A stretch of DNA of 64,000 bases from NCBI GenBank assembly GCA_011032825.1, contig JAADJZ010000039.1, positions 1 to 64,000 on the forward strand. Reading direction: 5' to 3'. A program made the translations under genes and the position numbers. The stretch comes from Massariosphaeria phaeospora. Its lineage: Eukaryota > Ascomycota > Dothideomycetes > Pleosporales. Positions 1 through 64,000 of the stretch are shown here, piece after piece (the stretch's first letter is position 1; each line of letters opens with the position of its first letter). The notes beneath the pieces are model-generated. The model had not been told where the DNA came from, searched no databases, and worked only from the letters and a program-made list of their open reading frames with translations.

Positions 1-590
1 ACTAATTTACTAAGTACGCAGAAATAATACCTTTTCAAGAACACGTACACCGTACAACAACTAGAATTTATTCTTTTAGATTAACTTATTAGATACTATA
101 GATACTTAAATTGATTATTAGTAACAAAGACAAGCTCTTTACATCGAACTATTGAACGACTCTATTAGCTGCAATTGAAACGAAACGCAAGCTATTAACA
201 GCGTATTATCTACAAACAAACGAGTAAATAGAAAGAACAAATTAAACTATAAAAACATATCTAAAGATATACAGCAATAAACGGCAAACTAATTAAGTAG
301 AGCTTTTACTAATAGCATAGCTAGCGTATAACAACAAGTTGTCTAAGTTTACAAAACAAACACTATACTACGCGAATTACAGAAAACACCTACATTTCTT
401 TAAAAAAACGCTTTTAGGCGCGAAAGCTAAGACTGCTACAAAAGTAGTAGAGAAACTCAAAAAAGTACATAAGTTACTACGAAGCAAACTTGAAATAGCG
501 CAACGCTAAAGCATTTTATATGTTAACTAAAAACAAAAAATAGCACTTTAGCTAAAGAGAGGGGATAGAGTTTATCTTTTTACAAAGAAT

Positions 591-960
591 TTGCGCACCA
601 AACGACTAAGCAAGGGTCTAGACAATGTTAAAGTTAAACTATTTTTAATATTAAAGCAACGAAGCCTAGTTAATTACAAATTAGACTTGCTTAAAAACGC
701 AAAGATCTACTTAGTATTCTATATATTCTTGTTAGAACTAGCTAACCTACAAACGCTACTTCAGCGAACCTTTCGCTATAAAACCGAAAAAAAAAACGAA
801 TTTAAAGTTAAGAAATTATTGCACACTAAGTTGTAGACAACTAAGAAAAATACCTAGTTAAATAGTTAAGCTACTTAGACAGCGAGAATACATAAGAACT
901 AGACACGAACTTTACAAACTGCTACTAGATCCTAGCACAGTATCGATAGAGCTAGTTAGG
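591..960 (+). pseudogene. integrase C-terminal region and chromodomain, copy A (broken)
   Basis: The open stretch 591-836 reads like the C-terminal part of a Ty3/gypsy integrase: a V/LRTKR start, a KLFLI strand, and an LL(E)LANLQTLLQRTF region. After a one-base frame slip, the next 130 bases read as a chromodomain, with EKYLVK followed by a stop for Trp, then LSYLDSENT. Stops occur exactly where Gln and Trp are expected. A chromodomain after the integrase places the element in the chromovirus clade of Ty3/gypsy. It cannot make protein. Confidence 0.8.
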
Positions 961-1475
961 TACAACAAAACGTTGCTTTTTTATACCTCGTTACTAAGGC
1001 TATCTAACGCACTTTAGGTAAAAAGAAACATTGCTAGACTATTAGAAAGACCTGCAGTCGCCTCTTGCTATTCTAGCAACGAAATGCTCGCTTTTTTAAC
1101 TGCGATTGCTTTTGCTGCACGCTTTGCATTTTCACGCAGCGCTTATTTAACTTTCGCTGCTTCTTTCTTTACTGCTTCTAGCTAAGCCTAAAGACGCTCG
1201 CGCTTTTAACAAATAAGCACCTATTTACTTTCTAAAATCTAAATATTACAGTTCTTAAAATTTTGACGATTACACTTATTACACTGTTTTGAACGAACAT
1301 GCACTTTGCAAACTAAGCTCGCAGAACAACAGCTTTAGCAAGCAACAGGCATAATGTTCTTAAACAAGTTAATAAATATTGCAAAGTTAAGACGTCGTGT
1401 AGTACTGTTAGAAGAAAAAGCTTTTGGCATAACAAAAAAAAGCTTCAAAAACGAAGCATAAAAAAAGAGAAATAG

Positions 1476-1953
1476 TGTTACAATTAATAATCTGCTAAGC
1501 TGCTAAAAGAAAAAAATGCTTTTACTTTAGCGCTTAAAGTAATAGAGCATAGCTATACCTTAGGTAAGCTTAGCACGTAAGCTAAGAACTTCTTTTAACA
1601 AAGCAGCTTTTCTATATGCTTTCTCTAATCTTACGCTCTTTGTAGCACCTCAAAAGCAAGAGATTAAAGTGCTTTTATTAATCTGTTAGCTCTATAAGAG
1701 CAAGGAGATTATGCAAAGCACACCTACGTATATAGTTAAAACAATAAACTCTTATAGCTTATCGTTTTCAATTTTAAAATCTTTTAATTACTTAAGTTGA
1801 CTTTTACTTGACTTCTATACTCTTTGCAGAACGAAGCTCGCTACTGCTTTAGTATTAAACGCCTACAACCTCTTTGGTCTATCGAACTTACTTATTCTCC
1901 AAGAACCAACCTAAGCCTAATAAAAAACTCTTCCAAGTCTACTTAGCTTTTAC
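1476..1953 (+). repeat. 3' LTR of gypsy copy A
   Basis: It starts TGTTACAATT and ends TTTTACA, matching both LTRs of copy B (11,860-12,330 and 17,954-18,423). Length is 478 bp. A purine-rich tract (AAAAAAGAGAAATAG) lies immediately upstream, as expected for the polypurine tract. Confidence 0.85.
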
Positions 1954-2247
1954 AATTACGTTAGTTGTTTTACTTTTTACATAGAAGCTTCTAGCTATTG
2001 AAGCTAAAGTTACAAGTACTGTTTAGCAGCTGCGCTAACGAGCAGTTAATAGGTTTTCGATGCTAATATCGTTGTTCTGTAGCATCTTTGGATATTCGAG
2101 TAGCTTAATTACTTTCTCGATTACTAACGTAGAAGCGTAGCCGTTTATTCTTTTGAAAAAAGCGTAGGTTCGAATATAACGTTACGTGTAACAATAATAG
2201 TATTCTTTGTACGCTAGCGAATAGGTAGAAAGTACTTATCGTTGGGT

Positions 2248-2520
2248 ACAAGTTGAGTTAGAGTCGCACAAACCTAGAGTTAAAGTTAAGTTAAAGTAAT
2301 CAAAGCGTAGGTTAAAGTTAAGTTATAGGTACTACTTTTAAGTTAATAAACTTGTTATAACTAGCTGTTATAATTATAAAGAAAAAATATATTAAAATAT
2401 AAAATTGTAGAGGTCTGTGCTAACTTAACTTATACCTACGCTAAAACGTTTTAGCGTAGGTATAAATTAGGTTAGCACTAAAGTTTTACGTAAGCTAACT
2501 CAACTTTAACTTAACTTATA
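2248..2520. repeat. possible MITE inside the copia element, with a 62-bp palindrome
   Basis: This AT-rich block interrupts the copia frame. Its two ends carry similar inverted sequences: ACAAGTTGAGTTAGAG on the left, and on the right the complement of ATAAGTTAAGTTAAAG. Internally there are repeats of AGTTAAAGTTAAGTT. At 2,417-2,478 lies a near-perfect palindrome with 30-bp arms, three mismatches and a 2-bp centre (arm begins GTGCTAAC). A clean target duplication could not be fixed because of RIP decay. Confidence 0.4.
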
Positions 2521-2569
2521 TCTATTTACTACTCTAATTCTTTGTAAGCAGCTATATACGAAAAATATT

Positions 2570-3600
2570 AGTGCTTTAGTAGCTAACTAGGTAGCTAATA
2601 AGAGTACGCGATTTAAGCTTGTTAGCAGCTTTTAGATCGCAGTTGTAAACGTAAGCGCAACAACTAATAAGCTTTATATAAGCAACAAGTAGCTTTCGTT
2701 TCTATACGACCTTGTATAGTGTTTTTCAACTTAGTGCTTTAGTAAGCGTTCGATTGAGAATGTACGCAGCTGTGCGATACATTTTATGTATTAGATTTTT
2801 TAGTAAGTTCGCGTGTATGCGCATAGCGCGAGCTTGCTAAGTAAAAACTTCGCTTGCGCGCTTAATAAGTTTATTCGGCTTTTTTGTGCTAGGTAAAGCT
2901 AGCTCGTACAGCATTCTTAGTTCGTTTGTAGTATTAATTAAATCGTTGCTAAATTTCTTTTCGTTGTTGTATTGAATAGCAACTACGTTAGCATTGTATA
3001 CGCGCTAAATTTTGCAAATTAAAGCTATAAACTAGCGTGTAAGAGTTAGCTTATTCTTTCGCTTAATTATAGCTATTTTATGCTATTTTAAGTACTCGTT
3101 TATTAAGTGCGAAGCGTATTTGCTACCGTTGATACACTTCTTTTCTATAGAGATAATGTAGATTAAGTTTATTGCAACTTAATAAAATAGTCGTTGTGCA
3201 CGGCTCTTAGCTAGGCGCTTTAAAATAATATAAGTTATTTAAGCTTTAATACACGTCTAGCAAAAACAGTCTATATAGTTTTCTATTAGTTAAACACTAG
3301 TAACGTTTAGTTCGAGTTAATTAATAGCTTTCTAGCTTAGGTAGCTTTATATTAGATAAGCAGCACGTTAATTAACGACGTTGGTAAGCTTTAGCGCGTA
3401 CAACAAGTAGTACAATGCTCTAAAAGTACTTAATTGTAAATGTAAAAGTAATAGAAAAAGTTAGCGTAATAGCTTTGCATTAATAAGCTAGTATTCTCTA
3501 TTGTACTTAAGTTGCGCGATAATGTTTAATGTCTGTTGCATGTACAAAACGTTGCAACTAGAGTTAAAGTAAATTAACTCTATACAGCAGCGAGCGAGTT
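2570..3600 (-). pseudogene. copia integrase region of pol (broken)
   Basis: Read right to left on the minus strand, this region shows the end of a copia integrase core followed by the conserved tail. That tail has an AR-AMRIHANL-KNL stretch, the AAYILNRT-TKAL motif, the YKVV-KRKLLVAYIKLISC block, and LKSRTLISYLVSY. These blocks are diagnostic of Ty1/copia polyproteins in ascomycetes. Numerous TAA and TAG codons replace Gln and Trp, so nothing functional is made. Confidence 0.7.
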
Positions 3601-4066
3601 TTAAGACACTTGTAAAAAAACTTTTAACGTACGCAACGTGCGTTAGCTCTAGCGTTAGCAATCTATGTAGCGTACGAGCTACGAGGTTTATTATGCTTCA
3701 AGCTATAATAAAAATACAGCTATTGCTAGCATTAACAAAGCAGCGCTCTAGGTTGTTGCTCGTTTTTTTTTAGCTTTTTTATGTTTTTAAGTTAATAACG
3801 TGTGTGTTAGATCTAAGATCAACAATCTATCAATTAAGTAAGTTAGTTTAAGTAGTGTTATTAACAGCTATTGTTGTAAAAGTTTCAACAAACTTGGTAA
3901 AAGCTTTAATCGCAATACTGTTATAACTATTGTAACCGTCGTAGCTAAGTGTTATAAGTAATAAGCTAGTTAATATTACAAACGTGTTAGTATTAGCAAG
4001 TAGCTTGCTATTGTTAACTCGTAGTAACCTAGCGTTTTGTCTAGCGCTTTAAAGTTAGCAAGCTGC

Positions 4067-4780
4067 TTACTTCTTAAAAGCAGTCTTAATGCGCGCGTTG
4101 ATTTTAGAATTCTTTCGCGCTTTTTCAACTTTGCGTATAGTTTTAGCTGCAAGCTAATAGAACTTCAAACGCTTTAGGTAGCGAGTATTTAAAATAAAGT
4201 AGTTAGTGTACTAATGCTTTTTTCTACAAATACAAGTTAGCGTTAGTCGTAGGCTATTACGATAACTTTAACTAGTTAATGTAGCTTTAGTTAGCTTCGT
4301 AATTTCAAGCTTAGTAGTAGACACTGCTAAGCTAGTAGAGTAAAGCTTCGTACAACGTAGATATGTAGTTATCTTAGCAACGTAGGTTTCTAGAAATAAA
4401 ATCTCAACAGTAGTGCCTTGCGCTTTATGCTTGAATATCTCGCGTAGGCAAGTTGTAGCGTACTTTTAATTAAGTGCTTTGCAAGCAATTAGAAAGTTTT
4501 TTTGTAGTTAATTGCCGTTAGTTTCTAGCAGATTAACAGCTTTGCTTTAAGCTGTAATAAATATTTAGTTAGATAGCTATTGTTTAACTTTTTTTGCAGC
4601 TTTTAGAGTAGTTTTAAGTGTGTTGTATTTGTTAGCAAGCTCGCAGTAGCGAGTTGCGTTAGTTAGACAAAAAAACTTCTTAAGAGCAACTAGTTAGTTG
4701 TAAAGTGTTTTGTAATTCTTAATTAGGTATATGTAGCGTATAGCAATTGTCTTGCTAATATTCGTATTTAAGTTAGCTAA
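4067..4780 (-). pseudogene. copia Gag (broken)
   Basis: The minus-strand frame begins near 4,780 with an alpha-helical Gag-like segment. It runs through LREIFKHKAQGTTVEILF and ends with a degenerate knuckle (CICRKKH then Y for the last Cys) and a Lys/Arg-rich tail. The order matches copia Gag. The frame continues past 4,067 into pol without a frameshift, apart from RIP stops. Confidence 0.6.
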
Positions 4781-5151
4781 AGCTTTCTTTTAAGTACAAT
4801 ACTTAAAGCAGCGTTGCTTTTATTAATTACATTTCTATTAGTAAAACTTTTAGTTGTTTGCAGTAAAGTTAAAGAGCTTAATAGCTTTAGTTTTGTAGTT
4901 GGTAAGTTGAAGCTCGGTAGCTTTCGTTAGCTTAAAAAAAAGCTTTTTAGCTACGTTAGAATTAATATACTGCCAAAAACTATAGCGATTAGCAACGTCT
5001 TAGCGAATAAACAGCTAGGTAAACTAGTTGTTAAGCGTGTTTAGTATAACTGTAACGCGCGTTATAGCAAAGTTAAACTTAGTAACTATTGTAGAAGCTA
5101 TAGTAGTATGTAATTAGATTTAGGCTAAAATCTAAGCAATGTGCGTTGTAG

Positions 5152-5215
5152 GTAAACGTAGTAACAAGTGCGCTATAGTAAACGCAGTAACAAGTACGTT
5201 GTAGTAAACGCAGTA
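5152..5215. repeat. short tandem repeat (GTAGTAAACGCAGTAACAAG-like unit)
   Basis: Two to three imperfect copies of a roughly 30-bp unit containing GTAAACGCAGTAACAAGT occur between the copia and the next pogo copy. Nothing else is recognisable in 5,000-5,430. Confidence 0.4.
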
Positions 5216-5439
5216 TAGCAACGTGCAACTTAAAGTAAAGTAACAATTGCAGTAGCAAGTAAAAACAATTTTAGGTTGCAGCTAAGCTTATAACTATCGC
5301 GGTAAGTGCAAATAGTACGTAGAGAATTAAAAATTAAACTAAAGTTGTATTATCTAGAAGCTATAGAATTTGTAGGTGCAAAAGCATAGACAGCGCTAGT
5401 TCTAGATAAGCGTAGTACTTTTATTTTTTTTATAGAGTA

Positions 5440-6525
5440 AAAGCTATAAACCGTAATAGTACTTTAGTTTTAGCAGCGAAAAGCAAACTACATCTAGCAG
5501 CTAAAGAATATAAAATAAATAAGCTAGCATGCAAAGCGTAAAAATCTTGTTTTCAAAACAATAGTTTTTGAAATTCTAAAATTGGTAGCTCTTATAGCCG
5601 TTTAAAATAAGTAGCTAATACTTCTCTACTTAACGCGCTTTTGTATGCGCGTTAAAGTGCTTTAACTATTTAAAACTAAAAGCGTTGTTTGTCTAGCTGT
5701 TTTTAGAAACTAAAAGCTTTTAATTGCTAGGTATAAAGTTTTTCTCGTACTATGCTAAAATGTAAACGCGCTTTTTGTAGATAATAAATAGCAAGATTGC
5801 GTATCTTGCGGCGCAAATGCTCTAGATAACTATTACCTACTCTCAATTGCCTAGCTAGATAAAATTAGGTTGAGTACGTTTTTAAAAGCTTGTAACGACT
5901 TTTATAGAGCTAATTACGCCTATTTAGAAGCTAGTTTTGTTAAAGTTGTACACGTTGTTGTCGTAAACGCTGTACTTAGCTTTAGTATTCTTTACTAGCT
6001 TAAACTACGCGCTAATTATTTCTAGATCCTCTTAAAGTATTCTTTGCCTATTTTTAGCTTAATTAAACGCTATTTTAAGCTAATCTAAACGCGTTACGAA
6101 TTTCTTAGCTTAGTATTTGCCAACTAGCTTTCTACTGCGCATACTTAGTACTTTATTAGCTATATCTACTACTTTACATAGCTAAAGCGCGAATTCTCGC
6201 GAATTAAAGTTAAGTATATATCGAACAATTGTTTGCTCTTTAGTTGCTGTAAGCTTATAGCCGTTAGCAAGTAATTCAAAGCAAAATAAAGTTTCTTTAG
6301 CGCGTTTAAAAAGAGTATAGTAATTAACGTTAAAAGTAGCAGCAGCAGCTTAATAGCTTTAAAATTAGCTAGCTTAAAAAGCTGCAAGAGCAATCTAAAG
6401 CTTTTTTTCATTTTGCTGTAATAACGCGTTGTTTAGTTAAAGTATAACAAGATAATAAAAGAAGTAGCAGCTTTAGTAGATTTTGTTGCTTTCGGTAGTT
6501 TGTTGCTTTTGGTAGTAGATTACGT
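5440..6525 (-). mobile_element. Fot1/pogo-type transposon, minus strand, truncated at its 3' end
   Basis: The minus strand carries a RIP-degraded DDE_1 transposase homologous to the plus-strand copies at 9,156-11,728 and 18,955-20,758. Recognisable segments include the KEQTIV-YI helix region near 6,230, VHNFNKT near 5,950, and the complement of the LQPLDVVCF motif near 5,490. The right end has the terminal sequence ACGTAATCTACTACC (on the minus strand, from 6,525), followed by a TA at 6,526-6,527. The C-terminus and the left inverted repeat could not be found, so the element is truncated near 5,440. Confidence 0.7.
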
Positions 6526-6529
6526 TAAG

Positions 6530-7014
6530 CAATTAGCTTGCTAAAAAACTTTTACAACGCAATTGTACACTTAACTTAATAAAACATTGTCTAACAAAGA
6601 ACATAGTAATTAAAAAGTATGCTATTAACTTTAACGCGCAAAGCTTTTTACTTAGACTTGCTAAGTTAGAGAATAAAGCTAACCTACTACTTGCAGCGCA
6701 AAGCTAGCTACTAGTTAAAAAAAACTAAGTTACGTTGTTTATTAAGCGTTACTTTAAGCTTTAGATTAAGTTTAATTAAAAGTACAACTATAAAAAAGCT
6801 TTTTGTAAAAAATTTATGCTTGTAGCTAACTAGTTTAAGCTTGTAGCAAATATAAAAGCTAAGTACAACGTAGTAAACAAAAATACTTACAACTTTAATA
6901 AAACAAGTTTTATAATAACGTTAGGCTAAATTTTAACAAGTATAGTAATTACTAGCTTAAAGCGTTAAAAACAGCCGAAAACAGTGTAGTAAAGTAATAA
7001 AAAGTAAACAATAG
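6530..7014 (+). mobile_element. pogo-type transposon fragment, truncated on both sides
   Basis: The plus strand reads as the central part of a DDE_1 transposase: an N-terminal CENP-B-like HTH remnant (LRLAKLENKANLLLAAQS), KRALCE-like and NWFKLVA-like segments, then NTYNFNKTSFI, which corresponds to the first catalytic Asp region (D changed to N by RIP). It abuts the TA of the minus-strand copy on its left. On its right it is broken exactly at the TA where the next copy starts. Confidence 0.65.
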
Positions 7015-7016
7015 TA

Positions 7017-9093
7017 ACGTACTTTACGAGTAGTTAAGCTACACGAGTTTGCAAAGCACTTTTGCTAAGCTTCTACCAACTCTACTTATGTACACAATGC
7101 TTCAACAATAATACTAAATAGAACTTTCTAAAGAACGTTAGATACAGCTTGCTCTTTAAGCTTTGAAATAAAACGCAATACTTTTTTAGCAACGCGCTGC
7201 AGCTATCTACAACGTTGATTAATTAACACTAAGCTACTAACGCGTAGAACAAACTTTACAAGCAAATTACTAGCTTAAATTAAAAAATCTAACAAAAACT
7301 AAAGAAAGCGTAGTTGTTAAGTATATACTTAAGCTTATATCGCGTAGATTTTCTTTTAAGCTCGCAGCTGTAGCTAATATAGCTAATTTCTTGCGCGCAA
7401 AGTGCAATCTAGGCTAGGTTAGCTTAAACTAGCTTAGTACGTAGGTTATGCACTGCTTTGAGTTTACAATAAAGTTTAATTGCAAGTACAATTACAAAAA
7501 AGCGCTTTGCGAGAATTTTAAAGTTATTTAAAGCTAGTTTTGCCTAGTAGCTAACATAAAAGCTAAGTATAGTATCTAGAATATAAATACGTACAACTTT
7601 AACAAAACAAGCTTTATAATAAGCTAGATATTAACTAAAGCAATTGTTACAGCTTTAGAAAAACAAGAACAGCTAAAGGCAATATAGCAAGGTAATAGAA
7701 AGTAAACAATAGTTATCTAAAGCATCAACGCAACAAAGTAAGCTATTTTACTTTTTATTATTTTTAAAAGCTAATACTACTTCTTTGCTTGGTATAAAGA
7801 AAAGTATCTACTTTAGAACTAAGTTATTGCAGTTTCTAAAAAGAGCTAGACAACAAATAAGCTTAAGCTGCAATAGTTAAAGCACTTTGATAAGCATACA
7901 AAAAAGAAAGTAGTTAGCAGCTACTAACTACTCGCAATTAACGGCTATAAAAGCTATAACTCGCTTGCATTCTAGCAATACTACAAGAAAAACAAAATTA
8001 TTACTATTTGCATACTTCTGCACTTATTGCACTTTCTATAGCTTTTTAATGTAAGTTGTTTTGCTTTTCTAAAGAAAGCGTACGAGCGCTAAGCCGAAGA
8101 TTTTATGCGCAATTAAGTTACTTACATTACAAAACTTAAGTTTCTACTATGCTTTATACGCGCTTATAATGCAGCAATTACTTTTAGTAATATCTAAAAA
8201 AAAGTTTCGAAGCGCTAAATTGGTTCTATTTAACCTAAAACGAGTTATTGTAAAGAAATCGCCAGGGTAGGCAGGTTCCAATGTAGAAAGTAATAAATTA
8301 ATGCAGTTCTATTTATAAGATAAAAGAGCCTTTTATAATTTCTGCGCTACGCTGGAATCCGTCGAAGCTTAGCCAAAAGTTAGCGAGGTAATTTCGTACG
8401 AGATTGCTCTAACCGAGGCCTAGCGGCTAAGGCATTCCATTGGGCATCCGCCTATTACAGTTATAACAGCTTTTGACGTTTGGCTACGTACTTTATTACT
8501 ACTACTTTCTAGCAATAAGCTCTAGTAGTCGCAAACTCTAAGCAATACTTTTAAATTAAAGTCGCAATTAACGCTTGTAAAAGCAAGAATTTAGAGGTAT
8601 ATAAATAGCTTGCTAACTTCTATAATAAAAGCTTTTAAAGAAGTTTTAAAAAAGCAGCTATTATTGCGCACAAGCTAGTGTTAGCGCAATAGAAAATAGC
8701 TAAGCTAAAAGTAGCAAATAAAGCTGCTACGCAACGTAAATCGCATAAAAGAAAGCAGGTTTAAGTAGAAAAAACTTTGATAGTTAAGAATAAAGCTTGT
8801 TTAACTGCTCTAAAAGAGTTTAAAGCGCGTAGTAATAAAAAAAAGCTAAAAACGCAAGTGCGCGCTAAAGTAGGTAAACTATTTTAAAAATAGTGTAAAT
8901 AGTGTTATTAAGCTAAGCACAACGCGCGTACGTGTAAGCAAGTAGTAAAAGTAAACTCTAAACAATATCTTGTATTATATTACTTTACACAAAGCTAAAG
9001 TAAACTATTTTGCGCTAAAATAAAGTAGTTTTGGTAGAAGCTTGGCAAAAGTAATGTACGAACTCGTGTAATGCACGAACTCGTAAAGTACGT
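7017..9093 (+). mobile_element. pogo-type transposon, full length, TA-flanked, RIP-degraded
   Basis: Inverted termini are ACGTACTTTACGAGT on the left (7,017) and its complement ending at 9,093, with TA on each side. The transposase begins near the ATG at 7,097. It shows LSKER-IQLAL (N-terminal HTH), the LLFIIFKS strand, a DGHxSH-like segment (GYKSY), LQPLDV-like LFNVSCFAFLKKAY, and a C-terminal zinc knuckle near 8,880-8,945 whose undamaged part reads AKHNARTCKQ. These are standard for fungal pogo elements of 2.0-2.1 kb. Its ends match those of the much less damaged element at 33,243-34,152. Confidence 0.8.
8262..8480. other. islet of less AT-rich sequence with a tRNA A-box-like stretch
   Basis: Within the RIP-degraded pogo copy, this stretch has a more balanced base composition. 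It contains GGCCTAGCGGCTAAGGC (about 8,426-8,442), which resembles the D-arm/A-box of Ser/Leu tRNAs. No matching anticodon stem or B-box follows, so it is not called a tRNA gene. It may be a remnant of a tRNA-derived repeat. Confidence 0.25.
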
Positions 9094-9235
9094 TAGTAAA
9101 GTACGTAGCTATACTTTAAAGCAATTTAACACAATTTACGCGTTAATAAAAAGTAACGTAATCTACTACTAAGTAGAATACTCTACTAAGTAAAACAGTT
9201 TCTGCCAAGAACTTCTACTCTTTTATCAACGCAAC

Positions 9236-10770
9236 ATGTCTCAACAACAAAACGCGCAATTATTTAACTAAAAAAGCAGAATTTAGCTTGCTCTTTCTGC
9301 TTATAATAGCTAACAATTTTAAAGCCTTTAACGCGCTGCTAAGGCATTTGAGGTACTTTTTACAACACTTTTTTGCTAACGCAAAAAAGTTACGCATTGC
9401 TTTAAAACTTGCTACGCTTAACATAAGCTTACTGCAACTAAAGAGCAAACAATTGTTTAATATATTCTCAACTTTAATTCGCGAGAATTTGCGCTTTAGC
9501 TATGCGAGGTAGTAGATATAGCTAATAAACTACTAGCTGTACGCAGTAGTAAGCTAGTTAGCAAGCACTAGGCTAAGCGCTTCGTAACGCGTTTAGCTAA
9601 GCTTAAAATAGCTTTTAATTGAGCAAAGAATAGGCAAAGAATACTGTAGGAAAATTCTGTAGTTATTAGCGCGTAGTTTAAGCTAGTAAAAGAAACTAAA
9701 GCTAAGTACAGCGTCTATAACGACAACGTGCACAACTTTAATAAAACTAGCTTCTAAATAAGCGTTATTAGCTCTATGAAAGTTGTTATAGGTTTAGAAA
9801 AACGCGCTTGTCTTAAGCTAGTTTAGCTAGGTAATCGCAAGTAGGTTATAGTAATTCAAAGCATCTGCGCTACTAGATACGCAATCTTGCTTTTTATTAT
9901 CTACAAGAAACGCGTTTACATTTTAGCGTAGTACAAAAAAGCTTTAATACTGCGCAATTAGAAGCTTTTAGTTTCTAAAAATAGCTAGACTAACAACGCG
10001 CTTGGTTTAGAGTAGTTAAAGCACTTTAACGCGCATACAAAAGCGCGCTAGGTAGAAGCATACAAGCTGCTTATACTTAACGAGCACAAAAGCTACCTCA
10101 ACTAGAAGTTTAAAAACTATTGCTTTAAAAACAAGATTTTTACTTTTTGCATGCTACTTTACTTGTTGCACATTCTTTAGCTACTTAACGTAGTTTGCTT
10201 TTTGTTGTTAAAGCGTAAGTACTCTTAGCGTGTTAGAGACTTAGCACGCTAGCGCGTTTTCTATATTAACAAAAAAAGCTTTCTGCTAGCCTTTAAAAAC
10301 GCGTTTTTTAAAGTGTTTACAACAAAAAACTGCAAAAAAGCTTTTAAAGCTTTAAAGCTAGTTTTTATTAACGCGTAGGTAGTTTTTAATTGTCTTAAAG
10401 TACAGCTGTGTACTTTGCTACTACCTCTTGCACTAGAAACGCTGTAGTAGTTAAAAACACTAAGTAATACGCACGAGTTTAAATCTTAGTCAAAGCTTGT
10501 ACGCGAGTTTTTTACTTAATTACTTGTTACAGCTTAAGCAGGCTTCTTTTAGCTTATAAAAAGTAGTAAGCTAATGCTGCACTAAAACGCGCTTCTTGCT
10601 ACTCGCAACAAAGAGCTTGAAAAGTAATTAGTAGTAATAACTAAGCGAAAATTGCGTAAGCGCAAGTATATCTAGCATAGTAGTATAATAGAGTATAGTA
10701 AAGCAGTAGCCTAAGTAGCTGCAAAAGCTTTAGTAGCTACTAAGTAGTTAAAAAAAGCTCGTAGTAGTAG
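9236..10770 (+). pseudogene. pogo/Fot1 DDE_1 transposase (broken)
   Basis: The translation matches the fungal pogo transposase family over its whole length, with RIP stops at Gln/Trp and one early frame slip near 9,360. In order it has an N-terminal Psq-like HTH, a CENP-B-type HTH (ANKLLAVRSSKLVSKH, then AKRFVTRLAKLK), the first catalytic Asp region (VHNFNKT, D changed to N), the second (LLILNEHKSY, D changed to N), the third (LLNVVCF, in place of LQPLDVVCF), and a basic tail. It is inactive. Confidence 0.8.
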
Positions 10771-10779
10771 TAATTAAAA

Positions 10780-11493
10780 GTAGGTTATATTTGGCACTTT
10801 ATTTTTTATATGCAGCACTCTAGTTCGAGCTGTACGCAAGCAAAATACAATAAACAAGCTCTAAAGTTTTGCCGTAATATTAAAACTTCGAATAACTTAA
10901 TTCTACTAGCACTAGCTACAGCGGAAAATAGAAATTGCAGCGCTAAGTTATTCAAAGCTTAGCGCTAAGTAAAAGCGCTAATTTTGCTATTTCTTGCACT
11001 AAGTTGCTATTCTAAGCGCGATAGCGTATATATTTTTAAACGCGCTAAGCTTTAAGCAAGCTACCTACAAATCTAATTTTCTTATAGAAAATTTATTTTT
11101 ACTAAGCAATAGCACAACAACGCTATATTATATTTAGCTAAAACTTACATAGCTACATGTAATAGTAAATGCAAAAATATATATTAAATTATATTGCAAA
11201 AATATTGTATAGTAATAAAGTTGTAGAGAAAGTAAAAGCTACTAAAAAAATATAAACTAACTTGCCTAAAATAGCAACATTCTACTATAAATTTAAAGCA
11301 AATTAAATAAACTCGTAGATTACTAGCTTTGCTAGCGCGTAGATTTCGAATAAGCAAAAGCTAAAGTAGTAAAGTGCTTACTAATCTATAGCTAGTGCTT
11401 TTGTAGTAGCTTAAATTAGTATAGTAGTTGCTTATTAGCTAGCTTTGTTTTAAAATGCTGTATATAAAAAATAGAGTGCTAAATATAGCTTGC
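10780..11493. mobile_element. MULE-like MITE (714 bp) nested in the pogo copy
   Basis: The left end GTAGGTTATATTTGGCAC and the right end, read as complement, GCAAGCTATATTTAGCAC are inverted repeats of at least 36 bp. Almost all their differences are RIP-type transitions. The flanks are a 9-10-bp direct repeat, TAATTAAAA, at 10,771-10,779 and about 11,495-11,503. Without this block the host pogo sequence is continuous, as judged from the homologous copies at 18,800 and 20,520. No coding region was found inside. A 9-10-bp duplication and G-starting ends suggest the Mutator superfamily (inference). Confidence 0.65.
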
Positions 11494-11859
11494 TTAATTA
11501 AAAAAAAGTCTAACTAGCTTTACGACGCTGTAGAAACTATAGAAAAGCTAAACACAACGCGCAAACATGCAAAAAAAATACAAAAGCATTTTCTAAATTA
11601 AATATAAGCACGACGTACGTAGGCTTCTTGTTTAATAGCAATAAAATTAAAAATGCGTAGCATAAGTTGGTGCTGCTAAGCATTTTTAATTTACTTAGTA
11701 GGTTAACTTGCTTAGTAGTAGAATACGTTACTAAAAAATCTTTACAAACGTTTTAAATAAGCAAGCGCAAAGCTTTACAAGTATTTTTACTTAAAGATAA
11801 ATATTAAAAATGTACAAGTAGTGTTGCAGCTTGCGCAGCGTTGCCTAAAGCTGTATTAG

Positions 11860-12330
11860 TGTTACAATTAATAATTTGCTAAGCTGCTAAAAGAAAAAAA
11901 TGCTTTTACCTTAGCGCTTAAAGTAACAAAGCACGGCTATACCTCGAGTAAGCTTAGTACGTAAGCTAAAGATTTCTCTCGACAACATAGCTTTTCTATA
12001 TGCTTTCTCTAATTTTACGCTCTCTATAGCACCTTAAGAGCAAGAGATTAAAGTGCTTTTATTAATCTGTTGGCTTTGTAAAAGCAAAGAGATTATACAA
12101 AGCACACCTACGTATATAGTTAAAACGATAAACTCTTATAGCTTATCGTCTTTAATTTTAATTACCTAAGTTAACTTTTACTTTAACTTTTATACTCTTT
12201 GCAAAACGAAGCTTGCTACTGCTTTAGTATTAAACGCTATACAACTTTTTTAGCCTATTAAACTTACTTACTTTTAAAGAACCAACTAAAGCTTAATAAA
12301 AAACTTTTTTAAGTCTGCTTAGCCTTTACA
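11860..12330 (+). repeat. 5' LTR of gypsy copy B
   Basis: TG...CA termini, 471 bp, colinear with the LTRs at 17,954 and 1,476. The target duplication ATTAG lies directly upstream. Confidence 0.92.
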
Positions 12331-12399
12331 TATTAAAAACCTCTAAGATAAGTAATACTTTAATAACTACTTTTCTTTATACTCGCACTAGCGGTACGA

Positions 12400-13260
12400 A
12401 AGTAGCGAAGCTCGACTTTTACTATAAAAATCGCTTAAAGCTAGAGAACTAGTTACTCTAGTTTAACTTTTTCTTTAAATTTAAAGATAACTACGTTAAC
12501 GACGTTAACAAGGCATTTCTAATAGTTTCTTACATAAAAAAAATAGCTCTTAAGTAAGTTTAACTTTACTTAAAGAAGTATCTAGATAGCGATAACAACG
12601 AAAACATAATTACACGCATGTTCAAAAATCGCGTTGTATTTAAAAACAAGCTGCAATAATTCTATGCAATTGCCAACAAACTCGCTATCGCAAAAAAAAC
12701 TATTTAACAAATGCGCTAGACTAAGTTAGCTAAAAACTACGCTAACTTGTTTTAACAGTACTCTATTTAAACTAACTAAAATAACAAAGCACTTATGCGC
12801 ATGTACAAGCAAAAGCTAAAAAATAACGTTAAAGCAAAACTAATGCGCTTTAGAGCAGCTACAAACACTTTAGACAACTTAATTAAAAAATTAATTTGCT
12901 TTAACAATAAGTTGTACAAACTCGCAATTAAAACGCGAGCTAAAGCAAAGTTCTACGTACTAAAGAGCAACAGAAGTTATACACTTAACACTAGCTAGCG
13001 TTAAGTACAAACTTAACACTTACGCTTAGCAAGTATATACAACTTAGCTTAAAAATATAAACTAATGCACTTTAACAACTTTAACAAAGGCAAACTAATC
13101 AACAAACAATTAAAGCATAGCAAGAAAACAAGAACTTGCTATAATTGTAGCAAGCTAGGCTACATCTCTAGCAACTATTACTAAAAGAACAAAGTTGTTT
13201 AACAGTTAAACGTACTATTTAATGCTACGAGTAGTATTAATAAAGAATAAAAAGTAATTA
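12400..13260 (+). pseudogene. gypsy Gag with zinc knuckle (broken)
   Basis: The frame reads as a Gag capsid-type domain: KLRTF-like start, FKFNAKRF-like strand, then WVQPYLKEYLD-like with stops at Trp/Gln. An open segment lies at 12,795-12,998, and a zinc knuckle at about 13,138-13,182 reads CYNCSKLGYISSNYY. The expected CCHC pattern has had its His and last Cys turned into Tyr (CAC to TAC, TGC to TAC), both G:C to A:T changes typical of RIP. Confidence 0.8.
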
Positions 13261-14149
13261 CCTCTATAGATGTTAAGAGTTAGAAAGAACAGTTGCTTAA
13301 AGAAACAAGTTTAGCTAAAGAAAAGTTAATATGTAACGACTTTAACTTTTTAATAAACGAAAAATACGAGTTACCAAATAAGCAACTAAATCCACTAAAT
13401 ACTACGAAACATAGAAATTAGATTATTAGAGAAAAACAAGTACAAAGAATCTATTAATCTAACATTTTACTTTAAGACGATGTACTCGATTACAACGAAG
13501 TAGTGTAAAAATATTTTAACAAGCCTAACTAATAGCTTACAAAGAAAAACAAACAAGAAATCTATTAAAAGCTCAAAAAAACAAAACGCTTTAAAGAAAA
13601 CATTTTACTTTTAGATCTAAACAAATTGGCTACTAAAGAACACTAGCACGATAAAGTAGCAAAAGAATTTTAACAATGCTTTAAAAAGAAACGCAACAAC
13701 GCGAACTTTTACAAACTATAGTACTACTTAAACTACTAAAATCTAGAACACGCGAAAATGTTATAGATAGTGTGCTTTTACAACTACTACTTTACTTACT
13801 ACTCTAACAAACAAAGCACAAAATAGTTTTTTAAAAGAAAAAGCTAATTCTGCTCTTAAAAGTAGTTTGACTGCAAAAACAACACTTGCGAATACTACTT
13901 ATAAAACAAACGCAACATACTACACTTCTTTAAAAAAAACAACTTAGCAAAACTACTCGCAATGCAAATGCTTGTAAACGACAACTGTAATTAAGCTTAA
14001 TAGCAAACTTGCTTACACTCTAACTGCGCACAGTATTAGACTTTCAAGAAAGCTAACGAATTTGGTACAAATTCTTTTTTAGGCTAACAACGCTTAACTT
14101 TAGAGTTAGATAGATTAACGTAATTAACTTAGCAAAACAAATTAAGCTT

Positions 14150-17100
14150 TTAGTAAAGCTTAATAGTTACTTGATGAAAGCCTTAATCGACATAGAAGCA
14201 CAGAATAACTTTGTTTTCGCTTAAGCAGTATTTGTAGCTAGTTTACACCTACTAGAGAAACAACAACTCTATTTACTTGCTAGTACTAACAAATAGCTTA
14301 TACAAGCGCAACTAGTAGTTACACATGAAATAAGTAACGTACTATTGCACATTAAACAACACTAAGAAAAGTTAGCTTTTAACGTTTTTAGACTAGCTAT
14401 CTACGACATTATTTTAAAACTTTTATAGTTAAAAAAGCACAACTTTTAGATTAACTAAAAAAAGAATACGCTTTTGCTAGAGTGTTGCAAGAACAGCGCT
14501 TCTAACACTATGCCTGCGCATCGGCAAAGTTTAATAGCAAATAAAAAAACAATTAACGTAATTGCATTGACAAAGGACAGCTTTAAAATACAAAAGTTTA
14601 ACTTAACAGATACTAACTTAAAGCCTTTAGATTAACAAGTTAGAGTAAAGAAAAAAATTAGCGCACTTTTAGAAATACTCTACGAGTACAAAGAGTTTAG
14701 ACATTTCTTTTAAAAAGTAGTAGATGCAAAAGCATTACTAAAATACAAACTTTAAAACTACAAAATCGTTTTACAAGAAAAAAAGCAACTAACTTTTAAC
14801 TTAATTTACAAACTATTAAAAAAAAAGTTAAGCACACTTCGCGATTACATTAGAAATAACTTAAAAAAAAGTTATATACGACTATTACAGTTACTTGCAA
14901 AATACTTAATTATTTTTGTACTAAAGAAAAATAGTGTATTACAACTATGCGTTAACTTTTAAAAGCTTAACAACATTACAGTTAAGAATTAATACTCTTT
15001 ACTAAATATTATAGAATTACGAGATTAATTATTCTACGCAAAAGTCTTTACAGCGCTCAACCTACGAGATAGTTACTACTTTATTAAAATTAAAAAAAGT
15101 AAAAAATAGAAGACAGCGTTCTAAACGAGATACAGACATTACAAATACACTATTATGCTATTTAAACTTACAAATGCTCTAGCAACTTTTTAAAAGCTTA
15201 TTAACAACGTGTTAAAAATGTACTTAAACATTTTTGTCGTTGCTTATTTAGACAACATCTTTATCTATTTTAAAACTTAAAAGAACTATGTTAAACATGT
15301 TAAAATAGTGCTAAAGTGCTTTAACAAGTTTAACTTTTAACTTAAACTAAAGAAGTGCGAATTTTACAAGCGCAAAGTTGCATTTTTTAGATACGTAGTA
15401 GAAGCGAACGAAGTACGCATAAGCAAAAACAAAATTAAAGTAGTTAAAAAATAGCTACAACTTAAGAACGTTAAGAAAATACAATTTTTCTTAAAGTTCT
15501 TAAACTTTAATTAACAGTTTATTAAAGATTACTTGAAAATTGTTATACTTTTAACAAAGCTTATGCAAAAGAATACAGCTTTCGCATAAAGTAAAAAAGT
15601 AAAAAAAGCTTTCTAACAGCTTAAAAACGCAAGCATTAGTTTACTATGCTTCTAAATATTTTAAGCAAAACAACTTTTACGCTTTAAAACTAATGCGTCG
15701 AATCTAGCGCTAAGAGAATGTGCTAGTTAATTGCACAAAAAAAATAGCACTTTATTGCTTATTACTTACGCAAGTTTTTAGAACTTAAAAAACAATACAA
15801 CGTGCACGATAAAAAGCTGCTAGCTATTGTTGCATGCTTACAGCATTAAAGAGTATACGCAAAAAGCTACTCAAAACTTACAATATTTACAAATTACAAA
15901 AACTTAGTTAATTTTACAACTACTAAAGTACTTAACTAAAGACAAGTTAGATAGTTAGAAATGCTAGGCTAGTACAAGTTCAAAATCGTATACACACTAG
16001 AAAAAAATAACGGCAAAGCTAACGCTCTTAGCTAAAAACATAATATTGCTAAAACAAAAGAAATTATTAACACCGCAATACTTAAGGTTAACTAAAACGA
16101 ATTACTAGAACTAGCTAGAACGCTAAACGTACTTTTAAAAACTACAATTACAGTTTTAAAAAAATTGCAAGAAGCAATTATACAACAATATTACAATAAC
16201 TTAGTTTACAGTTACTCTAGAATCACACGAACAATAGAACTTATTAAGCGAAACTACGAGTTTAGCAGAATAAAAAACAAAGTTACTGCAATTATCAAGA
16301 AATGTGCAGACTGTTAAAAAAACAAACATAGTACCTACGCTTTTTACAAAGAAATGCAGGCTCTAGAGCTACTAGATAAGTTTTGAACTAATATCTCTAT
16401 AGATTTCGTAACAGGACTGCTTTTGTTAAAGAACTTTGCTATAGAAATAGCCTACAACGCTATTATAGTTATAGTTAACTAATTTACTAAGTACGCAGAA
16501 ATAGTACTTTTTAAGAACACGTACATTGCACAACAACTAGAATTTATTCTTTTAAATTAACTTATTAGATACTATGAAATACTTAAATTAATTATTAGTA
16601 ACAAAAACAAGCTCTTTACATTAAACTATTAAACAACTTTGTTAGCCGCAATTAAAACAAAACGCAAGCTATTAACAGCGTACTATCTACAAATAGATAA
16701 ATAAACAAAAAGAACAAATTGAACTATAAAAACATATCTAAGAATATATAGCAACGAACAACAAACTAATTAAGTAAAGCTTCTACTAATAGCATAGTTA
16801 GCGTATAACAACAAGTTGTTTAAGTTTATAAAACAAACACTGTACTACGCAAATTACAAAAAACACTTACATTTCTTTAAAAAAACGCTTTTAAGCGCAA
16901 AAGCTAAGACTGCTATAAAAGTAGTAAAAAAGCTTAAAAAAGTACATAAGTTACTACAAAGCAAACTTAAAATAGCGCAACGCTAAAGCATTTTATATGT
17001 TAACTAAAAACGAAAAATAGCACTTTAGCTAAAGAGAGAGAATAGAGTTTATCTCTTTACAAAGAATTTGCGCACTAAATAACTAAGCAAAGGTCTAGAC

Positions 17101-17440
17101 AACGTTAAAGTCAAACTATTTTTAATATTAGAGCAACGAAGCTTAGTTAATTACAAATTAAACTTGCCTAAAGACGCAAAGATCTACTTAGTATTCTACA
17201 TATTCTTGTTAGAACTAGCTAACTTACAAACGCTACTTCAGCGAACCTTTCGCTATAAAACTAAAAAAAAAAACGAATTTAAAGTTAAGAAAATTATCGC
17301 ACACTAAGTTGTAAATAACTAAGAAAAATACTTAGTCAAATAGTTAAGCTACTTAGATAGCGAGAATATATAAAAACTAGACACGAACTTTACAAACTGC
17401 TACTAGATTCTAGCACGATATTAATAGAGCTAGTTAGATA
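14150..17440 (+). pseudogene. gypsy Pol: protease, reverse transcriptase, RNase H, integrase, chromodomain (broken)
   Basis: The protease site near 14,172 reads ALIDIEAQ, in place of the family's DTGA. RT motifs are TVKN-YSLLN near 14,978, FTALNLRDSYYFIKI near 15,050, LFKLTNALATF near 15,160, and the polymerase box AYLDN near 15,242, where the second Asp of YxDD has become Asn. RNase H shows TNASNLAL (about 15,692) and HDKKLLAIVACL (about 15,808). The integrase shows an H2C2 remnant (KKCADC near 16,300) and ISIDFVTGL near 16,396. The chromodomain is in frame at 17,275-17,420. It is not functional. Confidence 0.88.
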
Positions 17441-17953
17441 CAACAAAACGTTGCTCTTTTACACTTCGTTACTAAAGCTATCCAACGCACTTTAGGTAAA
17501 AGAAAACATTGCTAGACTATTAGAAAAACTCGCAGTCGCTTTTTGCTATTCTAGCAACAAGATGCTTGCTTTCTTAACTGCGATTGCTTTCGCCGTACGC
17601 TTTGCATTTTCGCGCAGCGCTTGCTTAACTTTTACTGCTTTTTTTTTTACTACTTCTAGCTAAGCTTGAAAACGCTCGCGCTTTTAACGAATAAGCACTT
17701 ATTTACTTTCTAAAATCTAAATATTATAGTTTTTAAGATTTTGATAATTACACTTATTACACTGTTCTAAACGAACATGCATCTTGCAAACTAAGCTCGC
17801 AAAACAACAGCTTTAGCAAGCAATAAGCATAATATTTCTAAATAAGTTAATAAATATTGCAAAGTTAAAACGTCGTGTAGTACTGTTAGAAAAAAAGGCT
17901 TTTAGCATAGCAAAGAAAAGCTTTAAAAACAAAGCATAAAAAAAGAAAAATAG

Positions 17954-18423
17954 TGTTACAATTAATAATCTGCTAAGCTGCTAAAAGAAAAAGATGCTTT
18001 TACTTTAGCGCTTAAAGTAACAAAGCACGACTATACTTTAGGTAAGCTTAGCACGTAAGCTAAAAACTTCTTTCAACAACATAGCTTTTTTATATGCTTT
18101 CTCTAATCTTACGCTCTCTATAGCACCTTAAAAGCAAAAGATTAAAGTGCTTTTATTAATCTGTTGGCTTTGTAAGAGCAAGGAGATTATACAAAGCACA
18201 CCTACGTATATAGTCAAGACAATAAACCCTTATAACTTATCGTCTTTAATTTTAATTACTTAAGTTGACTTTTACTTTGACTTTTATACTCTTTGCAGAA
18301 CGAAGCTTGCTACTGCTTTAGTATTAAACGCTATACAACTCTCTTAGCCTATCGAACTTACTTACTTCCAAAGAACCAACTAAAGCCTAATAAAAAACTC
18401 TTTCAAGTTCGCTTAGCTTTTAC
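17954..18423 (+). repeat. 3' LTR of gypsy copy B
   Basis: 470 bp, TGTTACA to TTTTACA, preceded by a purine tract (AAAAAAAGAAAAATAG) and followed by the target duplication ATTAG. Confidence 0.92.
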
Positions 18424-18585
18424 AATTAGCTACTCTACTTAAAGTAAACAGCTGCAGCTGCGCTATTAAAGTTTTATTTAAATATAAACAATACAAGCTA
18501 TACAAAAGCTTTATTTCAATTACTCTAGCAAAAAAATTGCAATAATAGCTATTGTAGCTGCTGCAATAAACTTATGTTTGTAGTA

Positions 18586-18952
18586 ACGTATTCTACTACT
18601 AAGCAAGTTAACTTACTAAGTAAACTAAAAATACTTAGCAGCACTAACTTATGCTACGCATTTTTAATTTTATTACTATTAAACAAAAAGCCTACGTACG
18701 TTGTGTTTATATTTAATTTAGAAAATGCTTTTGTATTTTTTTTGCACGTTTGCGCGTTGTGTTTAGTTTCTCTATAGTTTCTACAGCGCCGTAAAGCTAG
18801 TTAAACTCTTTTTTAATTACTACTACTACGAGCTTTTTTAAACTACTTAGTAGCTACTAAAGCTTTTGCAGCTACTTAGGCTGCTGCTTTACTATACTCT
18901 ATTGTACTACTATGAAAATATGCTTGCGCTTATGCAATTTTCGCTTAGTTAT
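18586..18952 (-). mobile_element. pogo-type transposon, minus strand, C-terminal end
   Basis: The terminal repeat ACGTATTCTACTACTAAG starts at 18,586 after a TA, matching the right end of the 9,156-11,728 element in inverted orientation. The sequence then reads on the minus strand as the knuckle and basic tail of the same transposase family. It is interrupted at 18,953 by the TA-flanked element that follows. The rest appears to resume after 20,760 and fades by about 20,930. Confidence 0.7.
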
Positions 18953-18954
18953 TA

Positions 18955-20758
18955 ACGTAAACAATTACTAAGTAGCTAATATTACCAAGTAGCTAGAAAT
19001 CTCTTGGCAATACTTACTCTACTTTTAATCTACGATGCCTTAATTAAGTAACGTGCAATTTAATTAATAGAAAAGAAAAGTTACTTTTGCTTTACAAGCT
19101 TTTTAATTTAAATAGTTTTAAAGCGCTAACGCTGCTGCTACTGCTTTTAACGTACTTTTTTAAACTTTTTGTTAACGCGTTAAAAAAATTGCTGCACAAC
19201 GCAATTGTACTCTAAACAACTAGAAGCTTACCGCTACTAAAGAGCAAACAATTGTTTAATATATTTTTAACTTTAATTTGCGAGAATTTGCATCTCGGCT
19301 GTTTAAAGTAAAAAATATAAAGAATAAACTAGTAGCTGCGCAAAGTAAAAAGCTAGTAGGCAAAAAATAAGCTACAAGATTTGTAACGCGTTTAGGCAAG
19401 CTTAAAATAGCTTTTAATTAAGCAAAGAACTAGCAAAGAATACAATAAAAAAATTCTAAAGTAATTAGCGCGTAGTTTAAGCTAGTTAAGAGTACCGAAG
19501 CTTAGTACAGCATCTACGAGAATAACGTGCACAACTTCAACAAAACTACTTTCTAAATAAGCGTAATTAAGTTTATAAAAGTTGTTAACTAGAAGTAAGT
19601 AATAGTTATCTAGAGCATCTGCGCTGCAAAGTACGCAATTCTACTATTTATTATCTACAAAAAGCGCGTTTACATTTTAGCATAGTACAAGAAAAACTTT
19701 ATACTTAGCAATTAAAAGCTTTTAGTTTCTAAAAACGGCTAGACAAACAACGCTTTTAGTTTTAAATAGTTAAAGCATTTTAACGCGCATACAAAAGCGC
19801 GTTAAGTAGAGAAGTATTAGCTACTTATTCTAAACAGCTATAAGAGCTACTAATTTTAGAATTTTAAAAACTATTGCTTTAAAAACAAGATTTTTACGCT
19901 TTGCATGCTAGCTTATTTATTTTATATTCTTTAGCTGCTAGATGTAGTTTGCTTTTTGCTACTAAAGTTAAAGTACTTTTAACGCGTTTGAAACTTAGCG
20001 CGCTAGCGCGTTTTCTATATTAACAAAGAAAACTTTCTACTAGCTTTTAAAAACGCGTTTTTTAAAGTGTTTACAACAAAGAACTGCAAAAAAGCTTTTA
20101 AAAGTTTAAAGCTAGTTTTTATTAACGCGCAAGTAGTTTTTAATTGTTTTAAAGTACAGTTGTGTACCTCGCTACTACTTTTTTTACTAAAAACGCCGTA
20201 GCAGTTAAAAACTCTAAGCAATACGCTTGAATTTAAATTGCAATTAAAGCTAGTACGCGATTTTATTACTAGATTGCTTACTTTAGCGCAGAGTAGCTTT
20301 TTTTAGCTTGTAAAAAGAGCTAAATTAATGCTGTATTAGAACGCGCTTAAGAACTACTATATTAAAAAGCTTAAAAATTAATTAGCAAAGATAACTAAGC
20401 GAAAATTGCGCAAAAAAAAGCGAATTTAGATAGGTAGTACAATAGACTATAGTAACAAATTAGCGCAAGTAGCTGCTAAAGCGTCTACAGCGCTTTAGCT
20501 ATTAAAAAAAGCGCGTAGTAAAAAGAGTTAAAAAAGAGCACAACTAGCTTTACAGCGCTGTAAAAACTATAGTAATACAAAGCACAATGCTCAAACTTGC
20601 TAAAAGATAATAAAAAAAGTTTTTAAATCTAAAGCTAGCACAACGTACGCAGGTTTTTTGTTTAATAGCAATTAATTTAATATTCTTTAAAATAAGTTAG
20701 TTGTGCTAAGAAATTTCTAGCTACTTAGTAATATTAGCTACTTAGTAATCGTTTACGT
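18955..20758 (+). mobile_element. pogo-type transposon, full length, TA-flanked, RIP-degraded
   Basis: The left terminus ACGTAAACAATTACTAAG and the right terminus (complement ACGTAAACGATTACTAAG) are at least 45 bp long. TA lies at 18,953-18,954 and 20,759-20,760. The transposase starts near the ATG at 19,035 (MPQLSNVQFN after reversing stops). It has HTHs, VHNFNKTTF, LLILNSYKSY, an LLDVVCF box, the KNAFFKVFTTKNCKKAF block and a C-terminal knuckle (KHNAQTC) near 20,600. It sits inside the minus-strand copy described above. Confidence 0.85.
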
Positions 20759-20760
20759 TA

Positions 20761-21068
20761 TTGCACAAGCTTTAACTTTTGTTGTAAGCTAAGTTTCTAG
20801 TGCAACGCGTTTTTAGCGTTCTAGAAAGCTATTACGCTTCTTTACTTTCGCTTAGCGTTAAGCAGTTAACGCTATATTAATTAGCAACTTGTTAGAGAGT
20901 AAATTTTGCGCCTAGTTTGCGCAAGTTTAAATCTTTAATTGCCTTGTTGATTAGATTTATAGTAGTTGAGTAGTCGCGTGTTGAAGAAAGTAAGTTGGGA
21001 CGCAAGTTTGTTGTTGCGGAGCACGGGCCGACTCCGGGCACGGTGCGCACGGGCACGTTAGTACGTTA
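20761..21068. other. end of the RIP-affected block; pogo-like terminal remnant at the AT/GC junction
   Basis: Up to about 20,940 this looks like the remainder of the interrupted minus-strand pogo copy. From 20,950 the composition changes abruptly. The segment GTCGCGTGTTGAAG at about 20,971 closely resembles ATCGCGTGTTGAAG just upstream of the transposase start of the young pogo at 29,064-31,167. The GC-rich stretch to 21,068 ends in GTACGTTA, like a pogo terminus. No gene is visible. Confidence 0.4.
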
Positions 21069-21178
21069 ATGCACTAGTGTCAAAACTTGCACGTTTAGGT
21101 TCACATCGTCATCAATATCATCGCTATCTACGGCCCAACTTTCTGCCTACGCTTAGTTCTGCAGGAGTTGCCGTCGCT

Positions 21179-21575
21179 CTAATTGCTATCGTCCTTTGCG
21201 TGCCAGAGGTTCCCCACGACCTCATCAGAGTCGCTCCTCTTGTCATCTTCCTTTGCGTGCCAGAGGTTCCCAACAACTTCATCAGAGTCGCTTCTCTTGC
21301 TATCGTCCTTTGCATGCCAGAGGTTTCCGACGACTTCATCGGAATCGCTCCTCTTGCTATCGTCTTTTTCGTGCCAGAGGTTCCCAACAACCTCATCGGA
21401 ATCGCTCCTCTTGCTCATCTCGTCAACGCCTTGCAAGCTCTCTGATACTGTTCGTTAGCCATGGCCCAGAACCCATAGTAAACTGAACTGCAATCCGTCA
21501 AATGCACTTACTCTTCATCAGTGGAGCGGTCAGAGCGCCCGCCGCCATACTAAGAATTACCAACGAGAGCTTCAT
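21179..21575 (-). CDS. Kex2-processed repeat secreted peptide precursor (ustiloxin-type RiPP precursor candidate)
   Basis: Exons are 21,512-21,575 and 21,179-21,447, with a GTAAGT donor and an acceptor after AACAG. An alternative acceptor 6 bp further (21,441) is also in frame. The product is 110 aa. It begins with a signal peptide (MKLSLVILSMAAGALTA) and a short leader. Four 19-residue repeats follow, each starting with the dibasic site Lys-Arg: KR then SDSDEVVGNLWHAKDDS, with small variants (WHEKDDS, WHAKEDD). The repeats are exact 57-bp units at DNA level. Secretion signal plus tandem repeats at Kex2 sites is the architecture of fungal KEP proteins and of dikaritin precursors such as UstA. 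A UstYa-family gene is head-to-head with it. The cores contain Trp and His but no Tyr or Phe. Splicing is inferred; the alternative is an unmodified secreted repeat peptide. Confidence 0.75.
21202..21429. repeat. 4 x 57-bp tandem repeat coding the core peptides
   Basis: The anchor GCCAGAGGTT recurs at 21,202, 21,259, 21,316 and 21,373, giving an exact 57-bp period. The copies differ at few positions and stay in frame on the minus strand. Confidence 0.95.
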
Positions 21576-22510
21576 AGTATCTGTAGGAAGAGAACTTGTA
21601 AAGGCAGGCAGTGGTCGCTTGTATTCAAGGTAAGAGGAACTACTGTGTTGGTGAAGGAAGGAAGGAAGAGTTATGTTCAGCAATCTCAAATGCAGGTGGT
21701 TAAGCCGAGATACATATGTATCAACAAGCCACCCTTTAGAACTCTCCCGCTGGATTTCAGGCAACTGGCTCTGCCGAATGCGGCACATGCTACAGATGCT
21801 CTCAATCTTACCTAGTCCCCGCAACGGCTTTTGTACGCACCAACATGGATATTTGTCCAACTCTAGCCAGTAATCAAAGAACACAAGGTACGCCCTCAAA
21901 CTCCCTGAGGCAAAACCAACAAAGAACAAAAGCCGTCTTACCCGAGAGTCAACATGTTTCCTGTTTCTGGACTTCATGGGTTGCAATCACCTTGCAGTTT
22001 AATATATGCACATTCGTGTTTTGGGGGTGAGTTGTTAACCAGTACCCCAGTTAAGACCACCTAAACCAACCATGTAAGTTGCCACACGCCGCTCCACAGA
22101 CCACTTAACTTCTCTCCAAGATAGAGCCCCCAAAACAAAAGACCTCTTGTTCAAAATTCGACAGCTTCTTTCCTCTGGCGATGGGCATTCGATCAGGGCC
22201 AAAGGTAGCGTTAATACGTTAATATTGTAGGTAGGTGTTGCTGACAGGGATGCCCGTTGCTATTTCCTCTTTGGAGGTGCTTAGATGGTACATGCCAAGC
22301 ACTTATAGTAGTGCAAGCAAGTCTGATGATGTTGGATTCGATAGGGATGCACGGTGAACCTACCTACTATCGGCACTGGCCTTGCATGCATATGCATCGG
22401 ATACTTGGCAAACAGCTGCAGCAGTCTCGATCCGTAGCCCTGCAACGGCCTCCGCACATCATTCCTAGCATGTCCGCGTCAAACTGGGAATCGTGAACAT
22501 CTCGCATGTG

Positions 22511-22584
<74 letters not shown>

Positions 22585-22741
22585 GCTGCTGCTGCTGGTT
22601 GCAGATGGTCCCGCGAGTGCTATAGAGCGCAGGGCACAAGTTACGTGCTGCGTTGCTGCGTTGCTGGAACCACAACGCGGAAACAGCTACCACAGTTTTC
22701 CAGTTATTCCCCCTTCATCCCTTACCTCCCTCCGCACCACC
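21576..22741. promoter_or_regulatory. shared head-to-head promoter region of the precursor and UstYa genes
   Basis: The 1.17 kb between the two divergent start codons has no convincing gene; short open stretches lack supporting features. It holds a GAAG tract near 21,655 and a long trinucleotide run at 22,511-22,597. Divergent arrangement suggests co-regulation (inference). Confidence 0.5.
22511..22597. repeat. (CTA)n then (CTG)n microsatellite
   Basis: About 24 consecutive CTA units are followed by four CTG units, about 145 bp upstream of the UstYa start codon. Translated, it gives a spurious poly-Leu reading frame. Confidence 0.97.
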
Positions 22742-23924
22742 ATGGATTTAGATTTCTCACGCACCAATCTGAAAGGCGACGCCGCCTACGAGGAAAGCGC
22801 CCCCTTTCTCGCCAACGACGAGAAAGACATCCGCGGTCCAACAGCGTCAGCTCGGCGGTGGTTTCCCAGCCCGCTGAACATTGTGCTGCTCGTACTCCTT
22901 GTTTTTTCAAACGGTGCTTGGTGGACCAGCTGGAGGGGTTCCGCACAGCAAGCAGAACTAGAACTCGGCGCTTCTTGCGTGCGGCCCCAGCTTGTGTGGT
23001 GTAAGACAAACCAAATGGCCGGTGGACCGTTGCCAGGCAGATGAAATATCGCCTCGCGGTTGCAGCTGTCTGTGTAGAGACAGAAGCATCAACTAACGCC
23101 AACGCAGCACCGGGCACTGCGGCCATTGAATACGAGCGGGTGGTTTTGAACCGCTCCATCGAGTCGGAGAACGTGTTTGCCGGCAAGCGGACCCAAGCCA
23201 TGGACGACGCATGGGCAGAACTCATCAAGCGTATGTACCTTTCTCTTGTAGAAGCCGCTCCCTCCTCTCCTGGTGGCCAATCCAACTCAACCACATCGAA
23301 ACTTACACACGCTTTCCCTAGCAATGGCACTGAAGATATCAAACGACGAGCTGGCGCGCCTGGGAGAGACATCCATCTCTTTCGCAGACGGGTCCGGCTA
23401 CCTGGCGGAAATGGCCGTGTTCCACGAGCTGCACTGCGTGGTGCGTAGTTGTACCTTTCTCTCCCACTCACTGGCCAACCAACAGCAATGCAATGCCCAA
23501 CAAGAAAGCTAAGCTAAGCTAAGCTCACATCGTTGGGAACAGAAACACCTCCGCGAGCACATGACGCTGGATTTCCGCAACATGACGGACTACGAGTTGG
23601 ATTTTGAAAGGGGCCACGTAGGCACGTACCCAGGCTCCTCCCCTCCCACACATCTCTTCTCCTCTCTTCTCTTCTCGTACAGCAAACGACTGACTGACTG
23701 ACTGACTGACTGCCGCCGCTCCAGACCACTGCCTAGAGTATTTCCGCGAAGCCTCCATGTGCCGCGGCGACCCCACGCTAGCCTTCTTCACCTGGGACGC
23801 CGGGATCCCGAAATCCAAACGGGACACGACGAACGAGTGTGTCAAGTGGGACAAGCTGCGGGCGTTTGCCGAGTCGCGCATGGTGGATGTGTCGGATTAT
23901 AGGGTTTTGAATCGGGATGGATGA
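22742..23924 (+). CDS. UstYa/DUF3328 family oxidase
   Basis: Exons are 22,742-23,000, 23,108-23,230, 23,322-23,440, 23,543-23,621 and 23,725-23,924, giving 259 aa, the usual family length. After a cytosolic N-terminus there is one transmembrane helix (about residues 45-61), then a lumenal domain. Both family motifs HxxHC are present: HELHC at the end of exon 3, and HVDHC formed across the exon 4/5 junction. That junction uses a GC-AG intron (donor GCACGT); no GT donor preserves the frame and the motif. Members of this family oxidatively cyclise Kex2-released peptides in ustiloxin, phomopsin and asperipin pathways, and some act in other pathways. Here the divergent neighbour is a Kex2-repeat precursor, which strongly suggests a RiPP role. 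Introns 3 and 4 contain AAGCT and GACT microsatellites. Confidence 0.88.
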
Positions 23925-24245
23925 ATGGCTGAAGGTTACGCGAATCATCTGCTCTGGTCTATGAGCTGCAGACGGACTAAATAGTTTGTTTTTTGGCAGG
24001 AAGGGAGCGGAGGGGGTCTAGGGGCGTAAATAGAAGCTATCAGAAAGGAAAAATCACCCCCTTTACTTGGGTACAGTTGTGACAGCATATCAACTACTGC
24101 GTTATCAGTTAGCTTTATGGCTATTTTTGTAGTTCTATTTTAAAGACATCTGACCATGCAGACTATTACTATTAAACTCTCATATTTTGATGTAACGTGA
24201 ACCGTCCAAAATCCAGACGACTGCCACCTAAAAGCCGAGTTTCTT
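23925..24245. other. intergenic, 3' ends of the UstYa and peptidase genes
   Basis: Convergent 3' regions of 321 bp. No gene or repeat was seen. Confidence 0.7.
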
Positions 24246-25517
24246 TCAACACCTCTTGGGCTTCTTAGGCTTCTTACTCTTCGCAGGCTCAATTGCATGC
24301 AGGATAAGCTTCTTGTAGCCTTCGACTGCACTCTCCAGCTCGCCCACCGTGATGGACTCATCGGCGGTGTGGGCTCTCAGAATATCGCCAGGCCCATAGA
24401 GGTAGCGCGTGTGATTGCCCTGCAATCTGGGGATATCTGTCCCGTACGCCATGATATCCGTCTCGAATCCTACATGAGCGGTCAGCATTTCGCCTTTTCT
24501 TGTTTTCCAAACTCATCGCTTGAGCGGCGGCGAGGACTCACCTTCCACGTCGCAGTTGGTCTCGACGACTCCAAAGCCAAAGGGGCACTCGAGCGTGAAT
24601 GCCTCTGCATCAACGCTGGTCAGTACTTCCTGGAGCCGGTCCCGGACGATGAGGTGGCCGTTTGCTTGGGGTCCTAAGGCGACGCGGATTGCCAGAGATG
24701 CGTTCGCCGCAGCAGGGATAACATTAGGGGCGACGCCGCCTGCCATCAATCCTACGTTGACCGTGGTGTTGCCGTAGACCTCGCTGTTGCCGAGGTCAGC
24801 GTCGATGACCTTCACCAGGGCACGCATGAGCACCTCGTTGGCGCTCTTCCCAGACGCGGGATACCCGCTGTGGCCAGACCGGCCCTTTGCAAAGACGTTG
24901 CAGGCCATGCCTCCCTTGTGGCCACAGGCCAGGGTGCTGTTGGTAGGCTCGCCGAAGATGGCGACGTTGGGCCGGGTGCCGCGCTGAGCCATAACGTTGG
25001 AGAAGTGGATCATGCCGTCGCCATTTACCTCCTCGCCGACAACGAAGACGAGCATCACGTCGTCGCCGCTGACAGAGCCGGCGGCCAACAGCTCCAGCAC
25101 CGCCAGCGTCTGCGCGGCCACCGAGCCCTTTGCATCAGAGGTACCGCGGCCGGCGATGACTGTCTCGGCCGTTGGGGGCTCGGGTCCGGAGCGTGAGTAT
25201 GAAAAGTATGGCGGAACGACATCCATGTGTGTCGTTACCACGATGCGCGAGCGGTTGGACGCGCGCGGCTGCGGCCATGCGAGAACGTTGAACCGGTTTG
25301 ATGACGGCAGAAACTGGCGCTCTGTGGCGAGCCCCTGCTCTGTGAGGTAGTCAATCAGGAAGTTCCCGACAGCAGGCTCAGTCCCGGATATCGAGGGGAT
25401 CTCGACGATGGACTTGTGGAAAGAGAGGAGCTTGTCGCGGTACGAAGGAGTACTTTGCGCCCGTACGGCAACGGCCCCAAAGCTGCAGGAGAAGAGCAGG
25501 GCCGAGAGGTTCTTCAT
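24246..25517 (-). CDS. secreted M20 family metallopeptidase (Zn-dependent carboxypeptidase-like)
   Basis: Exons are 24,542-25,517 and 24,246-24,469 with a 72-nt intron (GTGAGT...GTAG), giving 399 aa. A signal peptide is visible (MKNLSALLFSCSFGAVAVRA). Metal and catalytic residues of the M20/ArgE-DapE-CPG2 family are all present: THMDVVP (metal His and catalytic Asp), GRGTSDAKGS (bridging Asp), GEEVNGDG (catalytic Glu pair), IFGEPT, and RAHTADE (C-terminal metal His). A dimerisation-domain GHSGYP motif lies between. The tail is Lys-rich (KSKKPKKPKRC), which is unusual. It lies tail-to-tail with the UstYa gene, so a role in trimming the neighbouring secreted peptide is possible, but M20 enzymes are also common in general peptide use. 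Confidence 0.9.
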
Positions 25518-26071
25518 GCTGAGAGGTACCTATTCGGACAGAACAAGAACTAAATGATGCGTGTTTCCGGCTTCTGGACAGATAACGATTCCTGTGTCAC
25601 AGGTAAGACCCTGGGCGTATTCTGGACGGGTGGGGCAGGTGAGAAGGGAATTGGCCAGGTAATATCGATTGTTTAAGTACCCCGACGCAGCCAAGTAGCC
25701 ATTCCCACCTCAACTCGTATATAATCGTGTTTATCTTCGCGCACTCGCAGACACCTACTGCACGCGGATCTGCCCGCATAATGTAAGAGCTTGGCAACAC
25801 CGCCAGAGCGGCACCTCGCCGAGGGGACCCCACGTTCACCACACTGGTGGTCCGAAAAAGTAATCCGTGGATGCAACCCAACAGGGCAAACAACCGGACA
25901 TTCGGGCTGCCGAAACACGTGCAGAACGGTCATTCCGTGGATGGGCCATATCCGATTCTGTGTTTCCAGTTGCCCTATAACACGCGCTGTAGCATATTTG
26001 AGAACTGCTAGACTAGCTGCGATTGCACACGATACCCGTGAACTGCTAGTCCCTCTTCCAGCCGCTTCGCC
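25518..26071. promoter_or_regulatory. divergent promoter region between peptidase and rhodopsin-domain genes
   Basis: 554 bp between two divergent starts. No further gene is supported; open stretches on both strands lack coding features. Confidence 0.5.
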
Positions 26072-27615
26072 ATGGCTCCGGTTTACTTCGAGACGGGCAA
26101 ACACCTTATCGCCGCCAGCCTCGCTTTGGCGGTCGTGGACGTCATCGCTGTGGCGAGCAAGTTTTGGGTGCGCCTCAGCTTCAAGCAGCCTCTGATGGCC
26201 GACGACTGGCTCCTGGTGCCTGCAACGGTACGTACCGATACTCAGACCATGACTCAACTACGACGCCTCGCTTGGCCGATGTGTAGTGTCTCTGTCATTG
26301 ACCATCTTGGCGGCCTGGGATGGGGACTGACAAACCACAGGCCTTGTCCATAGGCATCGGTGGAATGCTCACTTATGGCGCTTCTGAGGGCGCCCTCGGA
26401 GGCTCGATAAATGTTCCTCCTGGGGCAGCTGGTCGCGCCGAGCTGGAAATGGCCCAATTGACACTGGGAAGAAAGGTATGTGTGTCGAGACTTTTTGAAA
26501 GACGCTCAGTTGACCGTGACTGACAATGGGCGGGCACTCTGGCTAGATCCAATATCCTTTTCTCTTCCTGCACCCACTGGCTGTGGGTTTAGTTAGATGC
26601 AGTTTCCTCTTTCTGTACCGGCGCATCTTTTCCGTCAACAAGGCCCGCAAGCTCATCACCGTGTCCATATACGTCGTCGCGGCATGGACTGTGTCGTTTT
26701 TCTTCGCCGAGCTGTTCCAGTGCGGCGTTCATATCAGTTCAAACTGGGGCTCCGTCAGGCTTTTCGCAGCACATTGCCCTAATACGCTGTGGATATTGTT
26801 TATGAACTTCCTCACGAGCGCCATCCTTGACGTTTACATCCTTCTTTTGCCTATGCCATTTGTACGTCCCGCTCCTTTGCATTTCCTTCGGCAAACGCGA
26901 AACTGACCGAGCGTGTATTCGCAGATCTGGAAGTTGAGATTGAACACTACAAAGAAGATTGGTATAATGTCTATTTTCGTCGTAGGCTCTGCGTACGTCG
27001 ATATTTCTTAGACCCATAGAAACTGCCTGGCTGCTGATAGTTGCTAAATCTTTGGGAACAGCACGGTTGTAGCCTCTGTGCTTCGGCTCTCCTTCTTGGC
27101 TCCTCGTGTGTTCTCAACAACACAAGGCCCGCCCTTGACGTTTGAGCAGAGATCCGGTTCGTTCACCATGACTCTTAAGCCGCCTTAGACATCCATCTGA
27201 CACGCATCCAACAGCGAGTCTGTCCAGCACTCTCTACTGGGGGATGATAGAACTCGGCGTGGCCATATTCGTAGCCTGTCTTCCTACGGTGCAGAAGCTA
27301 CTCCGCTCGCAGGATGGCAAAGGACTGCTTTCTCGCATTGGCATGACCGGGGGATCGTCAAGATCAAAGAGCCACACGTCATCGTCGTCACAGACGCCAG
27401 GGTCCAAAAACACGAACAAGCCGCGCATCAACGTGGACCGTACGGTCGACATCGCATACGAGGACACGGAGACGGACAGCAGGCCGATATTGACTGGATT
27501 AGACTCTGTATGGACGCGACGCGGTAAGAAGAGCGAGGACAACTCGAGCGACATCGAATTGCAGTCAGGCCGGTCAAGGTCGTCGGACCCGGTCGAGACA
27601 CGGCCTGCGTACTGA
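26072..27615 (+). CDS. fungal rhodopsin-domain integral membrane protein (seven-helix, PTH11-like class)
   Basis: Six exons: 26,072-26,227, 26,341-26,475, 26,547-26,861, 26,925-26,992, 27,062-27,139 and 27,189-27,615, giving 392 aa. The N-terminus starts directly with a helix, without a CFEM domain. Hydrophobic segments follow the order of the fungal rhodopsin domain: LAVVDVIAV, then MADDWLLVPA (the family's D-DW motif), LVRCSFLFLYRRIF, VSFFFAELFQC, a PNTLWILF...ILDVYILLLPMPF helix, the KIGIMSIFVVGS helix, and YWGMIELGVAIFVACLP. A polar Ser-rich cytoplasmic tail of about 100 residues ends the protein. The last intron has a weak donor (GTTTGA) but is 49 nt long and keeps the frame. Relatives are called PTH11-like receptors; the ligand is unknown. 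Confidence 0.82.
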
Positions 27616-28408
27616 CGTGGTCTTCGGGCTGTTGCGCTGCTTGGTTCAGCTATTAATGCGAACAGGAGAGAGGCCGTATAGAAATAATCGAGTTTATAAC
27701 AGCCGCACCGTATACAAAGATGACAGCCGCACCGTATACAAAGATGACAGACACAACGGGGACGGGGAGCATGAGAAGGTGCAAAGAAAGTTTTGACTTT
27801 CCCACCATGACGTAATCGCTTCATGCCTCAACAGGTTAGAGAACTCAAACTAATCCTAGCAGTGCAAACTCCGTGCTTATTGTTAATTAGCTTCTTTGCG
27901 GTCTGCAATTGCAATCCCCTGAGCGGTAGCGAGGGGTGCGCTGCGCTAGTACGACGTGATGTGCTGGCTCCGCACCGTAGAAGAAACTTTCAACATACTA
28001 TATATATTGTCCGGTTGGCAAAACTGATACATACGACCATAGGAGATTGAGAACAACGCTTCCCGTTCGCTCAGCTGTATTTAAGCAGTCTACCGGCGGA
28101 TTAGTAGTTAGGTGGGTGACCACTAGCGAATACCCGCTGTTGTATGTTTTTTGGATTTCTTTTTGCTAGTCTGCTTTCTACTTCTTTTCCGCATCTTGGC
28201 TTCTCTTACTTGAGCCAAGTACTACAACAAACTAAAGTCTTAGCTTGTGCAAGACCTTTCCTTTTACATCTAAGCAAGTGGCGAGGTTACATAGTGCGGC
28301 ACAGGATGTTTGTGCGGCGCAGTTGGCAAACTCAGTCTCCCCAAACTTCTAGACATATTCACCTCTCGCTACATCTTCAGTAGCTCTTCTGAGATCCTTT
28401 CAAGCAGC
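27616..28408. other. intergenic region upstream of the beta-lactamase gene
   Basis: No gene is supported. It contains a 24-bp unit repeated twice at 27,699-27,746. A TATATA stretch occurs near 28,000. Confidence 0.5.
27699..27746. repeat. 2 x 24-bp tandem duplication
   Basis: Two identical adjacent copies of a unit beginning ACAGCCGCACCGTATACAAA. Confidence 0.95.
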
Positions 28409-31400
28409 ATGGCCTTATTTTCGGAGACCAAGGTCACCCAGCGGGATGAGCTGGAGCCGACTCCAGCGATATATTTTGAGCAGGCATACACCCAAGCCCT
28501 CGACAACAAGACCTTGCCGTAAGTCAGTCAGTCATTCAGCGCAGACACTCCGAGATTTTCCATTAACACTTCTCCGATCTCAGTGGATACGCACTCATTG
28601 CCGGGGATAAGGATGGTAAGTAAGATTGACGTTTGAAAGAATCCTCTACGCCTTGTAGTGTAGTGTAGTGTAGGCAAGCTCGACTAATCAACAACTCCCC
28701 TCACAGGCACCATCCTCTACTCCAAAGCCGACGGCGTCGCCTCGCTCAAAGCGAGCTCCAATCCGAATCCGCCCTTCCAACTCGACACCATCTGTGCCAT
28801 TGCGTCCATGACCAAGCTGCTCACATCCGTAGCGTGTCTCCAGGCCGTCGAAGCGGGGATCGTGGAACTGGATGCGTCGGTCGCGGAGATACTGCCGGAA
28901 GTGGGCATGTACGGTATTATAACGGGGTTTGATGAGGAGAAGAATGAGGGCGTGTTTGAGCGGTGTGAGAATGCTGTTACGTTGCGGTACGTGAGTAGGA
29001 GGAACCGACCACGCTCAGTTAGAACGCAAGCCTTGTTCCACGCTTGCGGGCAAGAAACAACTACAGTGTTGGCGCACGTGCCGACCGGAACGCGTGACGA
29101 TCGCCCCATCGAGATTATCACCACCACAAACATGAGGATGTAACAACAGCAGCAATAGCTATTATTGCAAGACCTTTTGGTGGATTGATACATTGATTAT
29201 AATAAACAATTTGTACTACTTAGATTATGTGTATCTAGTCGGCAGCTTGACAGCGCGGCCGCTGCGGGCAACCTTGGCTAGAACAGCAGGTACGACTTTA
29301 GCAGGTGCTGCAGCAGCACCAGAACGCTTCTGTCGCTTTGCCTTTAGAGTAGTTGTAGCCGAAGCTTTGCGCTTAGCTGTTTGGGAAGTTTGGATAGGTT
29401 TCTGAGTGTTTTGGAGCGCCTTTCGAGCTGCCGCAGAAGCTGCCTTTTCTGCCTTCTCCTTCTCACGCTCTTCTCGCTTTGCTGCAGTCGCTACACGCTT
29501 CTCCTCTTTAAGCTTCTTGTTGTATAAAGCGTTAGCAGCTTGGAGCTGCTTCATCTGAGCTTTTTGAAGTTTCTCCTCTTTAGCTAGTCGCTTGTTCGTG
29601 CGCTCACGTGCCTCACCCTCAGCCATCTTACGCGGTAACCAGAACACAGCTCTACCATGATACTCCTTCCTCTGCTGCAAGTCAAGGACCTTGCCCTTCT
29701 TATTGTGCTTCTTTTTAGTAGTAAGAGCCTCGCGTAGGCCCTCATTCTCATTAGTAAGAAGCTCGTTTTGGTTGGCCAAGTGGTGGATCATGGAGGACAC
29801 TTGTTTGAGATCAGACGACGACGTATCAGCCGCTGCTCGTAAGAGACAATCGGCCTCACGCCAGGTAGGGCTAGGCTTGTTTGCTGGCTTGTTTAGAGGC
29901 TTTGGCGGGAAGCGCTTCATGACTCTCTCTCGATCCATAGGCCATATACCGGTGGCAGCAAAAGACTGCAAGATCGTCTGCTTCTTGAAGCTTGCCTGCC
30001 AGGCGTTCCAGAACAACAAAAAGAAGTCGCCCTTCTTGATTGGGACTAGCCCTTGGCTGCGCTAGGTGTGTTCTGCAAGCTTTTTGGAGTAGGCCTTACT
30101 TAGCGGCCCGAAGCAAACTACATCTAGCGGCTGCAGCGTATGAGTACTATGAGGTGGAAATACAGCAACATAGATCTTGTGAGTAAGGCAGTAGTGTAAA
30201 AAGTCCTCCGTAAGGTGGCTGCTGTGGCCGTCGAGGATAAGTAAGCGCCAGTCTTTCCTATGCCGCGCTTTTTTCTTCGTGCAGCGGTCGAAAACCTGCT
30301 CTAACCAGGCCAATCCTACGTCATTATTCGTCCATCCAGATGGTGTTGAAGCCACAAAAACGTCGTGTACGCCGGGCTTGATATCAGCTACCCATGACGA
30401 TTGTAGAGTACAGTTTGCAGACTCGTAGATTAGGCCAGGCGGCAGCGCAGTCCCATCAGCGCAAACTGCAGCGACAGTTGTTATCCAGGTACGTGAGCCA
30501 TCTTGGAGGGCTGCAGTAACCTCACGCTTCTCCCATTGGGCCCTTGTGAAGGTCCTTTTCGATCGTCCGATTACACCTATCATGAAGCCTTTTTCGTCCA
30601 TATTGTAGCTATTCTCGGGCAGAATCTCATGCTCCTCCATCTTGCCGTGTAGCAGGTCAAAGTATAGCTTGTACTTGATATATGAGTCGGCTGTGTGGCG
30701 CGTAGCGTCCATGGCGGTGGTGTATTTTGAGATGAGCTCGTCCTCGTGGCGGTGCTTGAAGCGCGTCACCCAGGCCAAAGAAACGCGTTCGTGAGCTATC
30801 GTAGAGGCAAAATTTTGTATCATGGCTCGAGTAGGTGGTAGCCCACGCTTAGTCAAGTCTCTAATGTAGAGTACAAGCTCCTCCTCTTGTTGTGGCGTAA
30901 GTTTCTTCTGGTCGAAGATTTTAGCTGTTCTTGAGCCCTGACGGCCTTGGTGTCTTCGCGCCAACGTAACTCGATCTACGCCAAACCAGTCAGCATACTC
31001 CTGGTATACAAGATCATCTCCTAGAGCGCGCGATTTAATTGCTGCAATTGCTTCTTCAACTGGGGTCATGGTGGTAGAGTTATCGCGTGTTGAAGTTGGG
31101 GTGTCAGTGGCGTCGATTGAAGTTCGGCGGTCGGCACGCGTTCCGGTCGGCACGTGCGCCAACACGGTAACTAATCGATCAACCAGCCAACTCCTCTGCC
31201 ACACCTCCGGCCACGAATACGACTGGTTCTCCCCGCTCCTCGCGCAGTGGCGCGCCTCCCGCGGCGAACCCCCCTGGAGCGGTCCCACCGTCGCATCCAA
31301 GTCCACCCTCCCGCTACTTTTCGAGCCCGGCACAAGCTTTCGATATAGCGGCGGCCCCGACTGGGCCGGCAAGCTGCTCGAGCGCGCCACAGGCAAAACC

Positions 31401-32100
31401 CTCGAGCAGCTCATGCGCGAGAAAATCTTTGAACCCCTCGGCATCAGCGACATCACATTCTACCCCACCCCCGAAATGCAGCAGCGCGCCGCCACACTCA
31501 GCACGCTCAGCGCCACGGGCGCCGGGCCCGCGGTCGACGCGCCGGATTTCGACATGTTGTTCGGGGCGACGGAGTGTTTGGGTGGAGGCGGCGCGTTTGG
31601 CAGCGCGGCGGGGTATTTCACATTCCTACAGGCAGTGTTGCGGCGGGATCCCAAGCTGCTCACACCGGAATCGTACGATGAGCTGTTTAAGCCGCAGCTG
31701 GACCAACAATGTAAGAAGGCGTTCAACGAGTACATCCGCTCATCACCAGCACATACTCAGTATATCGGAATGGGTCTTCCGACAGATATTGAGAGGACGT
31801 GGAGCTTGGCCGGTATGCTGTGCGAGCAAGGCCAGGAAGGTGGGGTGGTGGAGGGGACGTATATGTGGGGGGGCGTGCCTAGTATGACGTGGGTAAGTGG
31901 CATTTATTGTTGAATGGAGAAGGAGTAAAACATGGAGCATGTTTTGTTGACTGACGATGTGGCAGTTTATGAACCCCAAGGCGGGGCTCTGTGGAGTGGC
32001 GTTTTGCCAGATCTTGCCGCCTATGTTGCCGGCGGTGTTGCGTCTGCATGACGGGTTTCGGAATGCCATGTTTGAGAGACATGATAAGGTGAACAAGTAA
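28409..32100 (+). CDS. serine beta-lactamase/transesterase-family protein, with a transposon in intron 3
   Basis: Exons are 28,409-28,518, 28,584-28,615, 28,707-28,986, 31,187-31,892 and 31,966-32,100, giving 420 aa. The catalytic SxxK is SMTK (in ASMTKLLTS). The second motif is YSG (FRYSGGPDW) and the third is WGG near the C-terminus. This matches the fungal esterase/transesterase branch (LovD- and EstB-like) rather than true antibiotic-degrading enzymes; LLCHTSG and LFEPGTSFRYSG are characteristic. No signal peptide is seen. Intron 3 spans 28,987-31,186 because a 2.1-kb pogo element sits in it. Its own splice sites (GTACGTGAG and CAACCAG with a CTAAT branch site) are intact, and the ancestral intron would be about 94 nt. 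The coding sequence is unbroken, so the gene may still work if the long intron is spliced. Confidence 0.87.
29064..31167 (-). mobile_element. pogo-type transposon, young, inside the beta-lactamase intron
   Basis: The ends are inverted repeats: CAGTGTTGGCGCACGTGCCG at 29,064, and on the complement CCGTGTTGGCGCACGTGCCG from 31,167, with more than 30 bp of good match. TA lies at 29,062-29,063 and 31,168-31,169. Length is 2,104 bp. The single transposase frame is antisense to the host gene. Base composition is normal and there is no RIP pattern, in sharp contrast to the related elements before 21 kb. Confidence 0.93.
29225..31069 (-). pseudogene. pogo/DDE_1 transposase with a single internal stop codon
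   Basis: From the ATG at 31,069 the frame runs 614 codons, broken only by one TAG at 30,062-30,064. Domains in order are an N-terminal HTH (DWFGVDRVTLARRHQGRQG), a CENP-B-type HTH (LAWVTRFKHRHEDELISKYT), then the DDE core with YNMDEKGFMIGVIG (first Asp), LLILDGHSSHLTEDF (second Asp) and LQPLDVVCFGPLSKAY (third Asp). The C-terminus is a Lys/Glu-rich coiled coil and a basic tail. The TAG could be a CAG hit by a C-to-T change. The frame continues unchanged after it, so only this change inactivates the enzyme. Confidence 0.9.
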
Positions 32101-32300
32101 GATTGATATATACGGGCTGCGTATTCTGGTTCCACGTGCTTGGAATGGATAGGTAGCTTGGAGTCTGCATCCCATACTACTCATTCACCTCTTTTTCTCC
32201 TCCCCTCCTGCCGCTCATACCCTCCCCATCTCCTCTATCCCTCACATGCCCCTCCCTTCCCCTTCCCACCTATCTCACACCCACTCCCCCGCAAACCCCC

Positions 32301-32733
32301 CTAACAAACCACAATAAACGAGCCAAACACACGCGGATAGCAGCCCCCCACGGTCAACAGCTCCTTGCTTCCCGCACAATCATTGCCCACGTACACCCAC
32401 GTCTGGCATCCGCCGTCCGTAGCAACGCGCATGCCGTTGCCGGGCGTCTTACTGCAGTGGCCGCCAAAGTGCTCGATACGCGATGTGACGGCGCCGTTGC
32501 AGTCGCTTGAGGCTAAGACGTCGCTGTGGGGGTGTGTGTTAGAGGTTGAGTAGAGAGGAGGGGGGATTGGTGGGGAAGAGGGGGGGCAGGAGAGGACAGG
32601 AGAGGAGAGTTTAGTAGCGCAACTTAACTTACACATTCCAAGTTCCAGTTCCGCGCTTCATAGGGGCGGGCGATGCGGTGGCCAGGGTGGCGGCGGCGAC
32701 GAGGGCGACGGCGAGGGTGGAAAGGTTGAACAT
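32301..32733 (-). CDS. small secreted cysteine-rich protein 1 (effector-like)
   Basis: Exons are 32,633-32,733 and 32,301-32,523, with a GTAAGT donor and a CTAAC branch site, giving 107 aa. A signal peptide (MFNLSTLAVALVAAATLATA) and a short propeptide with a Lys-Arg site (PAPMKR) precede a mature part with six cysteines. Segments include SSDCNG, RIEHFGGHC, MRV, GGCQTWVYVGNDCAGS, GGC and FGSFIVVC. It is clearly paralogous to the gene at 41,293-41,775: same intron position right after a WN/DV sequence, same GGHC, MRV, GNxCxG and FGSF blocks. No known domain was recognised. Size, secretion and cysteines fit an apoplastic effector or antimicrobial protein, which is inference. Confidence 0.85.
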
Positions 32734-32970
32734 TTTGGCGGGAATTTGAGATGAGATGAGTTGAGATGAGATGGTGTTGAAGTTAAGTTCTGGATTGGAT
32801 TGCAGTGGATTGGATTGGATTTGGATATCGGCGATCGAGATGAGCGAATGAACGACTGATTGATGAGTAAATGAGTGACTGAATGAATGAATGAGTGACT
32901 GAATGAGTGTGAGAAGCTGAGCTGAGCTGAGTTGAGATGGTGATGAGAAGAAAGAGAGCATACATAGACG

Positions 32971-32978
32971 CCTTTATA
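32971..32978 (-). promoter_or_regulatory. candidate TATA box of small secreted protein 1
   Basis: TATAAAGG on the minus strand lies about 240 bp upstream of the start codon. The paralogue has TATATAAAG at a similar distance. Confidence 0.4.
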
Positions 32979-33242
32979 CAAACCCACCCAACTATCCGTC
33001 CACGGAAGATTGCCCTTACCCACCATTGCAGTCTTCGCTACTGCCATCCAGCTCATTTGCACTGCGCAAAAAGAAGCGCATCCAACATCAGTCGGTACTT
33101 CTTCAGCAGTAGCGGCATGTCACCCACCACGTAGGCAGACTCGAGTTTCAGATCGTATAGTTTAGTGCGTCCTGTGATTTCCTACCACAAACAATGCTTA
33201 TACAGAAAAAAATACGTCGTTAACAGAAGTTAAAGTAGAGTA
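32979..33242. other. upstream flank between small secreted protein 1 and the fold-back element
   Basis: Short ATGA-rich repeats occur at 32,860-32,910, in the leader of the secreted-protein gene. Nothing else was recognised. Confidence 0.4.
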
Positions 33243-34152
33243 ACGTACCTCACGGGTAGTCGGGCCACACGGGTTCGCGGGACACTTTTGCCAAGCAAAT
33301 TATCTAATATTATAACCTTAATACCTTTCTTAATAGTAGGCCTATTAGAATAATTTATACACTGTTATAAAGCTCTAAGCTAGGACTTTAAAATCTACTA
33401 AAAATTACCTAAATAGGCTAAGTACTACTAGAGTTTTTAAAGTTTAAAGATAAAGAGCTCGCTTAAGCTCTATACCTAGTATCTAGTAGAATTCTACTAT
33501 AATAAACTTTTATATTCTAAAATATTCTTATTTATACTGTAAGTTAGAGTTCTAGAAAGTTATATAGTATATAGCTTAGAATTAAAGCTATTAGATAGAA
33601 TTAGAGTTTATATATAAAACCTACTAAGTATAAAGTATTAGTACTATTATAACTCTAAATAATACTACTTTTTTAAAGCTTATATAGTATAATTATACTA
33701 AGTACTAAATTATTAAGTAGTTTTACATTAGGTTTTAATAGTTATATATAGATATTTATACTTAGCTAGTATAAAGAAAGTAAACTACTTTCTAACCTAT
33801 CTAGTAGCTTTAATCTTAGGCTACACGCTATAAAACTCTCTAGTACTTTAATATATAGTATAAATAAGAATATTTTAGAATATAAAAGTTTATTATAGTA
33901 GAATTCTACTAGATACTAGGTATAGAGCTTAAGCGAGCTCTTTATCTTTAAACTTTAAAAACTCTAGTAGTACTTAGCCTATTTAGGTAATTTTTAGTAG
34001 ATTTTAAAGTCCTAGCTTAGAGCTTTAAAACAGTGTATAAATTATTCTAATAGGCCTACTATTAAGAAAGGTATTAAAGTTATAATATTAGATAATTTGC
34101 TTGGCAAAAGTGTCCCGCGAACCCGTGTGGCCCGACTACCCGTGAGGTACGT
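33243..34152. mobile_element. fold-back MITE of a pogo family with about 297-bp inverted repeats
   Basis: TA at 33,241-33,242 and 34,153-34,154 flanks a 910-bp AT-rich element. Its first ~297 bases and the complement of its last ~297 are almost identical, with only a few mismatches. The termini read ACGTACCTCACGGGTAGTCG. The same end occurs, with C-to-T and G-to-A changes, at the full-length pogo copy 7,017-9,093 (ACGTACTTTACGAGTAG), which identifies the parent family. There is no coding capacity. The outermost ~55 bp are GC-rich and intact while the interior is AT-rich. Confidence 0.88.
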
Positions 34153-34829
34153 TAGGGTATAGCTAGAAATCAAACGTATATCGACTAGGTTCTGTCGACG
34201 CGGTGTCTCGTTTAGTGGTATACAACAAAGCAATGTATACATCAAACAGTACCAGAATCTCCGTGCTGGAATTTGCAGCGTAGAGCAGGAGCACTACGAC
34301 TCCCTCTACGAAATCTAGAGAAGAAACTGCACGCTTCGAGAGTTGTTATCGTGTTATCAGCGGGTGCAGCATTTGGCAAAGGTGCCGCGGAGCGCGAGGG
34401 CAACGTCGCACGTACAAAAGTAAAGATACGTACACTCGCGCGAGAATGGTCATGTAGATAATATTCAAGGACGGAGTACGATCGTGCGAATTTAGAGGTG
34501 CGCCTTGCGCACCTCGCCTCGTTCGTGCGAAGAGAGAAACTAGTAGTGGCCCTCGCGAGAGATATGAGTTGTCGTGCCTGGGCAGTTGGACGACTATGCT
34601 ACATCGCAACAAATGGGTCATTCCAGTAGCATACTGTTTATGCGATAGCGTGCAAACTGAAAGTACGAATGTTTATTTTCATGCTGTTAAGGTAACGATA
34701 CACAGAACACTGGCGGGACTTTAGGCAGTCAGAAGTATCCAACAATAGTCCGGCCGTGCGAAGTAGACAGGTATCAGGGTGAAATCGCCAATCGTGTGTT
34801 CATCAATGTCGTGTAGAGTTCGCTCGGGT
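34153..34829. other. intergenic
   Basis: No gene supported. Open stretches on both strands show no domain or codon pattern. Confidence 0.5.
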
Positions 34830-35907
34830 CTAGAAGCTTAGTAGCCACAGGTCCGTGAGCCTCTCGTTGTTTTCTCCAAGGCCGCCGTGCACTACGATGC
34901 TGTCGTTGCCGCGGCCCGCACTCTTCACTACGTCGCCATCAAACCAGCCTCGAGGCGCCGGCATGTCGTCGCCAGCAGCTATGTTCAACCTCGTCCACCA
35001 GTTCTCCCCGATATCGTACGACCAGATGTCGTTTAGCATCTTGCCCGCGCCAGCATGACCGAGCGATGATGGGTCGTGTTCGCCAAACAAAGTCACCAGT
35101 TTGTTCCTACCCTCGAGTCGGAGGGGCAGCAACACGCAAACGCTGCGTGGTTCTGGACCATCATTGCCGTCGGCCAGGAAGCTCTGCGTAGACCAGGTGC
35201 TGGAGGCGATGTCGAAGATGTCGATAGTGCCACCCTGCTCTTTGGTCCCGTCGAAGCCGTTCATCCTGAACAGCTTGCCGCCACTGTAGGCGAGCGAAGT
35301 TCCGCCTCGCTGGGGTGGCGGGGCATCGGGAGCCTGGGTCCACGTCCGATCGCTGACGTTGAACTTCCAAAGGTCGGAAAGACGGCCTTCGGCGGGGCAG
35401 CCCGCATGGACGAAGAAGGTATGCTGGCCGTCGCTGGCGCTGCAGTGGTAGCTACGGGCTGGCGGATGTGGCTGGGAAGGGTCGGCGGGCTCGATCTTCG
35501 ACCACGATGCTGCTGCGACGTCATAGGCCCACACTGCGCCCTGCTCGTCGACGGGCGCCATGTCTACGCCGCCACGGCCGGAGAAGAGGTACATGGCGCC
35601 TCCGAGGACGGCCGAGGCACTTCCAACGCGCGGGCTGGGAGCCGAGCCGGGAGAGATGGTCTCGAGGTTTGCTGCATCTAATAGGTCATAGGTGAGCACT
35701 GTGATGGCCGGGTGACATCACGTGGGACGAACCTGGACTGTTCAGAGGGAAGCGGTCGAGCTGGTTGTCGATGGGCTGGCGAGGCAGCACTTCTCCGCCA
35801 AAGATGCACACTGTCTGGTCGACGACCGAGAGGACGTGCGATGAGCGGCGGAGACGCTCTGTGGCGAGCAGGCGGGTCCAGCGGCCTTTGAGGGTGCTGA
35901 TGGGCAT
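34830..35907 (-). CDS. kelch-repeat beta-propeller protein
   Basis: The start is at 35,907 (MPISTLKGRWTRLLATE). Exon 1 ends at 35,733 or 35,739 and exon 2 runs 35,698-34,830, giving about 347 aa. The intron is unusually short (34-40 nt) with a weak donor (GTTCGT or GTCCAG), so its exact border is uncertain; both choices keep the frame. Kelch blades are visible: VCIFGGEVLPRQPIDN, AMYLFSGRGG...VWAYDVAAASWSKIE, TFFVHAGC...LWKFNVSDRTWTQ, KLFRMNGFDG...IDIFDIASSTWS, KLVTLFGEHD...IWSYDIGENWWTRL and SIVVHGGLGENNERLTDLWLL. Relatives include nitrile-specifier-like and other kelch proteins; binding partner unknown. It is divergent from the coilin-like gene. Confidence 0.82.
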
Positions 35908-36362
35908 GGTGTGTTGGCGTGTTGGCGTGGTGTCTGTGGACGTACTCGGTCGGGCACGTCAAGTCGGAGATGGGAGTGGTGAAGCAAGGTGGTGGACGAG
36001 GACAGCCACAGCCGGCCAGCCCACGGTGGCGATTGAGTGCAGCGCGGGTTTCACCATGGCTGCAGCTGCGCGAGTGAAGGCGAGGGGCGGAGGCAGCGAC
36101 CAGCGACCAGCGACCAGCGACCAGCGACCAGCGACCAGCGACGGAGCGACGGTGGGCAGAAGCAGCAGCGGCGTCTGCGTCTCATCGCCCGTCGCGGGGC
36201 AATGCCGCTAACCTCGTCGCGGAGTAGCGTCATTAGGTAAGGCGGCCCAAGCTCCTTAACACGGCCAAAAAGTTCGCCGCGTCCTGCTGCAGCAACCTTC
36301 ACCACACATCGTGCAACCCCCCTGCTCACCCTGCTCACCCTGCTCACCCCAGGTTCCCCAAG
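35908..36362. promoter_or_regulatory. divergent promoter region of the kelch and coilin-like genes
   Basis: 455 bp between two start codons. It contains a 7-bp tandem repeat (CCAGCGA, about seven copies, 36,094-36,142) and three copies of CCCTGCTCAC just before the coilin-like start. Confidence 0.6.
36094..36142. repeat. (CCAGCGA)n minisatellite
   Basis: About seven perfect 7-bp units in the divergent promoter. Confidence 0.95.
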
Positions 36363-38449
36363 ATGCGACTGCGCGTCTCGGTGCAGCGGCACCGTCTGCC
36401 CGCCAACAACATCGTCTGGAGCCTCCCCGGCGACCACCGCCCGCAGGCCTACACCATCGCGCGCCTGCTCGAAGACATCAACCAGATCCTGCCCTTGGAG
36501 GCCGAGCACTGGGGCCTCGAGGACTACGTGGTCGAGGTCGGCGGCTTTGAGTGCCTGCACTTTGCTCCCGTCACGCAGGTGCTCAAGGACGACGACACCG
36601 TCTCGATCCGCCCCCTCCTGACCGCCGAGGTCCGTTCGCGCACCCTCTGCGGCCGCTATCAGATCTCCGACGCCGGCCAGCACCTCGTCGACGGCGTCCC
36701 TTTTGGCCGCCCGTACCTACGACAGCCGAAGCGCCCGGCCGTCGCTATACCGCCCCGCAAGCGCTCGTTGCTCGACGACAATGTTGAGGGAGCCGATGAC
36801 CCGGACGAGCCGCGATTGATCACTGCAAACGGGCACTTCTCAGACGAGCACGCTGATGATGCCGAGAACAGCGGCTATGAACGCCAGGATGCAGCGCGAC
36901 CCAACAAGAGGCAGAAGACTGTCCACTTCACTCAGCCTGTGCAAGACGAGTCAGACAGCGAGGACGACGACGAAGACTTTGCTCCGCCCGAGGATAGTGA
37001 TGACAACGATGTTGGCATGGATACCGTCATTTCTTCAGGTGATTCCGATACGTCCTCATCTGGCTCGGATTCCGACGATTCCTCATCTGACTCGGATTCG
37101 GACAGTTCCTCGTCCAGTGAATCCGATGTCGATAGCGGCACAATAGCCACCGTGACGACGGCCGACAAAAGGACCAGCGTAAGCTCTCATCCTCTGATTA
37201 ACGCGGATCACAGCTCTCCTGGGCAGGGGTTAAAAACAACAATGCGGAGGAATCGCCGGCGGTCTGAATCCAAACGCCTGAGAAAACTCCAATCTACAGG
37301 TGTACTCGGCGTAAACGCAAATCTCAAAGATTATAGGCAGTACGTAACATCAAACCCACCACCATCGCAACCTCCAACGGAAGACACGTCTCACGTTGAC
37401 ATGATGACCGCTTATTCTGGCACAAAAACACACTTGGAGCGTGGTTCAAAGTTCGAAGTAACCTCCGAAGGAGTCACGTATTCTTTTACCAAGGATGAAC
37501 TATTTGGAGTAGCCAAGAAGCAGGAGTGGCACCCCGGCCTAGAGAAACCATCAAAAGCGCCCGAAACTCCAAGCACAAAACCCACGGAAGCGCCGCCTGC
37601 AAGACGACTCAAGCCAGATGTAACTGCGATTGGGCGTATTATTGCGCACCAAACTAGGGTAATTCTCTCGTACTAGGTACAGATGCAATCACTAACAAAA
37701 CTCAGCCTCTTGTCAAAAAGACGCCCAAGCCCAAGGCACCGCAAGCCACTGCGAAATCTGACAAGCCAGAGGGTGCGTCAGACCCCGACTTCTGGAAATC
37801 CCGTGTCAATCTATCCGCATTCGAGTGCTGGAAGGAGGAAGTTGAACTCAGTGTTCCTCCTTTTCCCTTCAAGCAACATTGGGACCCGGTGAGCAAGAGC
37901 ATGATGAAGAACAACAACAACAAAAAGAAAAAGAAGAACAAAAAGGGCGGTAGGAACGATATGCCGCGCGATTCCATCGACGAAAACCCGGAGCACATCA
38001 TACTCGACTACGACGATGCCCCTGCGGCAGAGAAGCCAGAGTCTGATGCGAGCGAGGCGATTGAGTCCCAGCTAATGCAAGACGTCGAAACTGCTGCCAA
38101 ATCCGACAATGTTCCTCTTCCAGAGGACGTCGAATCCCTTCCCGCACTTGCTCCAGCTGACCTCAAGGTGGGTGCTACCATTGTATGTAAAGTCTGGGCT
38201 ATCAACCACGAGAAATTTACCCCGGAGATAAGCGAATTCCAGACTGCCATTGTGGAATCCGAAGGGGACTCTGGGAATGGCGGCGGAATCATCAGATTGA
38301 AACTTGCCCAACAGGGCCTGCCAGGGTGGGCGGATCCAAATGTTCGTAAAACTGCGGACAAGTTTGGGATCGCGGACGACGAAGACGATGGCGTGTGGGA
38401 GGGAGCGTTCACCGAGCTTGTCGAGCCGAAGTTGCTCAAGGCCGCTTGA
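36363..38449 (+). CDS. coilin-like protein (fungal DUF7357 family)
   Basis: Exons are 36,363-37,658 and 37,706-38,449 (donor GTAATT, branch CACTAAC), giving 679 aa. The first ~100 residues look like the ubiquitin-like N-terminal domain of coilins: LRVSVQRHRLPANNIVW, a LLEDINQILPLE helix, YVVEVGGFECLHF, then VLKDDDTVSIRPL. The middle is long and disordered, with acidic and Ser/Asp runs (about residues 195-260) and basic patches (RRNRRRSESKRLRK), as in Cajal-body scaffold proteins. A Lys/Asn run lies near residue 500. The C-terminal ~100 residues resemble an atypical Tudor-like barrel (VGATIVCKVWAINHEKFTPEISEFQTAIV). The role is probably nuclear, in RNP biogenesis; this is family-based inference. 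Confidence 0.72.
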
Positions 38450-39210
38450 GATCTTGGTCTGGTCTGGCAACATTTCTCACATATCTGGGTGGACGTTTCA
38501 TCAATCGAATTATACCCCGTCCTGTCGCGATCTGGTACGGTGGGGAACTGAGCGAACTGCGATAATCGTACAGCATCAAGCTGGGGGCTACACGACCATA
38601 CGTCTAACTTGTCCAAGATCAATCAGCTTTGGTAGGGATAATTGGAATGAAAGTATGTGTTCTTATATCTTCCTTCAGCTGCTCGGGTCCCAGAGATGAT
38701 TGATGTGCCATGATCAATCTACACGCGACAGCCAAGCTACCGACTGATCTACCCCGCCAAACGTCATCCGATACCCCTCCTATCGTCAGATTACTTCGTA
38801 AAGGAGGACCCGGTTCGTGTTGCGTCCTAATATCACCAACAACACCCTGCATCCTGAGTTCATCCGAGGCTTACTTTAGCACTAGCCGCTACTCGGTGTC
38901 TACGTCGATCCGGCGGCCGGCAACAGCTCTCAGCGCCCGCCTCGGCTTTCTAACCCCTTAGGTAACTATATTCAACTGCCGTGGTGGGGTGCCATTTCGA
39001 CAATGCGTCGGGCTAAAAAGTCTTCTATACGTGCATTAATCCGTGTTCTCACTTTGTCTTTAATAGATGCGCATCCTCTTTACAATGTTGAGAGTAACCC
39101 GTCTTCCATTCCTCGTCAGCATCGTCAATTCTGAGCTCAAGATACAAACGCGTCCAGACGATCAGTTCATCACAAGGCGAAGAGCTTACCGGTAATTTCA
39201 TTGCACCGCC
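38450..39210. other. intergenic
   Basis: No gene or repeat was recognised between the coilin-like 3' end and the methyltransferase-like start. Confidence 0.6.
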
Positions 39211-40341
39211 ATGGTCCTCCCTTATGGCGTCTACAGAGCAGACCACGTGGGCTCTTTCCTACGACCCTCGTCTGTTCTCGATGCTCGCGAAGCCGTAGCG
39301 AACAAGACATCGGGCATGGAAGAGCTGCGCAAGGTCGAAGACAAAGCCGTAGCCGACGTCGCCACGAAGCAGATAGCCAACGGCCTCCGCTCGATCACCG
39401 ACGGCGAGTACCGCCGCGCATACTTCCACCTCGACTTCCTGCAACATCTGTCTGGCATCGAGATCAAGGGACAAACGGGCATGATACGACCGCACGGCTT
39501 CTCGCCGCCTGTCCTGGCCGTCACGGGAAAACTCGGCCATCCAAAGAGCATCCAGGTCGAAGACTTCAAGTTCCTCGAGCAGACCATCAAAGACAACGGC
39601 GGCGCCGCCACCACCAAAGTGTGCATCCCCAGCCCCACCATGGTGCACTTCCGCGGCGGCCGCGCCAGCATCGACATCGAAGCGTACCCGGACCTCGACC
39701 CTTTCTTCGACGACCTCGCGCGCGTCTACCAAGAAGAGCTAGCCTCGCTCTACGCCGCCGGCTGCCGCTTCGTGCAGCTCGACGACACGAACCTAGCCTA
39801 CCTGTGCGACCCGGACATGCGCGCGCAAGCCGCGTCCCGCAACGAAGACCTCGCGACGCTGCCGCGCAAATACGCGGCCCTCATCAACGCAGCCATCTCC
39901 AAGCGGCCCGCCGACATGACCATCGGCATCCACCTGTGCCGCGGCAACTACCGCTCCAAGTGGTTCGCGAGCGGCGGCTACGAGCCCGTCGCCGAGGTGC
40001 TGTTCAAGGAGCTCGCCGTCGACGCCTACTTCCTCGAGTACGACGACGCGCGCAGCGGCGACTTTGCCCCGCTGCGCCACCTGCCGGCTAACAAGGTCGT
40101 CGTGCTGGGCCTCATGAGCAGCAAGATGAGCGGCTTGGACGATAAGGCGCAGATTGTCGAGCGGTTGAGGCAGGCGGCGGAGGTGGCGCCGAGGGGGCTG
40201 GAGCAGTTGTGTTTGAGCCATCAGTGTGGGTTTAGTAGTACGGTTGAGGGGAACGAGTTGAGTGAGGAGGAGCAGTGGGCGAAGGTGAGGCTGGAGGTGG
40301 AGATTGCGAAGGAGATCTGGGGCGAGGATTTGAGTCAGTGA
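39211..40341 (+). CDS. cobalamin-independent methionine synthase (MetE) C-terminal-domain protein
   Basis: Single exon, 376 aa. It corresponds to the catalytic C-terminal half of MetE only (as in bacterial YxjG-type proteins), not the ~765-residue fungal Met6. The family's opening RADHVGSFLRP is present, followed by SITDGEYRR, a QLDDTNLAYL strand, the zinc-ligand motif IHLCRGN (His and Cys), FLEYDDARSGDF, KVVVLGLMSSK, and the last ligand Cys in LCLSHQCGFSST. It presumably transfers a methyl group from an unknown donor to a thiol. The good Kozak context (CGCCATGG) supports this start. GC-rich third positions are typical of an expressed housekeeping-like gene. Confidence 0.9.
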   Translation: MVLPYGVYRADHVGSFLRPSSVLDAREAVANKTSGMEELRKVEDKAVADVATKQIANGLRSITDGEYRRAYFHLDFLQHLSGIEIKGQTGMIRPHGFSPPVLAVTGKLGHPKSIQVEDFKFLEQTIKDNGGAATTKVCIPSPTMVHFRGGRASIDIEAYPDLDPFFDDLARVYQEELASLYAAGCRFVQLDDTNLAYLCDPDMRAQAASRNEDLATLPRKYAALINAAISKRPADMTIGIHLCRGNYRSKWFASGGYEPVAEVLFKELAVDAYFLEYDDARSGDFAPLRHLPANKVVVLGLMSSKMSGLDDKAQIVERLRQAAEVAPRGLEQLCLSHQCGFSSTVEGNELSEEEQWAKVRLEVEIAKEIWGEDLSQ

Positions 40342-40795
40342 GAGAGAGGGAGGGAGATGGATGGATGGATAAGGCGAAAATAGAGCAGCGCGTTCGTTGG
40401 TTGGTTAGTTGACTGGTAGAGCGAAGTTGCTGCGCGCCGCTGATTGTTTGACGAGACGACGTAGTAAAGTAAGTGAGTGTATACTATGCTATACTCTACC
40501 ATACTACCGTGCCTCTAGCTCCGCTCAACCCACGCGTGTCGCTAGGCTACATGTAGACTAAATGGAAACCAGTACTACATAAGACACCTACCGTAACACC
40601 AAGTTCCAACTAGATAACCACACTATGCTTCTAACGCTAACAACACAACACTCTATTTTTTTTTTACTTTGCTCTGTCCTGTTTCTTACTTAGTGCCAGT
40701 TGATGTTCAGCCTTTTTCGCCGCGAATACAAAGAGAGATGGGAATTTGGAATGCAAGGCTGCCTGGTGAGGATGCCTGCCTATGCAGACAGACTA
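40342..40795. other. intergenic 3' flank; contains copy 1 of an ~80-bp dispersed duplication
   Basis: No gene is seen. The stretch 40,437-40,515 (GACGAGACGACGTAGTAAAG onward) recurs with changes at 42,888-42,975. Confidence 0.6.
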
Positions 40796-40952
40796 CCGTA
40801 TAAACTGGTTTATACGCCCCCCCCCCCCCCCCCCTAGCGGCTAGTATAAGCTCTCTACTCACGTGATATGTCTCTTGTAAAAGATCAGGATATGGTCCGT
40901 GATACAGAACAGTAATGAAAATTTGGGGAGGCGTATAAACCAGTTTCTACCG
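40796..40952. mobile_element. 157-bp MITE with poly-C run, TA-flanked
   Basis: The left end CCGTATAAACTGG and the complement of the right end CGGTAGAAACTGG lie next to TA at 40,794-40,795 and 40,953-40,954. Inverted arms extend through GTTTATACGCC into a C-run of about 19 on one side and GGGGAGG on the other. The end sequence is very close to that of the MITE at 58,190-58,437 (CCGTATAATCTGG). Confidence 0.6.
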
Positions 40953-41082
40953 TATGCGAGATTGGGTACCTTGGGAGAGAGCTGTGTTGGACATCGTCTC
41001 TCTCTCTCCAGTGCGGGCCGTACGAGAGCAGATAAGATAGCAAGAGCAAAGCACATACCTGTCGTCTATGTATGTAGGTAGG

Positions 41083-41090
41083 TATATAAA
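41083..41090 (+). promoter_or_regulatory. candidate TATA box of small secreted protein 2
   Basis: TATATAAA about 205 bp upstream of the start codon, followed by a CT-rich leader. Confidence 0.4.
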
Positions 41091-41292
41091 GCGCGGCCGT
41101 CCCCTGCGCTTCATCATCTTGCTCTTCAAATCACTAGCTCGATAGATCCCACACTCGCTCACTCTCCTACTCGCTTGTTCATTCCTTCGAACGGTTTATC
41201 CATTCATTCATTCATTCATTTATTCGCTCCTTTTCGCACAATTCTAACCTCCCAATCCAATCCCAAACCTGAAAACCAACCACCTCTCGCAA

Positions 41293-41775
41293 ATGTTCGC
41301 CCACATCCACCTCCCCAGCCTCGCGCTCGTCCTCGCCGCCGCCACCGCCATGCTAGCCACCGCCTCGCCCACCTCGCCCCCAGACACCAATCCCGCCGTC
41401 GTCAACCCCCGCAACCTGTGGGACGTGTAAGTCCAACCCGCTACCCCTACTATAACCGCCCGCCCTTCCTTCCCCCACCACATCCCACCACAGCACTAAC
41501 CCCTCTCCCCCTCTAGCACCCTCTTCACCGCCAAATCCTGCGGCATCCCCTCCAACGGCGCCACGCCCATCGTCACCCCCACGCGCATCCAGCGCTATGG
41601 CGGGCACTGCATCAAGAAGCGCGGCTACTCGATGCGGGTTGACGCGCGCGGCACCTGCTATATATATGCGTATATAGGCAACAACTGTGTGGGCGTGTTC
41701 GTTGAGGTGTATGGTACGGGGTGCTTGCTGCACGATATGTTTGGCTCGTTTATGGTCATTTGCGAGGATGCGTAG
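41293..41775 (+). CDS. small secreted cysteine-rich protein 2 (effector-like)
   Basis: Exons are 41,293-41,426 and 41,517-41,775, giving 130 aa. The signal peptide covers about the first 25 residues (hydrophobic LALVLAAATAMLATA). The mature part has six cysteines with blocks AKSCGI, RIQRYGGHC, MRV, GTCYIYAYIGNNCVG, GTGC and FGSFMVIC. These match small secreted protein 1 (32,301-32,733) in order and spacing, and the intron falls at the same place. It lacks the Lys-Arg site but has a longer propeptide-like stretch after the signal. No known domain. Function unknown; secreted effector or defence protein is inference. Confidence 0.87.
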
Positions 41776-43325
41776 GGAAGCGGGGCGGGGCGGTTGGAAG
41801 TTGAGCGGGGAGTTGAGCTGAGCTGGAAAGGGGGAGGGGGGGGGGGGAAGGGAAAGCGCGTGCAAGTATCGTCATTGTCGTTGGCGGCTGGGAAAACAAA
41901 ACATGGAGGCGACGGCAGCGGCTTGAGGAGGAGGAGGAGGAGAAGGAGGAGGAAGCAAACAAACAGATCTATGTCTTAATCTGCTCAGGTACGACGATAC
42001 ATTGAGGTGCTACAAGGCCTGGCATGAGAACGTTGATCTGCTCGACCATAGCATGAGCGTTTGTTCAAAACCCCCATAACCGAACGCGTATACACTTGCG
42101 CACCTCAACACATTCTGCGGCCACAGAGTGGAGTAGCTACCCAGGAGGCAGACACCGTCCAATTTCGCGAAATCGATCTCGGGGATAGGAAAACTCCACC
42201 GTGTTCTCCCCTAGAATTTCTCCATTTTCGATCCGACAGGACTGTTTCTAGCAATCTCTGAAATGCCGGCTGCTGGCTTGGCTTGGCTCAGGGTGTCTGT
42301 CCTATATGGCTCTTTACTGAGCGAGCGTACGCGTAATAGAAAGTGGCCTATTCTATTCCGCGCGAACACCTGCCGATGCCGCTCGCTGTGACCGCGATTG
42401 CATCGCATCACCGGCCAAAGTTGCTGTGCCGTGGCAACTCGAGACGTGCTGTTTTGTTTTCGAGAAATCGGATAGCCCTGCTCTTGCATATATATGCGCG
42501 CTTTATTGCTGTTGCTTGAGCTGGAGCCATGATGGACATTTTGCGCGTGTGTGTGGGAAGAGATGAGGAGGACGAACGAAGCGTTAGAGAAGAAGACTAT
42601 ATCAGAGTCATCTTGACGGACCATGGTTCTGAGAGGCTCCACAAAAGGGCCACCTATTCAGCTTCCGCTGAATACAAATAAGGTTCCCCTTGAGCATTCG
42701 CGCAAACTTTTGTCCTGCCGTTTGAGCATTAGAACGAGCATTCGCGATGCCCACTGTCTATGCATGCATCGCTGTTCGTCGAGGAACCGCTGGTGACGGC
42801 ACGGATGGGGTTACCAGGCATCGTTTAATCGCTTGAGAACGAGTGCATTGATTGCTTCGGCCTTTGATGGAACCGTCCGCTCTGCGCTGCATTATTCGAT
42901 GAGACGACGGAGTAGAGTAAGTGATTATATACAGTGCTATACTATACCATACCGTATACCATACCGTGCCTCTTGCTTGGGCCTTGGAAAAATCACAACA
43001 CGCTTATCTTCCACTTGTCTTTTACTTCAGCGTCTCTTCTATCTCACTCACTACTTTACCAGAGCGTTCGGATCGGATCGGATGTGACTACACAGTTTCC
43101 GTGCTCGTTTCACTTACCTAGGATGAATGAAATGAACGGCGACGAAAGTGGGTGTGGGCGAAAGCTAAGCTTCACTGATGGTCACTCACCTGGGCGGCGT
43201 ACCCGCGAGGCTACCTTTACCTATCGGTCGGTATACAAGAACACGTCGTTTAGTATATGTACTGCACGACTGCTACACCTACAAAAAGCACCCGGCTACT
43301 CTACTTTTGCTCTCCTACTCACACT
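41776..43325. other. intergenic, with dispersed repeats
   Basis: No gene is supported; open stretches on both strands look random. It contains a CTCCACAAAA/CAGCT..CGCTGAA motif at about 42,634 that recurs three times near 60.7-61.1 kb, and copy 2 of the ~80-bp duplication at 42,888-42,975. Confidence 0.5.
42888..42975. repeat. copy 2 of an ~80-bp dispersed direct repeat
   Basis: GATGAGACGACGGAGTAGAG followed by AAGTGA, a TATAC-rich stretch, and CATACCGTGCCTCT. It parallels 40,437-40,515 in the same orientation. Confidence 0.6.
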
Positions 43326-43860
43326 ATGGCGCCCAACCTGGATACGATACTGACTGAGTTAGTTGAGAACGTTGTCGCTGCTGTCCTGGAGCAAATTAAT
43401 ACTCTGCGACTCGTCTGCAGGGCTCTCTGGGAGAAGACGGAACATCAGTTTATTAAAGTCTATAAGAAACGCTTTGACTACGTTAGTTGCAAGATTGAGT
43501 ATCCTTAACTAGCCGCTCTGCTCTGCATCTGCTGCTAACCTAATCTCTGCGACCGCATCCACGAGATACATTTTGAGTCGCATCACGACTTCTCTAGCCC
43601 ATACAATCTAACTGAAGACGATCCTGACAATCTGTACCGCAACGAACGCTGCTTATCTAATCTCTGTTTGATGCACATGTTCGACACGGAATGGGCAGTC
43701 GAGACATTCTATCTCCTCGTCGCCATTTTCGAGGAACTCGGGACGTCGGCCAAAACGCTACATACCATCACCACAGGGTGCCAGATTGATTTCGTTTTGC
43801 CAGCACTGAAAGCGGCGCGCTTCACTCGCAAGATCATACAACTTGGGATGACCCCTGCAG

Positions 43861-46800
43861 TGCAGTTGCTATCAATCAAATCAGTCAGGCCGAGGCCTCT
43901 GGCCTGATTTGACTGGTGTTTTCAAGAGAGGTGAATTGAATTGATTGACTGACTAATCAACAACTCTCGGCCTGATTGAGATCGGATTGATAGACTGCAA
44001 ACAGATTGATAGACTGTAATCCAAATAGCGGAAATTGCCGGCAGATGGGAGGGAGGTTAGATTTGTATGAGATTGCCTAGGCGCTATTACCCCAGTCCCA
44101 TATACTGTACAATTGATCGATTGCCTCTTCAGTAAGCGGAGTTGTAGCTCTATCCTTGAAGCCAGCCCTGAGCCAGCATCGTACACAGTGAATTGCCGCG
44201 AGTAATTGAGGCGACAGAGCTCTACGCTTTGGCTCTAGGAGATCGCCGACCTCACTAAACATACGTTCACACTCACAGCTAGATGCCGGAATTGATAGTA
44301 CGTCAATAGCCAGCTGGCTGAGGTTGGGATAGAGCTGCTTCATGCCTATCCAATAGGCAATCGGGTCAATTGAATGGGGGTGATCCGATGGGAGATGAGG
44401 CTCTCGTCTCCAAAGCTCGTACTCGTCACTGCTATCGGCAACTGCTCTGCCTTGTACCGGATTTGTGAGCAGATCAATGCTTGCCTGTATATCTGATACC
44501 TTGACTTTCTTGCGTGGGCGTTCCAAATCTAGAGTCTCCTTCGGCTTGTACTCACTCCATAGCGCCTGAAAAGCAGCATCTGATAAGGCAATCCAGCCGG
44601 GTTGATCTGCCCATGAGTTTTGACAGTAGAACTTCGTGTTTGGGTGCAGTATTGTAGCGGCGTAGTACGCTGGTGAGTCATCAAGTTTCTCCTAGTACTT
44701 TTGAAGCTTTTGCCACGCTGCGCGTACGTTGATAGCTAGATGATCCTCTAGCGAGTCCGCCTGGTTGTAATTGACGCTCTCGTATTGCTGCGCAATCTGC
44801 TCGTAGGTGTTGAGTACGTACTCAAAGGTAGGGATAACGTCATGTAGCGCACCAAATCTTCCACTGTTGCCTCTGCTTTCAAGGCGCTTTGTAGCAACCT
44901 TCAACGGCTGTAGAACCTCAATGTACTGAGTAATAACACCCCAATCTGCTGCGCTCAATCCAGTTGACGTCATCCACGCCGGAGACTCAGCTATCTGATT
45001 CCCGCGGGCAGAGGCGTACGCAGCGGCCGTACGCGTATTCTCGATATGGTACTGTATGTAGGCATCAAGCGGATTCTTAAGCCTCTCGACGGCTCGCTCA
45101 AACGCAGAGCAGAAGGAGTTCCATCTAGTTACTACTGGCTTGATCGGCTCAATCTGTTTATATGGCTTCTGTTGAGCCTCTGCCTCCTTGCGTACAAAGC
45201 TGTACAGCAAATCGTACTGTTGAGGTGTTTTGATGTAGTGGAGAACATCTATGAGAACACCTAGCGGGCCATGTTTGCGCCAATCTAGCAACAATCTCTC
45301 CTCAAGCGCATGCTGAGTCTCCTCGTTTTCAAAGGCCTCTTTATTCACCCCAAACATGATTGTTTGGCCTATAAGATTGAGGGTGTGGGGGCCGCAGCGG
45401 AGTCGCCGGTGATCTGCATCAAAGCTATACACCTTCGCCAAATAATCCACGGCAGTGTTGTTATTGCCTGCGTTATCTAAAATAAAGTATCCTATCTTTT
45501 TAGAGTGAATATTGAAGCTCCGGAGAGTCTCCTGTATTACTAGAGCAATCTTTTCACCTGTGTGGGCACCAGATAGCTGTGGGAGAGAAATCGGGAGATC
45601 TTGGATGCGACCCGCCGAATCCGCGTAGTGAGCAACAACACCAAGATAGCCTTTCTTGCCTCCTTTTACAGTCCAGCCGTCAAACGATAGGTGTATTTTA
45701 CTCAGCGCGTTCGACAGGTCCTCTATTACTTGGGGTTGTAGGTGATTGAACAGTCGCATTGTATATCTAGCCACACTTTGATGATTCTTCCATAGCGCCC
45801 CGAGGGCCTCCGGATTAGCCATCTGCAGCAGATTCCTAAAAGCAGGCGTCTCAAACTCCCTCAGAGGGTGATTGTTTGCCACTAGCCACTCAATAGCTGC
45901 TATTCGAAACCTCTGTACGTCAAAGTTGCCCAGCGCGTTGCCTACTGCCTGCGGGATGACGATGCCGCTGTGTATGAGTTGCTGTATTGTACGCTGGCCA
46001 CCTGGCAAAGGTGCCTCCATCCGCTCGCCCGACGGCGTGAGGTTGTGGCCTCGTTTTTTGGCCTGTAGATGAGCTGCAGCAGATGAAGTTGATGTACTGA
46101 CGTCGCACAACCCACCGCCTCCCCGGTCTATCGTTTTATCTCTATGGCAGTACGCGCACACGAAAAATATCCGCTCAGGGGCCCGGCGGAGGCATACGCG
46201 ATAGCCATGACGATAAATCCACGACTTCCGGTGTTTCTGTGTACGCAGCAGCGCCATATAGTCGGGCAACCGATCCCAGTCAATCCCATTAGAGTTATCT
46301 TCAAATCGTGCGTCGAGAGCTTCGTCGGGGGCAGGCAATTCACCCTCTGTAGCGGATGGGGCGACTGAGGTTGCAGCGGGTGCAGGCGATGGATCACGGC
46401 GCTCACGCATCTCCACTTCGAAAGTTTGGGTACTCTGCGTATCGGCGGCAGCGCGCCCACGGCGGCGAGTGGGACGTTGGCTCATTGTAAATACGGCTAA
46501 CAAAGTGAATGGGGGCAATTGACAGTGATGGGCGAAAATTTGCGGGTGCAGAGTACTCAGGGGCGTGCGCTACACTAGTTGACTCGTACGCCTGCCGATC
46601 GGGGGCCAAAACAAACACCAGAAATCCTATCACGAACTCGCCATACGCCAATCTCTACAGCCTCAAAAACGGCCCCATCTGTACGAGTGCTATATGGGCC
46701 CTTTGGCTAACTCAGATCTCTGATAGAAAAAACAATCAATCCGTTTCTAACTTTCCAATCAGGCTGGCCATCACTGATTGATTTGACTGCAAAAAATCAA

Positions 46801-46884
46801 GAGAGTGAATTGATTTGATTGACTTATTACATAATCAATCAATCAGTCAGTCGACTGCAACGAGACTGATTGTTAGCATCTGTG
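43861..46884 (-). mobile_element. hAT transposon, young, inserted in the F-box gene
   Basis: The left end reads TGCAGTTGCTATCAATCA and the complement of the right end CACAGATGCTAACAATCA. Flanking 8-bp repeats are CCCTGCAG (43,853-43,860) and CCCTGCAC (46,885-46,892), differing at one base. Element length is 3,024 bp. The ends are confirmed by the MITE at 59,900-60,061, which has the same termini and a perfect 8-bp duplication. Both subterminal regions are full of AATCAAT/GATTGA repeats, common binding sites in hAT elements. Confidence 0.85.
44077..46485 (-). pseudogene. hAT transposase with a single internal stop
   Basis: From the ATG at 46,485 (MSQRPTRRRGRA; an earlier in-frame ATG is at 46,518) the frame is open for about 600 codons. 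It then meets a TAG at 44,692-44,694 and continues in the same frame to 44,077. Domains: an N-terminal BED-type zinc finger (FVCAYC ... AAAHLQAKKRGH), an RNase H-like catalytic core with HLSFDGWTVKGG (first Asp), YFILDNAGNNNTAV (second Asp region) and RCGPHTLNL, and the C-terminal hAT dimerisation domain after the stop (SCECERMFSEVGDLLEPKRR). Only the one stop separates it from an intact enzyme, so the element is recent. Confidence 0.88.
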
Positions 46885-47596
46885 CCCTGCACTGATAATC
46901 GAGGACGCGATACCGTTGGTGCAGCGTGATATCGCGTCCACAACGGCTATCATACGCAGGATTGACTGCTTCGAATTTGGCCGCACTGCGCTATCTGAAT
47001 TTACAGCGTCACAAGCGAGCATGGGCCGCCTGCTGGACACCGTTCAAGCCGCCGTTGAGGAGATCGATTTCCATAGCCAATTCTGGCCGCCTCACCCGCC
47101 AGCGCTCGCGTGCCACACTTGCAATGCAGCGTTTCGCCTCAGTCTCCACAGTCGCACGTACAGTAACCTGACTACATTTTCCATCAGCGAAGCTACCATT
47201 GACAGCGAACTGCTTCACGGCTTTTGGGAGCAGCACCAGGCGACGCTGCGACGGTTGCAGATGCAATACTCTCTTCTGACTACGGGGAGTTGGGTGCACG
47301 TATTTCAGGTGCTGGCTCGTACGCCCGGGTTGCGCCACCTTCGGCTTGCTGGACTGTATCAGGTGGACGATGGGGGACAAGGTCGGCGGCGCGACAGGCC
47401 GGAAGCGGATTGGCAGCGGGATACCATGGAGTTGGTGGACGAGCAGAAGATCGCGGTTTGGCTGGAGGCTATGGCTAGCGGCCTAACCTTATATTGGAGA
47501 CAACGTGAGGGATCGGAATGGATCGTGCATTTCGAAGAGCTTCCTGGAATAAGCGGAGTCCGTTATTGCAACGTGGGCAGCTTCTGGCCCCTGGGT

Positions 47597-47679
47597 TGAA
47601 CGATTTTACGGTTCTGGAAGCATCGGGGAAGCGATGTTGAACGATATTTGACGGTTCTGGAGGCATCGGGGAGCGATGT
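47597..47679. repeat. 2 x ~42-bp tandem duplication
   Basis: Two similar adjacent units, each beginning TGAACGAT and containing ACGGTTCTGGA and GCATCGGGGA. The first begins in the stop codon of the F-box gene. Confidence 0.85.
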
Positions 47680-48874
47680 TGACCCACCTTTGCCAGCATG
47701 CACTCTTAGACCGAATTTTCGCCTCGTCGAGGCTTTCCTTCTTTCGCAATCCTCTTAATCGTGTAACACTTACTGCGAGTGTTTTAGAGGATTGATGCTA
47801 GCGTTGCAAAGCGCTATTGCATCCAGCAGACGGGGGCAAATGCGGAATCCTATAGATATACAATTAATGTATTTCAAATGTCATAGTTCGTGGTTTCAGA
47901 ACAATGTCATATCAATACTTCTCCCTACACCCGCTGTGCTTTTGGTATTACCTTTTTGGAGGGTACTTTGGTCTGTACGCAACGTTGGCCTTGCAGATAG
48001 CTCCAAGGCTTGTGAATGCATTACTTGATCCGCGGTCCAGCTGTCGACTCACACTCATCTCGGTGATGAGTCAAAAAGGGAGTCTCCACGCTGAACTGTG
48101 GTTCTGGGTCCCAGACTATGCGCGTTAGGCTGCAGCGTACCGAACTATTCGGAAGAGAAGAGGATCCTAATTGCGACAACAGTAACTGTTGCACAGGCCG
48201 GCCGAAGCTGAAGAGGCGATGCAGGAAATGATGTGGTGGTTTGGAACGCGTGTTGTGGCGTGTGGGTGTGCGGTTGGTTCGGGGCATCTATTGTTGCTGC
48301 GCTTTCGTTGGGCTGGATTACAGACGGACCGATGGAGTTTCGACATCGACTAGAATGGAAGGACTATGAGAACATACACTTGGCATGTGAGTGCACTTCC
48401 AATGCACCTACCTACTCCAACCAAAGCACAACCATCTCGGACTACTGCCAAAAGCAGACATCATGATCACGATGCCGATGTGTGAAGTGCTCTCACATGC
48501 TGCAGTACGCTTGCTGGCAACCGGATGTAGATCTGAATGGGAAGTGGACTCTAGACCAAAGCGAGTATGATAGCTGCCTGTCCGTATCCACCGACCGACC
48601 GACCGAACTGTCCTATGAGACGTCGTTCGACCCACAATACAGCTGAAGAGTCATGTAGTATCTCTCTTCGTCGTGGCTTCCCCGGATATTAGATAGGCGG
48701 TAGGATGGTGTGCGTACACAGGTGTGTAGGTGCTGCTCGGCGCATGTGAGATGAGAGCATGTATTTAAGGACGTGTTCGCGGTCGAGCTGTTCTTACTGT
48801 CCTTACTGCACTCTTTCACCTTTCGCTGTGTCTGTCCAATGTCAGCCAGTTTCACTCGTTTACGATCTGTCGCC
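47680..48874. other. intergenic
   Basis: About 1.2 kb without a supported gene. The last ~300 bp presumably hold the promoter of the transporter gene. Open stretches on both strands lack features. Confidence 0.55.
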
Positions 48875-50302
48875 ATGACGTCTTCTGTACCCATCCCCCT
48901 CTTGTCCCTCCGGCCGCTAGAATTAGTTCTTCATGCTGGTACCCTCAGGGCTTCCGAGCAAGACGAAGCCGCTTCTTTGCCCCCTTCAATTACAGCACCC
49001 TCGTCCACCAATAGAAGCTACGCCCCCTGGCTCCAAGTCCTTGTCGGCCACCTCGTACTCTTTAACTCCTTCGGCATAACTCAATCTTTCGGGGTCTTCG
49101 CGCCCTACTACGCCCGGCTTCTGGACGCCTCTCCATCGCAAGTCTCCTGGATCGGCTCCACACACCTCTTCCTCGTCTACTTCGTCAGCGCCTTCTCCGG
49201 CCGTCTGCTCGACGTAGGCTACTACCGCGCCTCGCTTGGCGCCGGCATCGTGCTGCAACTGCTAGGGCTATTCCTCGCAGGAAACTTTAGCACGTACTGG
49301 GTGGCGCTGGTGACGCACAGCGTGCTGATGGGACTGGGCGACGGATTGATGGTTTGCCCCGCCGTGACGAACACGGCGTTGTACTTTGAGAATAGGAAGA
49401 AGATGGTGCCAATGGCGGTTGTAGCCTCCGGAGCGGCGACGGGTGGGATTGTAGTTTCGCTGATTGCGAAATTTACGATCGAAATGTTGGGGATCGCGGG
49501 GACGATGCGGGTTGTTGGGGGTGTGGCGTTGGGGAACTCAGTGGTGATTTGTGGGTTAGCGAGAGGCATGAAGAGAGAGGGGAAAGTGGCGAGGAAGGCG
49601 TGGGTGGATTGGATGGTGTTTGCGGACGTGCAGTATGGACTTTACGTGCTAGCCATGTTCTTCGTGTTTGCTGGACTGTGGGTTCCCTATTTTTATGTAA
49701 GTCCCCTGCTTTCTTTTGTCCGGTATCCGCGGCCACTGTCAATCCCCAAGGGGCGAAGATAAAGAACTCACTAATTTCATCTCTAGCTCCGAGACTTCGC
49801 CACGACGACCGTTCACATGCAGAAAGACACTTGTCTCACTATTCTGCTCGCTCTCAACGCTGCTGGAATCCCGGGTCGCATTATACCGGCACTACTTGCC
49901 GACTACTTCCTTGGGACGCTAAACACTTACATCTTCATCCTCCTGTTCACCTCCGCAACGCTACTACTGTGGCCTCTCATCACTAAACCCGTATCTATCA
50001 TAATCTGGGCAATCTGTTACGGGTTCTGCGCCGGCGGTGTCTCCTCACTCCTCCAAGCTGGAATAGCAAGCTTGAACACTGTCCCGGGGGAACTAGGGGC
50101 CCAGATCGGACTCGCGTTTGGTGTTGTGGCGTTTGCGAGTTTGATCGGTGGGCCGCTAGGTGGTAAGCTGATTGAGATTGGCAGGGCGAGCGGGGAAGGA
50201 AACGAGTTCTTATGGTTGCAAATGTTTGCTGGAGGGGTGATGGCGGTGGGATGCGGGCTTTTGGCTTGCGCGAGAGGATGGAAGATACGAAGGAAGGTGT
50301 GA
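48875..50302 (+). CDS. MFS transporter, monocarboxylate-porter-like
   Basis: Exons are 48,875-49,696 and 49,787-50,302 (donor GTAAGT, acceptor CTCTAG), giving 445 aa. The start was chosen for its CGCCATGA context; in-frame ATGs at 48,773 and 48,839 are possible. After a cytosolic N-terminus, the first helix region begins with APWLQVLVGHLVLFNSFGITQSFGVFAPYY, a stretch typical of fungal MCT-type (MFS) porters. Further signs are PSQVSWIGSTHLFLVYFVSAFSGRLLD, LMGLGDGLMVCPAVT, ENRKKMVPMAVVASGAATGG, and in the second half NAAGIPGRIIPALLADYF and FGVVAFASLIGGPLGG. Twelve helices are expected. The substrate, possibly a monocarboxylate, riboflavin-like compound or secondary metabolite, cannot be told. 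Confidence 0.9.
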
Positions 50303-50858
50303 GCGCGATCACACTAGATCAGTTGTAGGCTACCGCTTGAAGCGTGAGCGTGAGCAGGTCGACATGGTATAGGTATACTCTACCGGGCTCTAAAGACGCG
50401 AAGGGAGTGCGATCATGGGCCAGTTTGATCGGAGGGTCCGTTCAGCAAAGGAAAAGAGGCGTTTGACGGGACAAAATGATACGGGAATGCGCGCGCGTAT
50501 GAAATTGCAACATAGAGTGTGACGTTTGCTTCCAAAATTGTCGTGGATTTGTTGTGGTTTTCGATGACGATTCGCAACTTGGGCCCAGCAGTCTAGGCTT
50601 GGGATGGTATAGCGTAGATTGGTCATCCACTAATTCCGAATGAACACATCGCATCACCCTTCCTTCCCTCTCGCTGTTCACCTCGTCTTTCGCAGCATTC
50701 TTTTCAACATCAGCCACGACTGTTCTATCCGTAATCATTCGTGCGATTATTCAGGTGGTCGCTCACTACGGCTTTGTCATTTTGGGAGACCTGCCTGCAG
50801 ATTCTACGAATTAAATACATAACTACTGTACAACAGGTCCAGATGTGCTGCTTTCACA
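50303..50858. other. intergenic, convergent 3' ends
   Basis: 556 bp between the MFS and P450 stop codons. No gene was recognised. Confidence 0.6.
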
Positions 50859-52544
50859 CTAAGCTCGCGTAGTCAAGTTAACGATGATGTCTTTTTGCTT
50901 CACAAAGCCAGCGTTGCGCGTTTTCCATGGGCGGTTGTGTGCCATCTCGATGCAGAAATGGCGCAGAACCTCGGGGATCAGCTTGTGCATCTCAATGAGT
51001 GCAATCTAAGTGGCGAACGTCAGTTTCTATCATCTCTGGAGCCGAAACCTTCTGGATCTTCGATATCTTACCGGTTTTCCGGTGCACGTTCGAGTGCCAG
51101 CACCAAAGTGCAGCATACCCTTTTCCATGGCGAAATTGCGCTCTTCGCTTTCGAGCCACCGCTCAGGCTTGAACTGATCTGCATCAAGGCCGAAAACAGA
51201 AGTGTCGCGCTGTACGACAGCGGCGCTCATTGCTACGCGATAGCCATTGGCGATGTGGTAGCCAGAAAGAGCTAGGCCTTCTTGCGGCGCTACCCGCGAC
51301 ATGTGGATTGCAAAGCTGGGGAAGATGCGTGACGCTTCTCTGATACAGGCGCATGTATAAGGAAGATGGCTCATAGTTTCCGAGTATTTGATTGGTGAGC
51401 TGAGACGGCCGGCATAGTCAGCTTCCTTAATCTCTGCGACGACCTTGGCGTGCGCTTCAGGGTGCTTCATAAGGTAGTAGAACACTGAGCGCATGGTGAT
51501 GGCTACCGAGTCGGCTCCAGCGACACTAGTGAGGTAAGCAAAGTGTCGAGTTGGGAATATGTGGGACACTTGCATGCCCACCCAGCACTCCAGCACCACC
51601 TCATTCTCAGAAAAGTCAACATCAGCGCCCTTTTCATTGATGATTCTGAAATACTGTGACAAAATGTCCTTTTTCTTCAGATTGTCTTCAACGGGCTCCT
51701 TTCCTCGCTGCTGGGCAATTTCACGGGCTTCCTTCTGAAGGCCACCAACTGCATTCAATGCTTTCAGAGTACCGGGAATGAATAGTGCGGCTACCATGAC
51801 GAGAGTCCGCATATACGAAGGCCCCACAGCTGATACAGTCAACAGCGGGAGCGCTTTGTCAAGCGATTCGATGTAGCTGCCGACGTCGGTACTTTTCTCC
51901 AAGAAGCCAAAATTTCTTCCGTAGAGAAGTCTTCCAATAATGTCGTAACCATACCTGACACCAGTCAGACAGTGCCACTCGAGTTGTGGGATTACTTACA
52001 TTTCTAGCCACAGACCAAAGTCGATAGACTGCTTCTTGGCGGCAAACTCGCGCAGCCGCTGGATGAACAGCACAGTGCACTCATCAATTGCATCCTCACT
52101 CTTCAACACACTGCTCATTGTATACGCAGGCGCGACAATCTTACGATACTTGGCATGGTGGACTTCGTCCGTATCGGTGAAGAGATCTTTCTGGTGGCTG
52201 ATGCCCTTGAGGCTGAAGGCTGAGTAGTAGTCTGACTTTGCGAGGGGATTCCGGTCGCGGTAGATCAAGGGAATGGCCGCCGGGTCACTGGACGAGACTT
52301 CGTTCGGGCCAATCCGTACCAAGGGCCCGAATTTGTTGTGCAACTCGCGGTTCTTGATCTCCAGATCTCCAACGTAGATGCGGTACATCTGCCAGGTTCT
52401 CGAAACGGCAGGCCATAGAGGCCCTGGCACGCTCGCGAGCGGATGCAAAGTGCGGCAGTAGACGACCCATCCGGCCCAGTATGCAACAAAGAGCCAGAGA
52501 ATCGTCACTGGAGAAGGAACGGACAGATATTCGAGTAACGCCAT
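50859..52544 (-). CDS. cytochrome P450 monooxygenase
   Basis: Exons are 52,000-52,544, 51,574-51,954, 51,072-51,525 and 50,859-51,005, giving 508 aa. An N-terminal membrane anchor (VTILWLFVAYWAGWVVY) is followed by the Pro-rich hinge (LASVPGPLWPAVSR). Motifs present are the I-helix AGADS (oxygen activation), ExxR as EASR, the PERW block FKPERWLE, and the heme loop FGAGTRTCTGK. Intron 2 (51,526-51,573) uses a GC donor, GCAAGT; splicing it restores the canonical I-helix start GIVAGADS, whereas reading through would insert 16 unrelated residues. The last exon supplies the usual C-terminus (IALIEMHKLIPEVL). The substrate is unknown. It is divergent from the CFEM receptor gene. Confidence 0.93.
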
Positions 52545-53354
52545 GATGGACTTGGAGAAGGACTATAGAGCGAGCAATGGCCTTTTGTTTCCTCTCTCTA
52601 TGGCAAGCAGGCTTGCCAAGGATACATATCCGTTTGGAGGTGAGGTAAGTGTTGGGACCAAGTCCAACCGTGCCGGGGGTGGTACACAACGTCTCAGCTG
52701 GACTGCGCTTACATGAGCCTGCCTATAATTGGCTTTGTTTCTCCTATCACGTATTTTACGGATATGCAGACGCAGCTAACACTAGTTGGGGGCCAAGAAA
52801 GTCCGTACGCAAGATATGGTTGGTTGCATAAACCCAGCAGCATGGATCCGAGAAGACGGAGACCGATGCTCGAGTTACCTACGCGATCGTCTTGGGCGAG
52901 AAGGGAGCGGGAAGCCTAACCGGGAAGCCTACTGTTCCCCAGATTACAAGATAGGACAAGACAAGACAAAGCCTACAGCAGATATCTCCTGTTATTCATA
53001 TCCGACTATCCTCTGCGGCTAATTTTTCTCATACTCCTAGTGGGTAAGAATATTCAGTCTGGACTCTGCATCTCACCACTACCGGAGATGCAGGGTGGTC
53101 ATGCCGAACCACGTTTCCATCTGTACGCCATGCACGTCTTACTATCTACTGGCCTGAGTCCTTCCTATTGGGGACCTACCGGACTTTAACCATGCATTAA
53201 GCCATGTTACACGGGTTCTTACACACCCTTCTGCCAGTTGCAGGCACATGGGGCCGGAACAACCTTGGAGACCGGTCGGATCATAAAGGCAAATGCCCAG
53301 CCTGTCATGTTCCCGGCCTTCAATAGATGGGTCAGAATTGTTCTTCTCATCACC
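52545..53354. promoter_or_regulatory. divergent promoter region of the P450 and CFEM receptor genes
   Basis: 810 bp between two divergent start codons with no supported gene. An alternative upstream ATG for the receptor occurs at 53,238 in frame. Confidence 0.5.
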
Positions 53355-54968
53355 ATGACACGATGGGGTTCGCTACTCACGATGGTCCTGCTCAGCCTAT
53401 CTGGCATAGTCCTGGCACAGCAACAGCAAATGCCCGAGTGCGCTGTGAGTTGAGAAGTGTGTCGGCAAGAATAATGAAGAGACTAATGGCTACACAGGGC
53501 ATATGTCTTCAGTCAAGTCTTGAAGCGCAAACGGCATGCGCGCCCGACAACTTGCCATGTATCTGCACGAATGTACCGCTCAATAACGCCATTCAAGCCT
53601 GTGTGGGAAAATCTTGCACAGTCAAACAGGCCTTGGGTATGTCGCTCGAATTCGCTTCGTGTTCAGTTCGAACTTCCTCTAATACCCAAGCTTGTAGTGG
53701 CGTTGAACGTCACAAGCACTATGTGCGACCGGCCGATTCGCGACAGGACGCACATCACAAACGTCCTCATCGGCACCACAGGAGGTTTTGCACTCGTCGC
53801 TGTGATTTTGCGGACTTCGAACGCACTCTGGCTCGGATCGTTTCAGGCGGATGACGCATGCGCGCTGGCTGCAGGACTCTTTATGATCATCGACAACGCG
53901 GTCACCTTTCCCACTGGCCCGGCTGGTTTTGGGAAAGACGTTTGGACGGTGCCCTTCGAAAACATCACATACATTCTTAAAGTGCGATCTCCCTTCCCAC
54001 GGTACAAGCTCCGCGCTAACCGCCGCTCAGTTGATCTTCCTGATGCAAAACTTCTACTGGCCCGTCTCAACCCTCACCAAACTCTCCTTCCTCTTCTTCT
54101 ACCTGCGGATTTTTCCCGCGCAGAATGTGCGCCGTTACGTCTACGCCACTATGGCACTCACGGCGGCTTACTATCTCACCTTTCAATTCGGGAACCTCTT
54201 CTACTGCCGGCCGGTGTCCCTGGTGTGGAACGGCTGGGACGGTGAGCACGCCGGGTCCTGCGTAGACATTAACAAGTTTATGATCAGCGCCACGGCCGTC
54301 AATATCTTCATCGACGTCGTTATCATCATCCTCCCTATTCCACATCTGGTCTCACTAAACCTGAGCTGGCGCAAGAAAGTCGGGCTCATAGCTATGTTTT
54401 TGGTTGGTGGAGTAACTTTAGTGGTCAGCGTCCTGCGGATTCAAAGCATCCTGAACTATGCGAAGAGCCAGAACGGCACGTATGACAACGTTCCGGCTGG
54501 ATTTTGGAGCCTGGTCGAGGTCAATATTGGCGTCTTCTGCGTGTGCATGGTACGTCCCCTCCTCCTTTTTTTCCTCCCCCCCACTCCCCCCTCCACCCTC
54601 AATCCCACACTTCTAACACACACCTCCCCCCACAGCCCGCCATCCGCCGCATTCTCGCCTCTGCGCTCCCCCGCCTCTTCGCCAGCACAAACGCCTCCCG
54701 CGGCCGCCCCACCTACGTGCCCAGCACGAACCAGCACCGGCGCAAGAAAACGCCAACGTTTGGCGGCAGCCTGCTCAACGACACGGCGATTACGAAGACG
54801 GTGACGACTCACGTGCAGCGTGACGGCGACTGGCGCGAGGACGACGACCAGATCAACCTTGTGCAGGTTAGGGGCGGGAGGGGCATGTTGAAGGGGATTG
54901 AGGAGGAGAGGGGGAGGGGCGGCAGGGGCGGGAGTCGCAGTCGGAGTACGGGGAGGGGGGAGGTCTGA
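53355..54968 (+). CDS. CFEM-domain rhodopsin-type GPCR-like receptor (PTH11 class)
   Basis: Exons are 53,355-53,444, 53,498-53,636, 53,698-53,981, 54,031-54,549 and 54,636-54,968, giving 454 aa. A signal peptide (LLTMVLLSLSGIVLA) precedes an extracellular CFEM domain with eight cysteines: PECA, GICLQ, TACAPDNLPCICT, QACVGKSCT, and TMCD. A seven-helix fungal rhodopsin domain follows, with FQADDACALAAGLF, LTKLSFLFFYLRIFP, YLTFQFGNLFYCRPVSLVWNGWDG, FIDVVIIILPIPHL, KVGLIAMFLVGGVTLVVSVLRI and GFWSLVEVNIGVFCVCMPAIRR. The tail is Arg/Gly-rich. PTH11-like proteins sense surface cues in plant-pathogenic fungi; the ligand here is unknown. It is the CFEM-bearing counterpart of the protein at 26,072-27,615. 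Confidence 0.9.
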
Positions 54969-55804
54969 GCGGTGGGAGTTTTGCTTGGGGGTTGGATTTG
55001 CACGTATGTTTGCTTTGGATACGATACCCGTTTGCTGTGGGGGAAGGCTTGAGATGATATGACGGGGGTAATGAATGCAGTTTAGACGATGTTGATGCTA
55101 ATGCTGACGGCAATACTGAGGCTTCTTGGGGCGGGCCTGGTGTGAACATGAGAGAATGGGATGTTGGGTGAAAGTGAAAGTGCGCACAAAAGTGGAAAAC
55201 GAAAATAAGAATATCGCTAATAAGCTTTTTACCCAACTAAACTTAAACCTTAAACTTAGATAATACATTACGTCACACCAAAGGTCCGCCAAGTGTCGCG
55301 TCTAATAATGGGCAGTGGAAAGCACGCATATCTCCCCATCCCGTCCCATCACACTTCATACTACACACTACACCACATCGAGCTACCACTGTCGCTACAC
55401 GCACGTGATTTTTCCATAACAGTTTACCAATCCAACCAACAGCCTCAGGATAAGAAAAGTGATTCTTCTCGCGGATGTCTACTACAGCGCAACGTAGACA
55501 AAACGGGGTTGCAATCCATTGATTAATTAACTAACTAGTTCGGACTGAAACGCGTGGTGTGTGTCTAGGAGACTTTTACTTCTGCGCTGGGGCACGAATC
55601 TTGCTAGAAACCTAAACGCCGGTTCTCCTTGTATATGCTTAGCCCGATCACCCATTCCATCCTATTCCAACGCCATGTATGTTTTGTACAATCCCTCGCC
55701 AGCCCGGCTTTTCTTCTTTTGCTTCTTCTTCTGCTCATCCACGTCCCGTCCGACCATCGAGGCAGTGCCGTCTCGGCCTCCGAGCACACGTTTCCAACCA
55801 ATCT
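54969..55804. other. intergenic, convergent 3' ends
   Basis: 836 bp between the receptor and aquaporin stops. No gene or clear repeat. Confidence 0.6.
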
Positions 55805-56856
55805 CTACACCCACTCGCGATCTCCCGCGGCACTGTCCTGTCCTGGGTTCGCCTCCTCATAATTATACCATTTAACGAACCGGTAATACCCCGCGGCGAG
55901 CAAGGCGCCGAGCATGGGCCCGACCCAATATATCCAGTGACTCTTCGGGAACGCGGCACTCGCGACAGCCGGGCCAAACGAGCGCGTCGGATTGAGCGAC
56001 CCGCCGGTGAAGTAGACGCCGCCCATCATGGCAACAAAAAGCGACAGGCCAATGCCCACGGGCGCGAGGAATGTGTCCTTGCTCTTCTCGGCCGCCAGCA
56101 TGAGCACCACGAAAACGAGCTCCGCCGTCATGAACATCTCGATGAAGACGCCCTGTGCGGAGCTGACGCCGGGGCTGAGCGTCGTGTTGCACGAGGAGAT
56201 GTCGCCGGGAATCATGACGCGCACGAGGCCGCCCGCAGACATGCCGGCGAGGAGTTGGGCGGGGAAGAGGAAGAGGCCGCGCATCGGAGGGAGGGTGCCA
56301 GCGATAACCATGCCGAATGTTACCTGGAGGGAGTTTAGTTGAGTGGGGAGGGATTTCGAGGGAAGAGGGCAAGGGGCGTACAGCGGGATTGAAAAGGCCG
56401 CCGCTGATGCGGTAGAAGGCCCACACGTTGACGAGCAAGCTGAATCCGTAGACCAGCGCGAGCATGATGTTCGTCTGACTACTCGGTCCGCCGTTGAGGG
56501 TCGAGTTGTCGCTTGCTTGGGTCGTGATCATAACTGGACCGTCAGCAACCGTTTCCATCAAACATCGTCCATCCACATCTCCCACATGCATATCGTCGAG
56601 TACTCGCATATGCTAGGAGAAATAGTCACGATTGGGACAATGGAAGGGGAAGCAACTCACTCTGACCAGCAAACGCAAACCACAAGAACATGAACGTGCC
56701 GCAGAACTCGCCCGTCGCAGCGACGAAATGCGCCTGAAGCGACGTCAAGTGATGCTTTCCACCACCAGTACCACCACCGTGACTTGAACGCCGCGCATTG
56801 TGGTCGTCGCGACTGCGTCGAGGGCCCTCGCGCTTCGGGCTGTGGTGGCGAGCCAT
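55805..56856 (-). CDS. aquaporin / major intrinsic protein
   Basis: Exons are 56,661-56,856, 56,382-56,533 and 55,805-56,323 (donors GTGAGT and GTACGC), giving 288 aa. The N-terminus is hydrophilic, with a His/Arg/Gly-rich stretch, before the first helix (LQAHFVAATGEFCGTFMFLWFAFAG, the family's Glu in helix 1). The first pore motif is GGLFNPAVTFG (canonical NPA). The second reads SLNPTRSFGPA: Asn-Pro-Thr instead of Asn-Pro-Ala. The selectivity-filter Arg directly after it is kept (NPTR). The overall pattern fits orthodox water-channel-type fungal aquaporins rather than the longer aquaglyceroporins. It acts in a cell membrane and conducts water and perhaps small solutes. Confidence 0.92.
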
Positions 56857-58189
56857 TTCGACCCTTCCTCGATCGATCAATCAATCAAACCGTAACGTCT
56901 GAAAATTCAAGGACGATGATTCAGTTTTCTAGGCGTGTATGTAATAGTAGGTAAAGAGGTGTAGGGATAACGCTCTACGCGGACGGCGATATGGGTAGGT
57001 ATAAAGCGATCAGACACCAGGATCAAAAAGATCGTGTATGTGCGAGCCGGGAGGAACCGCCGTCATATTGGACTGGACATGTGCATGACGCAGAGGCGAT
57101 GGCACTTGTCATTATTTATGGGGGGCGCTACAGGCTCGTAGTTCGCGTACGTACCGGCGGAGCGATCGACGGTCCTCGAACGTCGGGGCTGCTTTTTTGA
57201 AAAGCCATGTTGTAGTCATTAGGATGCTGTGGTTGGCCGGTCGCAGCGGAGGGAGAGGTGGTGGGTGGGTCGAATGCATTTGTTACAAACCGGGTTCTCG
57301 GAAAGGAGGCTGTCGGGTTGATGAGTGGAATTGTGGCAGACGTCCAAAACCGCCATGTCGTCATCAACCTCGCCGCCTCCTTCACCTCATCTCCCTCTCG
57401 TATTCCTTCCGTCGCAACTACTATCCATCAAATAAACTCTTTTTTTCAACCTACTTGGAAGAATTGTGCGTGCTGCGTGCTGTACCATTCCAAAGATCGA
57501 AGTTGCTTGCCGCACGCTCAAATCTCCACGCGGTTCATCCGTTGTCCGACGTTCGCATTCATCGAAAGACGGCCACACTCAACTCCACCGCATCTATCTT
57601 CAAATCCCGAGCTTACGCACGCCTTTGCGCCTACTGTAGCTAACAATAAGCAGCTTTCTCACTCCATTTTCGCCACCACACCACACCCGCACCCCAAACC
57701 CACAAAAGAAACTCTGCTTCGACATTGGCTACATTGCGGTATCTCCCTCCGCTATACCAAAATACCCTAACTTGTCATCCAGAGATCTCGATCTATAAAC
57801 CAATGGCATGAGCAGCAATCCTCACCGCAATGTACATGCACGCCCTCGTATCCACCAAGACCTCTCAACACGCAACTCTCTCATATCATCACCTTAATGA
57901 ACTAGTTCTAACAGCACGCTCTACAACCCAATCCACCAGTCAGCTCATGACAAACCCGAATGAGGCTAATCGCAACGAGCTCGCCAAAAGCTTCTATCTT
58001 GCAACCATCTCAACATACGCCCAACTCATCCTAAACTATCTAGCATCCATCTAGCCATCTATACAATATATTTGCGCACAGCCTTAGACTCTACCTCTGA
58101 GGCAGAATGCGTTGCTAATGTAGAAGACTTTACTCTGTAGGCAATCCTCTTGACAGCCTTGGAGTTTTTAGCAATAGGTAGATAGTCTA
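56857..58189. other. intergenic
   Basis: 1.3 kb upstream of the aquaporin gene. Open stretches at 57,197-57,770 and 57,830-58,054 lack recognisable features and supporting splice signals, so no gene is called. Confidence 0.5.
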
Positions 58190-58437
58190 CCGTATAATCT
58201 GGTGGAGGTCGGATTTGTCGATCTCTCTCCATAAAGGATAGCGCCAGCGGATGTCTCCTGCTGCCGCGGCAGAAGGAGTCAGTACAGGTCAGTAAGATTT
58301 GGATACTCTACTTAGTAGTAGCTGAGTGGACAACACCTGCCTGTGCGCTATGCACCTGCGACACCTGCCATGCACCTAGGACACCCTATACTACATAAGG
58401 AGAGATCGACAAATCTGACCTCTACCAGATTATACGG
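58190..58437. mobile_element. 248-bp MITE, TA-flanked
   Basis: Terminal inverted repeats of about 40 bp begin CCGTATAATCTGGTGGAGGT on the left and, on the complement, CCGTATAATCTGGTAGAGGT on the right. TA lies at 58,188-58,189 and 58,438-58,439. There is no coding capacity. TA duplication suggests the Tc1/mariner-pogo superfamily. The ends resemble those of the 157-bp MITE at 40,796. Confidence 0.85.
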
Positions 58438-58707
58438 TACCTCTGTCTCTACAAAGCCCTGCTGTATCTAGCATACTAGGTAATGTCTCGTGGGGCGAGC
58501 ATTAGCAAGAGGGTAGGCTTATCTAGGGGGGTGGCGTTAGCTTGCTTCATGCGGATGGCTGTTTGATGTAATGCTCTGGTATGTTGCAGAATTGGATTTT
58601 TGTCTCCGCAGATTTCAAATTGGAAAGCTTGAGATACTAGCTACAAACCCCATTTTTCTCCAGTCAATTTCACCGCCACTACTACCACCTCGTCCTGGTG
58701 CCACCAC

Positions 58708-59808
58708 CTACTCATCTTCTTCATCCTCTTCATCTTCTTCATCCTCATCTTCTTGATCTTCATTACCCAAGCGGATAATACCAGGATCACTCATGTACGT
58801 ATCATTATCATCCCAAGGCGGATAACACACGAGCGCTTTCTTTCGCAGGATGTTGTCCGTGTCGCCCGCTTGTATCAACTCCGGCCAACCACTCTTGGAC
58901 CCACCCCTTGGCGGAATGCCGGGGGTGAATGAACAGACCGGCCTTCCGTAAACGTTGAGGCAATTGGAACAGACCCTGGACTTCTCGTCGAAATCACATA
59001 CGACCCCATCTGAAGTGTCCAACAAACACGTATCGCATTCTTTTCGCTGCGATCCGGAACCACCAGGATGAGAGAGCGCCTGTGGAGTGCCTCCAACATT
59101 TTGCAATTTCGGGTCGATGTCGTACAGGCCGAGCATCTCATTTTTGATTGTCTGCGGGTGCTTTCGTTGGCAAGATAGCGGTGAAGGCTTTGGGGCCGCG
59201 GCCAGATGACACGAGATGGACTGCTTCACATGATCGTACTTGACGACCTTTGAGTTTATGAAGCCGAGTTGCGCGACCCAGAAGCGCCGTTGATCTTCGG
59301 GGAGGTATTCGCCGAGTAGCCAGCGGAGTATCTGCAAAGGGTCAGAACATGTCTTAAAGTGACATAGGTACGCATTAGGAAGACTTACCTCCATCCCGCG
59401 CTGATATCCAACGAGACTGCCGTTCACGTCTTCGTCGGCGAGTGTTCCGATGCTGCCAGGATCGATTTGAATGTACCGCTGTCTCCACCCGCCATTGGGA
59501 TCCTTCCACTCGATAGAAACGGCCCAACTATTTGCACGATGCCAGTCCACGAATGGGCCGATCAACGGAAGCCGAGCGTAACTGCAAGGAGTGGGTTTGC
59601 AATCCAGACGTACTTCGAAAACAGTATCAAACAAACTGTCGTCCAGAGGCCACGAAAACCCGTCCCGATTTTGCTGACCCACATTCTTGACCTTGATGTC
59701 GAACCGCTGTGATTCGTTGCCCGGGATTTTGGATGACTTGAAAACGACGAAAGTTCCGTTCTTGGCTACAGTCATTTTCTTCGACTTCGCCCGTCTGAGG
59801 TTAGCCAC
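58708..59808 (-). CDS. hypothetical protein with Zn2Cys6-like cysteine cluster and acidic tail
   Basis: Exons are 59,389-59,808 and 58,708-59,331. The 57-nt intron (GTAAGT...TTGCAG) is a multiple of three, so it could be read through, but its splice signals are strong. The product is 347 aa. Residues around 230-275 hold six cysteines in the order C-x2-C-x9-C-x8-C-x2-C-x8-C (CDTC ... VC ... VCSNC ... VCSF), similar to zinc clusters found in fungal regulators and in many uncharacterised fungal proteins. The C-terminus is an Asp/Glu run coded by a GAA/GAC-type microsatellite. The N-terminal part (FVVFKSSKIPG onward) is not recognised. No function can be assigned. Confidence 0.65.
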   Translation of the reverse strand: MANLRRAKSKKMTVAKNGTFVVFKSSKIPGNESQRFDIKVKNVGQQNRDGFSWPLDDSLFDTVFEVRLDCKPTPCSYARLPLIGPFVDWHRANSWAVSIEWKDPNGGWRQRYIQIDPGSIGTLADEDVNGSLVGYQRGMEVSLPNAYLCHFKTCSDPLQILRWLLGEYLPEDQRRFWVAQLGFINSKVVKYDHVKQSISCHLAAAPKPSPLSCQRKHPQTIKNEMLGLYDIDPKLQNVGGTPQALSHPGGSGSQRKECDTCLLDTSDGVVCDFDEKSRVCSNCLNVYGRPVCSFTPGIPPRGGSKSGWPELIQAGDTDNILRKKALVCYPPWDDNDTYMSDPGIIRLGNEDQEDEDEEDEEDEEDE

Positions 59809-59899
59809 CCGAAAGGTTTTTTGGGTATCTTTGTCAAACGCAGAATGCTCGGTTCGAATCCAGGTAGGCTGCTTGAGGGTTGTGGATTGGCCCGGCTCT

Positions 59900-60061
59900 C
59901 ACAGATGCTAACAATCAAATCAATCTGAACCCTCTTGAAGGCATACTAACCTAGTGGGGTAAGAGTTAAGCCTATTGCGGTAACTGCTAGGACTAAACAG
60001 GTAATCAATCAAATCAATCTGAACATCTTGAGCCCCACTTAATTGATTGATAGCAACTGTG
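59900..60061. mobile_element. 162-bp hAT-derived MITE
   Basis: It starts CACAGATGCTAACAATCAAA and ends, as complement, CACAGTTGCTATCAATCAAT. A perfect 8-bp duplication CCGGCTCT flanks it (59,892-59,899 and 60,062-60,069). These are the same two ends as in the autonomous hAT element at 43,861-46,884, so it is an internally deleted or captured-end derivative. Its right end overlaps the last codons and the stop of the next gene. Confidence 0.9.
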
Positions 60062-60494
60062 CCGGCTCTTGTGATGGGGAGGCTGAAATCATTGGTGCAG
60101 GGAGATCCGTACTGACTGTCCAGCTTCCATATGGCACGGTGCCAATTTCAATACAGTTGGTACGAACCCAGGCTCTTACCCATTTGCCACTCTCATCAAA
60201 CAAGTCAATGACTTCCACGTAGGCCTGTTCACCTTGGACCCGGAGAGTACGTCCTTGCATGCCCTTGCGGAAATCGCCGAACTTGACCTTCGTGCGCGAG
60301 TCGACCGCAGGGAAGTCCCTGAGAAACCTTATTCCATATGAGACGTGGACCGTAGGGACTGGGTGGACCTTCTTGGCATCGGCGACCTTCTTCGCATCGG
60401 GGAGCGTGTTCGGCGGTTGTGCATCGCGCAATCCACCCCACTCATTGAAGACCGTCTTGAGATAGTCCAGGTCGTCTTTCTTATACCACACCAT
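60039..60494 (-). CDS. hypothetical protein
   Basis: Single exon, 151 aa from the ATG at 60,494 (MVWYKKDDLDYLKTVFNEWGG); an in-frame ATG 14 codons upstream is possible. No signal peptide or membrane helix. It is a compact protein with a KVKFGDFRKGMQGRTLRV stretch and VRAWVRTNCIEIG. No family was recognised. Its last seven residues (QLLSIN and neighbours) and the stop codon lie inside the hAT MITE end at 59,900-60,061, so the native C-terminus was replaced or extended by the insertion. Confidence 0.55.
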   Translation of the reverse strand: MVWYKKDDLDYLKTVFNEWGGLRDAQPPNTLPDAKKVADAKKVHPVPTVHVSYGIRFLRDFPAVDSRTKVKFGDFRKGMQGRTLRVQGEQAYVEVIDLFDESGKWVRAWVRTNCIEIGTVPYGSWTVSTDLPAPMISASPSQEPAQLLSIN

Positions 60495-61592
60495 GTTGAA
60501 GTTTGGACGACGCTGATTGGTCGGAGAGGTCAGCAAGCGGAGATGTGGTAAGATCGAAGATGTGTCGATAGGGACGAGACAGATGAGGTGGGCAGCTCAG
60601 TAGATAGTCTCGTGAGAGATAAGTTGAAGCAGGTCGTCGATCGATGAGTAGGTTCGGAAGGTGGGTAGAGATTGAAGTGAGGTTGAGAGGGCTCCACAAA
60701 AACCCACTCACTCAGCTCGCGCTGAAATGGGACGAGGCTTGTCGTAGCGAGCACACGGAAACCTGTTGTCAAGCTTGTGTGCAGTTAGATTGATGCTCTA
60801 TTGAGGGAGGTGTAGACTTACAGAAGTTGTCGGTCGATGAGGAGGTTCAGAAGGTAGGGATTGAAGTGAGGCGGAGAGTGCTCCACAAATCGGATCACCG
60901 ACCCAGCTCACGCTGAAATGAGATGAGCCTCGTCGTTATAAGCACCGGGATGAGGTAGATAATGTGTGCAGCTTAGTAGGGAGTCGTTCGAGAGATGTAG
61001 GTTGAAGTTCAGAAGGCAGGGATTGGAGTGAGGCGGAGAGTGCTCCACAAATCGAACCACCAACTCAGCGGTGAGCACACGAATACTCTTATCAAGCTTG
61101 CGTGCAGCTCAATCGAGGCTCTCTTGAGATTGGTGTAGATTGAAAGAAGTTGTTGATTGATGAGGAAGTTTAGAAGGTGGGTAGTGAGTGTACGTGTAGA
61201 GGCTTTATATGGATCGGAGCAAGGTTGGTCGCAAGCAGACTCCGCCTTTACCTTGATTGGGATTTCAGTGGTGAGGTCGGCAGCCTGTGGTTTCACCTGC
61301 ACTCAGAGGGACGTGACAAACGGGTGACTGGTCTATTGGACCATACGCGTACAGGTAAGTGAGTGACGTGAGGCGCGTGGGACGAGCCAGGCAAACGCGC
61401 AAGAGCAGAGGAAGCGCGTGAGCCTGCGCAAGGCAAACGCGCAGTTTCAACTACCTTCGATTGCCGAATAATTCTTGACCGCCTATCGTCCCTCCACCCC
61501 TTTGCTCCACCTCTCTTCTCCGCTTCTACCCTCCACCTCTACCCTCCACTTTTGTCCTTCTCTACTACCCCACAAGCTTCACATACCACACC
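60495..61592. promoter_or_regulatory. divergent upstream region with three imperfect ~165-190-bp repeats
   Basis: Three copies of a unit contain GATTGAAGTGAGG, GCTCCACAAA and CAGCTC.CGCTGAA. The CTCCACAAA cores are at 60,691, 60,879 and 61,042. Each copy also has GATGAGGAGGTTCAGAAGG-like and CTCGTGAGAGAT-like parts. No gene is supported between the two divergent starts. Possible roles are regulatory repeats or a duplicated 5' leader. Confidence 0.55.
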
Positions 61593-62812
61593 ATGGACCC
61601 GCAATGGAAAGCCAAATACAAGGACGAAATTCGCCAATATGGTCCTCTACCGGCGGGATTCATCGTCAGAGAGGCTCCAGAGCAAAAAGGTGTCCCCGAA
61701 TATGGGGTTCAACCGAAAGGAAATACCGATTTCATCAGCGCCACCGAACACCCCCTCTCAACGCCGGGCAGCATCACTTTCAAGGCTGTCATGACCAAAC
61801 CTGACGCGGAGCTTAGGATTGATCCTCCCGTTATGGATCCGCCCATCATATACATGCCCGCTTCCTGGAAATGGACATATGAGGCGGACTGTGTTCAAGC
61901 CGTCGCTCAATCACTCATCAACGATGGCGTCAAGACGACTGCAAGCCAGGTTTTCGCAGCATGGCAATCAGCGCAGAATACCGAGGACAAGAACAAGGAC
62001 CAGGACAAGGACGAGGAGATGGACACATTGTACCACCCTAGTGATCGGGGAGTCCTGAGTGTCTTCGACCAAGAAGGTCAAGCGGCTAGGCTTGCTCGCG
62101 TGTTCGGGCGAGGCCTGATCATCATTGCTCCAGAAGTCAAGAAGCGTGCAGATTGGGACAGCGTGTACCAGTATCTCCCGAGCAAACGTCCCATAGTGCG
62201 CTCGCGCTGGAGTGTTGGCCTTCAGGAAGATCTACGTCCTATCATCATGGGTTGCATTCCTACCCACCGCTTCCCGGACAACGTTGCACAGGGGCCCCGA
62301 TGGTACATCATGACCCCTAGTCCCGATATGAAGCAGTACCTGGCATCCAAGTGAGTATCCTGTTTGAGTCATCGGCACTGAGACTAACCAACATTACTAG
62401 ACCGGACCCAAATCTATACCAGCGGCTCGGATTTAGCGACCAGAAGCAGTTAGAGTGGGCCATATTTGCGCTTCATCGCTCGATTACGCTGGGGTCGGTT
62501 CCCAGCTTGAACGATGGCTTGACCCGACAGTGGCTTCAGCAATACGCCGCGTACCTCCGCAGCGGCAAGTACGGTACCAAGGGCTTCGCATTCGACCCGA
62601 AGAAGCCAGCTGAAGGAGTCGATGGTACGTTTATCAACTTCACCGCTATATCAATCTGGATCCTGTGGGCAGATGCAGGTTCGAACCTGAGGACGTATGC
62701 AGATCAATGGGACGCCGCTGTCGTCGCTAGGCTGAATACACGCAACAACCTCAACCAGACCACGTGGGCGGAGTTTCCTGCTGCCGTCACCGCCATGCAG
62801 TTCAAGAAGTAG
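61593..62812 (+). CDS. hypothetical protein
   Basis: Exons are 61,593-62,350 and 62,401-62,812 (GTGAGT donor, GACTAAC branch site, TACTAG acceptor), giving 389 aa. The start has a good CACCATGG context. No signal peptide. A Lys/Asp/Glu-rich charged stretch (about residues 131-147) splits two apparently globular halves. Features include WKWTYEADCVQAVAQSL, GVLSVFDQEGQAARLARVFGRGLIIIAPEV and FINFTAISIWILWADAG. No known family was recognised. It is divergent from the 60,039-60,494 gene and may be lineage-specific. Confidence 0.65.
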
Positions 62813-64000
62813 GCCGTCGAGGTGGGTGGGACAATGCCGCCGAGATTGGTCAGAGAAATTTCCGCGAGCTCAGAGCGGAGCCTTAATTGGTTATACTGGA
62901 ATTGGTCGAGGCCAGGTTTGAGTGTTTGGTTTCTTTGTGTGTTCTTCCTTTTGGAAGACGTGTGGGAATAGTAAAGGTGCAGCAATAGATGGATCTTGCA
63001 TCAGCCGCCTGCAGGCATGGTTATTTCTGTGTAGATATTATGCTACACGACGGGACTATTTGGGACGTACTGAGAATACCAATTTCTTAGTCTCTATTGA
63101 ACGATTTCTTCCTGTTTTAGTCCGTTACTTGGATTCCAAGTATGATATCAATTGGTGATCGAGGAAGTTAAGGCGATTAGGAGAAGACGGCAAGGTAGCT
63201 GGAATCACTAAGGTAGAATGAAAATCACTAAGCATATAAACCAACTAGAAAGAATGTACGTGTCTAAGTTCTAATACTAGCTAGGGTATAATCAATTCAC
63301 CTATAGATTTACTCCTCCTACGCTAAACGTATTCCAACGTACCTAGACCACCCCGCCACTATCGCCGCTGCCCGATGTAATCTTCTCCTGTCTGCCCAGC
63401 GACACCATAGCAGAGGAAGAAATCCCTCTACATCCTTATTCAACCATCTAAAACCAAACGCCGTTGCTGCTGTCGCCGCCGTCGCCGCTGTCGCCGCTGT
63501 CTAATATACCCCCCCTTCCGCTGACACCGCAGAAAAGGTAAGGCAGACGACAAGGACGAGGACGAGGACGAGGACAAGAACGAGGAAGACGACGAGAACA
63601 GAGAAAAGAAAGATAGAGAGTAGGAGGAGAAAGAGAACCGGCCACTGCGACGTTCAGCATGTCTAGCTTAGTTGTGTTTAGTATTATGCGCAACGCGCCC
63701 GGTTTTCCAGGAGCCTAGAACTCCGTCACTGTCGCCATCGCTGTCGCCGTCTGATATACCCTCACCCCCCTACTAACCCCCCAAACAAGTAAACCCCTAC
63801 ACCTCTCCTACTTCTATCCTAGACATTACCCTGTATACTACCTACAGCACCCCTTCGTAAACACTAACATAGGAAGTTTCCTTAGTCCTAAAATCGCCTA
63901 CACGTCCAAGAGAACTGCTGCCTCTCCTCTTTTTCTCCCTCTCTAGTATAGTCCGTCACTAGCACGCGCACTTGTAACTGTACCCTAACACCTCTGCAAC
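62813..64000. other. intergenic, low-complexity right flank
   Basis: No gene is supported. It holds GTCGCCGCT and ACGAGG microsatellite runs (about 63,465-63,600) and a second GTCGCC run near 63,730. Confidence 0.5.

Follow-up and report, generated by a model that had tools for sequence, protein, structure and literature searches.

A divergent repeat-precursor and UstYa-family gene pair in Massariosphaeria phaeospora, a candidate two-gene core of a fungal RiPP pathway

A repeat precursor gene head to head with a UstYa-like gene

The stretch of DNA analysed here (the window) covers bases 1-64,000 of contig C33 (301,046 bases) of the Massariosphaeria phaeospora (Pleosporales) genome, which was searched as 42.1 Mb in 51 contigs. 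Two divergently oriented genes lie about a third of the way along it: a candidate precursor gene and a UstYa-like (DUF3328) gene (Table 1). The region between them includes a (TAC)n run near 22511-22584.

Table 1. Coordinates of the gene pair and its parts in the window
Feature	Position	Strand	Basis or remark
Candidate precursor gene	21575-21179	minus	two exons, signal-peptide-like start and four repeats
Precursor exon 1, signal-peptide-like, begins MKLSLVILSMAAGALTAPLMK...	21512..21575	minus	sequence, and leader shared with relatives
Precursor intron, GT-AG, 70 nt, CTAAC branch-like site	21442..21511	minus	comparison with Lentithecium P0002
Precursor exon 2, four repeats and stop	21179..21441	minus	sequence
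Repeat 1, KRSDSDEVVGNLWHEKDDS	21356..21412	minus	translation
Repeat 2, KRSDSDEVVGNLWHAKDDS	21299..21355	minus	translation
Repeat 3, KRSDSDEVVGNLWHAKEDD	21242..21298	minus	translation
Repeat 4, KRSDSDEVVGNLWHAKDDS, then N and stop	21185..21241	minus	translation
Intergenic region, divergent, 1166 bp, possibly a shared promoter	21576..22741	.	sequence
UstYa-like gene, five exons, 259 aa	22742-23924	plus	identical to deposited P0004
UstYa-like exon 1, hydrophobic transmembrane-like segment	22742..23000	plus	sequence, deposited protein
UstYa-like exon 2	23108..23230	plus	sequence, deposited protein
UstYa-like exon 3, first motif HELHC (H162 E163 L164 H165 C166)	23322..23440	plus	alignment
UstYa-like exon 4, start of second motif (H192)	23543..23621	plus	alignment
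GC-AG intron 4, splitting the second HxxHC motif	23622..23724	plus	implied by P0004
UstYa-like exon 5, remainder of second motif (H195 C196) and C-terminus	23725..23924	plus	alignment

The precursor reading frame starts at an ATG at 21575, within the signal-peptide-like exon, whose leader is by eye typical of a signal peptide and is conserved in two relatives. Translation of 21185-21412 on the minus strand agrees with the original observation of four 19-residue repeats each opened by Lys-Arg: the DNA there consists of four 57-nt tandem repeats, each encoding KR and 17 further residues. Differences among the repeats are mostly synonymous, and 10 of the 13 variable columns fall at third codon positions (binomial p = 0.0016), which shows that this frame is coding and that selection acts on the peptide it encodes. 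The precursor contains four Trp and four His and neither Tyr, Phe nor Cys, so that Trp is the only aromatic residue besides His in the core, VVGNLWHAK. Computed masses are 937.4136 for [M+2H]2+ of SDSDEVVGNLWHAKDDS (936.4057 for its -2H form) and 1023.5734 for [M+H]+ of VVGNLWHAK (1021.5578 for its -2H form).

The precursor intron had been placed at 21448-21511, and the reading frame does remain open with that acceptor, but its end appears to have been slightly misplaced. An acceptor at 21442 fits better because it gives MKKSLQGVDEM, close to MKKNLQDVDEM in Lentithecium, and leaves a longer gap past CTAAC; judged by these sequence features, 21442-21511 is the better model. The deposited model, P0001 (62 aa), instead uses an intron at 21300-21507 with the donor GTGCAT and loses repeats 1 and 2. 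These choices affect whether the gene would be recognised as a KEP, defined by at least three tandem repeats of at least eight residues between KR, KK, RK or RR: the favoured model has four such repeats, whereas P0001 has only two, as do the related proteins P0002 and P0003 described below.

The predicted UstYa protein is 100% identical to P0004 over its full length and matches PF11807 with E = 1.8e-42 and 146.1 bits, against a curated cut-off of 25. Reading its second motif, HVDHC, requires GC-AG splicing of intron 4, and the identity of the deposited protein implies that splice. A protein search gave 18 sequences including the window's own, of which 17 were aligned and P0021, a 159-residue fragment, was omitted; in all 17, the window's included, H162-C166 of HELHC are identical and the His and Cys of both HxxHC motifs are invariant. 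The divergent DUF3328 neighbour with both motifs that had been noted is therefore an intact five-exon gene. By sequence it has no PDB relative at E <= 1 and matched no NCBIfam model, and an AlphaFold2 model built with the 17 sequences (mean pLDDT 54) was of too low quality to support a fold search.

The gene pair sits just within a gene-bearing block adjoining one with a signature of repeat-induced mutation, as judged from dinucleotide ratios on either side of base 20,900. Bases 1-20,900 are AT-rich, with a TpA/ApT ratio of 2.18 and a (CpA+TpG)/(ApC+GpT) ratio of 0.64, and the corresponding values for bases 20,900-32,000 are 0.94 and 1.14. Counts from our genome searches (tyrosinase, PF11807, M20_dimer and precursor loci) are lower bounds. 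None of the tyrosinase matches, at least 29 in the genome, falls on C33, and the two PF11807 matches on this contig are both exons of the one UstYa gene. A methionine-synthase-like match (PF01717, 39196-40341) is the sole methyltransferase-related match among the window frames scanned. The Pfam scan also placed an M20 peptidase frame next to the pair, at 24513-25517; it is not supported as a fixed pathway partner, as none of at least seven M20_dimer matches lies on C45, the contig that is home to a paralogous pair.

Relatives of the pair in other fungi and in the same genome

Database searches with the precursor (E <= 1 and E <= 10) returned four different proteins, namely P0001, P0002, P0003 and P0022. 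P0002 from Lentithecium fluviatile and P0003 from Parastagonospora nodorum are orthologues with two cores each, VGNLWHAKDD, which match the window at 10-11 of 11 residues; their leaders match it at 17/21 residues in Lentithecium and 14/21 in Parastagonospora, and both retain the KR ahead of the second core. P0022, from Hypoxylon texense, contains three copies of DLV[HK]NSWSAR and a single dibasic site (KK).

Conserved linkage, which had been put forward as a check on the pairing, is indicated in one relative. The Lentithecium UstYa protein P0005 is 81% identical to the window enzyme, and P0002 and P0005 each lie on a contig of 407,925 bases, which we take to be the same contig. For P. nodorum, the longest contigs for precursor and UstYa protein are 1,896,746 and 2,146,107 bases, which leave linkage undecided; the one UstYa-like gene named on an accessory chromosome of the Sn15 genome is unconnected in that source to the Trp-core family (PMC8146201). 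Corynespora and Periconia, on the other hand, have the enzyme (75% and 58% identity) while the search returned no precursor from either, although short unannotated genes would escape such a search.

The same genome holds a second pair. A genome search with the precursor found one other locus, C45:1371489-1371725 on the minus strand (E 2.8e-11, 39% identity), with three complete copies of the core DEL[IV]KNSWSARD (LVKNSWSARD), and a fourth repeat in which the Trp codon is an in-frame TGA; the repeats read are not separated by any dibasic site. Facing this precursor head to head are two UstYa genes, the second of which, UstYa-2, has its exons at 1374421-1375417. Together with the Lentithecium orthologues, this paralogous pair bears out the original pairing of a Kex2-type repeat precursor with a UstYa-family enzyme. 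The core common to the window, its relatives, C45 and Hypoxylon is N-x-W-x-A-[KR]; all complete copies retain the Trp and, three residues later, the Lys/Arg, and the Ala between them is Glu in window repeat 1.

The enzymes also group together. When frames of at least 30 residues were scored against a profile built from the 17-sequence alignment, the window exon 5 frame reached 126.9 bits (a score inflated by the presence of the window protein in the profile, as that of UstYa-2 is not), the two best UstYa-2 frames reached 105.0 and 99.6 bits, and no frame of any other UstYa gene exceeded 43.6 bits, with all 14 places covered. UstYa-2 thus belongs with the window clade, so that the genome searches found only two N-x-W-x-A-[KR] precursors and only two genes of that clade, and each precursor neighbours one of these genes. 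In a phylogenetic tree, the window enzyme groups with four other Pleosporales, Lentithecium a, Corynespora, Parastagonospora and Periconia (support 100/100), and these five group with C45-2, Lentithecium b, Melanomma and ten Xylariales/Apiospora rows (support 96/95); exact places are unsure, with 9 of 18 inner branches open and long branches leading to C45-2 and to the three partial outgroup rows.

Across the genome, PF11807 matches occur at 14 or more places; of the 14 scanned, 3 (in the window, on C45 and on C49) show a convincing repeat precursor by a UstYa gene. The scan behind this count was simple and single-frame, and covered about 10 kb on each side of ten UstYa places (for one of them, C45:7846, about 8 kb on one side, more than half of it masked), roughly 4-6 kb for C2 and for C12:2095648, some 5.8 kb to the left and 1.5 kb to the right of the main C45 genes, and the window. 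Pro/Ala repeats near C18, Gly/Lys repeats near C5 and other low-complexity frames were left out of the count by eye. The C49 candidate (61496-61864) has the core YDGIGRGY; a UstYa gene flanks it on either side, and a tyrosinase match is some 6 kb away. A single EVVANCWQAR on C24, lacking surrounding repeats, was judged a chance occurrence and not a further core.

Comparison with known pathways and alternative explanations

The description of the locus as ustiloxin-type fits its architecture and not the Tyr chemistry. As in the ustiloxin and phomopsin pathways, a putatively ER-targeted precursor with Lys-Arg-separated cores adjoins a UstYa protein with two HxxHC motifs. Unlike those pathways, however, the core contains Trp and His but no Tyr and lacks EDYXI, the core motif of ustiloxin and phomopsin (PMC6339444 section 10); the contig carries one UstYa gene and no tyrosinase match; and the core is almost invariant across the three species seen. 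Under a broad definition, in which DUF3328 is the class-defining enzyme of dikaritins (PMC12048977), the repeat precursor and DUF3328 enzyme place the locus among them, whereas the narrow ustiloxin/phomopsin definition with its five gene kinds, which calls among other things for a tyrosinase, a Tyr-based ether macrocycle and multiple DUF3328 genes, leaves it outside.

The four-gene asperipin-2a cluster (aprA, aprY, aprT, aprR) is likewise small, having one UstYa homologue and lacking a tyrosinase, but its core is FYYTGY, joined through Tyr ethers (PMC6514808), while the window precursor has no Tyr and neither a reductase nor a transporter is among the eight frames of 24-32 kb scanned against Pfam. 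The victorin pathway is likewise a dothideomycete KEP-type RiPP pathway, but victorin is cyclised via Phe and Leu (PMC9233826) and the window precursor has no Phe. KEPs surveyed in 2019 and 2020 share with the window a signal-peptide-like start and repeats between dibasic sites, and 1758 of 7878 have a DUF3328 neighbour; 65.6% of the repeat sequences near DUF3328 genes contain Tyr and about a third are Tyr-free, among them types G-3 and G-8, which carry His-His (PMC7329392). Type P-3 combines Trp with Pro in Fonsecaea, Cladophialophora and three basidiomycete genera (PMC7329392), but the window core has no Pro and no P-3 genus overlaps the genera seen here.

These comparisons bear on what the pair may do. 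We think it probable that the two genes at this locus form the core of a fungal RiPP pathway; in published KEPs, DUF3328 gene counts are highest at the position adjoining the KEP gene (PMC7329392 section 7). Against it stand the lack of Tyr and Phe, the single UstYa gene and missing tyrosinase match on C33, the two-repeat deposited model, the scarcity of dibasic sites in the C45 and Hypoxylon precursors, and the Trp content of published KEPs near DUF3328 genes. A classical dikaritin of the ustiloxin/phomopsin type, joined by Tyr ethers, would also begin from a Kex2 repeat precursor with a UstYa neighbour, but it is contradicted by the core sequence, the precursor having no Tyr or Phe, and by the missing tyrosinase match on C33, and C49, with its Tyr core, two UstYa genes and tyrosinase match, is a better candidate for one in the same genome; we regard this explanation as very improbable. 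Somewhat less remote, though still improbable, is an acidic secreted repeat protein that is never processed, in which the KR of each repeat is coincidental. A duplicated unit with one chance KR would look alike, dibasic sites are missing between the repeats read in the C45 paralogue, and P0022 from Hypoxylon has just one; yet Lentithecium and Parastagonospora both retain the KR before the second core, repeat differences are mostly synonymous, and the precursor gene is paired with a UstYa gene.

The main rival to a two-gene RiPP core is a linear signalling peptide, in which Kex2-cut repeats act unmodified like a hormone and the neighbouring UstYa enzyme has another substrate. Between families the core hardly varies (10-11 of 11 residues), which would be more expected of a signal than of a toxin. 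Moreover, 6120 of 7878 published KEPs have no DUF3328 neighbour, and in those that have one Trp content is not raised (20.5% vs 24.5%; PMC7329392 section 7). Nevertheless, each of the two Trp-core precursors found in this genome adjoins a UstYa gene of a clade for which no further member was found here, and we consider an unmodified signal rather unlikely. The alpha pheromone of Pleosporales, which ends in PYG[L/M]P[I/V]G (PMC6339444), was rejected as an identity for the precursor, whose core is VVGNLWHAK.

A proposed pathway and its place among UstYa systems

In KEP/UstYa pathways, Kex2 frees the repeats and UstYa enzymes oxidise them (PMC10512285, PMC12048977, PMC9233826, PMC6514808). By analogy, the window precursor would enter the ER and be cleaved by Kex2 past each Lys-Arg in the Golgi, which would free the repeats as 17-residue peptides around VVGNLWHAK, and their acidic flanks would probably be trimmed. 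The membrane-anchored UstYa enzyme may then oxidise the core, most likely at Trp, which is favoured as the sole aromatic residue besides His, either by a side-chain cross-link or by hydroxylation or desaturation, and the peptide would presumably be secreted. The product may be cyclic, as originally predicted. UstYa-pathway cross-links described in the literature drawn on here start from Tyr or Phe (PMC7329392, PMC9233826, PMC6514808), but Tyr ethers and Phe links are impossible for a precursor lacking Tyr, Phe and Cys. Because relatives of both precursor and enzyme occur in other fungi, the window peptide looks like a member of a small family of modified peptides.

More tentatively, and with rather less confidence than we place in the pathway itself, these loci may represent a separate RiPP family in Dothideomycetes and Sordariomycetes, defined by an N-x-W-x-A-[KR] core and its own UstYa clade, in which Trp is cross-linked or oxidised instead of Tyr; for instance, Trp could be linked to the Lys/Arg three residues on. 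If so, the near-invariant core would point to a signalling role over a varying toxin.

The KEP/DUF3328 architecture is already known, as are Tyr-free repeat precursors near DUF3328 genes, including one type with Trp. Since Tyr-free KEPs of this kind have been catalogued, the novelty here lies in the window core together with an enzyme clade of its own and relatives from two classes. The motifs spelled out in PMC6339444 section 10 (EDYXI, DADAATXYV[A/V]D, YVW[G/A][G/S], SPPHKT, QKLKVD and XSDW; its text gives no sequence for motif 1 of the figure) do not include the window core. Text searches of the literature gave no match for the window core strings or for the deposited locus tags, and no occurrence of NSWSAR or NSWRAR among the matches listed, none of which concerns fungal RiPPs judging by title; supplementary tables of KEP surveys, which lie outside the scope of these searches, may list the family. 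A 2022 review names only five KEP/UstYa products (PMC10512285), and the parts of the KEP/UstYa literature drawn on here name no product for a Tyr-free precursor near a DUF3328 gene. The 2020 KEP survey counted genes with at least three repeats, and because the deposited models with two repeats fall short of this, the family sits in a blind spot of published thresholds.

With a conserved enzyme clade accompanied by a Tyr-free core that contains Trp, the range of substrates accepted by UstYa enzymes would become open to direct testing. Two Trp-core pairs and one Tyr-core cluster with a tyrosinase match, all in one genome, provide a ready control.

Surroundings of the precursor/UstYa pair

The precursor lies just right of an AT-rich block opening the contig, which carries a strong repeat-induced-point-mutation signature (TpA/ApT 2.18). 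Two types of transposase frames occur near the pair, and the first rhodopsin-domain frame follows about 2.6 kb past the UstYa gene. The beta-lactamase-fold frames on the two sides of the Tc5-type transposase match early (25-85) and later (96-252) profile positions, as would be seen if a single gene had been split.

Features of the window and of contigs C45 and C49 of the same genome (G000)
Feature	Position	Strand	Remarks
AT-rich block	window 1-20900		base composition, dinucleotide ratios
UstYa GC-AG intron	window 23622-23724	plus	divides second HxxHC motif
M20 (ArgE/DapE-like) peptidase gene	window 24246-25517	minus	Pfam on 24513-25529; last exon 24246-24512 by eye
Fungal rhodopsin-domain (PF20684) frame 1	window 26547-26906	plus	
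PF20684 frame 2	window 53887-54804	plus	
Beta-lactamase-fold (PF00144) frames	window 28688-31913	plus	flank Tc5-type transposase on both sides
Tc5/pogo-type transposase frames	window 30062-31459	minus	DDE_1, HTH_Tnp_Tc5
hAT-type transposase frames	window 44077-46569	minus	
W-core precursor paralogue, two UstYa genes	G000:C45:1371489-1375417 (L012)		head to head
Dikaritin-like cluster	G000:C49:60859-68410		repeat precursor, two UstYa genes, tyrosinase match
C49 repeat precursor	L021 (stretch of C49) 9397-9765		Tyr core YDGIGRGY flanked by KR sites

The neighbouring peptidase and the C45 paralogue

The M20 peptidase, with a signal-peptide-like start, is the immediate neighbour past the UstYa gene. 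Such an enzyme could trim the peptide, but the genome search returned no M20_dimer match on C45, the contig with the paralogous pair. Our model of the C45 UstYa paralogue places an intron where the window gene has one, with GT-AG rather than GC-AG borders. In repeat 4 of the C45 precursor, a TGA stands in frame in place of the Trp codon and ends the repeat.

A tyrosine-core cluster

Genome searches placed the tyrosinase match about 6 kb from the C49 precursor. This M. phaeospora cluster is more classically dikaritin-like than the window pair.
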